From Microcaldota archaeon (lineage in GTDB: Archaea > Micrarchaeota > Micrarchaeia > Micrarchaeales > CABMGC01): DNA of 42,429 bases. Position 1 is the first letter of the stretch. Each line of letters opens with the position of its first letter. Positions 1 through 42,429 of this stretch are shown one piece after another. The position numbers were made by a program, and so were the translations under genes. Below the pieces are notes generated by a model. The model saw only the letters and a program-made list of their open reading frames with translations, was not told where the DNA came from and made no database searches. Where the stretch lies: the NCBI GenBank assembly GCA_021791245.1, contig JAJYWY010000014.1, forward strand, positions 1-42,429, written 5' to 3'.

Positions 1-72
1 GCCCCATAGTCTAGTGGTCAAGGACGGCGGGCTCTGAACCCGCTGACACCAGTTCGAATCTGGTTGGGGCTA
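1..72 (+). tRNA. tRNA-Gln (anticodon CTG); 5' first base probably just outside the window
   Basis: Anticodon stem/loop gcggg-ctCTGaa-cccgc; T arm accag-ttcgaat-ctggt; acceptor 3' strand tggggct pairs with (a)gcccca, so position 1 (A) appears cut off by the window edge. Confidence 0.93.
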
Positions 73-199
73 TTTGCATACTTCAAATATGAGCTCTTGA
101 TGTTCTCAGGCTTTGTGTCATGCTGCAATCTTGAGTATTTTTCTATGGCCATATTGTACCTGCTGATCCTTCTTCCCTGTCTGAGCAGAGCTTTTCTGA

Positions 200-232
200 C
201 TTAACCTCGCTACTCAAAGTGGCGAGGTTAAG
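200..232. other. Near-perfect inverted repeat / hairpin (15-bp stem with one G.T, 3-nt loop)
   Basis: cttaacctcgc-t-act-caa-agt-g-gcgaggttaag; overlaps the 3' end of the minus-strand ORF 214..483. Confidence 0.7.
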
Positions 233-483
233 CTGCCGCTAGTATTCACGTTGTTGTTAAGAGTGGTCGCAGATGTATACACTATGTTCCCTTGGCAAGC
301 TCCTCCTGCCCAGTTGTTAGTGCATGCTTGAAGGGCGAATGTTACATTTGTTGATATAATTACTATGCTGATCAGTAATGCTAGATATAATCTCATACAT
401 TCCATGTAATAAATCAGCGAAATTATAAAAAGTATAATGTATTGGTATTTTTCCGGTATTCTATAGATTCGTTTTGTTTGCAT
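214..483 (-). CDS. Small putative secreted/membrane protein, hypothetical
   Basis: 89-aa ORF with an internal hydrophobic segment (LYLALLISIVIISTNVTFALQ) followed by a short Cys/Asn/Thr-rich tail; probable start at an internal Met. Confidence 0.4.
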   Translation of the reverse strand: MQTKRIYRIPEKYQYIILFIISLIYYMECMRLYLALLISIVIISTNVTFALQACTNNWAGGACQGNIVYTSATTLNNNVNTSGSLTSPL

Positions 484-573
484 AATCTTTTAGAAACATC
501 TGAAGAAACTCAAATAAAATAAAAAATTCCACAAGCCTTTTAATACTTTAAATGCCTGTTATCATAGATTTAG

Positions 574-1785
574 ATGGCAGATGCAACTGCTGAAAATGTT
601 GCGACGACTAGTATAGACCAGCTGGCCCAGTACCTTAGGGAACACGGGGAGACTGAGATAACGAAGCTTGCTTCGGTGTTCAGGGTGGACACGAAGGTTA
701 TCGAGCACTGGTGTTCGATACTGGAAAGCGCGAATATAGCTAAGCTGACGAACAAGATGGGCACAGTATATGCCGGCCCTATGGAAATACCTAAGGAAGA
801 GGTAAAGACGTTCAAGAGCTTCGTAGAAGTTAAGGCATCTACCCTAGAATCTGATCTAAGGACGCGTGAAGTAGTGCTGTCGCAGCTTGAGCAAAATATA
901 ACTTCGCTGAGCAAGCTGGTATCCGACGCACAGAAGATATACAAAGAGAAATCGCCGGAGATAAAAAGGGTGTTTGACGACCTTGATGCGCTCTACAGGA
1001 AGGCGAAGGCTGATTATGACAAGGTAAAAGGGTACATGGACTATGTCACGAAGTCTTCAGAGGCAGTGAACAAGACCTTAGATTCGCTGATGAATAAGAT
1101 AGGTGCAGTACCTTCAGTAGACGTGAATGCGGAGGAAGCCAGGAAGAAGCTGAAAGATGTAAAGGACAAGGTTGCCCTGGCAAAAAGCGGAATATCCGAA
1201 TTGAGAAAAAGTTTCAACGACGAAATCAACAGGCAGAAGAAAGACATAGACATAATACTGGGCAGCACTGCTGCGGAGATAGGGGATATAGAGGCAATGT
1301 TGTCGAAGGAGGACAGGCTGCTGAATGAGAATTCAAGGCAAAGGTCGTCATACAAGAGGAACATGGACAGGATAAGGAAAGAGATGGAGAAAAAATCGAA
1401 TGCGCTTGCAAGCGATACCATGAAGGCTTCGCAGAACATAGCACAACTGTACAATGCCGCAGACAAGAGCATGAAGTCGATGGAAGCGCTTGTAGATGGT
1501 TTCAAGGCAAGGTATGGAGGTCTGGGAGACCTTGACAAGAAGCTCAGGGACATATCAGACGCATTGGAGAAGGAAAAGAAGGAGAAGGAGGATCTTGACA
1601 AGGAACTGTCCGTGCTCACTGCGAAGCTGCATGCCATAAAATCCATGTCTACTGATAATGCAAGCGAGAACGCTAGGAAGATAAATGAAACAATAGAAGC
1701 TGCGGATAAGATAACAAAGAAGATAAATAAGCTTGCAGACGATGTTAATGGTACCAGGGAAAAGACCAATGGGCTTGGTAAATGA
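574..1785 (+). CDS. Winged-helix N-terminus plus long coiled-coil protein, first gene of type IV pilus/Tad-like locus
   Basis: 403 aa; N-terminal HTH-like segment (ITKLASVFRVDTKVIEHWCSILESANIAKL) then heptad-rich K/E/D sequence; followed 9 nt later by secretion ATPase gene. Confidence 0.8.
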   Translation: MADATAENVATTSIDQLAQYLREHGETEITKLASVFRVDTKVIEHWCSILESANIAKLTNKMGTVYAGPMEIPKEEVKTFKSFVEVKASTLESDLRTREVVLSQLEQNITSLSKLVSDAQKIYKEKSPEIKRVFDDLDALYRKAKADYDKVKGYMDYVTKSSEAVNKTLDSLMNKIGAVPSVDVNAEEARKKLKDVKDKVALAKSGISELRKSFNDEINRQKKDIDIILGSTAAEIGDIEAMLSKEDRLLNENSRQRSSYKRNMDRIRKEMEKKSNALASDTMKASQNIAQLYNAADKSMKSMEALVDGFKARYGGLGDLDKKLRDISDALEKEKKEKEDLDKELSVLTAKLHAIKSMSTDNASENARKINETIEAADKITKKINKLADDVNGTREKTNGLGK

Positions 1786-1794
1786 GGCAATTGA

Positions 1795-3345
1795 ATGGAG
1801 GAAAGTGCTATAAAAATAGAGAAGCTTGCGTCATACCAGCTTGATGCTCATGGTCTGCGCGTCAACATAACAATAACCAAGACTAACGAGTTTGCGCCTA
1901 TATACGAGGTTACTGTGCCTGGCATAGGGGAAGCGACAAAGCTTCTGCTTCTGTCGATGAGGCCGGAGCTGATAAACCTTGTGCCTGTAGACCTCAACAG
2001 GATTGAGGACATAAAGTATGTGGCGGAAATGGAGGAAAAGTACAAGAGTGCATCCGTGCTTCTTATAGAAAAGTACCTTCCGGGCACAAGTGCAGATACG
2101 AAGAATATACTTACCGCATACATAATAAACGAGATGCTTGGGCTAGGCGAGATCGAGGCTCCTCTGGCGGATGAGCATCTGGAGGAAGTTGCAGTCAATG
2201 GCCCAAACCGCGGCGTATGGGTATTCCATGAGACTTTTGGATGGTGCAAGACTACAATAGTCATGGAGAGCAACAGGAAAATATACAACAATGCCGAGCA
2301 GATAGGAAGGAGGGTAGGCAGGCAGATATCATCCCTGTCGCCGCTCATGGATGCTGAGCTGCCTGACGGGTCAAGGGTCAATGCCACTCTTTTCCCAATA
2401 TCGCAGAGCGGAAACACGCTGACTATAAGGAAGTTCAGGAAAAACCCATGGACGATATCATCTCTGATAGCCAACAAGACCATCTCCAGCCAGCTCGCAG
2501 CGCTCATATGGCTCAGCATGCAGAATGAGATAAGCATTCTAATATCAGGGGGAACGGCAAGCGGAAAGACAAGCTTCCTAAACGCGATAAGCCTATTCAT
2601 ACCTTCCAACAGGAGAGTCATATCTGTGGAAGAGACAAGGGAGCTTACGCTTCCAGCTTTCCTCCAGTGGATACCAATGCTAACGCGCCAGCCGAATCCG
2701 GAAGGCAAGGGTGAGATAACGCTACACAACCTGATGGTGAATGCACTCAGGCAGAGGCCGGACGTAATGCTCGTTGGGGAGATAAGGACTGAGGAGGATG
2801 CCGAAACGCTCTTCGAGGCAATACATACAGGGCATGCAGTATACGGAACCGTGCACGCTGATGACGCTCAGGACACTATAATAAGAATGACAAACCCCCC
2901 GATTGCAATACCAAAGATAATGCTTAATTCCATAGGAAGCATAGTCACGCTGATAAAGCACAGGCGCCTTGGGATAAGGAGAGTATTCGAGTCCGGAGAA
3001 GTGCTAGGAACAGGAGACGTAAACATAATGTACAGATGGAACATAAGAAACGACACGATGAACAAGATAAGCGAATCAATAAGGCTGTTCGATACGATCT
3101 CAACGTTCGGAGGATACACGAGGCAGGAGATTCTCGATGACATAAACGAAAAGAGCAGGATACTGGACTGGATAACGGCAAATAAGATCTTCGATGTAGA
3201 TAATGTAGGCACGATTATTGCAAACTATTATCTGGACAAGGAAAAGGTCGTTTCCCTAGTCAACAGCAATACGCCATATTCTCCTGAAATGTTCGTAAAG
3301 CCTGAGACTGCAGCTCAGAAAGTTGGTGATGAGACTGAACTATGA
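1795..3345 (+). CDS. Type II/IV secretion system ATPase (GspE/TadA/VirB11-like)
   Basis: Walker A GGTASGKTSFLN; LRQRPDVMLVGEIRTEEDAETLFEAIHTGHAVYGTVHADD motif. Confidence 0.95.
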   Translation: MEESAIKIEKLASYQLDAHGLRVNITITKTNEFAPIYEVTVPGIGEATKLLLLSMRPELINLVPVDLNRIEDIKYVAEMEEKYKSASVLLIEKYLPGTSADTKNILTAYIINEMLGLGEIEAPLADEHLEEVAVNGPNRGVWVFHETFGWCKTTIVMESNRKIYNNAEQIGRRVGRQISSLSPLMDAELPDGSRVNATLFPISQSGNTLTIRKFRKNPWTISSLIANKTISSQLAALIWLSMQNEISILISGGTASGKTSFLNAISLFIPSNRRVISVEETRELTLPAFLQWIPMLTRQPNPEGKGEITLHNLMVNALRQRPDVMLVGEIRTEEDAETLFEAIHTGHAVYGTVHADDAQDTIIRMTNPPIAIPKIMLNSIGSIVTLIKHRRLGIRRVFESGEVLGTGDVNIMYRWNIRNDTMNKISESIRLFDTISTFGGYTRQEILDDINEKSRILDWITANKIFDVDNVGTIIANYYLDKEKVVSLVNSNTPYSPEMFVKPETAAQKVGDETEL

Positions 3346-3937
3346 GGAAGCCCTTGTGGCGATAGCAGAGGCCGAGAAGGCAGGGCAACAGCAGCAGCAA
3401 AAGGAGATAGAGATAAATGTAAACGAGATGCTGGGCAATAGAATAGGGATTTCGCGCCTGGAATATGATGCAGAATCAAAGAGAGTTGCAAGGATAGAAG
3501 AGGAGATGAAGCAGCAGAAGAGGCAGCAGGTGCAGGTTGCGCCTCCGCCAGCAGAGCGGAAACCAGACTACGTGTCGAAGCTCAAGGCGCATGCTAACCT
3601 CGCAAAGGAGATCGAGACTGCAGTCATAGAGCTTAGGGAAGCGGCAGGCAAGACCGGGAAGGGCGTTGAAGGGATTATACATTTATCTATACCTAAGAAG
3701 GGAAAATATGTGCTTCCTGGGCTTTCGGTGCAGGACCAGGTAATAGAGATGGAGAAGATAATGAAATTGCTGGCTGCCAACGAGGCCGATGAAAACGAGA
3801 AGAGGATAATAAGGGATGAGATAAGGGAGCTTCAAAAGAAGATAAAAAAAGACAGGAGGCAAGGCGCTTCAGGGAAGAGCCAGATAATGGAGCTTAGGGA
3901 TAAAGAACTTGGAGATATATTGAATATGCTGAAATGA
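3329..3937 (+). CDS. Coiled-coil hypothetical protein in pilus/Tad-like locus
   Basis: Overlaps the end of the ATPase gene; Q/K/E-rich coiled-coil composition; same strand and tight spacing. Confidence 0.75.
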   Translation: MRLNYEEALVAIAEAEKAGQQQQQKEIEINVNEMLGNRIGISRLEYDAESKRVARIEEEMKQQKRQQVQVAPPPAERKPDYVSKLKAHANLAKEIETAVIELREAAGKTGKGVEGIIHLSIPKKGKYVLPGLSVQDQVIEMEKIMKLLAANEADENEKRIIRDEIRELQKKIKKDRRQGASGKSQIMELRDKELGDILNMLK

Positions 3938-3941
3938 TCTG

Positions 3942-4964
3942 ATGAATATATTCAAGAAAAAACAAGAGGAGGGCAAGGCGTTTGTAGGGTTCACCAAGCC
4001 CAAAAAGTTTCTATTCTTCAAGCCGAAGCCAAAACCTATATTCTCGAATTCCGGAATTACTGGCAGCAATCTTCCGGATCCTCCGCAAAGCCAGCCTTCT
4101 GGAATGCAGCCCCAACAAGCATCAAGGAAGCCGCAGGGAGGTTTCGAGAAGTACATAGAGAATATAGCAGTAAAGAAGATGGGGCTCGAGACCGCGATGC
4201 GGGAACTGGGGATGAAAGAGGATATATACCAATTCGTGCGCAGGATGTTCTTCTTCGCAGCGGTAATTACGATAGTGACAGTGCTGCTTGTAAGCCTCGT
4301 GTTAATAACATACGGCTATTATACCGACGTAATATTTGCAGTGCTGATAGGGATAGGGGTATTTCAGGTCTTGTTCCAGAGATTCATGCGCTATCCTATA
4401 GACAAGACGAGAAATGCAGGGAAGGAAATAGAAAAAGACATACTTTTCGCTGCAAGGGACCTTGTAGTGAGCATGCGCTCAGGAATGCCCCTGTACAATG
4501 CAATGGTGGCAGTTAGCACAGGATACGGGGCAGCAAGCAGGGAGTTCGGGAAGGTGGTGTCTAGGATACAGCTAGGCTCTTCGATAGAAGCTGCAATAGA
4601 CGAAGTCAGCGCAAAGAGCCTCTCGTCAACGTTCAAGAAGATAATGCTCCAGGCATACGTGAGCATAAGGGCAGGCGCAGATATAGTAACTTCCCTTCAG
4701 TCTACTGTAGAGGAGGTTACTCAGGAAAGGGTGATAGAGCTTAGGAGGTATGGGCAGAGGCTAAATGCAGTTGCAATGTTCTACATGCTTTTCGGCATAA
4801 TACTTCCAAGCATAGGCATAGCGGTCATAACCATACTTACGACATTCATAAGCATATTTACTGTGACGCCAACCGTACTGGCATTCGGCGCAGTTGGAAT
4901 ATTCGGGCTCCAGATAATATTCCTGACCATGATAAACTCCACGAGGCCAGTATTTATGACGTGA
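3942..4964 (+). CDS. Type II secretion F domain / TadC-like membrane platform protein 1
   Basis: Pro-rich N-terminus; DLVVSMRSGMPLYNAMVAVSTGYG...FGKVVSRIQLGSSIEAAIDE (T2SSF signature) and several TM segments. Confidence 0.88.
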   Translation: MNIFKKKQEEGKAFVGFTKPKKFLFFKPKPKPIFSNSGITGSNLPDPPQSQPSGMQPQQASRKPQGGFEKYIENIAVKKMGLETAMRELGMKEDIYQFVRRMFFFAAVITIVTVLLVSLVLITYGYYTDVIFAVLIGIGVFQVLFQRFMRYPIDKTRNAGKEIEKDILFAARDLVVSMRSGMPLYNAMVAVSTGYGAASREFGKVVSRIQLGSSIEAAIDEVSAKSLSSTFKKIMLQAYVSIRAGADIVTSLQSTVEEVTQERVIELRRYGQRLNAVAMFYMLFGIILPSIGIAVITILTTFISIFTVTPTVLAFGAVGIFGLQIIFLTMINSTRPVFMT

Positions 4965-4968
4965 CATT

Positions 4969-5958
4969 ATGATATCATTCGAGACCTTGGTTTCAAGGAA
5001 CATAGTAAGGGCTCTTTCGAGCGAGCTCGACCTTGCAGGGCTAAAGATCAACGTAAACAGGCTCCTTTCCTTTGCCATAATAGGCTTCTTCATAATCCTG
5101 ATATTCACTTCATACTTCACTGTCATAATATTAAAAGAGCCTGCGGCCATAGGCATGGTGGTGGGTCTTGCTTTAGCTGCATTGTACGATGTTGCAATAT
5201 ACACTGTTATAGAGTTCCTTGTGGACAAGAGGAAGACTTTCGTAGAGACGATAATACCTGATTACCTGCAGCTTACAGCAGCCCACGTGAGAAGCGGGAT
5301 TCCTCTTGACAGGGCAATAGTAATGGCAGCAAGGCCAGAATTCAAGTTCTTCAGCGACGACGTAAAGAGGGTTGCCGAGCAGCTGTATTCCGGAGAAACG
5401 ATAGATAACGCCCTAATGAACCTTGCAGAAAGGTACAGGAGCCCGCAGCTCAAGCATTCGATGAGGCTAATAATAGAGTCCGTGCATTATGGAGGAGGAA
5501 TCAGCGACTTGCTTAACCAGATAGGAAAGGACCTTAGGGCACAGCAGTTAATACAAAAAGAGATATCGAGCCAACTGTTTATGTATACAATCTTCATAGT
5601 CTTTGCGGCAGTGATAGCCGCGCCTGCCCTATATGGGCTCACATCGCAGATGATAAAGATAACAACGACAGTCTGGGCTAACATACAGACATCGAATGGG
5701 GGCTTGGCTCTTCCTTCGCAGGGAACGTCTTTCCTCAAGCCGAATCCCCCTCAGATAACCGTAGGCGAATACCAGTACTTTGCGATAGCGTCCATAATAA
5801 TTATAAGCGGATTCTGCTCATTCATACTGTCTGCCATCTCCTCTGGAACTATAGTCAGGGGGCTCAAGTATGCGCCATTGTTCATAGTTATCAGCCTCAT
5901 AATATTCTTTATTGTGTCAACAGTTATAGGCGGACTGTTCACTGCAATAACCGGATAA
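4969..5958 (+). CDS. Type II secretion F domain / TadC-like membrane platform protein 2
   Basis: YLQLTAAHVRSGIPLDRAIVMAARPEF...VAEQLYSGETIDNALMNLAERYRS plus TM segments; adjacent to platform protein 1. Confidence 0.88.
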   Translation: MISFETLVSRNIVRALSSELDLAGLKINVNRLLSFAIIGFFIILIFTSYFTVIILKEPAAIGMVVGLALAALYDVAIYTVIEFLVDKRKTFVETIIPDYLQLTAAHVRSGIPLDRAIVMAARPEFKFFSDDVKRVAEQLYSGETIDNALMNLAERYRSPQLKHSMRLIIESVHYGGGISDLLNQIGKDLRAQQLIQKEISSQLFMYTIFIVFAAVIAAPALYGLTSQMIKITTTVWANIQTSNGGLALPSQGTSFLKPNPPQITVGEYQYFAIASIIIISGFCSFILSAISSGTIVRGLKYAPLFIVISLIIFFIVSTVIGGLFTAITG

Positions 5959-5962
5959 GCGT

Positions 5963-7138
5963 TCATCTATCCTTTTTTTGCTTCCGTGAATAAAATAGCT
6001 TTTTCATTTCGCCTTTCATGAAGCTGTCAAATGTAGTCCTTTCCACATATCCGTCCTCTCCCTCATCTCCCCCTTTGCTAGCTGTAAGATGCGCAGATGA
6101 GGAACCAGTTTCGAAGCGAACCTCTACGTTGTTTGCCTTCTCTCCCGTATCCCTGCCATATGGGTAATAGGTAGGGAAAGTTGTAAGTTTGCCATTATGC
6201 TTTCCGAACAGCGCGAAATCCGCATCAAGCTTTTTGAAAATTACGTTGCTGCCGTCCCCATCTCCTGCTATTACAAACTCTATATCCTCCTTTGGGTAAG
6301 GTATCTGATATCTAATCCCCGACAAGTCTACATTATCCGCATACTGTTTTGTATTGCTCACCAGATATGCATTCTCTAAATTTTTGTCCTTAATGAATAC
6401 TATATTATTCCAGCTATGGATAAAGCGAGTCTTGGAATCGTCATGTCCAAAAGAGACGCATATCCTATCAGGATTCATTATATCATACCCGGAAAAATCT
6501 ATTTTTACTCCTCTACCCCTGATTGCTCGTATGCGTGTCTCAATAACATAAAATTTATCTTTGTGGTAATAATCGTTTAGGTTTCCATTGTATGCATAAT
6601 AATTATCAGGGTCGTATCTGGTAAGCAGACCTTTAGACCATGTTCCATTGCCTTCTACATTATCGTTCTTTTTAGCATACAAACTATATTCATAATAATC
6701 CTCGCCGATCTCATCAAGGTTTACTATATTCTGTGTCCAGTAACTTGTCAATTTCCCATTTTTTTCATGCAAATGAAGATAAACATTTAACTGCAAAGTC
6801 GAAAATAGATTCGTATCCATACTGCGTATCATTGCTGCCCCAACCACTTCACATGTACGGTATCCCTTCCTGCTAATATAGCTAAGCCCCATGGGCATTT
6901 TGCCTATCTTGTATATATTTTTATCCGAATGGATTATCTCATGAACGTTTGCATCTGTGTGCATTTTCTGCGTATTGCATCCTGCTTGTAAAAAGATAAT
7001 GCTTCCGCACAATATGGCTGCAGTAGCCTGTTTTGCCTTCCTAAGAAGTCCTTGGAAAGGGGATGAACATATGCGATGTTCTGCTGTTTTACTTTCATCC
7101 AAGTCATCCTTTAAGCATATATGCCTTGTTTTCTGCAT
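5963..7138 (-). CDS. Thermopsin-like (peptidase family A5) protein, putative lipobox-type secretion signal
   Basis: STLQLNVYLHLHEKNGKLTSYWTQNIVNLDE and FALFGKHNGKLTTFPTYYPYGRDTGEKANNVEV resemble thermopsin; N-terminal AILCGSIIFLQAGC lipobox-like segment. Confidence 0.75.
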   Translation of the reverse strand: MQKTRHICLKDDLDESKTAEHRICSSPFQGLLRKAKQATAAILCGSIIFLQAGCNTQKMHTDANVHEIIHSDKNIYKIGKMPMGLSYISRKGYRTCEVVGAAMIRSMDTNLFSTLQLNVYLHLHEKNGKLTSYWTQNIVNLDEIGEDYYEYSLYAKKNDNVEGNGTWSKGLLTRYDPDNYYAYNGNLNDYYHKDKFYVIETRIRAIRGRGVKIDFSGYDIMNPDRICVSFGHDDSKTRFIHSWNNIVFIKDKNLENAYLVSNTKQYADNVDLSGIRYQIPYPKEDIEFVIAGDGDGSNVIFKKLDADFALFGKHNGKLTTFPTYYPYGRDTGEKANNVEVRFETGSSSAHLTASKGGDEGEDGYVERTTFDSFMKGEMKKLFYSRKQKKDR

Positions 7139-7297
7139 AGTATTCTACCAATTATGATACTTGATTGAAGCATTTGTGCGTTTCTCCATTTATGTGTTTA
7201 ACCTGGGGTTCGTCTAATAATCATTTTGCATAAGTTGTGTGGCGCGACATGTCGCAGCATCTGCTGCGCAAATACCGCGGCGATTATCCAACGCAAT

Positions 7298-8377
7298 CTA
7301 AAAGCCAGTCTCTCTCTTTACATTAATGCTTTCCTTCCTTCCAAGTTCCCTCTTAAGAACTTCTCCCATTGTTAGGGGCTCTGTGCGGCCAATATAATAC
7401 GAGCCTATTTTGCCCCTGCTCAAAACTCCTACGCTATTGAACATTCCAACATTGACATTGTCAGTTGATTCGCCTGTAGAATATCCTTTTGATGCATACT
7501 TTGGAAATTCCGTCATCCTGCCATTCTTATCGTAAAACATGCCAATATATCCGTAAAGGGATTTGAAAGAAACATCTCTTCCGTCATAAAGGCCGCCTAG
7601 TACGAACTCAAAATCTTCATAAGCTGCAGGATTCGCTTCAAAAGACGCGCTCTTTATATTCTTGTCGTGTATGAACAAAGTGCGCTTCCACCTGGAGATA
7701 TTTTTGCCATGTATCGCAAATATCTCAAACAAGACCTCTACCCCCTTTCCATTTATTACTTTTTCTGACGCGCCAGCTATATAAGAACCCCTGTTATGCA
7801 GATGCCCTGTGCGTGATGCCCCGTTATCTATATAGTAATAGTTGTTGTCGAATTTTATCCATGTCCCTGCGCCTTTTATATAGGGTTTCTTTTGATTATC
7901 ATTTATTACTTCCAATGAGTAGCCTGGCTTTTCATATTTCATATTCCCTATTTTCTGGAAGGCTATTACATCCTGTAGCCAGTATGCCGTTTCCCTGGCC
8001 ATGTCCGCGTGTTTGGCATCTTTGTCGCCATACGATTTATTATAAACGTTAAGGAAGAAATTAAGCTGGACAGAAGCCTTGCCATATAGGAAATCCTCCC
8101 TTTTTCCTCCCGCAAATTTAAAGCTAGCCCCAGGATCAAATCTGAGAAACTTGGCGAATCCAGCTACGCGGTCTGTGCGCAAAGTCTCAAAATAAGGCAT
8201 GTTGCCTCCATGCGAATCCGGACGCCCGTATGATAATCCAATGGCAGTTGCATTTTCGTCAGCATAAGTGCTGTCCCTAATACTAACAATAGGCATTGAT
8301 AATATGAACATAGGAAGCATGAGCGAGGCAACGGCCTTCTTGATCCTCCCAAGAACATCTATGGAATGCATATCCAT
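7298..8377 (-). CDS. Thermopsin-like (peptidase family A5) protein, secreted paralog
   Basis: ASVQLNFFLNVYNK...AYWLQDVIAF and FVLGGLYDGRDVSFKSLYGYIGMFYDKNGRMTEFPKYASKGYSTGEST; N-terminal signal-like hydrophobic segment. Confidence 0.78.
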   Translation of the reverse strand: MDMHSIDVLGRIKKAVASLMLPMFILSMPIVSIRDSTYADENATAIGLSYGRPDSHGGNMPYFETLRTDRVAGFAKFLRFDPGASFKFAGGKREDFLYGKASVQLNFFLNVYNKSYGDKDAKHADMARETAYWLQDVIAFQKIGNMKYEKPGYSLEVINDNQKKPYIKGAGTWIKFDNNYYYIDNGASRTGHLHNRGSYIAGASEKVINGKGVEVLFEIFAIHGKNISRWKRTLFIHDKNIKSASFEANPAAYEDFEFVLGGLYDGRDVSFKSLYGYIGMFYDKNGRMTEFPKYASKGYSTGESTDNVNVGMFNSVGVLSRGKIGSYYIGRTEPLTMGEVLKRELGRKESINVKRETGF

Positions 8378-8444
8378 ATGAACACTAATCTATTGCATAT
8401 GGGACTATGCATATTTATTGCTTATTCTGCAATTCGTCTAATGT

Positions 8445-9476
8445 CTATTTTCCGCATAATCCTGGAGATCCGTAGCACAATGCCTCATTTGCAGTCTGCG
8501 GCAGCGCAAGATATGCGCAGTCAACTACGGCTATGGGCGTAGTTGTTATGTTGTAGTATTGTGCAAGCAGCGCCTGCCTGTTAAGTTCTACAGTAGAGTT
8601 TGCCAGGCACGAATCAAGCGATGTTCTGTCAAGCTTGGAGCTGTTTGCGAGCAGGCTGAGCAGCGTTGGAGACATATATCCGGAATAAGCAGAAAGCAGG
8701 TTCGAATAGAATGCGCTCGCGTTCTTCTGTGCTGATGCGCAAAGAAGGTATCGTTCAAGCATCTGCGCATTGCCGAGCCCGTATCTCTCTGAAATATTGT
8801 AAGTAGGACCCTGCGAAAGCATCTTCAGGCTGGCATTCAGCGACATGCCATACTTGTCTTCCAAGGCAGTAAGGTTTACCAGGCTCTCTATAGCGCCAGG
8901 CGAATAAGGGTCCATGAACCAGTATATGCTGGCAGAACTGTTGCTTCCACATGCGAATTTCCCATTAAGCTTTATTGTTCCTTTTGCAGCTACATAATTG
9001 CCTAGAACTTTTGATATCTTCGGCAGCTGTGAATATGCAATGTCCAGCGAAAGGTTGGAATCATAGAGCACGAACGAATAGTATCCGGTTGCATTGCCTA
9101 TGCTTTCCGGAATCTTTACATACCACTCCCGCGATGCCGGTATATAATAAGCTGAGATATTGTTGACACTAGAAAAATACGGGAGCAGGGATAGATAGCC
9201 GTTCGCATAATTATAGCTGGCAAGTATCCTACCTGCTTGCTTTATAACTTGTGATTCATTGTGCATTGGGGCATATCCTCTAATAGTAGCAGTGGTCGCA
9301 GCACTAGAAGTAATATTGCCGTTTAATAAGACGGATTTCTGGTATGCTACCATTAAAAGCAACAGTATTAATATCGCTGCAAGCAGGATGAGCGCAACGT
9401 GTATTGTATCAAGCCCGCCTAATGCGCCTATCGGCTTCATAACAAGCTGCACGTCTTTTTTGTTTCTCTTTTCCAT
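8445..9476 (-). CDS. Membrane-anchored thioredoxin-fold (DsbA-like) protein lacking the CxxC
   Basis: N-terminal TM; ASIYWFMDPYSPGAIESL at the usual CPxC position; TTTPIAVVDC cis-Pro-like region. Start chosen at the internal MEKRNKK so the gene does not overlap the tRNA. Confidence 0.65.
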   Translation of the reverse strand: MEKRNKKDVQLVMKPIGALGGLDTIHVALILLAAILILLLLMVAYQKSVLLNGNITSSAATTATIRGYAPMHNESQVIKQAGRILASYNYANGYLSLLPYFSSVNNISAYYIPASREWYVKIPESIGNATGYYSFVLYDSNLSLDIAYSQLPKISKVLGNYVAAKGTIKLNGKFACGSNSSASIYWFMDPYSPGAIESLVNLTALEDKYGMSLNASLKMLSQGPTYNISERYGLGNAQMLERYLLCASAQKNASAFYSNLLSAYSGYMSPTLLSLLANSSKLDRTSLDSCLANSTVELNRQALLAQYYNITTTPIAVVDCAYLALPQTANEALCYGSPGLCGK

Positions 9477-9491
9477 GGTATCATCATAACG

Positions 9492-9606
9492 CGGGCCCGG
9501 CGGGATTTTCATCCTTCTCAATCAAACTTCTTCTCAAGAAATTATTTTGAACCCGCGACCCTCACCTTAGGACGGTACCGCTCTATCCAAGCTGAGCTAC
9601 GGGCCC
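9492..9606 (-). tRNA. tRNA-Arg (anticodon CCT) interrupted by a ~40-nt intron in the T-loop
   Basis: Reverse complement: gggcccg-ta-gctc-agcttggata-gagc-g-gtacc-gtCCTaa-ggtga-gggtc-gcggg-ttcaaa[intron]t-cccgc-cgggccc-g. Acceptor, D, anticodon and T stems form only if the ~40 nt within 9506..9548 is removed. Confidence 0.9.
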
Positions 9607-9667
9607 TTGCGGCTAAACATTACAATATAACTATAAATATTTTTAGTGTTGAACTAATAGGGATTAT

Positions 9668-11527
9668 ATGCTTTTCAAAAATGCAAGATCTGTTATTTAT
9701 TCCTTGGTATTTGTATTCCTGCTTTCAGGCATGCCTTACGCCTCCGCTCTGGTCGGCAGCTCTTCTATATACGCCCCCGCAGTGCTCTCTAACCTGAACA
9801 AAGGCGTGCTAACCCTTATATCCTTAAATGTTACGAGAGGGAATGGCACGGTAAGCATAACGGGCCCCCAAGGAGTCGGTATCTCAACGCTTACATCTGC
9901 TGAAATAGCGGCTTCATACGCCTCGTCATACCTCTCGCTCAACCATAGCAAGTATAATTTTACATACCACATAAACGATTCTAGGGCGAACGTATCAGGG
10001 CCAAGCGGCGGATTGGCATTTACGCTTCTTGCAATATCTGCGCTTCAGGGAAAGCCCCTTTTAGATAATTTCACTGTTACAGGCACGATATCGCCAAATG
10101 GTGATGTAGGCGAAGTGGGTGGAGTATACGACAAGGCGATGGTGGCGTCGCAGTATCATATGGGGTTTTTCATTGTTCCGTATGCTAGCAATCAGTCCTT
10201 CGAGTATTACCTATATTATATAATACAGTCCAAGTCCAATATGCCCATTGTATTTGCCAATAACGTGAGCGACGCCATACAATATGCATTTGGAAATAAG
10301 GCACCGAATAAGTTCGTGTTCAACCAGTACACCAACTACTATCTTGACAATCTTACTTCTTCAAATGTAAGCTGCAGCTCATGCAATCTATCAAGCTTCG
10401 CTAATATTGTAAACTTCACATTCAACTTCACGAACGCAAAAATAGATGGCTTGGGCGTAAACTATCCAGATGCAAAAGCCAATCTCGGAAGATCCCTTGC
10501 ACAGGCAGAAGAGATTTCAAGCAAGGGATATGCATACACCGGTGCAGATTTCGGGTTTCTCACGTACCTTAAGGCATTTCTGCTCTCAAATTCTGGTGCG
10601 GTGACGGAAGAAGACGCACTGCATGTGCTATTGAACGTATCTTCATTCTGCTCGTCATTCCAAATGCCGCAGATGAACCAGAATAATTACGAATATGTGC
10701 TTGGCGGCAGGATAAGGCACGATTGGGCAAACGTAACGCTTGACAATGCGATGCAATCCCTCAATTCCTCAAACCTGACCAGCGATGGCATGCTCAGCAG
10801 CGTCTATGCCGCAGGGAGCGCATATGGGTGGTGCCTTGCTTCGCAGGAGATGTACAGCATAGCGTCATCAATTAATGGAACTCCAATGACAACTACGCCA
10901 ATATTCAACTCAAACGTAAAAAGGCTCGTCAAACAGCAGATATCAAAAGTCGGCGGCAGCCTTTATACAAGTGCGGCAATGCAAGAGATAAATTCAAGCA
11001 TGTATGCGGCTGCGATGTATAATCTAGAATATAGCAAAGCATTTGACAATCCCCTAATATCGGGAAATGCGACAAAGGTAAAATCCGAAGTGGATGCGAA
11101 CATTGCAAACGGAACATTTGGAATATGGCCTGCAGAATTCTCCGCAAGCGCAAAGTTCTTCGTAAATGAAGCAGACCTGCCGCAGAACAGTAATCAGTCA
11201 ATGAGCATGCTATATACCGCATACACCACATCGCTTCTTGCGTCAGGGCTATCGTATGCTAACAAGCTGGTGTCAAGTTCCCTTGTTGCCATGCAGCCCG
11301 GTGCGATATCCTCGGCGCAGCTTAACAATATACAGGCGCAATTGGGCAATCTTACGGCAGATGCAAGCAACCTGAACTCGCAGGTTACAAGCATATATTC
11401 CTCGTTGATAATAATCTCCGTAATGCTTTTCGTTATCCTAATAATACTGCTGTATATAATGTTAAAGCTTGGACCAGGAATGCCTCCTGCCGGAGATGTG
11501 CATGCAAAGAGGAGAATAAGGAAATAG
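9668..11527 (+). CDS. Secreted/membrane-anchored Lon-type S16 serine protease domain protein without AAA+ ATPase
   Basis: Signal peptide; GPSGGLAFTLLAISALQGKPLLDNFTVTGTISPNGDVGEVGGVYDKAMVA (Ser/Lys dyad context); C-terminal TM then basic tail. Confidence 0.85.
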   Translation: MLFKNARSVIYSLVFVFLLSGMPYASALVGSSSIYAPAVLSNLNKGVLTLISLNVTRGNGTVSITGPQGVGISTLTSAEIAASYASSYLSLNHSKYNFTYHINDSRANVSGPSGGLAFTLLAISALQGKPLLDNFTVTGTISPNGDVGEVGGVYDKAMVASQYHMGFFIVPYASNQSFEYYLYYIIQSKSNMPIVFANNVSDAIQYAFGNKAPNKFVFNQYTNYYLDNLTSSNVSCSSCNLSSFANIVNFTFNFTNAKIDGLGVNYPDAKANLGRSLAQAEEISSKGYAYTGADFGFLTYLKAFLLSNSGAVTEEDALHVLLNVSSFCSSFQMPQMNQNNYEYVLGGRIRHDWANVTLDNAMQSLNSSNLTSDGMLSSVYAAGSAYGWCLASQEMYSIASSINGTPMTTTPIFNSNVKRLVKQQISKVGGSLYTSAAMQEINSSMYAAAMYNLEYSKAFDNPLISGNATKVKSEVDANIANGTFGIWPAEFSASAKFFVNEADLPQNSNQSMSMLYTAYTTSLLASGLSYANKLVSSSLVAMQPGAISSAQLNNIQAQLGNLTADASNLNSQVTSIYSSLIIISVMLFVILIILLYIMLKLGPGMPPAGDVHAKRRIRK

Positions 11528-11531
11528 CAGA

Positions 11532-11999
11532 GTGGTTGGATTGGATACCGATGTATTTTGCACAGAAGCAATAGAAAGGCAGACATATTTTGATACCAGG
11601 AATATAAGAGTAGTGTATGACATAGCGCCTGTGACTCCTGGGCATTCCCTGCTGATACCAAAGAGGCACGTCACTGACGCGGCCCTGCTTACAGAAGAAG
11701 AGATGCTGGAAATGCTGGGCCTGGTGAAACTCCTAAGGGTTAAACTTATACCTTTCTTCAACGCTGAAGACTCGTATGATCTGATAATCCAAGTAGGCAA
11801 GTATTCCGGAATGTCTGTGCCGCATATACACATGCACTTCATACCAAGGCACAAGAACGATAAGTTCCAAGTCGACAACGACAAGCTTTACAGCGAAGTC
11901 GCAAAAGGGCCAGCAGCGAGGAGGCTTCTAGAGAAAACCGAATATAGCAGGATTATCGGGAGCCTCAGAAAAGAATTCCGCTATAAAGGGGGGCAATGA
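11532..11999 (+). CDS. HIT family protein
   Basis: PGHSLLIPKRHV and SVPHIHMHFIPR (HxHxH) motifs. Confidence 0.9.
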   Translation: MVGLDTDVFCTEAIERQTYFDTRNIRVVYDIAPVTPGHSLLIPKRHVTDAALLTEEEMLEMLGLVKLLRVKLIPFFNAEDSYDLIIQVGKYSGMSVPHIHMHFIPRHKNDKFQVDNDKLYSEVAKGPAARRLLEKTEYSRIIGSLRKEFRYKGGQ

Positions 12000-12852
12000 G
12001 TATCCCAACTATAGCTATGAGCATTGCCATTAGGGACAGGTTCCTCGCAAGACCGTAGAATTTTGCCGATTTGCCAAGATACCCTGCGCTTACATACAAG
12101 AAAATTATGTCAGAGATAAATATGGGAAAAGCATAAGCCGGGTTCCCCCTGAACGGCGCGACATATAGGAAAAGATACGCGCTTGCAAGTATCGATATCA
12201 TGTACATCAGCAATGCCACCAGCGATGCGTTTTTCCATCCTATTTTCGTGGGCAAAGTTGCAGCCTTCCTTGCTTTCATGTCGCCATACATATCCCTGAT
12301 TGTTCCGTGTATCTCCCTTGCAAGCCCGCTGAAGAATATCATTATTGAGACAAGCAATATGCTTTCAGGCAGATAATAATCCACTATATAGCCGCCGAAG
12401 ACGAATGGTATGACCATAGTCAGCGCTATGTATATGTTGCCTAATAGGAAAATTTCTTTCAGTCTATAGCTGTAAATGAATGCCAGGGCTGCGAAAACGG
12501 CAGCTATGGCAAAGCAATATGGGTTTATGAAGTAGCTTGAAATTATTCCTATTGCAAATCCCAAAGCAGTTGCATATAGCGCAGTTGCAGGCCTAAGCGT
12601 CCCGTTGACAAGTGGCCTGTCGCTTTTCTTGTTTATCTTGTCCACTTTTATGTCGAAGTAATCGTTTATGGCGAATGCGGAATAAGAGATGAAGAATGGG
12701 GATACGAATCCCATTAGAAGGGTAAATGCATTGCCTGGAAGGGCTCCCCTGTCTGATATAAGAATTGCCGCTAGCACTGCAATGTCAAGCATTATACTAT
12801 GCTCTATCCTGCCCAGTTTCAGAAGCCCTTCTAATTTTCTTGCAAGACCCAT
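11965..12852 (-). CDS. UbiA family prenyltransferase (possible archaeal lipid digeranylgeranyl transferase)
   Basis: NDYFDIKVDKINKKSDRPLVNG motif and multiple TM helices. Confidence 0.88.
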   Translation of the reverse strand: MGLARKLEGLLKLGRIEHSIMLDIAVLAAILISDRGALPGNAFTLLMGFVSPFFISYSAFAINDYFDIKVDKINKKSDRPLVNGTLRPATALYATALGFAIGIISSYFINPYCFAIAAVFAALAFIYSYRLKEIFLLGNIYIALTMVIPFVFGGYIVDYYLPESILLVSIMIFFSGLAREIHGTIRDMYGDMKARKAATLPTKIGWKNASLVALLMYMISILASAYLFLYVAPFRGNPAYAFPIFISDIIFLYVSAGYLGKSAKFYGLARNLSLMAMLIAIVGILIAPLYSGILF

Positions 12853-12856
12853 ATGC

Positions 12857-15190
12857 TTACACCATATGATGAAGCGCTACGAAATCCTTTGCAAACATTG
12901 AAAGGTCATCAGGCACGCTTATTTTTATCTCGTCCTTGAAGCTTTTTCCCTCGTCTTTCTTTTTGTTCCAGACAAAAGAATTGAAAGACGCGATTTTTTC
13001 AGTGTAATCGCCAAGCCCATAATCCTCTATCGATTCCGGATATCTTTCAAGGTGTATGCTCCTATCCGAGTACATATTCCTCCAAAGGTAGTCTGTTATT
13101 ATCGGGAATATAGGTGACATGGTATTCAGTATGGCTTTGAGTGCAAAATGGAGCACATATCTTGCGCTGTCCGTCTCCTCTTTAGTGAAGCTTTCTCCGC
13201 CGTAAGCGCGCGCTTTAACCAGCTCTATATAATGGTCCGCGAACACATTCCATGTCACATCCCGGAGCATGAGCGCAGTCCTGTCGAACCTGTATTCCTC
13301 ATTGAAAGCTATCACGCCTTTAAGCATGCCGGATAGCACTGAAAGCATCCACTTGTCGGTTGCATAAAGCTCAGCCGGCATCTCCGCCTGCTCGAACGAT
13401 GATATAAACCTGGCTATGTTCCACAGTTTCGTTAAGAACTTTCCCGCACCTGCTATCCTGTCCATGGAGCATCTGACGTCGTCCTCCGCTATGTTTCCTT
13501 CCAGAAAAGCCCATGCCCTGAACGATTCTGCGCCGAATTTCTCGAGTACTTCTTTCGGCAGTATTACATTTCCTACGCTTTTGCTCATCTTGTCCCCTTT
13601 TTCGTCCACTACATGCATGTGTATCCATACGTCTTCGAATGGTGCTTTCCCGAACAAAAGATAGGACTTTAGCAGTGTGAAATATAACCAGCTCCTGACT
13701 ATCTCCTTTCCCTGCGGCCTCAGGGTAACTGGGTAATTTTTGCTGAATGAATCCTTGTCCCAGAGATATCCGCTTATGTACTGCTGGCTGCTCGAACTGT
13801 CGAACCACGTGTCGAAGATCCTTGTCTCTCCCTCGAATTCATTGCCTCCGCACTTTGCACATTTATCAACTGGCGGTTTTTCCTTCCATGGCTTGTAATA
13901 CTTCCCCGCCTCCGGAATCACAACCTCCCTGCACGTCTTGCAGTACCATAGCGGTATCTCCGTGCCGTAATACCTCCTTCTCGACAAAACCCAGTCTATG
14001 GAGATGCCGTTTATCCAGCTCTCTAGAAGGCGCCTGCTCTTATCTGAATAGAATGCCATGTCCTGTGAAGCTTTTAGGAGTTGCTCCTTGAACTCTGCCT
14101 GCTTTAGGTAAAGTTCCTTCGAGGCTATGAACTCTATGGGCGTCTTTGTCCTCCAGCATATTGGAAACCTGTGGTGCACATTCTCCGTCTTTTCCATTAA
14201 CCCCAAAGATTCCAGGTCTTCCACTATAGCTTTCCTTGCTTCCTTAATCTTCATGCCGTCGTATTTCGAACCGCCGATGTGGATCCTGCCGTCATCGCCT
14301 ATTATATACGTGGGAGGTATATTCTTCTCGCGCAGCGTCCTTATGTCCTCAAGGTCCCCATAGCTGCACACCATCAATATGCCGGATCCGTATGACGGAT
14401 CTACCGAAGGATGCTCTATTATATCCACCTTTATGCCAAAGATCGGCACTATGGCCGTGTCCCCCTTTAGCACCCTCCTTTTGTCATCTTCTGGATTAAC
14501 GAGCACTAATTTGCACGCAGGAAGCAGCTCGGGCCTCGTAGTTGCGACTATTATCTGGCCGTGATTTGAAGTCTCGAACCTTATATGGTAAAGTACTGTA
14601 TCTCCTTCGCTGTATTCGACTTCAGAATCCGAGATCGTGGTATGGCAGTCAATGCAGTAATTAGAAGGCATTGAATTCTCGTATACAAGCCCCTTTTTAT
14701 AAAGGAGTATGAACGTTTCCTGTGTCATCCGCCTGTATTCATCGCTGTCGGTCTCGTATGCCGAGCCTATGCTGCTTCCTACCTGCCAGCTATTGAAGCT
14801 TATGCCAAGCATCCTGAAGCTTTCAAGCGACGTATCCTCATATTTCTTTAGAAGGAGCTTGCAGTTTTCTATATAGCTCTCCCTAGGCGTGCTGAGTATG
14901 CTCATCCTGAATTCCTTCTCTGCCTGCACTTCTATCGGAAGCCCGTTCCTGTCCATTCCAAGAGGGAATAGCACATTCATCCCCATCTTCCTCTTGTGCC
15001 TTGCTATTGCATCCATCCATGTATAAACTGTGGCATGGCCTATGTGTATTGGAGCATTTATATAAGGCGGGGGAGTGTCTATGCTGTATGTCTTCCCTTC
15101 ACTATTTTTGAAATTGTAAATTCCTTCCTTATCCCACGACTCAATAACCTGCCTCTCCAAGTCCTTCGACCATCTTTTTTCTTCTATCAT
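12857..15190 (-). CDS. valS: Valyl-tRNA synthetase
   Basis: IDTPPPYINAPIHIGHA, KMSKSVGNVI, TRIFDTWFDSSSS; class I aaRS of archaeal ValRS type. Confidence 0.88.
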   Translation of the reverse strand: MIEEKRWSKDLERQVIESWDKEGIYNFKNSEGKTYSIDTPPPYINAPIHIGHATVYTWMDAIARHKRKMGMNVLFPLGMDRNGLPIEVQAEKEFRMSILSTPRESYIENCKLLLKKYEDTSLESFRMLGISFNSWQVGSSIGSAYETDSDEYRRMTQETFILLYKKGLVYENSMPSNYCIDCHTTISDSEVEYSEGDTVLYHIRFETSNHGQIIVATTRPELLPACKLVLVNPEDDKRRVLKGDTAIVPIFGIKVDIIEHPSVDPSYGSGILMVCSYGDLEDIRTLREKNIPPTYIIGDDGRIHIGGSKYDGMKIKEARKAIVEDLESLGLMEKTENVHHRFPICWRTKTPIEFIASKELYLKQAEFKEQLLKASQDMAFYSDKSRRLLESWINGISIDWVLSRRRYYGTEIPLWYCKTCREVVIPEAGKYYKPWKEKPPVDKCAKCGGNEFEGETRIFDTWFDSSSSQQYISGYLWDKDSFSKNYPVTLRPQGKEIVRSWLYFTLLKSYLLFGKAPFEDVWIHMHVVDEKGDKMSKSVGNVILPKEVLEKFGAESFRAWAFLEGNIAEDDVRCSMDRIAGAGKFLTKLWNIARFISSFEQAEMPAELYATDKWMLSVLSGMLKGVIAFNEEYRFDRTALMLRDVTWNVFADHYIELVKARAYGGESFTKEETDSARYVLHFALKAILNTMSPIFPIITDYLWRNMYSDRSIHLERYPESIEDYGLGDYTEKIASFNSFVWNKKKDEGKSFKDEIKISVPDDLSMFAKDFVALHHMV

Positions 15191-15200
15191 AAAAACACGA

Positions 15201-16187
15201 TCATTTCAGGAAAAAGCCTAGTGAAAGGTATGCAAGCTTTGCAGCAAGAAAATTAGGGGCGACAATGCCAGGTATTGGCGCGAGTTCCATAATATCCATG
15301 CCCGCAAGGTTTTTCTCTTTTGAAAGGGATTTCATGATACTTACAAGGTCCCTGAAGAATAAACCTGCAGGCTCGGGTGTTCCAACGCTTGGCATTTCGC
15401 TTGGGTCAAGCACGTCGATGTCTATGGTTATGTACACGTCCTTTCCGGTATTTTTGATTATCCATTCAGCAGCCTTCTCCGCGCCCATCTTGCCGAAGTC
15501 GTCTGCAAATAGTATCCTGTCCCTATGCTTTTTTGCGGACTCCTCGTCTATGCACCTTATGCCTACCTGCACTATGCTCTCGTACATCTCTCCTGCCCTC
15601 GTGATTACAGAGCCATGCGTGTACTTGCTTCCGAAGAGCTCTTCCCATGAGTCTGCATGTGCGTCTAGATGTATTATGCTTATATCCCTGCCGCGCTTCT
15701 TGAATGCCTTTATCGCACCTATGGTGAGCGAATGGTCGCCCCCAAGCATTAATGGAATCTTTCCGTCGTCAATTATCATTGCCACCTCCCCGCTTACCCT
15801 ATCCTGCATCTTCTCAAGGGAATCAAGGTCTGGCTGCAGCTCGTCAAGGGTGTATACGCTCTTATCTTCAAGCTTCCTGCCCAATTCATAACTGTAAGGT
15901 TCTATGCTCCTGCTTGCCTCTATTATCGCATGCGGTCCATCCCTCGAACCCGCCTTGTAAGTAGTTGCATGGTCGTATGGCACCGGAAGTACCACTACTT
16001 TTGCACTGGAATAGTCATCGGAGTCAAAGCCGAACATGGTGTATTTCGGCATTGGATTAAGAAGCATTGAAATCGCAGCCTCAGAAAGCGGTGCTTTCTG
16101 CCAATCTCTTTTTGTCTCGAAAAGTCTTTTAACTATATCTATCTCCTGACCAGGCGCTAACAGGACGAGCCCACCGCGACGCAGCAT
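15201..16187 (-). CDS. speB: Agmatinase/arginase (ureohydrolase) family protein
   Basis: GGDHSLTIGAIKAF, IHLDAHADSWE, TIDIDVLDPSEMPSVGTPEPAG. N-terminal start uncertain. Confidence 0.9.
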   Translation of the reverse strand: MLRRGGLVLLAPGQEIDIVKRLFETKRDWQKAPLSEAAISMLLNPMPKYTMFGFDSDDYSSAKVVVLPVPYDHATTYKAGSRDGPHAIIEASRSIEPYSYELGRKLEDKSVYTLDELQPDLDSLEKMQDRVSGEVAMIIDDGKIPLMLGGDHSLTIGAIKAFKKRGRDISIIHLDAHADSWEELFGSKYTHGSVITRAGEMYESIVQVGIRCIDEESAKKHRDRILFADDFGKMGAEKAAEWIIKNTGKDVYITIDIDVLDPSEMPSVGTPEPAGLFFRDLVSIMKSLSKEKNLAGMDIMELAPIPGIVAPNFLAAKLAYLSLGFFLK

Positions 16188-16414
16188 AACGCATGGTCAT
16201 TGTAGCAGTATTACTCAAACGAAATGTCTCTCTCCTGGTGAAGTTCCCTCCATTTCTATTCGCAGTTTTTCAACGGAATATATGAACATGCAGTATTCTT
16301 CCGAGAGCATAGTGCAGGTGTTGACTTGCAGGATGCGGGCAGTCTGAATAGCAGAATATTATTTATATTTTAGCCCCCACTAAAATTGTTTTTAAATTAT
16401 TCCATACTGATTTT

Positions 16415-17269
16415 GTGATTCGAATGCCTGATTTCAAGATGTACATACCACATAAAAAGTTCATATCTGACAATGATCTCTCGGGATGTCCCAACATGTC
16501 AGAATCGCTCAAGTCTGTCGATGCTATAGTATCTCTCTCTGACGTATCAAGGATTTTTGGCTCTTTGGATGCACAGCCTCTCTCGGCTAGTATGTTCGAC
16601 AAAAAAGAGCTCGTGTGCTTACTTAGAGGAGTCATAGACATGAGAGGCAACGCCGTGTACTCAAACGCAGAGATAGAGTTCGAACAGAAAACTTCGGCAA
16701 GCATATTCGCTAGGCAGATACATGTAGAGAGCGACAAGATACAACAGAATGCGATAAGCCTGAAAAGATTATTCGACAGGTTCGGCATAACGGATATAAC
16801 GTCTGTGGAATCCTCGATGTTGTTCGTAGAGAGTGGCGGTCAGCGATTCGCAGCATTCTACTTCCCTCCAATAATAGAAGTCGTTGACAGGATAAATTTC
16901 AGCCTCCCTATAACGATGCTCCACAATAGAATAAAATGCGGCGACGACAGATTCGAGATAGACACGCCGCAAGGCAAGAAAGAGATAAACGTAAAAAATC
17001 TTTACTATAAAGCAGAGAAGATTATCTCCATGAACGAGCGCATACAGATACTAAGGGACGGCACGCATAGGGCATATCTGTCGCATCTGCTGAAGGCGCC
17101 TTTCCATGTCATAATAATAAGGAACTGCAATGTCCCTTCGCACAGTATACCCATAGCATTTGACGACTTGATACTCGCTGTCGGCAAGCCGAAGAGAAAG
17201 GAGGACAGGTTCCTTGGATTCTGCGACAACTTGTGGCTTGACATGCAGAGGGCGGGGATAGACGGGTAA
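16415..17269 (+). CDS. Hypothetical protein with weak ParB-like (DGTHRA) C-terminal signature
   Basis: 284-aa ORF; NERIQILRDGTHRAYLSHLLKAPFHVIII resembles ParB-like/DGxHR folds; no further recognisable domain. Confidence 0.65.
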   Translation: MIRMPDFKMYIPHKKFISDNDLSGCPNMSESLKSVDAIVSLSDVSRIFGSLDAQPLSASMFDKKELVCLLRGVIDMRGNAVYSNAEIEFEQKTSASIFARQIHVESDKIQQNAISLKRLFDRFGITDITSVESSMLFVESGGQRFAAFYFPPIIEVVDRINFSLPITMLHNRIKCGDDRFEIDTPQGKKEINVKNLYYKAEKIISMNERIQILRDGTHRAYLSHLLKAPFHVIIIRNCNVPSHSIPIAFDDLILAVGKPKRKEDRFLGFCDNLWLDMQRAGIDG

Positions 17270-17522
17270 TCGATGAAGCTGTCCATGATCTATTGCCAAA
17301 ATTCCCTTTTTCACATCCTTGCATCCGCATTGCCGCCTTATTTGCAAAGTAATTTATTTCTTTCAGGCCAATATTAATCTGAGATTCGGTTCCCTATATG
17401 CTAAAGAAAACAAAATGAAGGCATGACATAAGCACAATGATGGAAAGTAAGAGCATAAAAATGCGCAAACCGATACCTATAAATGCGATAAAGAATATAA
17501 AGTGTAAACTATAGTGATAATA

Positions 17523-17846
17523 ATGCCAAAGCCGATGCAAAGATCAAGAAGCCTGAGAAGGCTCTCAAGGGTGACTCCCAAGAAGAGAAACGTCGTCCAT
17601 TATGCGAGGAAGAAGAATGCATTTCCGCACTGTGCTATATGCAAGAAGGAACTTAACGGAATCTCTTTGAATAGATCCGGAGGCAAATCCCGAAGGAAGA
17701 ATTCAAGGATATTTGGAGGGGTATTATGTGCAAACTGCACGTCAAACGTGGTGAAACTGGCAAGCAGGGTTGAAAATGGCGAGATGAAGCTCAATGAAAT
17801 AAGCATTCTCCAGAGGCAGTATGTGCTCCAGATGACAGCACATTAA
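17523..17846 (+). CDS. rpl34e: Ribosomal protein L34e
   Basis: RSRSLRRLSRVTPKKRNVVHYARKK...CAICKKEL...GGVLCANC. Confidence 0.92.
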   Translation: MPKPMQRSRSLRRLSRVTPKKRNVVHYARKKNAFPHCAICKKELNGISLNRSGGKSRRKNSRIFGGVLCANCTSNVVKLASRVENGEMKLNEISILQRQYVLQMTAH

Positions 17847-17868
17847 TACACAAGCATGTTGATCGTCC

Positions 17869-18576
17869 ATGGAACATGAAAATGCAAAAAACATATCGAA
17901 AATTGGCAAGCTCAGGAAATGGATCAATGGCATTGTAGTATTTGATGTATCCATTTGGCTGATGGCATCTACTTTAATTTCGATAAAAATGTCCAAAATA
18001 ATTACAATGGTTAACGAGATAAGCGTAAACCATTCTGTTAGATCTGCTTGCATGAACGCGACGGAAGTCAATATCTTTGCCGCAGGAAAATTGTACAAGG
18101 CATGCAAAAATATGGAATTGCTCGAATATCCTGGCAATCATCGCAGCCGCAATGCAACTCCCAATCCAAGCATAATATTAAAAAAGGATGCACGCATGCT
18201 GTCATCATTATCCAAAATGTACAGAAAACAAATGGTCACAGATGCATCTTCGATAGAAAATGTGCTTCCTCTTCTATCCCAAGGAAGCAAGGAAAGGGCA
18301 ATGGCATTGAACCGCAGCTTATTGAGTGATAGCATCAAAGTGCCGTATAGTATCAATATGATTGTGCAAAGCGACGTAATAATGGAAGGTGCAATAGGAA
18401 ACTGCAGTGCAAAGCGGTGCAACGGCAAATCGCTCAAATTGCTGCAATCCTATGGAAAAGATTCCTCTATGTATGATTCCTCTTATATGAAATATCTAAT
18501 TGACAGAGCACAAAAGGATATAGCAGATGTTAAAAGCCTTATTAGGACGCCTTTATTGGTAAAAACACCCCGCTAA
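17869..18576 (+). CDS. Hypothetical membrane-associated protein
   Basis: 235-aa ORF between L34e and cmk; N-terminal hydrophobic segment; no recognised family. Confidence 0.5.
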   Translation: MEHENAKNISKIGKLRKWINGIVVFDVSIWLMASTLISIKMSKIITMVNEISVNHSVRSACMNATEVNIFAAGKLYKACKNMELLEYPGNHRSRNATPNPSIILKKDARMLSSLSKMYRKQMVTDASSIENVLPLLSQGSKERAMALNRSLLSDSIKVPYSINMIVQSDVIMEGAIGNCSAKRCNGKSLKLLQSYGKDSSMYDSSYMKYLIDRAQKDIADVKSLIRTPLLVKTPR

Positions 18577-18664
18577 AATTAGCAAACGCAGCTGGAAGCA
18601 TCACAACGTTTGAGGTTCATACGCCCACTATATTGCTTTAATTCTTTGCTTATAATATAAAAAT

Positions 18665-19189
18665 ATGATAATCTGTATATCAGGAATGACAGGTTCGGGG
18701 AAGACTACACTAGGCGAAAAGCTTGCAAAGATGCTCGGGATACAACACGTCTCGCGTAGTTACAAGGAATTCGTTAATAGCAATGAAGAGCTTATGAAAT
18801 TCCTGAAGGACGTGCCTGATGAATTTGTAAGGAAGTTCGACGCTGAAATAAGGAGGGAGGCGAAGAGCGCAGATTCCGTAGTGTCATCATGGCTAGGCCC
18901 TTGGCTGATAAAGGAATCCACCCTCAACGTCCTTCTAGAGGCTAGCTTCGAGGTGAGGACAGACCGGGTAGCAAAAGCAAGAAAGATTACTGCAAAGGAA
19001 GCCCGGGAATACGTAAAGGACAAGGATCTGCGCTTCATAGAAGAGGTTAAAAGGGTTTATGGCATAAATATAGCTGAAGAATCAGGTCGATTCGACCTTA
19101 AGATTAACACCGAGAGGATGTCGCAGGAAGAGATAACTGCAATCATCGCTCTCGCTTCTATTGAAAAAAACAAGAAAATATTTGGGTGA
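18665..19189 (+). CDS. cmk: Archaeal cytidylate kinase
   Basis: MIICISGMTGSGKTTLGEKLAKMLG P-loop; located between L34e and L14e as in many archaea. Confidence 0.9.
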   Translation: MIICISGMTGSGKTTLGEKLAKMLGIQHVSRSYKEFVNSNEELMKFLKDVPDEFVRKFDAEIRREAKSADSVVSSWLGPWLIKESTLNVLLEASFEVRTDRVAKARKITAKEAREYVKDKDLRFIEEVKRVYGINIAEESGRFDLKINTERMSQEEITAIIALASIEKNKKIFG

Positions 19190-19194
19190 ATCTT

Positions 19195-19431
19195 ATGCCT
19201 TTAATCGAAGTAGGAAGGGTTTGTGCGAAGAAGTATGGAAGAGATGCGAGCAGCAGGGCTGTTATAACGAAGATTATCGATGGTAATTTTGTAGAGATTA
19301 TAAGCTCTAGCAGGCCAAAGCCAAGGAAATGTAACGTTAAGCATCTTGAATTCTTCAATGAAAGGATAGATGCGAATGACAGGGCCGCGGTAGCAAAGGC
19401 GATAGAGATAGATCCTTCGAAACTCAAATAG
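19195..19431 (+). CDS. rpl14e: Ribosomal protein L14e
   Basis: MPLIEVGRVCAKKYGRDASSRAVITKIIDGNFVEI...RKCNVKHLEF. Confidence 0.92.
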   Translation: MPLIEVGRVCAKKYGRDASSRAVITKIIDGNFVEIISSSRPKPRKCNVKHLEFFNERIDANDRAAVAKAIEIDPSKLK

Positions 19432-19589
19432 CGATGCAACTTGTGCTGCCTGATGGATCCAGTATCTATGCAGATGAAAAATCGGCACTGATGAAACGGC
19501 TCTTTTTCATGAAAATCTTTATATAGATATATGCTTAATGTTATCCACTTATTTTCCCGCGATAACTGCATTGTGCAGGAGGGATTGAA

Positions 19590-20225
19590 ATGCTCGAAGA
19601 GAAAAAAGAGGAATTTGAGAAATACATTCAGGAGAACAAAGGCAGTAGGAAGTTCAAGCAGAGCATAGAGATGGCGATAAACTTCAAGGATATAAACTTC
19701 AGCAAGCAGGAGAACAGGATAAACCTTGACGTGATGCTTCCTTTTAACAAGGGAAAGCTAAAGAAGATTATGGTCTTCGCATCTGAAAAGGATCTTATAG
19801 AACGGGCAAACAAAGCCAATATAGAGGTCATAAAAGGAGAAGATATACAAGCGATATCTAAGGACCAGGCAAAACTGAACTCCCTTCTAAATTACGAACT
19901 CCTTGCGCAGCCAAATCTGATGCCAAGCATAGCCAAGGGCATGGGTCAGTTCCTAGGACCAAGGAACAGCATGCCTAAACCTCTTATAGGCAACATAGAC
20001 TTTGCAGAAATAGCAAAGCAGTCTAACAAAAGAATAACGCTTAAAATGAAAGGCAAGTTTCTGCCTACTGTGCATTGCGTGATAGGGAGCGAAGACATGC
20101 CGCCAGGCGAAATATTTGGAAACGCGAAAGAAGTGCTGGAGGCGCTGACAAGGAAAATAGGCGGAAACAGAATAAGGTCCGCATATGTAAAGATGACAAT
20201 GAGCAAGCCGCTCAGGCTCGTATAG
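19590..20225 (+). CDS. rpl1: Ribosomal protein uL1
   Basis: GMGQFLGPRNSMPKPL; upstream TATA-like tttatatagatata and GGAGG ribosome-binding site. Confidence 0.95.
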   Translation: MLEEKKEEFEKYIQENKGSRKFKQSIEMAINFKDINFSKQENRINLDVMLPFNKGKLKKIMVFASEKDLIERANKANIEVIKGEDIQAISKDQAKLNSLLNYELLAQPNLMPSIAKGMGQFLGPRNSMPKPLIGNIDFAEIAKQSNKRITLKMKGKFLPTVHCVIGSEDMPPGEIFGNAKEVLEALTRKIGGNRIRSAYVKMTMSKPLRLV

Positions 20226-20233
20226 GTGACATT

Positions 20234-21103
20234 ATGCTTAAAGATCAGAAGAAAGAGTTTGTAAACGAAGCGAAAAAGGAGCTGAAGAAGTATAAGGTAT
20301 TGGCAATAATGCATCTCGAAAATGTCCCTGACAAGCTAGTACAGAAAGCGAGAAACCAGCTCAAGGGGGAAGCCAAATTCTTAATAGCAAGAAAGACTTT
20401 GCTTGCAAAGATAATTGAGAGCAACGACGAGGCTAAGAAGCTGCTGCCTTACATAAGCGGCAATACAGCCCTAATCCTGTCAAACAGCGACCCGATGGAT
20501 ATTTACAAGAAGATAAGCTCTAACAGGCTCAAACTGTACGCCAAGCCAAACCAGATGTCTCCAAGCGACATAACTATAGACGCAGGCGAGACCACTATAC
20601 CTCCTGGGCAAGCTGTGACAGAACTTAAGGCAGCAGGGATAGATGTGCAGATACAGAAAGGGAAGGTAGTAATAGCGAAGACAAAAGTGCTTGTTCCAAA
20701 AGGGTCAAAAATCTCACTTAATGTTGCCAAAGCGCTAAAGACTCTTGATGTTATGCCTTTCGAGACCGGCACATCCCTTAGCGTGATACTAGCGGATGGG
20801 TTGCTATACCTTGAAGATGTGCTCAACATAACAACGGAGAGCGTGGTAAAGGATGCAGCATCTGCGTTCTCCGCTGCGTACGAGCTGTCGCTCAAGCTCA
20901 ATTACATAACGAAGTACAATGTTGACATCTTCCTGAAGAAGGCTTATCTTGAAGCGCTCACGCTGGGTTTGCATGCTAAGATATATGAGCCTACAATATC
21001 AGAAAAGCTTCTTGCAGAAGCAGTATTGCAGGCTCTTGCGCTAAAAGAGGCAGTAAAAGAGGATGCCCCTGCAGAGGAAGGTGAAAAGCAGCAAACGTCT
21101 TGA
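20234..21103 (+). CDS. rpl10: Ribosomal protein uL10 (P0)
   Basis: LKDQKKEFVNEAKKELKKYKVLAIMHLENVPDKLVQKARNQLKG; follows uL1. Confidence 0.95.
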   Translation: MLKDQKKEFVNEAKKELKKYKVLAIMHLENVPDKLVQKARNQLKGEAKFLIARKTLLAKIIESNDEAKKLLPYISGNTALILSNSDPMDIYKKISSNRLKLYAKPNQMSPSDITIDAGETTIPPGQAVTELKAAGIDVQIQKGKVVIAKTKVLVPKGSKISLNVAKALKTLDVMPFETGTSLSVILADGLLYLEDVLNITTESVVKDAASAFSAAYELSLKLNYITKYNVDIFLKKAYLEALTLGLHAKIYEPTISEKLLAEAVLQALALKEAVKEDAPAEEGEKQQTS

Positions 21104-21104
21104 A

Positions 21105-21704
21105 ATGCAACAATATGATAATATGACTTTTAACATGAAAAATTTATTTAACAACCAGAAGAGCAAGGACCAGAAGCTATTCGATGCTATATGTAATCAT
21201 GACATAGAAGGCCTGCGCGAAGCGCTCAGGCGCGGTGCCAACATCGAAGCCAGGAATATAGCAGGGTTCACTCCAATTCTATATGCCGCTTTTTGCAAAG
21301 AAAAGGAGATGGTGCAGCTGCTATGGGATGCAGGCGCAGACATACGCGCTGTCTCTTCAAGCGGCATGAACATAATCCAATGCATGGTTGGCGCCTCTAC
21401 GTCTAAGAATCTTATGATAGACATCGCAGAGAAGCTCATAAAAGCCGGAGTGAACGTGAACCACCAGGACAGGTCTGGAAAAACCGCCTTAATGGACGCA
21501 GCTGATACATCCGATCGCGAAATGATAAAACTCCTTATGAGAAATGGCGCAGACAAGGATATTTCATACCTAAAGTCAAAGGATAAAAACATAGAAAGAG
21601 CCACACATACAAGGGCAGAGGATATTGCAGCCAATAGAAACTATTTGGACGCATATAAGTTGATAACCGGTAAAGACCTCTATGAGCCAAGAAGAGACAT
21701 TTGA
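21105..21704 (+). CDS. Ankyrin-repeat protein
   Basis: ALRRGANIEARNIAGFTPILYAAFCKEKEMVQLLWDAGADI and LIKAGVNVNHQDRSGKTALMDAADTSDREMIKLLMRNGAD ankyrin repeats. Confidence 0.9.
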   Translation: MQQYDNMTFNMKNLFNNQKSKDQKLFDAICNHDIEGLREALRRGANIEARNIAGFTPILYAAFCKEKEMVQLLWDAGADIRAVSSSGMNIIQCMVGASTSKNLMIDIAEKLIKAGVNVNHQDRSGKTALMDAADTSDREMIKLLMRNGADKDISYLKSKDKNIERATHTRAEDIAANRNYLDAYKLITGKDLYEPRRDI

Positions 21705-21753
21705 CATGCAAACATGAAAGCTTAAATATAGATATGCTTAAAGGTGAAAAATA

Positions 21754-22056
21754 ATGGAATACATATACGCGGCTCTCCTGCTCAATTCTGCAGGAAAGGA
21801 AGTAAACGAGGAAAATCTGAAGAGTGTTGTTAAGGCTGCAGGCGAAGAGCCTGACGAAGCAAGGGCAAAGGCCATAGTGCATTCGCTCAAGGGTGTTGAC
21901 ATAGCCGAAGTCATAAAGAACGCGCAGAACGTTCAGGCTGCAGCACCGCAGCAGACAGCACATGCTGGAGCTGGAGAAGCAAAGAAAGAAGCGCCTAAAG
22001 AGGAGAAGAAGAGCGAGGAGGAAGCTGCAGGAGGACTTGCAAGTCTATTCGGTTGA
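21754..22056 (+). CDS. rpl12: Ribosomal protein P1/L12 (archaeal)
   Basis: [30 protein letters not shown]...[12 protein letters not shown]; own TATA-like sequence upstream (gcttaaatatagatatg). Confidence 0.95.
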
Positions 22057-22233
22057 ACAGCTGGTTGGACAATGCATGGTCAATTTATACCTGGCCTCCA
22101 CGTGGCCTTAGTGCAAGCAAGAGATGGGAAGCCGGCATTGCATCCTGCATGCTGGCTTCGCTCCGCGTAAGGTAAATTATTTATATATTTAGTCATAATT
22201 TGTTTCAAAGATCTAAATAGCGATGTGTTATAA

Positions 22234-22563
22234 ATGGACGTTTATGTTGAAAAGCCGAAGTGCACAGGGTGCGATCACTGCAAAGATGTATGTCCGGTAG
22301 CAGTTTTCGAGATGATAGATGTCAACGGCAATGTTAACCAGGATTCTGCCCCAGAAGCTGATCAGTGGAAAGGGCAGCACGATCCAGCGTCATTCCAGAA
22401 ATGGAATGGGGTTTCAGACGGGCACGACCACTTCAAGAAGAAATCCGTAGCTATAAATGGCCCCTCATGTATACTGTGCCAGGCTTGCCTGATAGAGTGC
22501 GAAGGAGAGTGCATAGTCATAAAAGATGACAACGGCAATGTTTATCATTCTGTGTACAAATAG
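22234..22563 (+). CDS. Dicluster ferredoxin-like protein with internal insertion
   Basis: CTGCDHCKDVCPV and CILCQACLIECEGEC clusters separated by an acidic/His-rich stretch. Confidence 0.9.
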   Translation: MDVYVEKPKCTGCDHCKDVCPVAVFEMIDVNGNVNQDSAPEADQWKGQHDPASFQKWNGVSDGHDHFKKKSVAINGPSCILCQACLIECEGECIVIKDDNGNVYHSVYK

Positions 22564-22865
22564 CTTTCCTAGTTGCTTCGATCACGGATTCCTGCATATC
22601 GTCAAGGCAATTTGTGTCAAAAACTTAAGTTCGCCACATCCTAAAAACCTATAAGGTAGGTTACGTATTCTCATTGATAAACATGACTAACAACGTAACG
22701 CTACCCCTAGGAAATAGAGGAATTATTGGAAACGGCAGCTTTCATTGTAAAATCACTGCACTGCTGGATATCGTAACCAACGCATACAAATCGTCTTGTG
22801 TCCATTTGTCAACTTCCTGCTTCATCCATATTTTCGCTAATTCCAATAGTTATCCAATAATTCAA

Positions 22866-24137
22866 TCATGCAAACCAATTATGCAAAATTGAACGTATCC
22901 CCATAAGGAGAACCTGTGAACGGTTCAATAATTTTCCCTTATAGATGATTTTTGCCCTTGTGTGTGCGCCTACACCGTTTATCTCTCCATCAACATTTAT
23001 CTCCCCGCCATAAGATTCTTCGCCAGTTTCTTTGCCAGCGCTTCCGCCGACTTTTATGTTGCCGTTCTTCATATATACACCGGTATAATCGCCAGCGCTT
23101 CCGCCGACTGTGAGGCTGCCGTTCTCCATACGGCTACCAGTATAATGACCCGCGTTTCCGTCGACTTTTATATTTCCGTTTTTCATGCGCCTACCTGTTC
23201 CTTCGCCAGCGCTTCCGCCGACTTTTATGTTGCCGTTCTTCATATATCCACCGGTATAATCGCCAGCGTTTCCGCCGCCTGTAATGCTGCCGTTATCCAT
23301 CTGTTCACCGGTATAATTATTCACATTGCCTACAACCATGATACTACCGCCCATTAGGCACATGCCAGTATAATCGCCTGCATTGTATTGAATCGTTATG
23401 CTACCGTTTTGCATGCAAGAGCCCGTAAAATCTCCCGCGTTTCCGCCGACTGTGAGGCTGCCGTTCTCCATACCGTTACCAGTATTATTGCCCGCGTTGC
23501 CGTGGATTGTGATGCTGCCGGAGTGCATGGAGTAGCCAGTCGCATCGCCAGCGTTGCCATCTACAATTATGCTGCCGCCACGCATGTGTTCGCCAGTATT
23601 ATTGCCCGCGTTTCCGCAGATTGTGATATTACCTCCTTTCATTTCCGAGCCTGTATAATCACCCACATTGCCGTGGATTATTAGATTGCCGCAAGGAAGG
23701 TATAAACCTAGATAATTTACTTTCATACTTGTGAAATCAAGGTTTATTGTGTCTGTTTCTTTGATTATTCTGTTGATCGCAGCAGAGACGAATATACCTA
23801 TAGAATAATTAAAAACTATATTTGCATTTTTATAAGTGCGTTCAATGATTGGAACGAGGAGTTCTATGTCTTTTATTGTATAATCTAATCCCTCAAGCAT
23901 TGCTGACGCGTTGAAAAAGTTGGCATCGATCTTATAGTTAAAATTTCCTAGCACATCGACATTATAGTTAAAATTTATTAGAGTTTTTTCAAATAATTTA
24001 AGCAACATTTTTTCATTTGTTGCATGTGTATTTTTATCATATTCTGTGATATTGAGATTGCCTTCTTCTTCTGGCATCCTTAGCACATTTGCAAGAGGCT
24101 TTAGGTTTTCATCTTCTTTCCGCCTTTGCTGCTCCAT
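22866..24137 (-). CDS. Repeat protein with GXGXG/FwdC-GltB3-like right-handed beta-helix domain
   Basis: About 12 tandem 19-residue units such as GYMKNGNIKVGGSAGEGT / GRRMKNGNIKVDGNAGHYT / GSRMENGSLTVGGSAGDYT after a unique ~135-aa N-terminal region. Confidence 0.85.
   Translation of the reverse strand: MEQQRRKEDENLKPLANVLRMPEEEGNLNITEYDKNTHATNEKMLLKLFEKTLINFNYNVDVLGNFNYKIDANFFNASAMLEGLDYTIKDIELLVPIIERTYKNANIVFNYSIGIFVSAAINRIIKETDTINLDFTSMKVNYLGLYLPCGNLIIHGNVGDYTGSEMKGGNITICGNAGNNTGEHMRGGSIIVDGNAGDATGYSMHSGSITIHGNAGNNTGNGMENGSLTVGGNAGDFTGSCMQNGSITIQYNAGDYTGMCLMGGSIMVVGNVNNYTGEQMDNGSITGGGNAGDYTGGYMKNGNIKVGGSAGEGTGRRMKNGNIKVDGNAGHYTGSRMENGSLTVGGSAGDYTGVYMKNGNIKVGGSAGKETGEESYGGEINVDGEINGVGAHTRAKIIYKGKLLNRSQVLLMGIRSILHNWFA
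22990..23710 (-). repeat. Coding tandem repeats (57-nt period) inside the beta-helix gene
   Basis: Near-identical blocks, e.g. ccgacttttatgttgccgttcttcatatat[a/c]caccggtataatcgccagcg at ~23048 and ~23217. Confidence 0.85.
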
Positions 24138-24393
24138 TGTTTTACCTATTATTTACGCTATATATCTTTTAGTAAGAGTTTATAAACATACCTCTCAAAT
24201 AAGGCAAGAGGGTGTTGAAAATTTATAATACCTTCAGTTCCACTATTGTGAAAGGTTTTTGCTCTATCGTTCCATATAAAAGTCGGGCGGAAGACCAACC
24301 GCAAAGAGCCTGTTTTGTAGAGTAGACGTCTATATTACTAGCGGAGCTGCCGCCCAATTCATGTGGGCGACACACTCCCGCCTAGTTGAAAAC

Positions 24394-25015
24394 ATGAAAG
24401 CATTATCAAAGATAAAGAAAATTATACCTATCGTAGGAAAACAGGCCGCCTTAGTATCAAGGGAACTTGGACATTGGTACGTGAAAGGAAGGGAGTATGG
24501 AAAACATGTCGTTGCATTGGCGCTAGGTTCCATATTCAGATGTAGCGACAGAGAGTTGCCCGATGAACTTCAATGCAGAGGTCTACTGAAAATATTAGGA
24601 TATCAGAGGACACCAAACCATTCAATCTTCTCAAAGATTAGAAATGAGGTTGGTGAAGAAAAGATTGGAAGAGTTGCGGAGGAAATAATATCTTCTGTGT
24701 ACAAAAGAAGATTCGTCTCATTAATGGCCATAGACAGCACTTACATTCCCTATTATTTCGAAGATTATTTGAATGCAAAATGGGGAGGTTATCTGTTCAA
24801 GTATGCACTTTGATAACAGAAGTAATTAGCATACAAATGTTAGCCGAAGGCATGGCAAATTTCCGTTTTCATGCGTTCATGGAAAATTGTGAGAAAAAAG
24901 ATTATTTCTGTAACGTGAATACCGAACCAGTTGCTTCAAAAATCAGAAATCTTGTCTATTCGAAGAGAAATACAAATATCTTCAACAGCTTCCCGATGCC
25001 GTGATATATAAAAAC
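24394..25015 (+). pseudogene. Decayed DDE (IS4-like) transposase
   Basis: LPDELQCRGLLKILGYQRTPNHSIFSKIRNEVG...FVSLMAIDSTYIPYY then frame breaks; later NTEPVASKIRNLVYSKR and, in another frame, EKYKYLQQLPDAVIYKNLL. Confidence 0.75.
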
Positions 25016-25048
25016 CTTCTTATAAGTTTAACATCTAAAATATAACAT

Positions 25049-26224
25049 ATGCCCAAGAAAATGGAGAAAGAGAAAAGGGAAGAACTGAAGCTAAGAATAC
25101 TGAAAGCGCTAAGCCTAAATTCACGTGCAAGCGTCAATGATCTGGCAAACTATTTGCATATACCAAAACCCTCAGCATATATTCTCATGAACGAAGCCAT
25201 AAACGAATATGGCATTGTTTTTGTCCCGGAGATAAATATAGAGAACATATGGCGCTACGAATTCCTGAAGCTCACGAAGGTTCATTCCAAGAGGGAGATG
25301 TTCTACAGAACCCTTGAGCAGATGCATGAGATGGGTTTTGAAGAATACATAGTGATGATAAAGTTTATAGGCAGGGTGCCAGGCAACGAAGAGTTCATGA
25401 AAGCGACCAAGAGCTCATACATGCTCCAGTTTGCCTCAAAGCTTAAAGGCGAGCATAATTTCATGATGTACCTTGTTGGAAGGAGCTTCACCCATATAGA
25501 TAATTTCGTTACTCATTTCTCGACGGAGCTAAAGAATTACAAATTTGTAAGCCAGATAATAAGAATAAGAAAGGGAATGGGGTTTTTTCCTATCCGCAAC
25601 GAGCTTATAGAAAAATTTGAGATAGCGGAGGCTTACAAGAATCTGCTTCTTGGATTGAATGGCAAGGGCAGGGCAAGGATAGAGGATATGTCGAAGGGGA
25701 CGGACACGAACAGGGTAGGCCTTATATATGCTTTTGAAAGGCTGAGGAATACGGACATATTATCCAGAATAAGCTATTATGAGGAGAAACCCGCCCTAAA
25801 GAAGACCTTATTGATAAACATAGACGTGTTAAACATGACTAAATTCTACAAAGGCCAGAAAGAATGGTACCTTAGCCTTGTCAAAAGATATGAATACAGG
25901 CACAATGAGATAGATTTCATGTGTGATATATCTAACCCCCTAGGCCTTTTTATTATAGCTACATTCGAGAACCAGGAAGAAGCTGACAAATTCATAAAAA
26001 ATGCTAAGGACATGCTTAAGGAAGGGGCAAATATAAAGTATCATTTGGTCGAGGAAGTGCTATTGGGCAAGCTTGGCATAAGGAACATGGACATGAAATT
26101 CACCCATGTGTATGGTGAGCTGGAATACCACAAAATAGTGCCAAAAGTAAGCAAGGTACATATGGGCGAGTATCAGCATACACTTCCAAGATTCGCAGAA
26201 GATGTAGTAAAAGAATTCGAGTGA
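25049..26224 (+). CDS. Winged-helix (Lrp/AsnC-like) transcriptional regulator
   Basis: N-terminal LRILKALSLNSRASVNDLANYLHIPKPSAYILMNEAI HTH; second HTH-like segment GKGRARIEDMSKGTDTNRVGLIYAFERLRNTDIL. Confidence 0.65.
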   Translation: MPKKMEKEKREELKLRILKALSLNSRASVNDLANYLHIPKPSAYILMNEAINEYGIVFVPEINIENIWRYEFLKLTKVHSKREMFYRTLEQMHEMGFEEYIVMIKFIGRVPGNEEFMKATKSSYMLQFASKLKGEHNFMMYLVGRSFTHIDNFVTHFSTELKNYKFVSQIIRIRKGMGFFPIRNELIEKFEIAEAYKNLLLGLNGKGRARIEDMSKGTDTNRVGLIYAFERLRNTDILSRISYYEEKPALKKTLLINIDVLNMTKFYKGQKEWYLSLVKRYEYRHNEIDFMCDISNPLGLFIIATFENQEEADKFIKNAKDMLKEGANIKYHLVEEVLLGKLGIRNMDMKFTHVYGELEYHKIVPKVSKVHMGEYQHTLPRFAEDVVKEFE

Positions 26225-26600
26225 TTGGCAAAAATTCCCTTTAAATTAGAACCCTGTTTAGGATCTTCCTACTCGACTTTATGCTTCCGTGGTAGTCATC
26301 TCTAAATCTAATGGCCTTGCCAGAGACTAGTAATCTAGGGCAATGCACGGCTGCGCCGCTAGGAGAAGCTATAATTATTTTTATTCCGTTCTTTGAATGA
26401 ACTTTCACGCTAACACTAATGATATCTAATAAAAGTATGTTCTTTAAATCTTCCTATAATTTATATGTAGTGCAATAAATAGACAACATCCTGGCTTTGC
26501 CTGACTAATGGCATCATATGCACGTTTCACATTATCTCCATAAATTTGTTGGGAACTGTGCCTTTTTTTCTACTTTTTTACAGAATGCATGGCAGAAAGC

Positions 26601-26635
26601 TCATCTTTAAAAGAGGTGAGGTGAATGCGAATGCA
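26601..26635 (+). mobile_element. Possible relic left end of a TnpB-type element
   Basis: gctcatctttaaaagaggtgaggtgaatgcgaatg resembles the left-end hairpin plus gaaggcgaatg segment preceding tnpB at 42174 (cctatcttttagataggagatgaaggcgaatg); no TnpB follows. Confidence 0.3.
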
Positions 26636-27010
26636 CATAAGTATTGTTGGTGGAATTACGATGTTTGTTTCGCAAATGTATGAAATACTTCCTGAAAAGT
26701 ACTATCCAGAATCAAGTGAGATATGCCCAAATGATGCACTACTGCACGAAATCCGTATTTGGGAATGCACCTGTTTTCATCCAAAGGGGCAGGTATAGCG
26801 ACATATCCGTATTGCATGCAGACATGGATGCATGCAAGGGGAGCACTGATGCCCTAGAGAGGCAATGCAAGGATGCTCTGCGGCCTTGAACCCAGTAATG
26901 GTTCCGAAACCTGCTCCGATGGCAACATGTGGGAACGGACAAAGGCAGAAGCAGAGTGCAAAGAGAACCCCGCAGAATTTATTCGCGGAAGGATATCACC
27001 ATTATTGCTG

Positions 27011-27619
27011 TTAATTCCCGCGAAGCGCAATTTTAGGCTTTGCTTCAACGAATGTTCCCATGTGCACCCTTCCCTCTTTTTTTAGCATGTCCTCCCTTGT
27101 TTCCTCGATCTTAAGGAAGTTTGCAAGCTCATGGAAACCGTTTCTCTCAGCATATTCGCTTGCCTTTATTCCCTTTTTGTTCCTCTTGCCTGCGAGTGCA
27201 CCATAGCCTACAAGGAGATGCGCTGCCTTTGAATTTCCGTTGTATGCAGCGATCATCAAAGCAGTATCCCCGTTTTTGTTCTCTAAGTTTATCGCATCTG
27301 TGCCTCCTCTCATTAGCATCATATCTATTACATTTGCATTTCCGGCATCCCCGTCAAAGGAGGCGAACATTAGTGCAGTGTTGCCTTCAGTATCTGCTTT
27401 TGCAAGATCAACCCCATATTCATCCAGAAGAAGCTCTACAATCTTATACTCCCTCATAAATGCGGCTTTGACTATCGGGTATGTGCCATCTACTTCTGCA
27501 TTCGGGTCAGCGCCATGGCTTATCAGCAATCTTATGCGTTCAATCTTCCATTCTTCGCTATGCCTTTTCGACGTGACTGTATGCAGCAGCGTGTTCTCAT
27601 AAATTTGTTTGGCGTTCAT
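27011..27619 (-). CDS. Ankyrin-repeat protein (second in window)
   Basis: LLISHGADPNAEVDGTYPIVKAAFMREYKIVELLLDEYGVDLAKADTEGNTALMFAS; NKNGDTALMIAAYNGNSKAAHLLVGYGA. Confidence 0.9.
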   Translation of the reverse strand: MNAKQIYENTLLHTVTSKRHSEEWKIERIRLLISHGADPNAEVDGTYPIVKAAFMREYKIVELLLDEYGVDLAKADTEGNTALMFASFDGDAGNANVIDMMLMRGGTDAINLENKNGDTALMIAAYNGNSKAAHLLVGYGALAGKRNKKGIKASEYAERNGFHELANFLKIEETREDMLKKEGRVHMGTFVEAKPKIALRGN

Positions 27620-27700
27620 ATAAAAATTGCCGATTCCCGATATATAAGCGTTCCTGCCAGAATGTATATTAACCTGAAAACTCTGCCGGAAACATCTGGG

Positions 27701-28909
27701 CTATTGTTGCTCAAATAAGGCTTCAAAAACCTTAGGCACAGCTTTCTCTTTGCCATCATGCGAAAGCATGTCGAAAAGTTCTGTTGGGCTTATGTCCAGG
27801 CTGTATCCCTTTTGCTTCAGTTTCTCTACAAATAATGCCATGCCTAGATCTTTGACCGAGGAATTTTCAAGCAGTTCCTGCCTTAGCGCTTCCGCATGCA
27901 TCTTCATCTCTTCCCCATTAAGCCTGCCGTTGTCGATCTCTATCATCGCCCTGTCCTTATATCTGCTTGCCATCTCATGAAGCTGTATATTTATCCCGCT
28001 TGATGCCCCTGCCGTTTTCTTTCCGATAAGCATTATACGTATTATGGGTGCGCTGATGCCTTCCCCGCACATCCTTTCTATTTCAGATTCTGCATGCCTG
28101 AGTATTTCCTTTCCATCCTTCCCGTCTACATCTATCTTCATTATTTTGAATCTCCTGGACTTTATCTCCATGAAAGTGTATGCATTTTCTGCAGTATCGA
28201 ATATGTAGAACCCTTTGCTTCCCTGCTCCCCTTCTTTAAGCTGCGTTAGCACGGTGCTCCCAGGGATTAAAAAAGGCTTTCCATGCACCTTGTGCTCTAC
28301 ATTGCTATGTATATGCCCGTTCACATAAAGGTCAAATCCATCCGGAAGCTCATCATACCTTATGAACCTATCATCGAAAGGAAGCAGCTCATATATAGAC
28401 TGATGGAACATGAAAACATTGAAAGCTCCCTGCTCTGGTTTTGGCGCCAGTTCTTTTATTGTATCTTTCACTTTTTCCTCTGCAACGCCGCCAAATGCCC
28501 AAACAACAACCCTTTCGCCGCCATTATCTATTGTAACTTTTGCTTCGGATGCATTAACCAGAAGCCCAGCAAGGCCAAGCAGATCGACCGCATTATCGGC
28601 ATCTTTAGATTTTCTCTCATGCGTACCAGATATAGCAATTATAGGTATGCTTGTATAAATCCTCTTCCTCCCTGAATACTCTATGACTTTTGCAGACCAC
28701 TTTTTCCCATTTGATGCATTTCTGAATAGGGTAAATCCCTGCGAAAGCACCTCTACATCGGGATTCCTGGTATCGAAGATGTCTCCTGGTATTAATACGG
28801 CATCTGCAAGCTCCACTGCCGACATAAGCGCCTCCTCCGCCTGTTTATATGCATCTTCTGCGAATCTCTCATAGCCCAAGTGAAGGTCTGAAAGTATGGC
28901 TATCTTCAT
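27701..28909 (-). CDS. mre11: Mre11-like DNA repair metallophosphoesterase
   Basis: MKIAILSDLHLGYERF, DAVLIPGDIFDTRNP, ISGTHERK, DLYVNGHIHSN. Confidence 0.85.
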   Translation of the reverse strand: MKIAILSDLHLGYERFAEDAYKQAEEALMSAVELADAVLIPGDIFDTRNPDVEVLSQGFTLFRNASNGKKWSAKVIEYSGRKRIYTSIPIIAISGTHERKSKDADNAVDLLGLAGLLVNASEAKVTIDNGGERVVVWAFGGVAEEKVKDTIKELAPKPEQGAFNVFMFHQSIYELLPFDDRFIRYDELPDGFDLYVNGHIHSNVEHKVHGKPFLIPGSTVLTQLKEGEQGSKGFYIFDTAENAYTFMEIKSRRFKIMKIDVDGKDGKEILRHAESEIERMCGEGISAPIIRIMLIGKKTAGASSGINIQLHEMASRYKDRAMIEIDNGRLNGEEMKMHAEALRQELLENSSVKDLGMALFVEKLKQKGYSLDISPTELFDMLSHDGKEKAVPKVFEALFEQQ

Positions 28910-28924
28910 AGAATTCCCTGTCCT

Positions 28925-29917
28925 TTAAGACATTTTCCCTTTTAGTTCTGAAATTATATAATCCATTGCTTCCCTGCGCTTTCTCTTTCCTGGCCCGTAT
29001 GCGCCTGCAGCGCATGGATGTCCTCCTCCATTGCCGTTTATCATCATGCCAGCTGTCGCCATTACCCTGCCAAGATGTATAGATAACTGCTTATCAAGCT
29101 GAGGCCTTAGCCTTGCGGAGATGGATACCTCTCCATTGTTTTCCGTCCAGAATACCGAGGCATCAGCTCCCATCTTTATGGCGGTATCAGCAGCTATATT
29201 GGCATGGGATCCTGTGGCCCCGTAAATTATGAGATAGCCTCCCTCGTTTTCTATGGATCCATTGCATATGTCCTTTATAACCCTCTTCCTTATCTCTGGA
29301 GATATGCTTTCCCTAAGAGATTCCATAACTTCCTGATAATCTATTCCTGCCAACCCGAGCAGCTCGCCTATCTGGATGAAAGTATTTGGTTTTGCATTCT
29401 GAAGTTCTGCAGAGTCTGCCACTATGCCATTGAGAAGTATCTCTGCAGAATCTCTTCCAATGTCGGCATTCATCATTTTCAGTGCGGCATAGACTATGCT
29501 TGATGCCGAATTATAGTTTTCGTCGTTGAATACAAAATAATTGCCTTTTTTAGGCTTCTCATGTAGGAAATGGTGATCTATAAATATGACTTCCCTTGGG
29601 AACTTCTCAATGTCCTCCTTGAATCCTCCTAGAACTTCTGCATTATTGGCATCTACCACTATTGCAACATCTGCAGAACCGTCAAACGCATTTCCTATCC
29701 TTTTGTTTATGCCAAGAGCCTTTAGCAGGTGCATTGTGTTGTTGGTTATAAAATCCGGAGTAGAAACAGAAGCGTTTCCTATGTATTCCGCAAGCGCTAT
29801 CGCAGCCCCTACAGCATCCCTGTCCCCTACGGAATGGAATGTTATGAATGCCTTCCTTTTCGCCCTATGCATATCTGAAATATTTTCGCACAAGGCTTTG
29901 AGATCCAGGCGTGGCAA
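28925..29917 (-). CDS. DHH family phosphoesterase
   Basis: VIFIDHHFLHEKP; C-terminal NGNGGGHPCAAGA DHHA1-like motif. Confidence 0.88.
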   Translation of the reverse strand: MPRLDLKALCENISDMHRAKRKAFITFHSVGDRDAVGAAIALAEYIGNASVSTPDFITNNTMHLLKALGINKRIGNAFDGSADVAIVVDANNAEVLGGFKEDIEKFPREVIFIDHHFLHEKPKKGNYFVFNDENYNSASSIVYAALKMMNADIGRDSAEILLNGIVADSAELQNAKPNTFIQIGELLGLAGIDYQEVMESLRESISPEIRKRVIKDICNGSIENEGGYLIIYGATGSHANIAADTAIKMGADASVFWTENNGEVSISARLRPQLDKQLSIHLGRVMATAGMMINGNGGGHPCAAGAYGPGKRKRREAMDYIISELKGKMS

Positions 29918-29921
29918 ATGC

Positions 29922-30287
29922 TTACCCCTGCTGGCCGTGCATTTCTGACATTTTAGTTATTCTATCCCTAAGGTCCTTTTCCTTCGCTTGAAGTTCGCCC
30001 ATCTGCTTATTCAGCGAGTTAGACCTTATGTTTATCATATCCAGCTTCTCTGCTATCTCCTTTAGCGTGTCGTCCTTCCCTTTTTCCACCATTACCCCGC
30101 CCACAGTGAAAAATATCTTCCCAGACGACTTCTCTACTTCTTCCATGGCCATATTAAGCTCGCTCTTCTGCACCTTTAGTTGGTCTATCTGCGTAGCAGT
30201 AGCTCTCATCTGGTTCTGGAGATTCTGGTAATCCCTTATAATCTTCTCTTCCTCATTTGCATCTGGACTTGCCATCTTATCACTCAA
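29922..30287 (-). CDS. pfdB: Prefoldin beta subunit
   Basis: QNLQNQMRATATQIDQLKVQKSELNMAMEEVEKSSGKIFFTVGGVMVEKGKDD coiled-coil. Confidence 0.88.
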   Translation of the reverse strand: MSDKMASPDANEEEKIIRDYQNLQNQMRATATQIDQLKVQKSELNMAMEEVEKSSGKIFFTVGGVMVEKGKDDTLKEIAEKLDMINIRSNSLNKQMGELQAKEKDLRDRITKMSEMHGQQG

Positions 30288-30520
30288 TAAACATCAATAT
30301 TAACTTCAATTTTGCTTAATTCTTCGATTTTTACGTCAGCATTATCCTGCCCTAGCAGGCCCTTCAGCAAGTTATCTATTCCAAACTTCATTAACTTTGC
30401 CTGGTATGAAGTCAGGAATATCTTATTTCCTGCACCATCCTTTATTATGACCGCGCCTCCATCGTCTACAGTGACGTAAAGCGCTTCTTTGCTGTCATAA
30501 ACCTTATAATACCTTGGCAT
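30284..30520 (-). CDS. Small conserved-type hypothetical protein
   Basis: 78-aa ORF, 4-nt overlap with prefoldin start, same strand as neighbours. Confidence 0.6.
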   Translation of the reverse strand: MPRYYKVYDSKEALYVTVDDGGAVIIKDGAGNKIFLTSYQAKLMKFGIDNLLKGLLGQDNADVKIEELSKIEVNIDVY

Positions 30521-30884
30521 TCATCTCACTTGCGCATTCTATATTCTTGTATATCTCAATCCTGTCCGCTATCGCCCCATCCCCATCATATACATAGAAA
30601 GTAAGCTTTATATTGTAAGAGCCCGGCGTTACTGCATGGTCAGTGAAGAGCTTTATCCTCTTGTCTTTGGTCCCTTTCTTCTCAAGTATCCCTATAAGGG
30701 TTTTTGCCATATAAAGCTTCCTGTCCGGGGCGAATGATATGGGATGCGGGATCTCCGCTACGCATTCTATCCAGTATATGTTCTCTCCCTTGTTTTCTAG
30801 CGAGATATGTACGTCTGCCTCATTGAACGCGAGCGCTTTGAGCCTTTCAGGAATTACATTAATTACAGCTTCTATATCTGCCAT
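30504..30884 (-). CDS. Hypothetical protein (predicted beta-rich)
   Basis: Overlapping operon-style ORF upstream of the 78-aa ORF; start at internal MADIEAV removes overlap with dph5. Confidence 0.6.
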   Translation of the reverse strand: MADIEAVINVIPERLKALAFNEADVHISLENKGENIYWIECVAEIPHPISFAPDRKLYMAKTLIGILEKKGTKDKRIKLFTDHAVTPGSYNIKLTFYVYDGDGAIADRIEIYKNIECASEMNAKVL

Positions 30885-30888
30885 GCAA

Positions 30889-31656
30889 TCATCCAAACAT
30901 CGAAACAAATTCCGCCTCGGCTGCCGTCAACTTCGCAGGGATTATTATCGTAGTCAGCTTATTCGCAAACCTCTTGAAAATCTTCTCCCCGATATCCTGT
31001 ATCTTCATGTATGCTATATCCTGTGTATCCTTGCCGACATCGCCTAGCACTATAATATGCCTGTATCCATTTATAATATTATACCCTTTCTCCTTATCAG
31101 CCGCCCTTAGAATATCCAGGGCTTCACCTAAATCCATCTTCTTTCTTTCTATAGATTTGTAGTCAAGGAGGACAAGTGTATGCTGAAGGTTGATAAGGTT
31201 GCTGTTTATTACATCGAGGAATGAAGTAGGTTTGTATTTCTCTGTCCAGAAAGGCACTGTAGTAGTCTGCCCAAACCTGTATGCTATGAGCCCGGCTTCT
31301 CCGGCCGCAGCGCCCATTATAGACGACCCATGTATTACCCTGTACTTCACCTTTGCTTTTACGGCATCCAATATTATAGACTGGTGGGTAGTTGCAAGAA
31401 ACGGATCCCCGGATACGAATACCGCTATATCCTTTTCCTTGGCAATTCCAATGAGCATTGACGCATTCTCTTCAAGGTCAGACCTGTCTATCCTCTGTAT
31501 GCTTTTGCCCGTCTCGCCTTCCAAAAACGAGATATATCCGTTATCTATATAATTGGTATACGAATCCACAAACAACGCATCGCATCTTTTCGCCGTTTCT
31601 AAGCCATGGATCGATATGTCCTTTGAATCAAGGCCCAGGCCTATAAGGAAAAGCAT
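30889..31656 (-). CDS. dph5: Diphthine synthase
   Basis: MLFLIGLGL...VSGDPFLATTHQSII...GSSIMGAAAGEAGLIAYRFGQTTTVPFW. Confidence 0.92.
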   Translation of the reverse strand: MLFLIGLGLDSKDISIHGLETAKRCDALFVDSYTNYIDNGYISFLEGETGKSIQRIDRSDLEENASMLIGIAKEKDIAVFVSGDPFLATTHQSIILDAVKAKVKYRVIHGSSIMGAAAGEAGLIAYRFGQTTTVPFWTEKYKPTSFLDVINSNLINLQHTLVLLDYKSIERKKMDLGEALDILRAADKEKGYNIINGYRHIIVLGDVGKDTQDIAYMKIQDIGEKIFKRFANKLTTIIIPAKLTAAEAEFVSMFG

Positions 31657-31660
31657 CGGC

Positions 31661-32572
31661 TCATCCTGTCTGCCTGCCAATGTGCCTTAGCTCGTTTATC
31701 TGCTTTCTGCATAGGCTCTTGAGCTGCAGTACCTGCCCTGATAAAAATTCCTTTTCTCCATCGCCGTTAAATCTGCATGAGGCTAATACCCTTTCTGCAA
31801 AATCCGCCTCTTCAAGCGCAGCCAGCGCAAATTCCTCCATGTTCGACAATTTCCTCCCGAAACTGGCCGAAAGCCCTGCAACTTCGCAGCACGTTATATC
31901 GCCGGCAGAAGTTACTTTGAACAGGCTTTCCATCTCTTTAGACCCCCATAGAGCTTCAAGATAATGTATTGATGAAGAGAACGCAAGGCTGAAGCTATGC
32001 TCCATATAAAGCTGCATATCATCCTGGCTTAATCCGTAAGTCGAGTTGCTTCCCTCAAAGAACAAGAGCGAAGACATTTTGAGATACTTTGCGCCTTCCA
32101 GCAATAAATCCACGTATTCATTAAGATTGTAAAGCCACTCTGAGACTATCCTGAAGGAGACCTTTGCCTCCCCGCATGTGCTGCCCTGATTCTCGGCCGA
32201 CTTTGTAAAATCATCGCTTATCCTGCTGAATTCGAGCGACGCAACGCGCCTGGATTTTAAAAGTTTCCTTAGTATCCCTGCAGAATCCTCTTCTTTTTTA
32301 TATGCGTTTTTCTCAAAAAGGCTTGCATTATCCAAAACATAGCCTCGCTGCTTTTCAGGTTCGTTCTGCGTATAGTTTTTGTTAATCTGATCCATGTAAA
32401 TCATCTTTAGCATAACCGCATGTCTCTGCCTGGCAACGGAATCGCAGTTTTTGCATCTGCAATTAAAATCCAGGATATATGATATATTGCATCCCTGCTT
32501 AAAGAGCTTTCTGTTGAATACTGCATTCGCCTGGTTGCCATAAGGCCCTCTGGAAACCTGCCGCATGCCCAA
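31661..32572 (-). CDS. Hypothetical protein; alpha-helical, N-terminal Cys-rich segment
   Basis: 303-aa ORF between dph5 and radA; CNISYILDFNCRCKNC near N-terminus; start uncertain. Confidence 0.6.
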   Translation of the reverse strand: MGMRQVSRGPYGNQANAVFNRKLFKQGCNISYILDFNCRCKNCDSVARQRHAVMLKMIYMDQINKNYTQNEPEKQRGYVLDNASLFEKNAYKKEEDSAGILRKLLKSRRVASLEFSRISDDFTKSAENQGSTCGEAKVSFRIVSEWLYNLNEYVDLLLEGAKYLKMSSLLFFEGSNSTYGLSQDDMQLYMEHSFSLAFSSSIHYLEALWGSKEMESLFKVTSAGDITCCEVAGLSASFGRKLSNMEEFALAALEEADFAERVLASCRFNGDGEKEFLSGQVLQLKSLCRKQINELRHIGRQTG

Positions 32573-32583
32573 TCAGCTATGGT

Positions 32584-33546
32584 TTAATCCCTTATTCCGT
32601 TAGCAGTTATCTTTATAACGCATTCCCCATCGGGGAGGTTCGGTGCGTCGACAAGCCTTACTATCCTTTTGTCCTCCTTGCTCTTTCTCATATACATCCT
32701 CATAGTTGCAGCGTGCGCTATTATGTTTCCGCCGACAGGGGTTGTAGGGTCCCCGAAGAGTATTCCCGGGTTGTCCATAACCTGGTTTGTTATATAAATC
32801 GCAAGGTTGTACTGGTCTGCAAGGTTCTGGAGCTTGTGTATGTGGGCATTGAGCTTCTGCTGCCTCTCGTTCAGCGCTCCCCTTCCTATGAACTCTGACC
32901 TGAACAGCGCCATCATCGAATCTACTATTATAAGCTTGATGTTCTTCTCCTCTATTAGCTTGTTTGCCCTTTCTATGGTAAGTATCTGCTCTGTAGTGGT
33001 GCTGCACCTTACAACGAATATGTTGTCAAGCACGTATTTTGGGTCCATTCCAGCAGCAGTGGCCAAGTTTTCTATCCTGTCAGGCCTGAATGTCCCTTCG
33101 GTGTCTATGAACAATACGCGCCCCTCAAGGCCGCCCTTGTCATGCGGAAGCTGCACGTTTACAGCCAGCTGGAAGCCCAGCTGTGTCTTCCCTGAAGCGA
33201 ACTTCCCATATGCTTCCACTATGGAGTTTACCTCTACTCCGCCCCCAAGCAGCTCGTTCAGCCCTTTTGACGACGTGGTTATCTTGCCAAGCACCTTCCT
33301 CTTCTCGTATATCTCGCTGCCGCTCTCGTAGTTTATAGTAGTTGCCTGCTTTGCCGCCTCTATTGCCTTCTTAGCCGCGTCTACGCTTATGTCCACGAGC
33401 TCGGATAGCTCATATGCGGCAGAAGCCGCTATCTTGTTTATCGTATCGTAGCCTGCAGACCTTAACTTCTCGGCAGTGGTAGGCCCTATTCCTGGCAGGT
33501 CTTCCAGCTCCTTTATGCTCTTTTCCTTCTCTTTGTCCTTGGCCAT
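32584..33546 (-). CDS. radA: DNA repair and recombination protein RadA
   Basis: N-terminal HhH DLPGIGPTTAEKLRSAGY; Walker A GKFASGKTQ; IIVDSMMALFRSEF; NQVMDNPG. Confidence 0.96.
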   Translation of the reverse strand: MAKDKEKEKSIKELEDLPGIGPTTAEKLRSAGYDTINKIAASAAYELSELVDISVDAAKKAIEAAKQATTINYESGSEIYEKRKVLGKITTSSKGLNELLGGGVEVNSIVEAYGKFASGKTQLGFQLAVNVQLPHDKGGLEGRVLFIDTEGTFRPDRIENLATAAGMDPKYVLDNIFVVRCSTTTEQILTIERANKLIEEKNIKLIIVDSMMALFRSEFIGRGALNERQQKLNAHIHKLQNLADQYNLAIYITNQVMDNPGILFGDPTTPVGGNIIAHAATMRMYMRKSKEDKRIVRLVDAPNLPDGECVIKITANGIRD

Positions 33547-33722
33547 TATTCCACCGTAAAATTAGACAATATATTTATTATAGATAAATATATAAAACAG
33601 AAGAAGGAATAGCTATAATTTACAGGAATAAATGCGTTGCCTTCCATAATGGGCATGCGGAATGCACTTTCCGGCTGGCAAAGCTACAAGTAAAGCTTGA
33701 CAAAAAGAAAGATGCGATAAAA

Positions 33723-33778
33723 AGGAAGAGGCCAGCACACCGAAGTGTGCTGGCAAGGCGACCAGTTTTACCCTTCCT
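33723..33778. other. Strong hairpin in radA/DUF92 intergenic region
   Basis: gccagcacac-cgaa-gtgtgctggc (perfect 10-bp stem, 33731..33754), flanked by aggaag/cttcct that could close an outer stem. Confidence 0.65.
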
Positions 33779-33872
33779 ACAGTAGAGAACCCGTATAATT
33801 ATATTGAACATCAAGCTTTTAAACGTTGTGAAATAGTGGAAATTTTCAGATTTATGGAAAATTGGTGCTGCC

Positions 33873-34553
33873 TTGAAGCATAAAAATGGTATCCTGCTTA
33901 CTCTTGACTCTTCTGGCATTCTCTCCGCAATGCTCTTCGGCGCATTGCTGTTCGTATTTGGAGGGCAAATGAATGCCTTTTTCCTTGGCATAATGGTCTG
34001 GTTCCTTCTTCTGTCCGCTATTGTGACATGGATTGGCAAGAAAAGGAAGAGCGAGATGGGTGTCTACGAACATGGAAGAAGCTGGAAGAACGTGGTCGCA
34101 AACGGCATAGTTCCGGTCTTTGCAGCAGCTATGTACTATCTGAGCGCCACACTGCAGCTTCCGTACCAAAATCTATTAATCGTGGCTTACGTTGCAAGCA
34201 TCTCTGCGGTAGCTGCTGACAAGTTCTCAAGCGAGCTAGGGGTCTTCGGGGGAAAGCCGACCATGCTTGTGACAATGGAGAAAACAAAGGAGGGGGTTTC
34301 AGGGGGCGTTACTATTATGGGGATCATAGCAGGCATAGTAGCGTCAATGCTTGTTTCAATGCCAATCCTCTTTATCCAGCTTCCCAACGCCGCATTCTAT
34401 TACATGATAATCATAGCCTCTGCATTCCTGGGCAACATTGTAGATTCAATCCTTGGATACTATGAAAACGAGAACATAGGAAACAAGTATACGTCAAACG
34501 CGGCATGCTCGCTTGTAGGATTCGCAGTAAGCATAATGCTGTTTTACGCGTGA
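33873..34553 (+). CDS. DUF92/TMEM19-like integral membrane protein
   Basis: Multi-TM; AADKFSSELGVFGGKPTMLVTMEKTKEGVSGGVTIMGIIAG and FLGNIVDSILG are typical of the family. Confidence 0.85.
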   Translation: MKHKNGILLTLDSSGILSAMLFGALLFVFGGQMNAFFLGIMVWFLLLSAIVTWIGKKRKSEMGVYEHGRSWKNVVANGIVPVFAAAMYYLSATLQLPYQNLLIVAYVASISAVAADKFSSELGVFGGKPTMLVTMEKTKEGVSGGVTIMGIIAGIVASMLVSMPILFIQLPNAAFYYMIIIASAFLGNIVDSILGYYENENIGNKYTSNAACSLVGFAVSIMLFYA

Positions 34554-34654
34554 GCTATGCGCAGCAGCCAAAATCTCTACTATTATATCTTTTGTCTTAT
34601 GTTTCTCCATTTACTCAGTCTCCTGGCAAGGCGGCCAACATGCCGATCGTGTTG

Positions 34655-34766
34655 GTTGCTACAGGAGAAACCGATGTTGAATCAGGAAATATACTTGGTG
34701 GTTCAAGATGGCCATTCAAAAGCCGCAATTGGAAGCCCACCGCTTCAGTCGCGAGAAGATATCACT
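34655..34766 (+). mobile_element. Relic 3' end (TnpB C-terminus + right end/omegaRNA-like region) of an IS200/IS605-type element
   Basis: tcaggaaatatacttggtggttcaagatggccattcaaaagccgcaattggaagcccaccgcttcag...gaagatatca aligns with the 40.53-40.61 kb TnpB 3' end gcaggaactatatgtggcggttcaagatgaccaatctaaaacgccactggaagccagcggctttcag...ggaggatgtca. Confidence 0.75.
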
Positions 34767-35799
34767 TCGCGCCTTTCCTAAGCGTCCACACTATGCCGAA
34801 GAACATAGTAAACGCACCTATGGCTATCAGCAATACTGCAAAAAGCGTCTGCGAAATTATGAACTCAACGCCAAGCGCAAAGCATATGAAAGAGAAGAGG
34901 GGGGGTATTGCAGGAAGCGGCCTCTGGTACTTCCTGAGAAACCACATTGTTGCTATCAATCCAATCCCCGCTCCTATAGCTATCACAATGCTTGTGAAGT
35001 AGTTGCCGAATGTGGCGAATGCGCTTACCGCCACCATGAGGGGTATTCCGAGATCCCCTGCACCGAGCTGCACTTGCGATACAACCGGAAGCTTGCCCTG
35101 CTTTACTATCCTGGATAAGTATGGATTCTTTTTTATGGTATCCATTGTCTTCCTGTCATACGACCTTAGCTCATTCTTTGTGAAATTTTCTTTTGGCATA
35201 GCTTCAACATCGCTCGAGCCTATGAGGAATGCAAGGTTTCGGGAGGAAATGCCCTGCGCGAGCGTTATCATGTGCTTCGTTATGAATACTGCAACATAGT
35301 CATATATGGCTATGAGCGCCATGAAGAACAGCGCAGCAAGGAAGCTGAAATTTATGCCTAGTATTACCCCTATGCCTATGCTTGCTATTATTGCCAGCGT
35401 GTTCCTAAGGTAAGGCATCCTGTTCTTTGCAATGACCAGAAGAACCGCGAGGATTAAGGACGCGGCATATAGCGCGGTCGCGCTTACGTTGCTGAAGAAA
35501 TAGCTTAGCACTATGAGGAACACGAAGAACGAAGCAGATATTATTGCAACCGCCTCTATAATAATGAAGAGTATGTCTCCATGTATGTACTTGGTAATAA
35601 GAAGTATGAGCATAGCAGCTACTACTATGTAAGCGAAGTACCACACAACGCTTATTGTGGAATTGGCAGCGCTGCCGCTAATGACGCTGAACTGCGAAGA
35701 TGAAACAAGGAGCGAAAGGACGAGGAGGCCGCCGAACTGCACTATTAGGAACATTGTTATTATGCTGGCAAGCTGCCTATTCTCTATCAATCTCTGCAA
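34762..35799 (-). CDS. Presenilin/signal-peptide-peptidase-like intramembrane aspartyl protease (A22)
   Basis: AIYDYVAVF (YD), VQLGAGDLGIPL (GxGD), RPLPAIPP (PAL-like), about 9 TM. Confidence 0.85.
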   Translation of the reverse strand: MQRLIENRQLASIITMFLIVQFGGLLVLSLLVSSSQFSVISGSAANSTISVVWYFAYIVVAAMLILLITKYIHGDILFIIIEAVAIISASFFVFLIVLSYFFSNVSATALYAASLILAVLLVIAKNRMPYLRNTLAIIASIGIGVILGINFSFLAALFFMALIAIYDYVAVFITKHMITLAQGISSRNLAFLIGSSDVEAMPKENFTKNELRSYDRKTMDTIKKNPYLSRIVKQGKLPVVSQVQLGAGDLGIPLMVAVSAFATFGNYFTSIVIAIGAGIGLIATMWFLRKYQRPLPAIPPLFSFICFALGVEFIISQTLFAVLLIAIGAFTMFFGIVWTLRKGAK

Positions 35800-35804
35800 A
35801 TAAT

Positions 35805-37865
35805 CTACTCCTCGTCTTTCCTGACTATCTTGATAAAGCCCGGCTTAGGGCTATAAATATCGCCGCTCCTCTCCAGTTCGTTAATATATCTTGTGGTGGT
35901 TGCCCTGTCCATTCCCGCCTTTTCCATCTCCTCAAGCAGCCTTGTTATCTTGGCGAAGCCCTCCTCTTCTTCCAGCTTCTTTATGGAGCTGACAACAGAG
36001 TTTATCTTGTCCACTTTCTCTCTGGGCATGCCCGTAATGAGCGTGTCTATGTCTATCCTGCCTCCCTTGTCTACGGCTAGAGTCCTCAGCATGTGCTCGA
36101 ACAGCGATATCGCAAGCTCGGCATCCCTGACCTCTACAAATGAGGAGAGCCTGGTCTTCGCGCTTGCCTCAGAGAGCCTTACCAATCCCTCTATCTGCCT
36201 TGGCGTAATCGGCGGCGCGCCCTGCTTCATCCCTATCTTCCTAAGCTCTACGTAATAATCGAGTATCTTTGTGCTTGCATCTTTCTGCAGCATAGGCTTA
36301 ACGTGCTTCCTTGCATAAGCTATATATTTTCTTAGAGTCTCGGAGTCTATTGGGGGGAGAGCGACCTGCTGGTATTCAACAATTTCCGCGATCTGCGCCC
36401 CAGCCGCCTCGTGCTGCGTAAGAATGTGCGAAGCAACCAGTTTGTCCTGCTCCGCATCCATTATGTCCTGTATCGGGAATATCAGGTCAAACCTTGAAAG
36501 CAATGCTGGCGGAATATCGAACTGCTCTGCCGGATACATGTTCTTGTCGAACCTGCCATACTTCGGGTTTGCCGCGGCCAGCACAGAAGCCTTTGCGTTG
36601 AAGCTGGCAACTATCCCTGCTTTTGCAACGCTTATAGTCTGCGATTCTAGGGCTTCAAGCAGCGATGCCTTGTCTTCGTCGTCTATTTTGTCAAATTCGT
36701 CTATGCATACAGTGCCTCCGGATCCGAGCACGAGCGCTCCGGCCTTCAGCGTCCAGCCTCCCTCTGAGAAATCATCCCTCTCCGCGGATGCCGTGAGCCC
36801 TGCAGATGTCGTGGATTTTCCGCTGACGTAAATGCCCTTTGGCACTAGCGTTGTGACCGATTTAAGCAGCCTGGTCTTCGCTGAGCCAGGATCCCCTATG
36901 AGCAGGATATGCACGTCGCTCCTTATCGCACCTCCGTCCACAAGCTTCTTGTCCGGAGTGCCTCCGAAGAGCTGGAGCGCAAGAGCCTTCTTTATCTCCG
37001 CATGGCCGTAGATCGGCGGGGCTATAGATTTCGCAATCTTATCGAATATATTCGGATCCTTGGATAGATCAAGAAGCACCTTTTCATCTTCCTGCGATAT
37101 GTCTATCTCAGCAAATTCCTTCTGCTTTGGCTTTATAGAAACGGCATCAAAGAGCATTGTGAAGATCGATTTGTCCTCCTTGCCCCTAGATGTTTTCCTT
37201 GGCCTTATCCTTATAATCCCGGTAAGGTCCACCCTGTCTCCGGGCAATACTGAGTTTACAATATCATCCTCAAGCCAAACCTCGAGCTGCCACGTGGGCA
37301 TGTTGCCCTTGAGCTTCTCTAGCGGATCCTGCACTGCTATCTTTTGGAGGTTTATGAATGCCGATTCGTCGTTTATCTGCTTGAGCGACCTCCTTCTGCA
37401 CTGCGGACACACTTCCGGCACATTCTCGTTTTCTATCTTTACCTTTATTGAAGTCTCGCAGAAGGAGCATTTGAAAGTTCCGAGCTTTACCATGGGCGTT
37501 ATCTCTGATCTTTTTACCACGAGCGCATCTATGCTAAGCATCCTGCCTATCTGGTCAGAGCCTAGCTCCTGGATCAGAAGGTTTTCCCCTTCTATGCCGA
37601 AAAATCTTGCATACATGGGCTTTTCCTGGATCTGGCCCGGGTTCATAGAAATGAGCGCAGAGTTTGCTATGGGCAGCACCTCGTCCGGCTCCGCAATAAG
37701 CTCAGAGGCAAGCGCTATGTCATATTTCTGGAGATCGCCAACATCCACATTTATGCTTCTTCTCTTCGGATATGATATGTTCACGTCCTTTATCTGGTCT
37801 ATGTAGTATTCGTTGAAGAAGTCTATGAATTTGTTCTTGTAATCTTCAGCAACTACAGTATCCAC
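35805..37865 (-). CDS. mcm: Replicative DNA helicase MCM
   Basis: GDPGSAKTRLLKSV Walker A, GTVCIDEFDKI, LSRFDLIFPI arginine finger; C4 zinc motif CSFC..CPQC. ORF extends to 37976 but probably starts at an internal GTG near 37865, avoiding overlap with metG. Confidence 0.95.
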   Translation of the reverse strand: MDTVVAEDYKNKFIDFFNEYYIDQIKDVNISYPKRRSINVDVGDLQKYDIALASELIAEPDEVLPIANSALISMNPGQIQEKPMYARFFGIEGENLLIQELGSDQIGRMLSIDALVVKRSEITPMVKLGTFKCSFCETSIKVKIENENVPEVCPQCRRRSLKQINDESAFINLQKIAVQDPLEKLKGNMPTWQLEVWLEDDIVNSVLPGDRVDLTGIIRIRPRKTSRGKEDKSIFTMLFDAVSIKPKQKEFAEIDISQEDEKVLLDLSKDPNIFDKIAKSIAPPIYGHAEIKKALALQLFGGTPDKKLVDGGAIRSDVHILLIGDPGSAKTRLLKSVTTLVPKGIYVSGKSTTSAGLTASAERDDFSEGGWTLKAGALVLGSGGTVCIDEFDKIDDEDKASLLEALESQTISVAKAGIVASFNAKASVLAAANPKYGRFDKNMYPAEQFDIPPALLSRFDLIFPIQDIMDAEQDKLVASHILTQHEAAGAQIAEIVEYQQVALPPIDSETLRKYIAYARKHVKPMLQKDASTKILDYYVELRKIGMKQGAPPITPRQIEGLVRLSEASAKTRLSSFVEVRDAELAISLFEHMLRTLAVDKGGRIDIDTLITGMPREKVDKINSVVSSIKKLEEEEGFAKITRLLEEMEKAGMDRATTTRYINELERSGDIYSPKPGFIKIVRKDEE

Positions 37866-37955
37866 GTAAACACCAGAAATAGAAGCATATCTATTCTTAC
37901 AATAAGTAATAAAAAGAATATCTTTCAAATGGCTAATGCCGGTAAAGCGCAATAG

Positions 37956-39599
37956 ATGGTATATTTGGTAAAGCACATAATCACAGCAGCCCTTCCCTAC
38001 GCATATTCAATACCACATCTTGGAAATTTCGTAGGCTCGATTCTTCCTGCCGATGTTTATTTCAAGTACCTGAATCTCAAGGGAGAGGATGCGATATTTA
38101 TCTGCGGATCGGACCAGCACGGCACCCCAATAGAGCTCAAGGCAATACAGGCAAAGAAGAGCCCGGAGGAACTCTCCGAAGAAATGCATCGCACCATAAA
38201 CGAGCTTTTTGCAGGATTCGAATGCAGTTTCACCCATTATGGCAAGACGCACAGCGAGAAGAACAAGGAAGAGGTATACGAGATATTCAATGCGCTTAAA
38301 GAAGGCGGATACATAAAGGAAGTGGAGAGGACGCAGGCTTACTGCAACTTCGATAAGAGATTCCTCATCGACAGGCTTATAGAGGGCACATGCCCATACT
38401 GCGGGTACAAGAGCGCGAAAGGCGACCAGTGCGATAACTGCGGTAAAGTCCTTGATGCAAAGGACCTGATAAGCCCCATGTGCATGATGTGCGGAAGATC
38501 AGACATATCCTTTCTTGCGGTTAAGGCTCTTGCAATAGCGCTGGACAAGCTTGAGAAAGAGATAAAATCGTTTATAATGGAGAATTCGAAGAACAACTGG
38601 CCCAAGACCGTGACCAACAAATCGCTGAGCTTCATCAGCTCCGGCCTCCAGCCAAGGGATATAACAAGGAACATGTCGTGGGGATTCAAGGTTCCGGAAA
38701 AAGGCTTCGAAGACTCGGTATTCTACGTATGGTTCGATGCGTTGATAGGGTATATAGGAATCACAAGGGAATGGGATGAAAAGAGGTGGAAGGATTACTG
38801 GATAAGCAATGAGACCAAGCTGATACAGTTCATGGGGAAGGACAACCTTGAATTCCATGCCGTAATGTGGCCGGGAATGCTAATCGGGTCCGGGCTGGGA
38901 TTCGCGCTTCCGACTACGCTGAAAGCTTCGGAATATCTCACATTCAAATCCATGAAGTTCTCGAAGAGCAAAGGCACTGGCATAGACCTTAGGGATGCCC
39001 TTAGGATACTCGATGCGGATTACTGGAGATTCGCGCTCATGTACCTATACCCTGAGACTGCAGATACGGACTTTTCTTTCGAGATGCTGCAGGAGATAGT
39101 AAACAGCATAATGAACGACAAGATAGGCAACCTTGTACAGAGAGTGTTCAAACTCTGCTATATGCACAAAGAGACCATATCGGAAGGCATGATGCTAGAG
39201 CAATACAGGCCCAAGATCGATGAAATAATCGAGCAGTACAAGGACAGATTCGAGAAGCTTGAGCTAAGGGAAGCACTGAGGTCGCTTATAGGGCTTGCTG
39301 AACTTGGCAACCAAATCGTAAGCGAAAGCAAGCCGTGGGAGCTTGCAGGATCAGACAATGAAAGTTTCTCCAGGATAATGAACACGCTTAAGGAGATAGT
39401 TTACGACATAGGCATACTCATATATCCATTCTCGCCAAATGCCAGCAGGAAGATACTTGAAAGCTTTTCGATCGACAAGGAGCCGAATATGGGAATGCTC
39501 CTTGAGAATATAAGGATAAATCTGAAAAAAGACCCAGAGCCCATTTTCAGGAAAATAAAGGACAAGGATATTCAGCAGGAGCTTCAGGATAAGGGCTAA
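37956..39599 (+). CDS. metG: Methionyl-tRNA synthetase
   Basis: ITAALPYAYSIPHLGNFVGSILPADVY; FICGSDQHGTPIE; KFSKSKGTGI. Confidence 0.95.
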   Translation: MVYLVKHIITAALPYAYSIPHLGNFVGSILPADVYFKYLNLKGEDAIFICGSDQHGTPIELKAIQAKKSPEELSEEMHRTINELFAGFECSFTHYGKTHSEKNKEEVYEIFNALKEGGYIKEVERTQAYCNFDKRFLIDRLIEGTCPYCGYKSAKGDQCDNCGKVLDAKDLISPMCMMCGRSDISFLAVKALAIALDKLEKEIKSFIMENSKNNWPKTVTNKSLSFISSGLQPRDITRNMSWGFKVPEKGFEDSVFYVWFDALIGYIGITREWDEKRWKDYWISNETKLIQFMGKDNLEFHAVMWPGMLIGSGLGFALPTTLKASEYLTFKSMKFSKSKGTGIDLRDALRILDADYWRFALMYLYPETADTDFSFEMLQEIVNSIMNDKIGNLVQRVFKLCYMHKETISEGMMLEQYRPKIDEIIEQYKDRFEKLELREALRSLIGLAELGNQIVSESKPWELAGSDNESFSRIMNTLKEIVYDIGILIYPFSPNASRKILESFSIDKEPNMGMLLENIRINLKKDPEPIFRKIKDKDIQQELQDKG

Positions 39600-39602
39600 A
39601 TG

Positions 39603-40115
39603 CTAATACTCGATTATTTCCTCTTTCTTTGAAAGGAAGCATTTCAATTTCCCGGAATCTATGTTGCTTTTGATGTGCTTAACATTCTCCTCTTTGTCAT
39701 CGTAGAAATATATCTCTGAATATTCATTAAGCAGGTTCTTCACCACTCCAAGCTTCCAGTCTTCATCCCTTAATCCGTACGACTTCTGGTCTTTCAGTAT
39801 AAGCTTGTCATAGGATATGCCGTGCTTCTTGAGCAGATATTCGGTGTCTTTATATACGATATCGAATCTTGCGGTCAGCACCATAATGTCACCATCATGA
39901 GAAGAGAGCCTTTCTATAAGCTTTTCATTAGGGATGCTGTAATCTTTGTACTTGGTGAAAGCAAGGTTATAGACATCCCCCTTCTCTTTTTTGCCGAGAT
40001 TCCTGATCTCTTTGGTAGTCATGCCTGCCCCGAACTTCTCCGTGCATGCCATCCTTATGCACGATTCCGAAGTGAAGAACAAAGTATCATCAAAGTCAAC
40101 TATTGCGAGTTTCAT
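39603..40115 (-). CDS. HAD-superfamily hydrolase
   Basis: LAIVDFDDTLFFT, MVLTARF, IYFYDDKEENVKHI. Confidence 0.85.
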   Translation of the reverse strand: MKLAIVDFDDTLFFTSESCIRMACTEKFGAGMTTKEIRNLGKKEKGDVYNLAFTKYKDYSIPNEKLIERLSSHDGDIMVLTARFDIVYKDTEYLLKKHGISYDKLILKDQKSYGLRDEDWKLGVVKNLLNEYSEIYFYDDKEENVKHIKSNIDSGKLKCFLSKKEEIIEY

Positions 40116-40189
40116 AAAACCATCCTATTGCATCGCCATCCTGCTGCATCTAAATATAAAGCATATACCATTATTTATAAATTATCGGC

Positions 40190-40612
40190 GGGAAAACCCA
40201 CGGATTTCAATCGTGGGGTGGAAGCGAACGGATAAGATATATAAGACATACAAAACATATAAACATTAACAAAATAATAACTGTGGCCATTGTGAAAACT
40301 GCATACAAATACAGGTTGTATCCTTCAAAGAAACAGAAGGAAATACTTAATCGCCAGATGTTTCTTGCAAAGGAACCCTGCAATACCCCCCCTGAAAAGT
40401 CAAAGCCGCACTATAAAGAAACAGGGAAGGCGCTCACAGAATACAGAATGAATATGCGGCTTGGGAAGCCAAGCCTGTGGAGACGACGCAAGACCTTCCA
40501 TGATGGAGGCTGTTGCCGAAGAAGCAGGAACTATATGTGGCGGTTCAAGATGACCAATCTAAAACGCCACTGGAAGCCAGCGGCTTTCAGCCGTTGGAGG
40601 ATGTCATCAAAT
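40190..40612 (+). mobile_element. Internally deleted TnpB-type IS element (left end, tnpB 5' and 3' fragments, right end)
   Basis: Left-end hairpin cccacg-gatttcaat-cgtggg at 40197..40217; N-terminal TnpB fragment 40283..40453; C-terminal fragment CGDDARPSMMEAVAEEAGTICGGSR* 40476..40553; right-end hairpin ccagcggct-ttc-agccgttgg at 40577..40597. Confidence 0.85.
40283..40553 (+). pseudogene. tnpB: TnpB (IS200/IS605 OrfB) pseudogene, catalytic core deleted
   Basis: MAIVKTAYKYRLYPSKKQKEILNRQMFLAKEPCNTPPEKSKPHYKETGKALTEYRMN is homologous to the copy at 42248, then a frame-breaking junction into the TnpB C-terminal tail. Confidence 0.88.
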
Positions 40613-40673
40613 ACCACCAATCCAGAATGGCAGATGCAAAATAATTGGCAATATAGATGCGTGCAATGATGCT

Positions 40674-41366
40674 ATGGAAATCAGATTGATACTTGTAGAG
40701 CCAAGATACCAGATAAACATAGGCAGCATAGCCAGGGTTGCGAAGAATTTTGGCATAACGAAGCTGCATATAGTGAATCCGAAAGTAAATCTTTTGGGAA
40801 AAAGGGCAATAATGTTCTCGAAGCATGCAAAGGAGCTTCTTGAGCAGCCGGTGCTTTACAAGGATTTCGATTCTGCGATAGGCAAGTGCGATATGGCAAT
40901 AGGAACCACAGGATTGTACAGAAAGGCGAAAGCGGCATTCATGAACGTATTCCTAGCAGAGGAAGTCGCCGAGAAGATTGCAAAGCAATCAGGCAAAGAC
41001 ATAGTGGTTGGCATTGTGATAGGAAGGGATACTATAGGCCTGCTTAGCAGCGAGATCGAGAAATGCGACATGATCGCATACATAGGCGCAAGCAGTTATT
41101 ATCCTGTGCTCAACATCTCGCATGCAACAGGCATACTCCTGTATGAATTCACGAAGCGGATGTATAAGGAGAAATACGGAGATGCGCTAAAGACTCCATC
41201 GAACATGAAGTACAATAAAGTGCTTTTCAGGATATTCTGGAATAGCATAAAAAACAAAAAATCGATAAGGGACAAGAAAGGCGTCCTAAGTACGTTCAAG
41301 AGGATAGTCAATGCTTACCAGCCATCTAAGGAAGAGATAAACGCGATGATAACCGCATTGAAGTGA
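40674..41366 (+). CDS. TrmH/SpoU-superfamily RNA methyltransferase (TrmJ-like)
   Basis: LILVEPRYQINIGSIARVAKNFGI; IVIGRDTIGLLSSEIEKCD; LNISHATGILLYE. Confidence 0.9.
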   Translation: MEIRLILVEPRYQINIGSIARVAKNFGITKLHIVNPKVNLLGKRAIMFSKHAKELLEQPVLYKDFDSAIGKCDMAIGTTGLYRKAKAAFMNVFLAEEVAEKIAKQSGKDIVVGIVIGRDTIGLLSSEIEKCDMIAYIGASSYYPVLNISHATGILLYEFTKRMYKEKYGDALKTPSNMKYNKVLFRIFWNSIKNKKSIRDKKGVLSTFKRIVNAYQPSKEEINAMITALK

Positions 41367-41653
41367 CTGCTTCATTATACTTGTTTGGAAATGTACTGGC
41401 AAAACCAGCTTTCCATTCATCCAACATTTTCGGAAACCATCACTCATTTTGTCACATCTTCAACAAACGCATCCATAGATTTCCAGGTTGCTGAAATCCG
41501 CAGCTTTAGCTATTGGGATATCGCGTCTATCCAAGATCATCTTAAACTTGGCAGGGCTGCATTTAAGGTTTTTATTCAGAATAGTGCCCCCTAACTGCAC
41601 ATATGTGCGCAAAGGAAATGAATTTAAGCAAAAAGAGAAAAGGAAGAGTGCAA

Positions 41654-42025
41654 TTACTTTGCAGACTTCTTCCTCTTTATTATCTTAACCTTCTTGGGCG
41701 TGAGAAGCAGCTTAGCCTCGCTTATCTGTCCTATGTCCCCGTTTATTTTTGCTACGTGATTCTTAAGCCTTGCGACTATTGCATTTCTTGTGTTAGGCCT
41801 CTTGTTGAGTTCGTCTACGTTGAGCAGTATTATGTTTCCTTTTGATAGCTCCTCTTCTATCAGGGCGACATCTCCCTCTGTCTGTATGGTCACAGGCATT
41901 ACATACATATCTGCAGGCTCGTGAAGTACATCTACATCCTCCATCTCCGCGGACTCCATGTATTCCCCTATATCCATTGCTTTAGAAACTCCGAAGGCTC
42001 TACCAAGTTTGTCGAATACTCCCAT
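41654..42025 (-). CDS. sepF: SepF-like cell division protein
   Basis: YMESAEMEDVDVLHEPADMYVMPVTIQTEGDVALIEEELSKGNIILLNVDELNKRPNTRNAIVARLKNHVAKINGDIGQISEAKLLLTPKKVKI. Confidence 0.85.
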   Translation of the reverse strand: MGVFDKLGRAFGVSKAMDIGEYMESAEMEDVDVLHEPADMYVMPVTIQTEGDVALIEEELSKGNIILLNVDELNKRPNTRNAIVARLKNHVAKINGDIGQISEAKLLLTPKKVKIIKRKKSAK

Positions 42026-42173
42026 TTTATCACAATGTGGTCTTTTACGATTATTATGAATATACAATCGTTTTTATAATCCTTTCTATCAGAAGATTTT
42101 ACGATTCTTCTACAATGCGATGAGGATGCATTCCTGCATTTCACCCAAATTATAAATTCATAGCGTGAAAATT

Positions 42174-42429
42174 CCTATCTTTTAGATAGGAGATGAAGGC
42201 GAATGTGGAAACAAAAAAATATATAACTCTTAATAGTATAATATATATGGCCGTCATGAAAACTGCATATAAGTATCGTGCATATCCTTCAAAGGAACAG
42301 AAGGCAACACTTAATAGGCAGATGCTCCTAGCAAAGGAACTCTACAATCTGCTTCTTGAAAAGTCAAAGGCATACTATAAGGAAACAGGCAAAACCCTGA
42401 CAGAATACAGAATGAATGTCTGGATTACG
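42174..42429 (+). mobile_element. tnpB: 5' part of a second TnpB-type IS element, truncated by window end
   Basis: Left-end hairpin cctatc-tttta-gatagg, gatgaaggcgaatgtgg, then ATGGCCGTCATGAAAACTGCATATAAG... = MAVMKTAYKYRAYPSKEQKATLNRQMLLAKELYNLLLEKSKAYYKETGKTLTEYRMNVWIT. Confidence 0.85.

Follow-up and report, generated by a model that had tools for sequence, protein, structure and literature searches.

Does a tnpB element that has kept both of its ends and lost the core of its nuclease still move, does it serve as a source of guide RNA, or is it a remnant? This question is raised by a locus near the 3' end of the window, by which we mean the whole stretch of 42,429 nucleotides analyzed here. 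The window makes up the whole of C11, one of the 42 contigs of an archaeal draft genome (838,607 bases, 92.6% complete). This genome contains about 25 related pieces and encodes an intact TnpB on contig C33 and an intact TnpA on C38. The element, at 40179-40607, is 429 bp long and derives from a tnpB-type IS200/IS605 element that has lost about 970 bp internally (Table 1). We read it as a non-autonomous, tnpB-only, IS1341-like derivative that arose by one deletion and is now most likely an old, stationary remnant (probability of roughly 0.6). Genome comparisons were made on targeted stretches, and the draft assembly breaks at tnpB repeats.

Table 1. Coordinates of the miniaturized tnpB element, its flanks, and a second copy in the window
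Feature	Position	Strand	Basis or remark
TTAT target site, putative TnpB target-adjacent motif	40175-40178	+	5' of left end
Left end (LE), hairpin CCCACG-GATTTCAAT-CGTGGG at 40197-40217, conserved GGGAAAAC...GAAGCGA frame	40179-40235	+	Sequence
TnpB N-terminal fragment, 60 aa from GTG or 57 aa from VKTAYK	40283-40462	+	Pfam match
Internal deletion junction, reading frame broken	40462-40463	+	Ends and starts of blastn blocks
TnpB C-terminal remnant GSQACGDDARPSMMEAVAEEAGTICGGSR, 29 aa plus stop	40464-40553	+	Overlaps 5' part of omegaRNA
Right end (RE), omegaRNA-like module with three stems	40489-40607	+	RNAalifold, pair counts
Terminal right-end base T (TCAC to TCAT)	40607	+	C in 23/23 other motif-bearing right ends
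Candidate guide (host flank) CAAATACCACCAATCC	40608-40623	+	Position by analogy with ISDra2 reRNA (PMC8612924)
Second tnpB element copy, LE plus 61 aa identical to C33 TnpB	42156-42429	+	Cut by contig end

Both halves of the element match the intact C33 element around one junction, as expected from the original prediction of a miniaturized tnpB element. Window positions 40170-40462 align with the 5' part of the C33 element (71% over 294 nt, E 1e-43) and positions 40463-40606 with its 3' part (74% over 144 nt, E 1e-22), which excludes chance, and blastn comparisons with C33 and other copies place the absence of about 974 bp, relative to C33, at the junction. The left-end hairpin, the TnpB N terminus, the out-of-frame junction, and the C-terminal tail with its stop had all been described correctly, and the two right-end motifs, tggcg...cgcca and ccagcggct-ttc-agccgttgg, are present and fully paired. 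The extent had to be revised. The left end is immediately preceded by TTAT in the full copies and in most of the mini copies read, the exceptions being one on C9 and two decayed copies of a family described below (M2), and host flanks differ 5' of TTAT in all copies compared. Because the left boundary follows TTAT and the right boundary was set across copies, the element begins at 40179, just 3' of TTAT, and ends at about 40607, instead of spanning 40190-40612 as first proposed. Other copies start with AAATTCATAGCGGGAAAAC and end with GGATGTCAC, the corresponding sequences of the window copy being AAATTATCGGCGGGAAAAC and GGATGTCAT. The 3' flanks vary between copies and contain no repeat, which fits insertion 3' of a fixed short target without target duplication. 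Hairpins are subterminal at both ends and terminal inverted repeats are absent, as is characteristic of tnpB-type IS200/IS605 elements. The left-end hairpin and its loop resemble those in G024, G010, and contig C9 of the same genome; folded as single-stranded DNA, the left end forms a 6-bp stem with a z score of only -0.5.

Many contigs of this assembly end within tnpB repeats, and a chimera or collapse fusing two copies could in principle mimic an internal deletion. However, each half differs by about 20 to 29% from every other copy in this genome, which excludes a misjoin of known copies, and the genes on either side are single-copy and lie on the same contig. We therefore regard an assembly artifact as highly improbable. 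The neighbors are, by our own reading of their sequences, probably a HAD-like gene (39603-40115, minus strand) and a TrmJ/SpoU-type methylase gene (40674-41366, plus strand). No right end of this type occurs within 900 bp upstream of any of 29 orthologous methylase loci in relatives, which fits a lineage-specific insertion. The contig search returned only a distant methylase orthologue (48% protein identity) from an archaeal MAG, and no empty site of the same species.

Between the conserved ends there is no functional transposase gene. The N-terminal fragment starts with GTG at 40283, continues with VKTAYKYRLYPSKKQK... from 40292, and reads through to the junction; it matches Pfam HTH_OrfB_IS605 (E 4e-7) and is 68% identical to residues 2-61 of the intact C33 TnpB. 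The C-terminal remnant is 77% identical to residues 383-409 of the same protein and lies in a different frame. As these fragments are all that is left of tnpB or tnpA, the element is classed as a derivative. A translated fusion ORF (128 aa, 40283-40669) was considered and dismissed, its 3' part being out of frame with TnpB. The N-terminal fragment is altered at 9 of 102 otherwise conserved sites (3, 5, and 1 at codon positions 1, 2, and 3, respectively), including radical changes such as KELYNLLLEK to KEPCNTPPEK.

Candidate enzymes acting in trans are encoded elsewhere in the genome. The C33 TnpB is complete, with OrfB_IS605, Cas12f1-like TNB, and HTH domains, a zinc ribbon, and the motifs GIDLG, AYEDLE, and DRDINAS, presumably catalytic as in other members of the family. 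The copy at 42.2 kb in the window, originally offered as an example of an intact TnpB, is truncated by the contig end, so that C33 carries the verified intact copy; the closest matching intact relative found was in the related genome G058, with a 398-aa TnpB. The Y1 TnpA on C38 is likewise intact, with DHVHL (HVH motif) and a C-terminal tyrosine, and its left end has a similar layout, while a further TnpA copy on C8, with DYVHL in this position, is probably dead. The grounds for abandoning the original prediction included a lack of these enzymes in the genome and right-end stem changes without compensation; intact TnpA and TnpB are both present, and the stems vary by compensatory changes.

The right end is the most elaborately structured part of the element. 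From 23 right ends of this genome and related genera, RNAalifold predicted three stems, a 5-bp CCTTC/GGAGG stem, TGGCG/CGCCA (stem 2), and CCAGCGGCT/AGCCGTTGG, with compensatory changes at 9 pairs. In this structure, 89% of the cells were paired versus 76% in shuffles, the covariation score was 0.376 versus 0.149, and the pairing signal collapsed when the structure was slid by 1 to 3 columns. The single-strand fold of the right end gave a z score of -2.3. The window copy pairs every named stem pair, and its stem 2 reads TGGCG/CGCCA where C33 has GGTGG/CCACC. A conserved fold of the tnpB 3' end plus right end, the mark of an omegaRNA gene, is thus found here, and by analogy with known elements it would be compatible both with a terminal hairpin recognized by TnpA and with an omegaRNA scaffold. 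The element had no Rfam match at E of ≤1; RF02656 and RF02657 are haloarchaeal sotRNA families named in PMC12558985. A further right-end subfamily, AACCTCCTATC..GATAGGAGAGGATGTCAG, was observed on C14, C16, C22, C35, and C40 (L110, L113, L116, L120, and L123); its terminal base is G in 5/5, and its stem resembles the left-end stem of C33-type elements. A solo IS605-type right end also occurs within the window (34675-34766), directly abutted by a near-palindromic repeat of about 55 nt, CTCCTGGCAAGGCGGCCAACA.GC.GATCGTGTTGGTTGCTACAGGAGAAACCGA (34620-34674), which recurs on C13 (~297-346) and on C20 (11272-11326; 96% identical to the repeat in the window). Another repeat, at 22966-23706, consists of ten direct copies with a 57-nt period (61 to 78% identical), which would form 19-aa units if coding.

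That the right end is better preserved than the coding part, as had been suggested, holds only as a trend. Up to TCA, none of 60 conserved columns is altered in the right end, and counting the terminal base, 1 of 61 is; set against the 9 of 102 coding sites, the latter figure gives p = 0.09, or p = 0.20 with a narrower reference set. Without the terminal base, the contrast with the N-terminal fragment reaches p = 0.027. We therefore place no weight on this comparison as a test of relaxed selection. Selection for mobility or guide function on this right end is possible, given that no standard pair is lost in the named stems and coding sites have changed. TCAC is the putative TnpA cleavage site, and replacement of its last base by T may impair transposition of the window copy.

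Three families of mini-elements show that loss of the tnpB core need not end mobility in this genome. M1, on C42 (L010 1347-1643) and C41 (48 kb; L015 1347-1644), consists of 297- and 298-bp copies that are 94.6% identical, contain only the left end, the tnpB C-terminal/omegaRNA part, and the right end, and share their junction at unrelated sites; outside TTAT and TCAC their flanks do not match. M2, present on C14 (L019 1369-1698) and at two sites on C20 (L020, minus strand; L021 1375-1704), has one tnpB-deleting junction in copies 82 to 88% identical. It retains the terminal right-end hairpin, with a compensatory G-C to A-T pair in one C20 copy, while in 2 of 3 copies stem 2 is broken and the otherwise conserved AGGAACTATA changed, a pattern that would fit M2 depending on TnpA recognition alone; the window copy has retained both features. 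M3, on C22 (L155 1312-1600) and C27 (L017 1299-1583), is an old pair with a common junction and 71% identity, whose internal junction segment scores 84 versus a maximum of 42.5 in 500 shuffles. In M1 and M3, as in the window element and a single M2 copy, the boundary is immediately preceded by TTAT. Two very short elements resembling the palindrome-associated transposable elements (PATEs) discussed below, with left- and right-end hairpins and no tnpB sequence, were also seen on C2 (L025, 6705-6863, minus strand) and C9 (L022, 14506-14792), the latter directly upstream of a tRNA-like gene.

The multi-copy pattern of PATEs, in which one internal structure recurs at different sites, occurs in M1, M2, and M3, and indicates that gutted elements have been mobilized in trans in this genome. 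Gene conversion among resident elements could also spread a deletion; transposition is favored because flanks change exactly at the ends and the sites differ each time. The mover is inferred to be TnpA. One internal deletion would remove the nuclease core of a TnpB-encoding IS200/IS605-family element, after which Y1 TnpA made elsewhere would recognize the left- and right-end hairpins on single-stranded DNA, excise the element, and insert it 3' of TTAT, making this class of elements passengers.

Mobilization in trans, as originally proposed, thus gains support for the class from the three same-junction families, but not for the window copy. Its junction at 40462/40463 has no second copy in its own genome or in 60 relatives, so that the multi-copy pattern is lacking, and the possibility that it shares its deletion with other mini-elements was ruled out, as every match stops on one side of the junction. 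A functional PATE- or MITE-like element, still mobilized by TnpA and sampled as a sole copy, would agree with the presence of both ends and the TTAT target, with the past movement of its sister families, and with the left-end layout of the C38 TnpA. Nevertheless, we consider it unlikely in view of the unique junction, the changed terminal base, and a left-end tip that has diverged from CATAGCGGG. Another copy with this junction could be missing from an assembly broken by repeats. Taken together, the unique junction, the radical N-terminal changes, and T for C at the right end suggest that the window copy is probably immobile, in keeping with an old remnant.

An immobile copy might still supply a guide RNA, its predicted omegaRNA fold being complete. 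As a standalone guide-RNA locus, it would load its omegaRNA in trans onto an intact TnpB such as that of C33, and the guide, beginning at 40607/40608, would direct cleavage of the empty allele of the site, thereby retaining the element; by analogy, guide and TTAT together would reconstitute the empty donor site. The three fully paired stems, the unchanged columns up to TCA (0 of 60 conserved in the wider set), the TATA-like ATATATAA still present at about 40236-40245, and TTAT on the 5' side of the donor joint are consistent with this. On the other hand, the scaffold is 74% identical to that of C33, whose TnpB would be only a putative partner, the difference in preservation becomes weak when the terminal base is included, and mini-elements need not keep stem 2, as M2 illustrates. 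The search for further guide targets, recommended along with the original prediction, gave no second match to TCAAATACCACCAATCC at ≤2 mismatches in the assembly; at 3 mismatches there were four matches versus 3 for a reversed control pattern, with TTAT 5' of none. Any guide function would accordingly be retention at this site and not regulation of another assembled locus. We judge such a locus to be even less probable than a still mobile element.

It is tempting to speculate that mini-elements parasitize both enzymes in trans, TnpA to move and a resident TnpB with their own omegaRNA and guide to re-invade the donor site. We put this forward as an unlikely reading, of which the window copy would be one locus and M1 the clearest active case. 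M1, the most interesting by-product of this survey, would fit the role of a mobile omegaRNA-only element better than the window copy does. Nuclease-less mini-elements with a guide scaffold allow one to ask whether TnpB also aids elements that are not its own; if so, RNA-guided transposon retention would be exploitable in trans. The genome provides the contrast in itself, with a full scaffold in M1, loss of the omegaRNA-specific stem and retention of the terminal hairpin in M2, and a scaffold joined to an altered transposition end in the window copy.

Among known systems, the intact elements of C33 and G058 resemble the window element in TnpB and omegaRNA stems, and C33 also in the left-end hairpin and TTAT target; they carry the GGATGTCAC right end, whereas about 970 bp of tnpB are absent from the window copy, whose frame is broken and whose last bases are GTCAT. 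A close published precedent are the PATEs of Haloquadratum walsbyi, transposase-free, core-deleted IS605-type derivatives that have palindromes close to their termini, lack terminal inverted repeats, and insert next to short target oligonucleotides (PMC3119063). One of them, HqIRS71, retains part of the tnpB C-terminal coding region, and a core-deleted ISHwa23 was thought to be possibly mobile (PMC3119063). The window element can be placed with them, although it is not multi-copy by itself: it belongs to another archaeal lineage with other sequences, it is single where homogeneous PATEs have many copies, and it also retains a TnpB N-terminal fragment. In ISDra2, the reRNA comprises about 150 nt of the tnpB 3' end and right end followed by a guide of about 16 nt taken from the host flank (PMC8612924). 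The guide RNA layout and the identity of target-adjacent motif and insertion target would be alike in the window element; unlike ISDra2, which has its own intact TnpB and the motif TTGAT, it would depend on a TnpB acting in trans and on a presumed TTAT motif.
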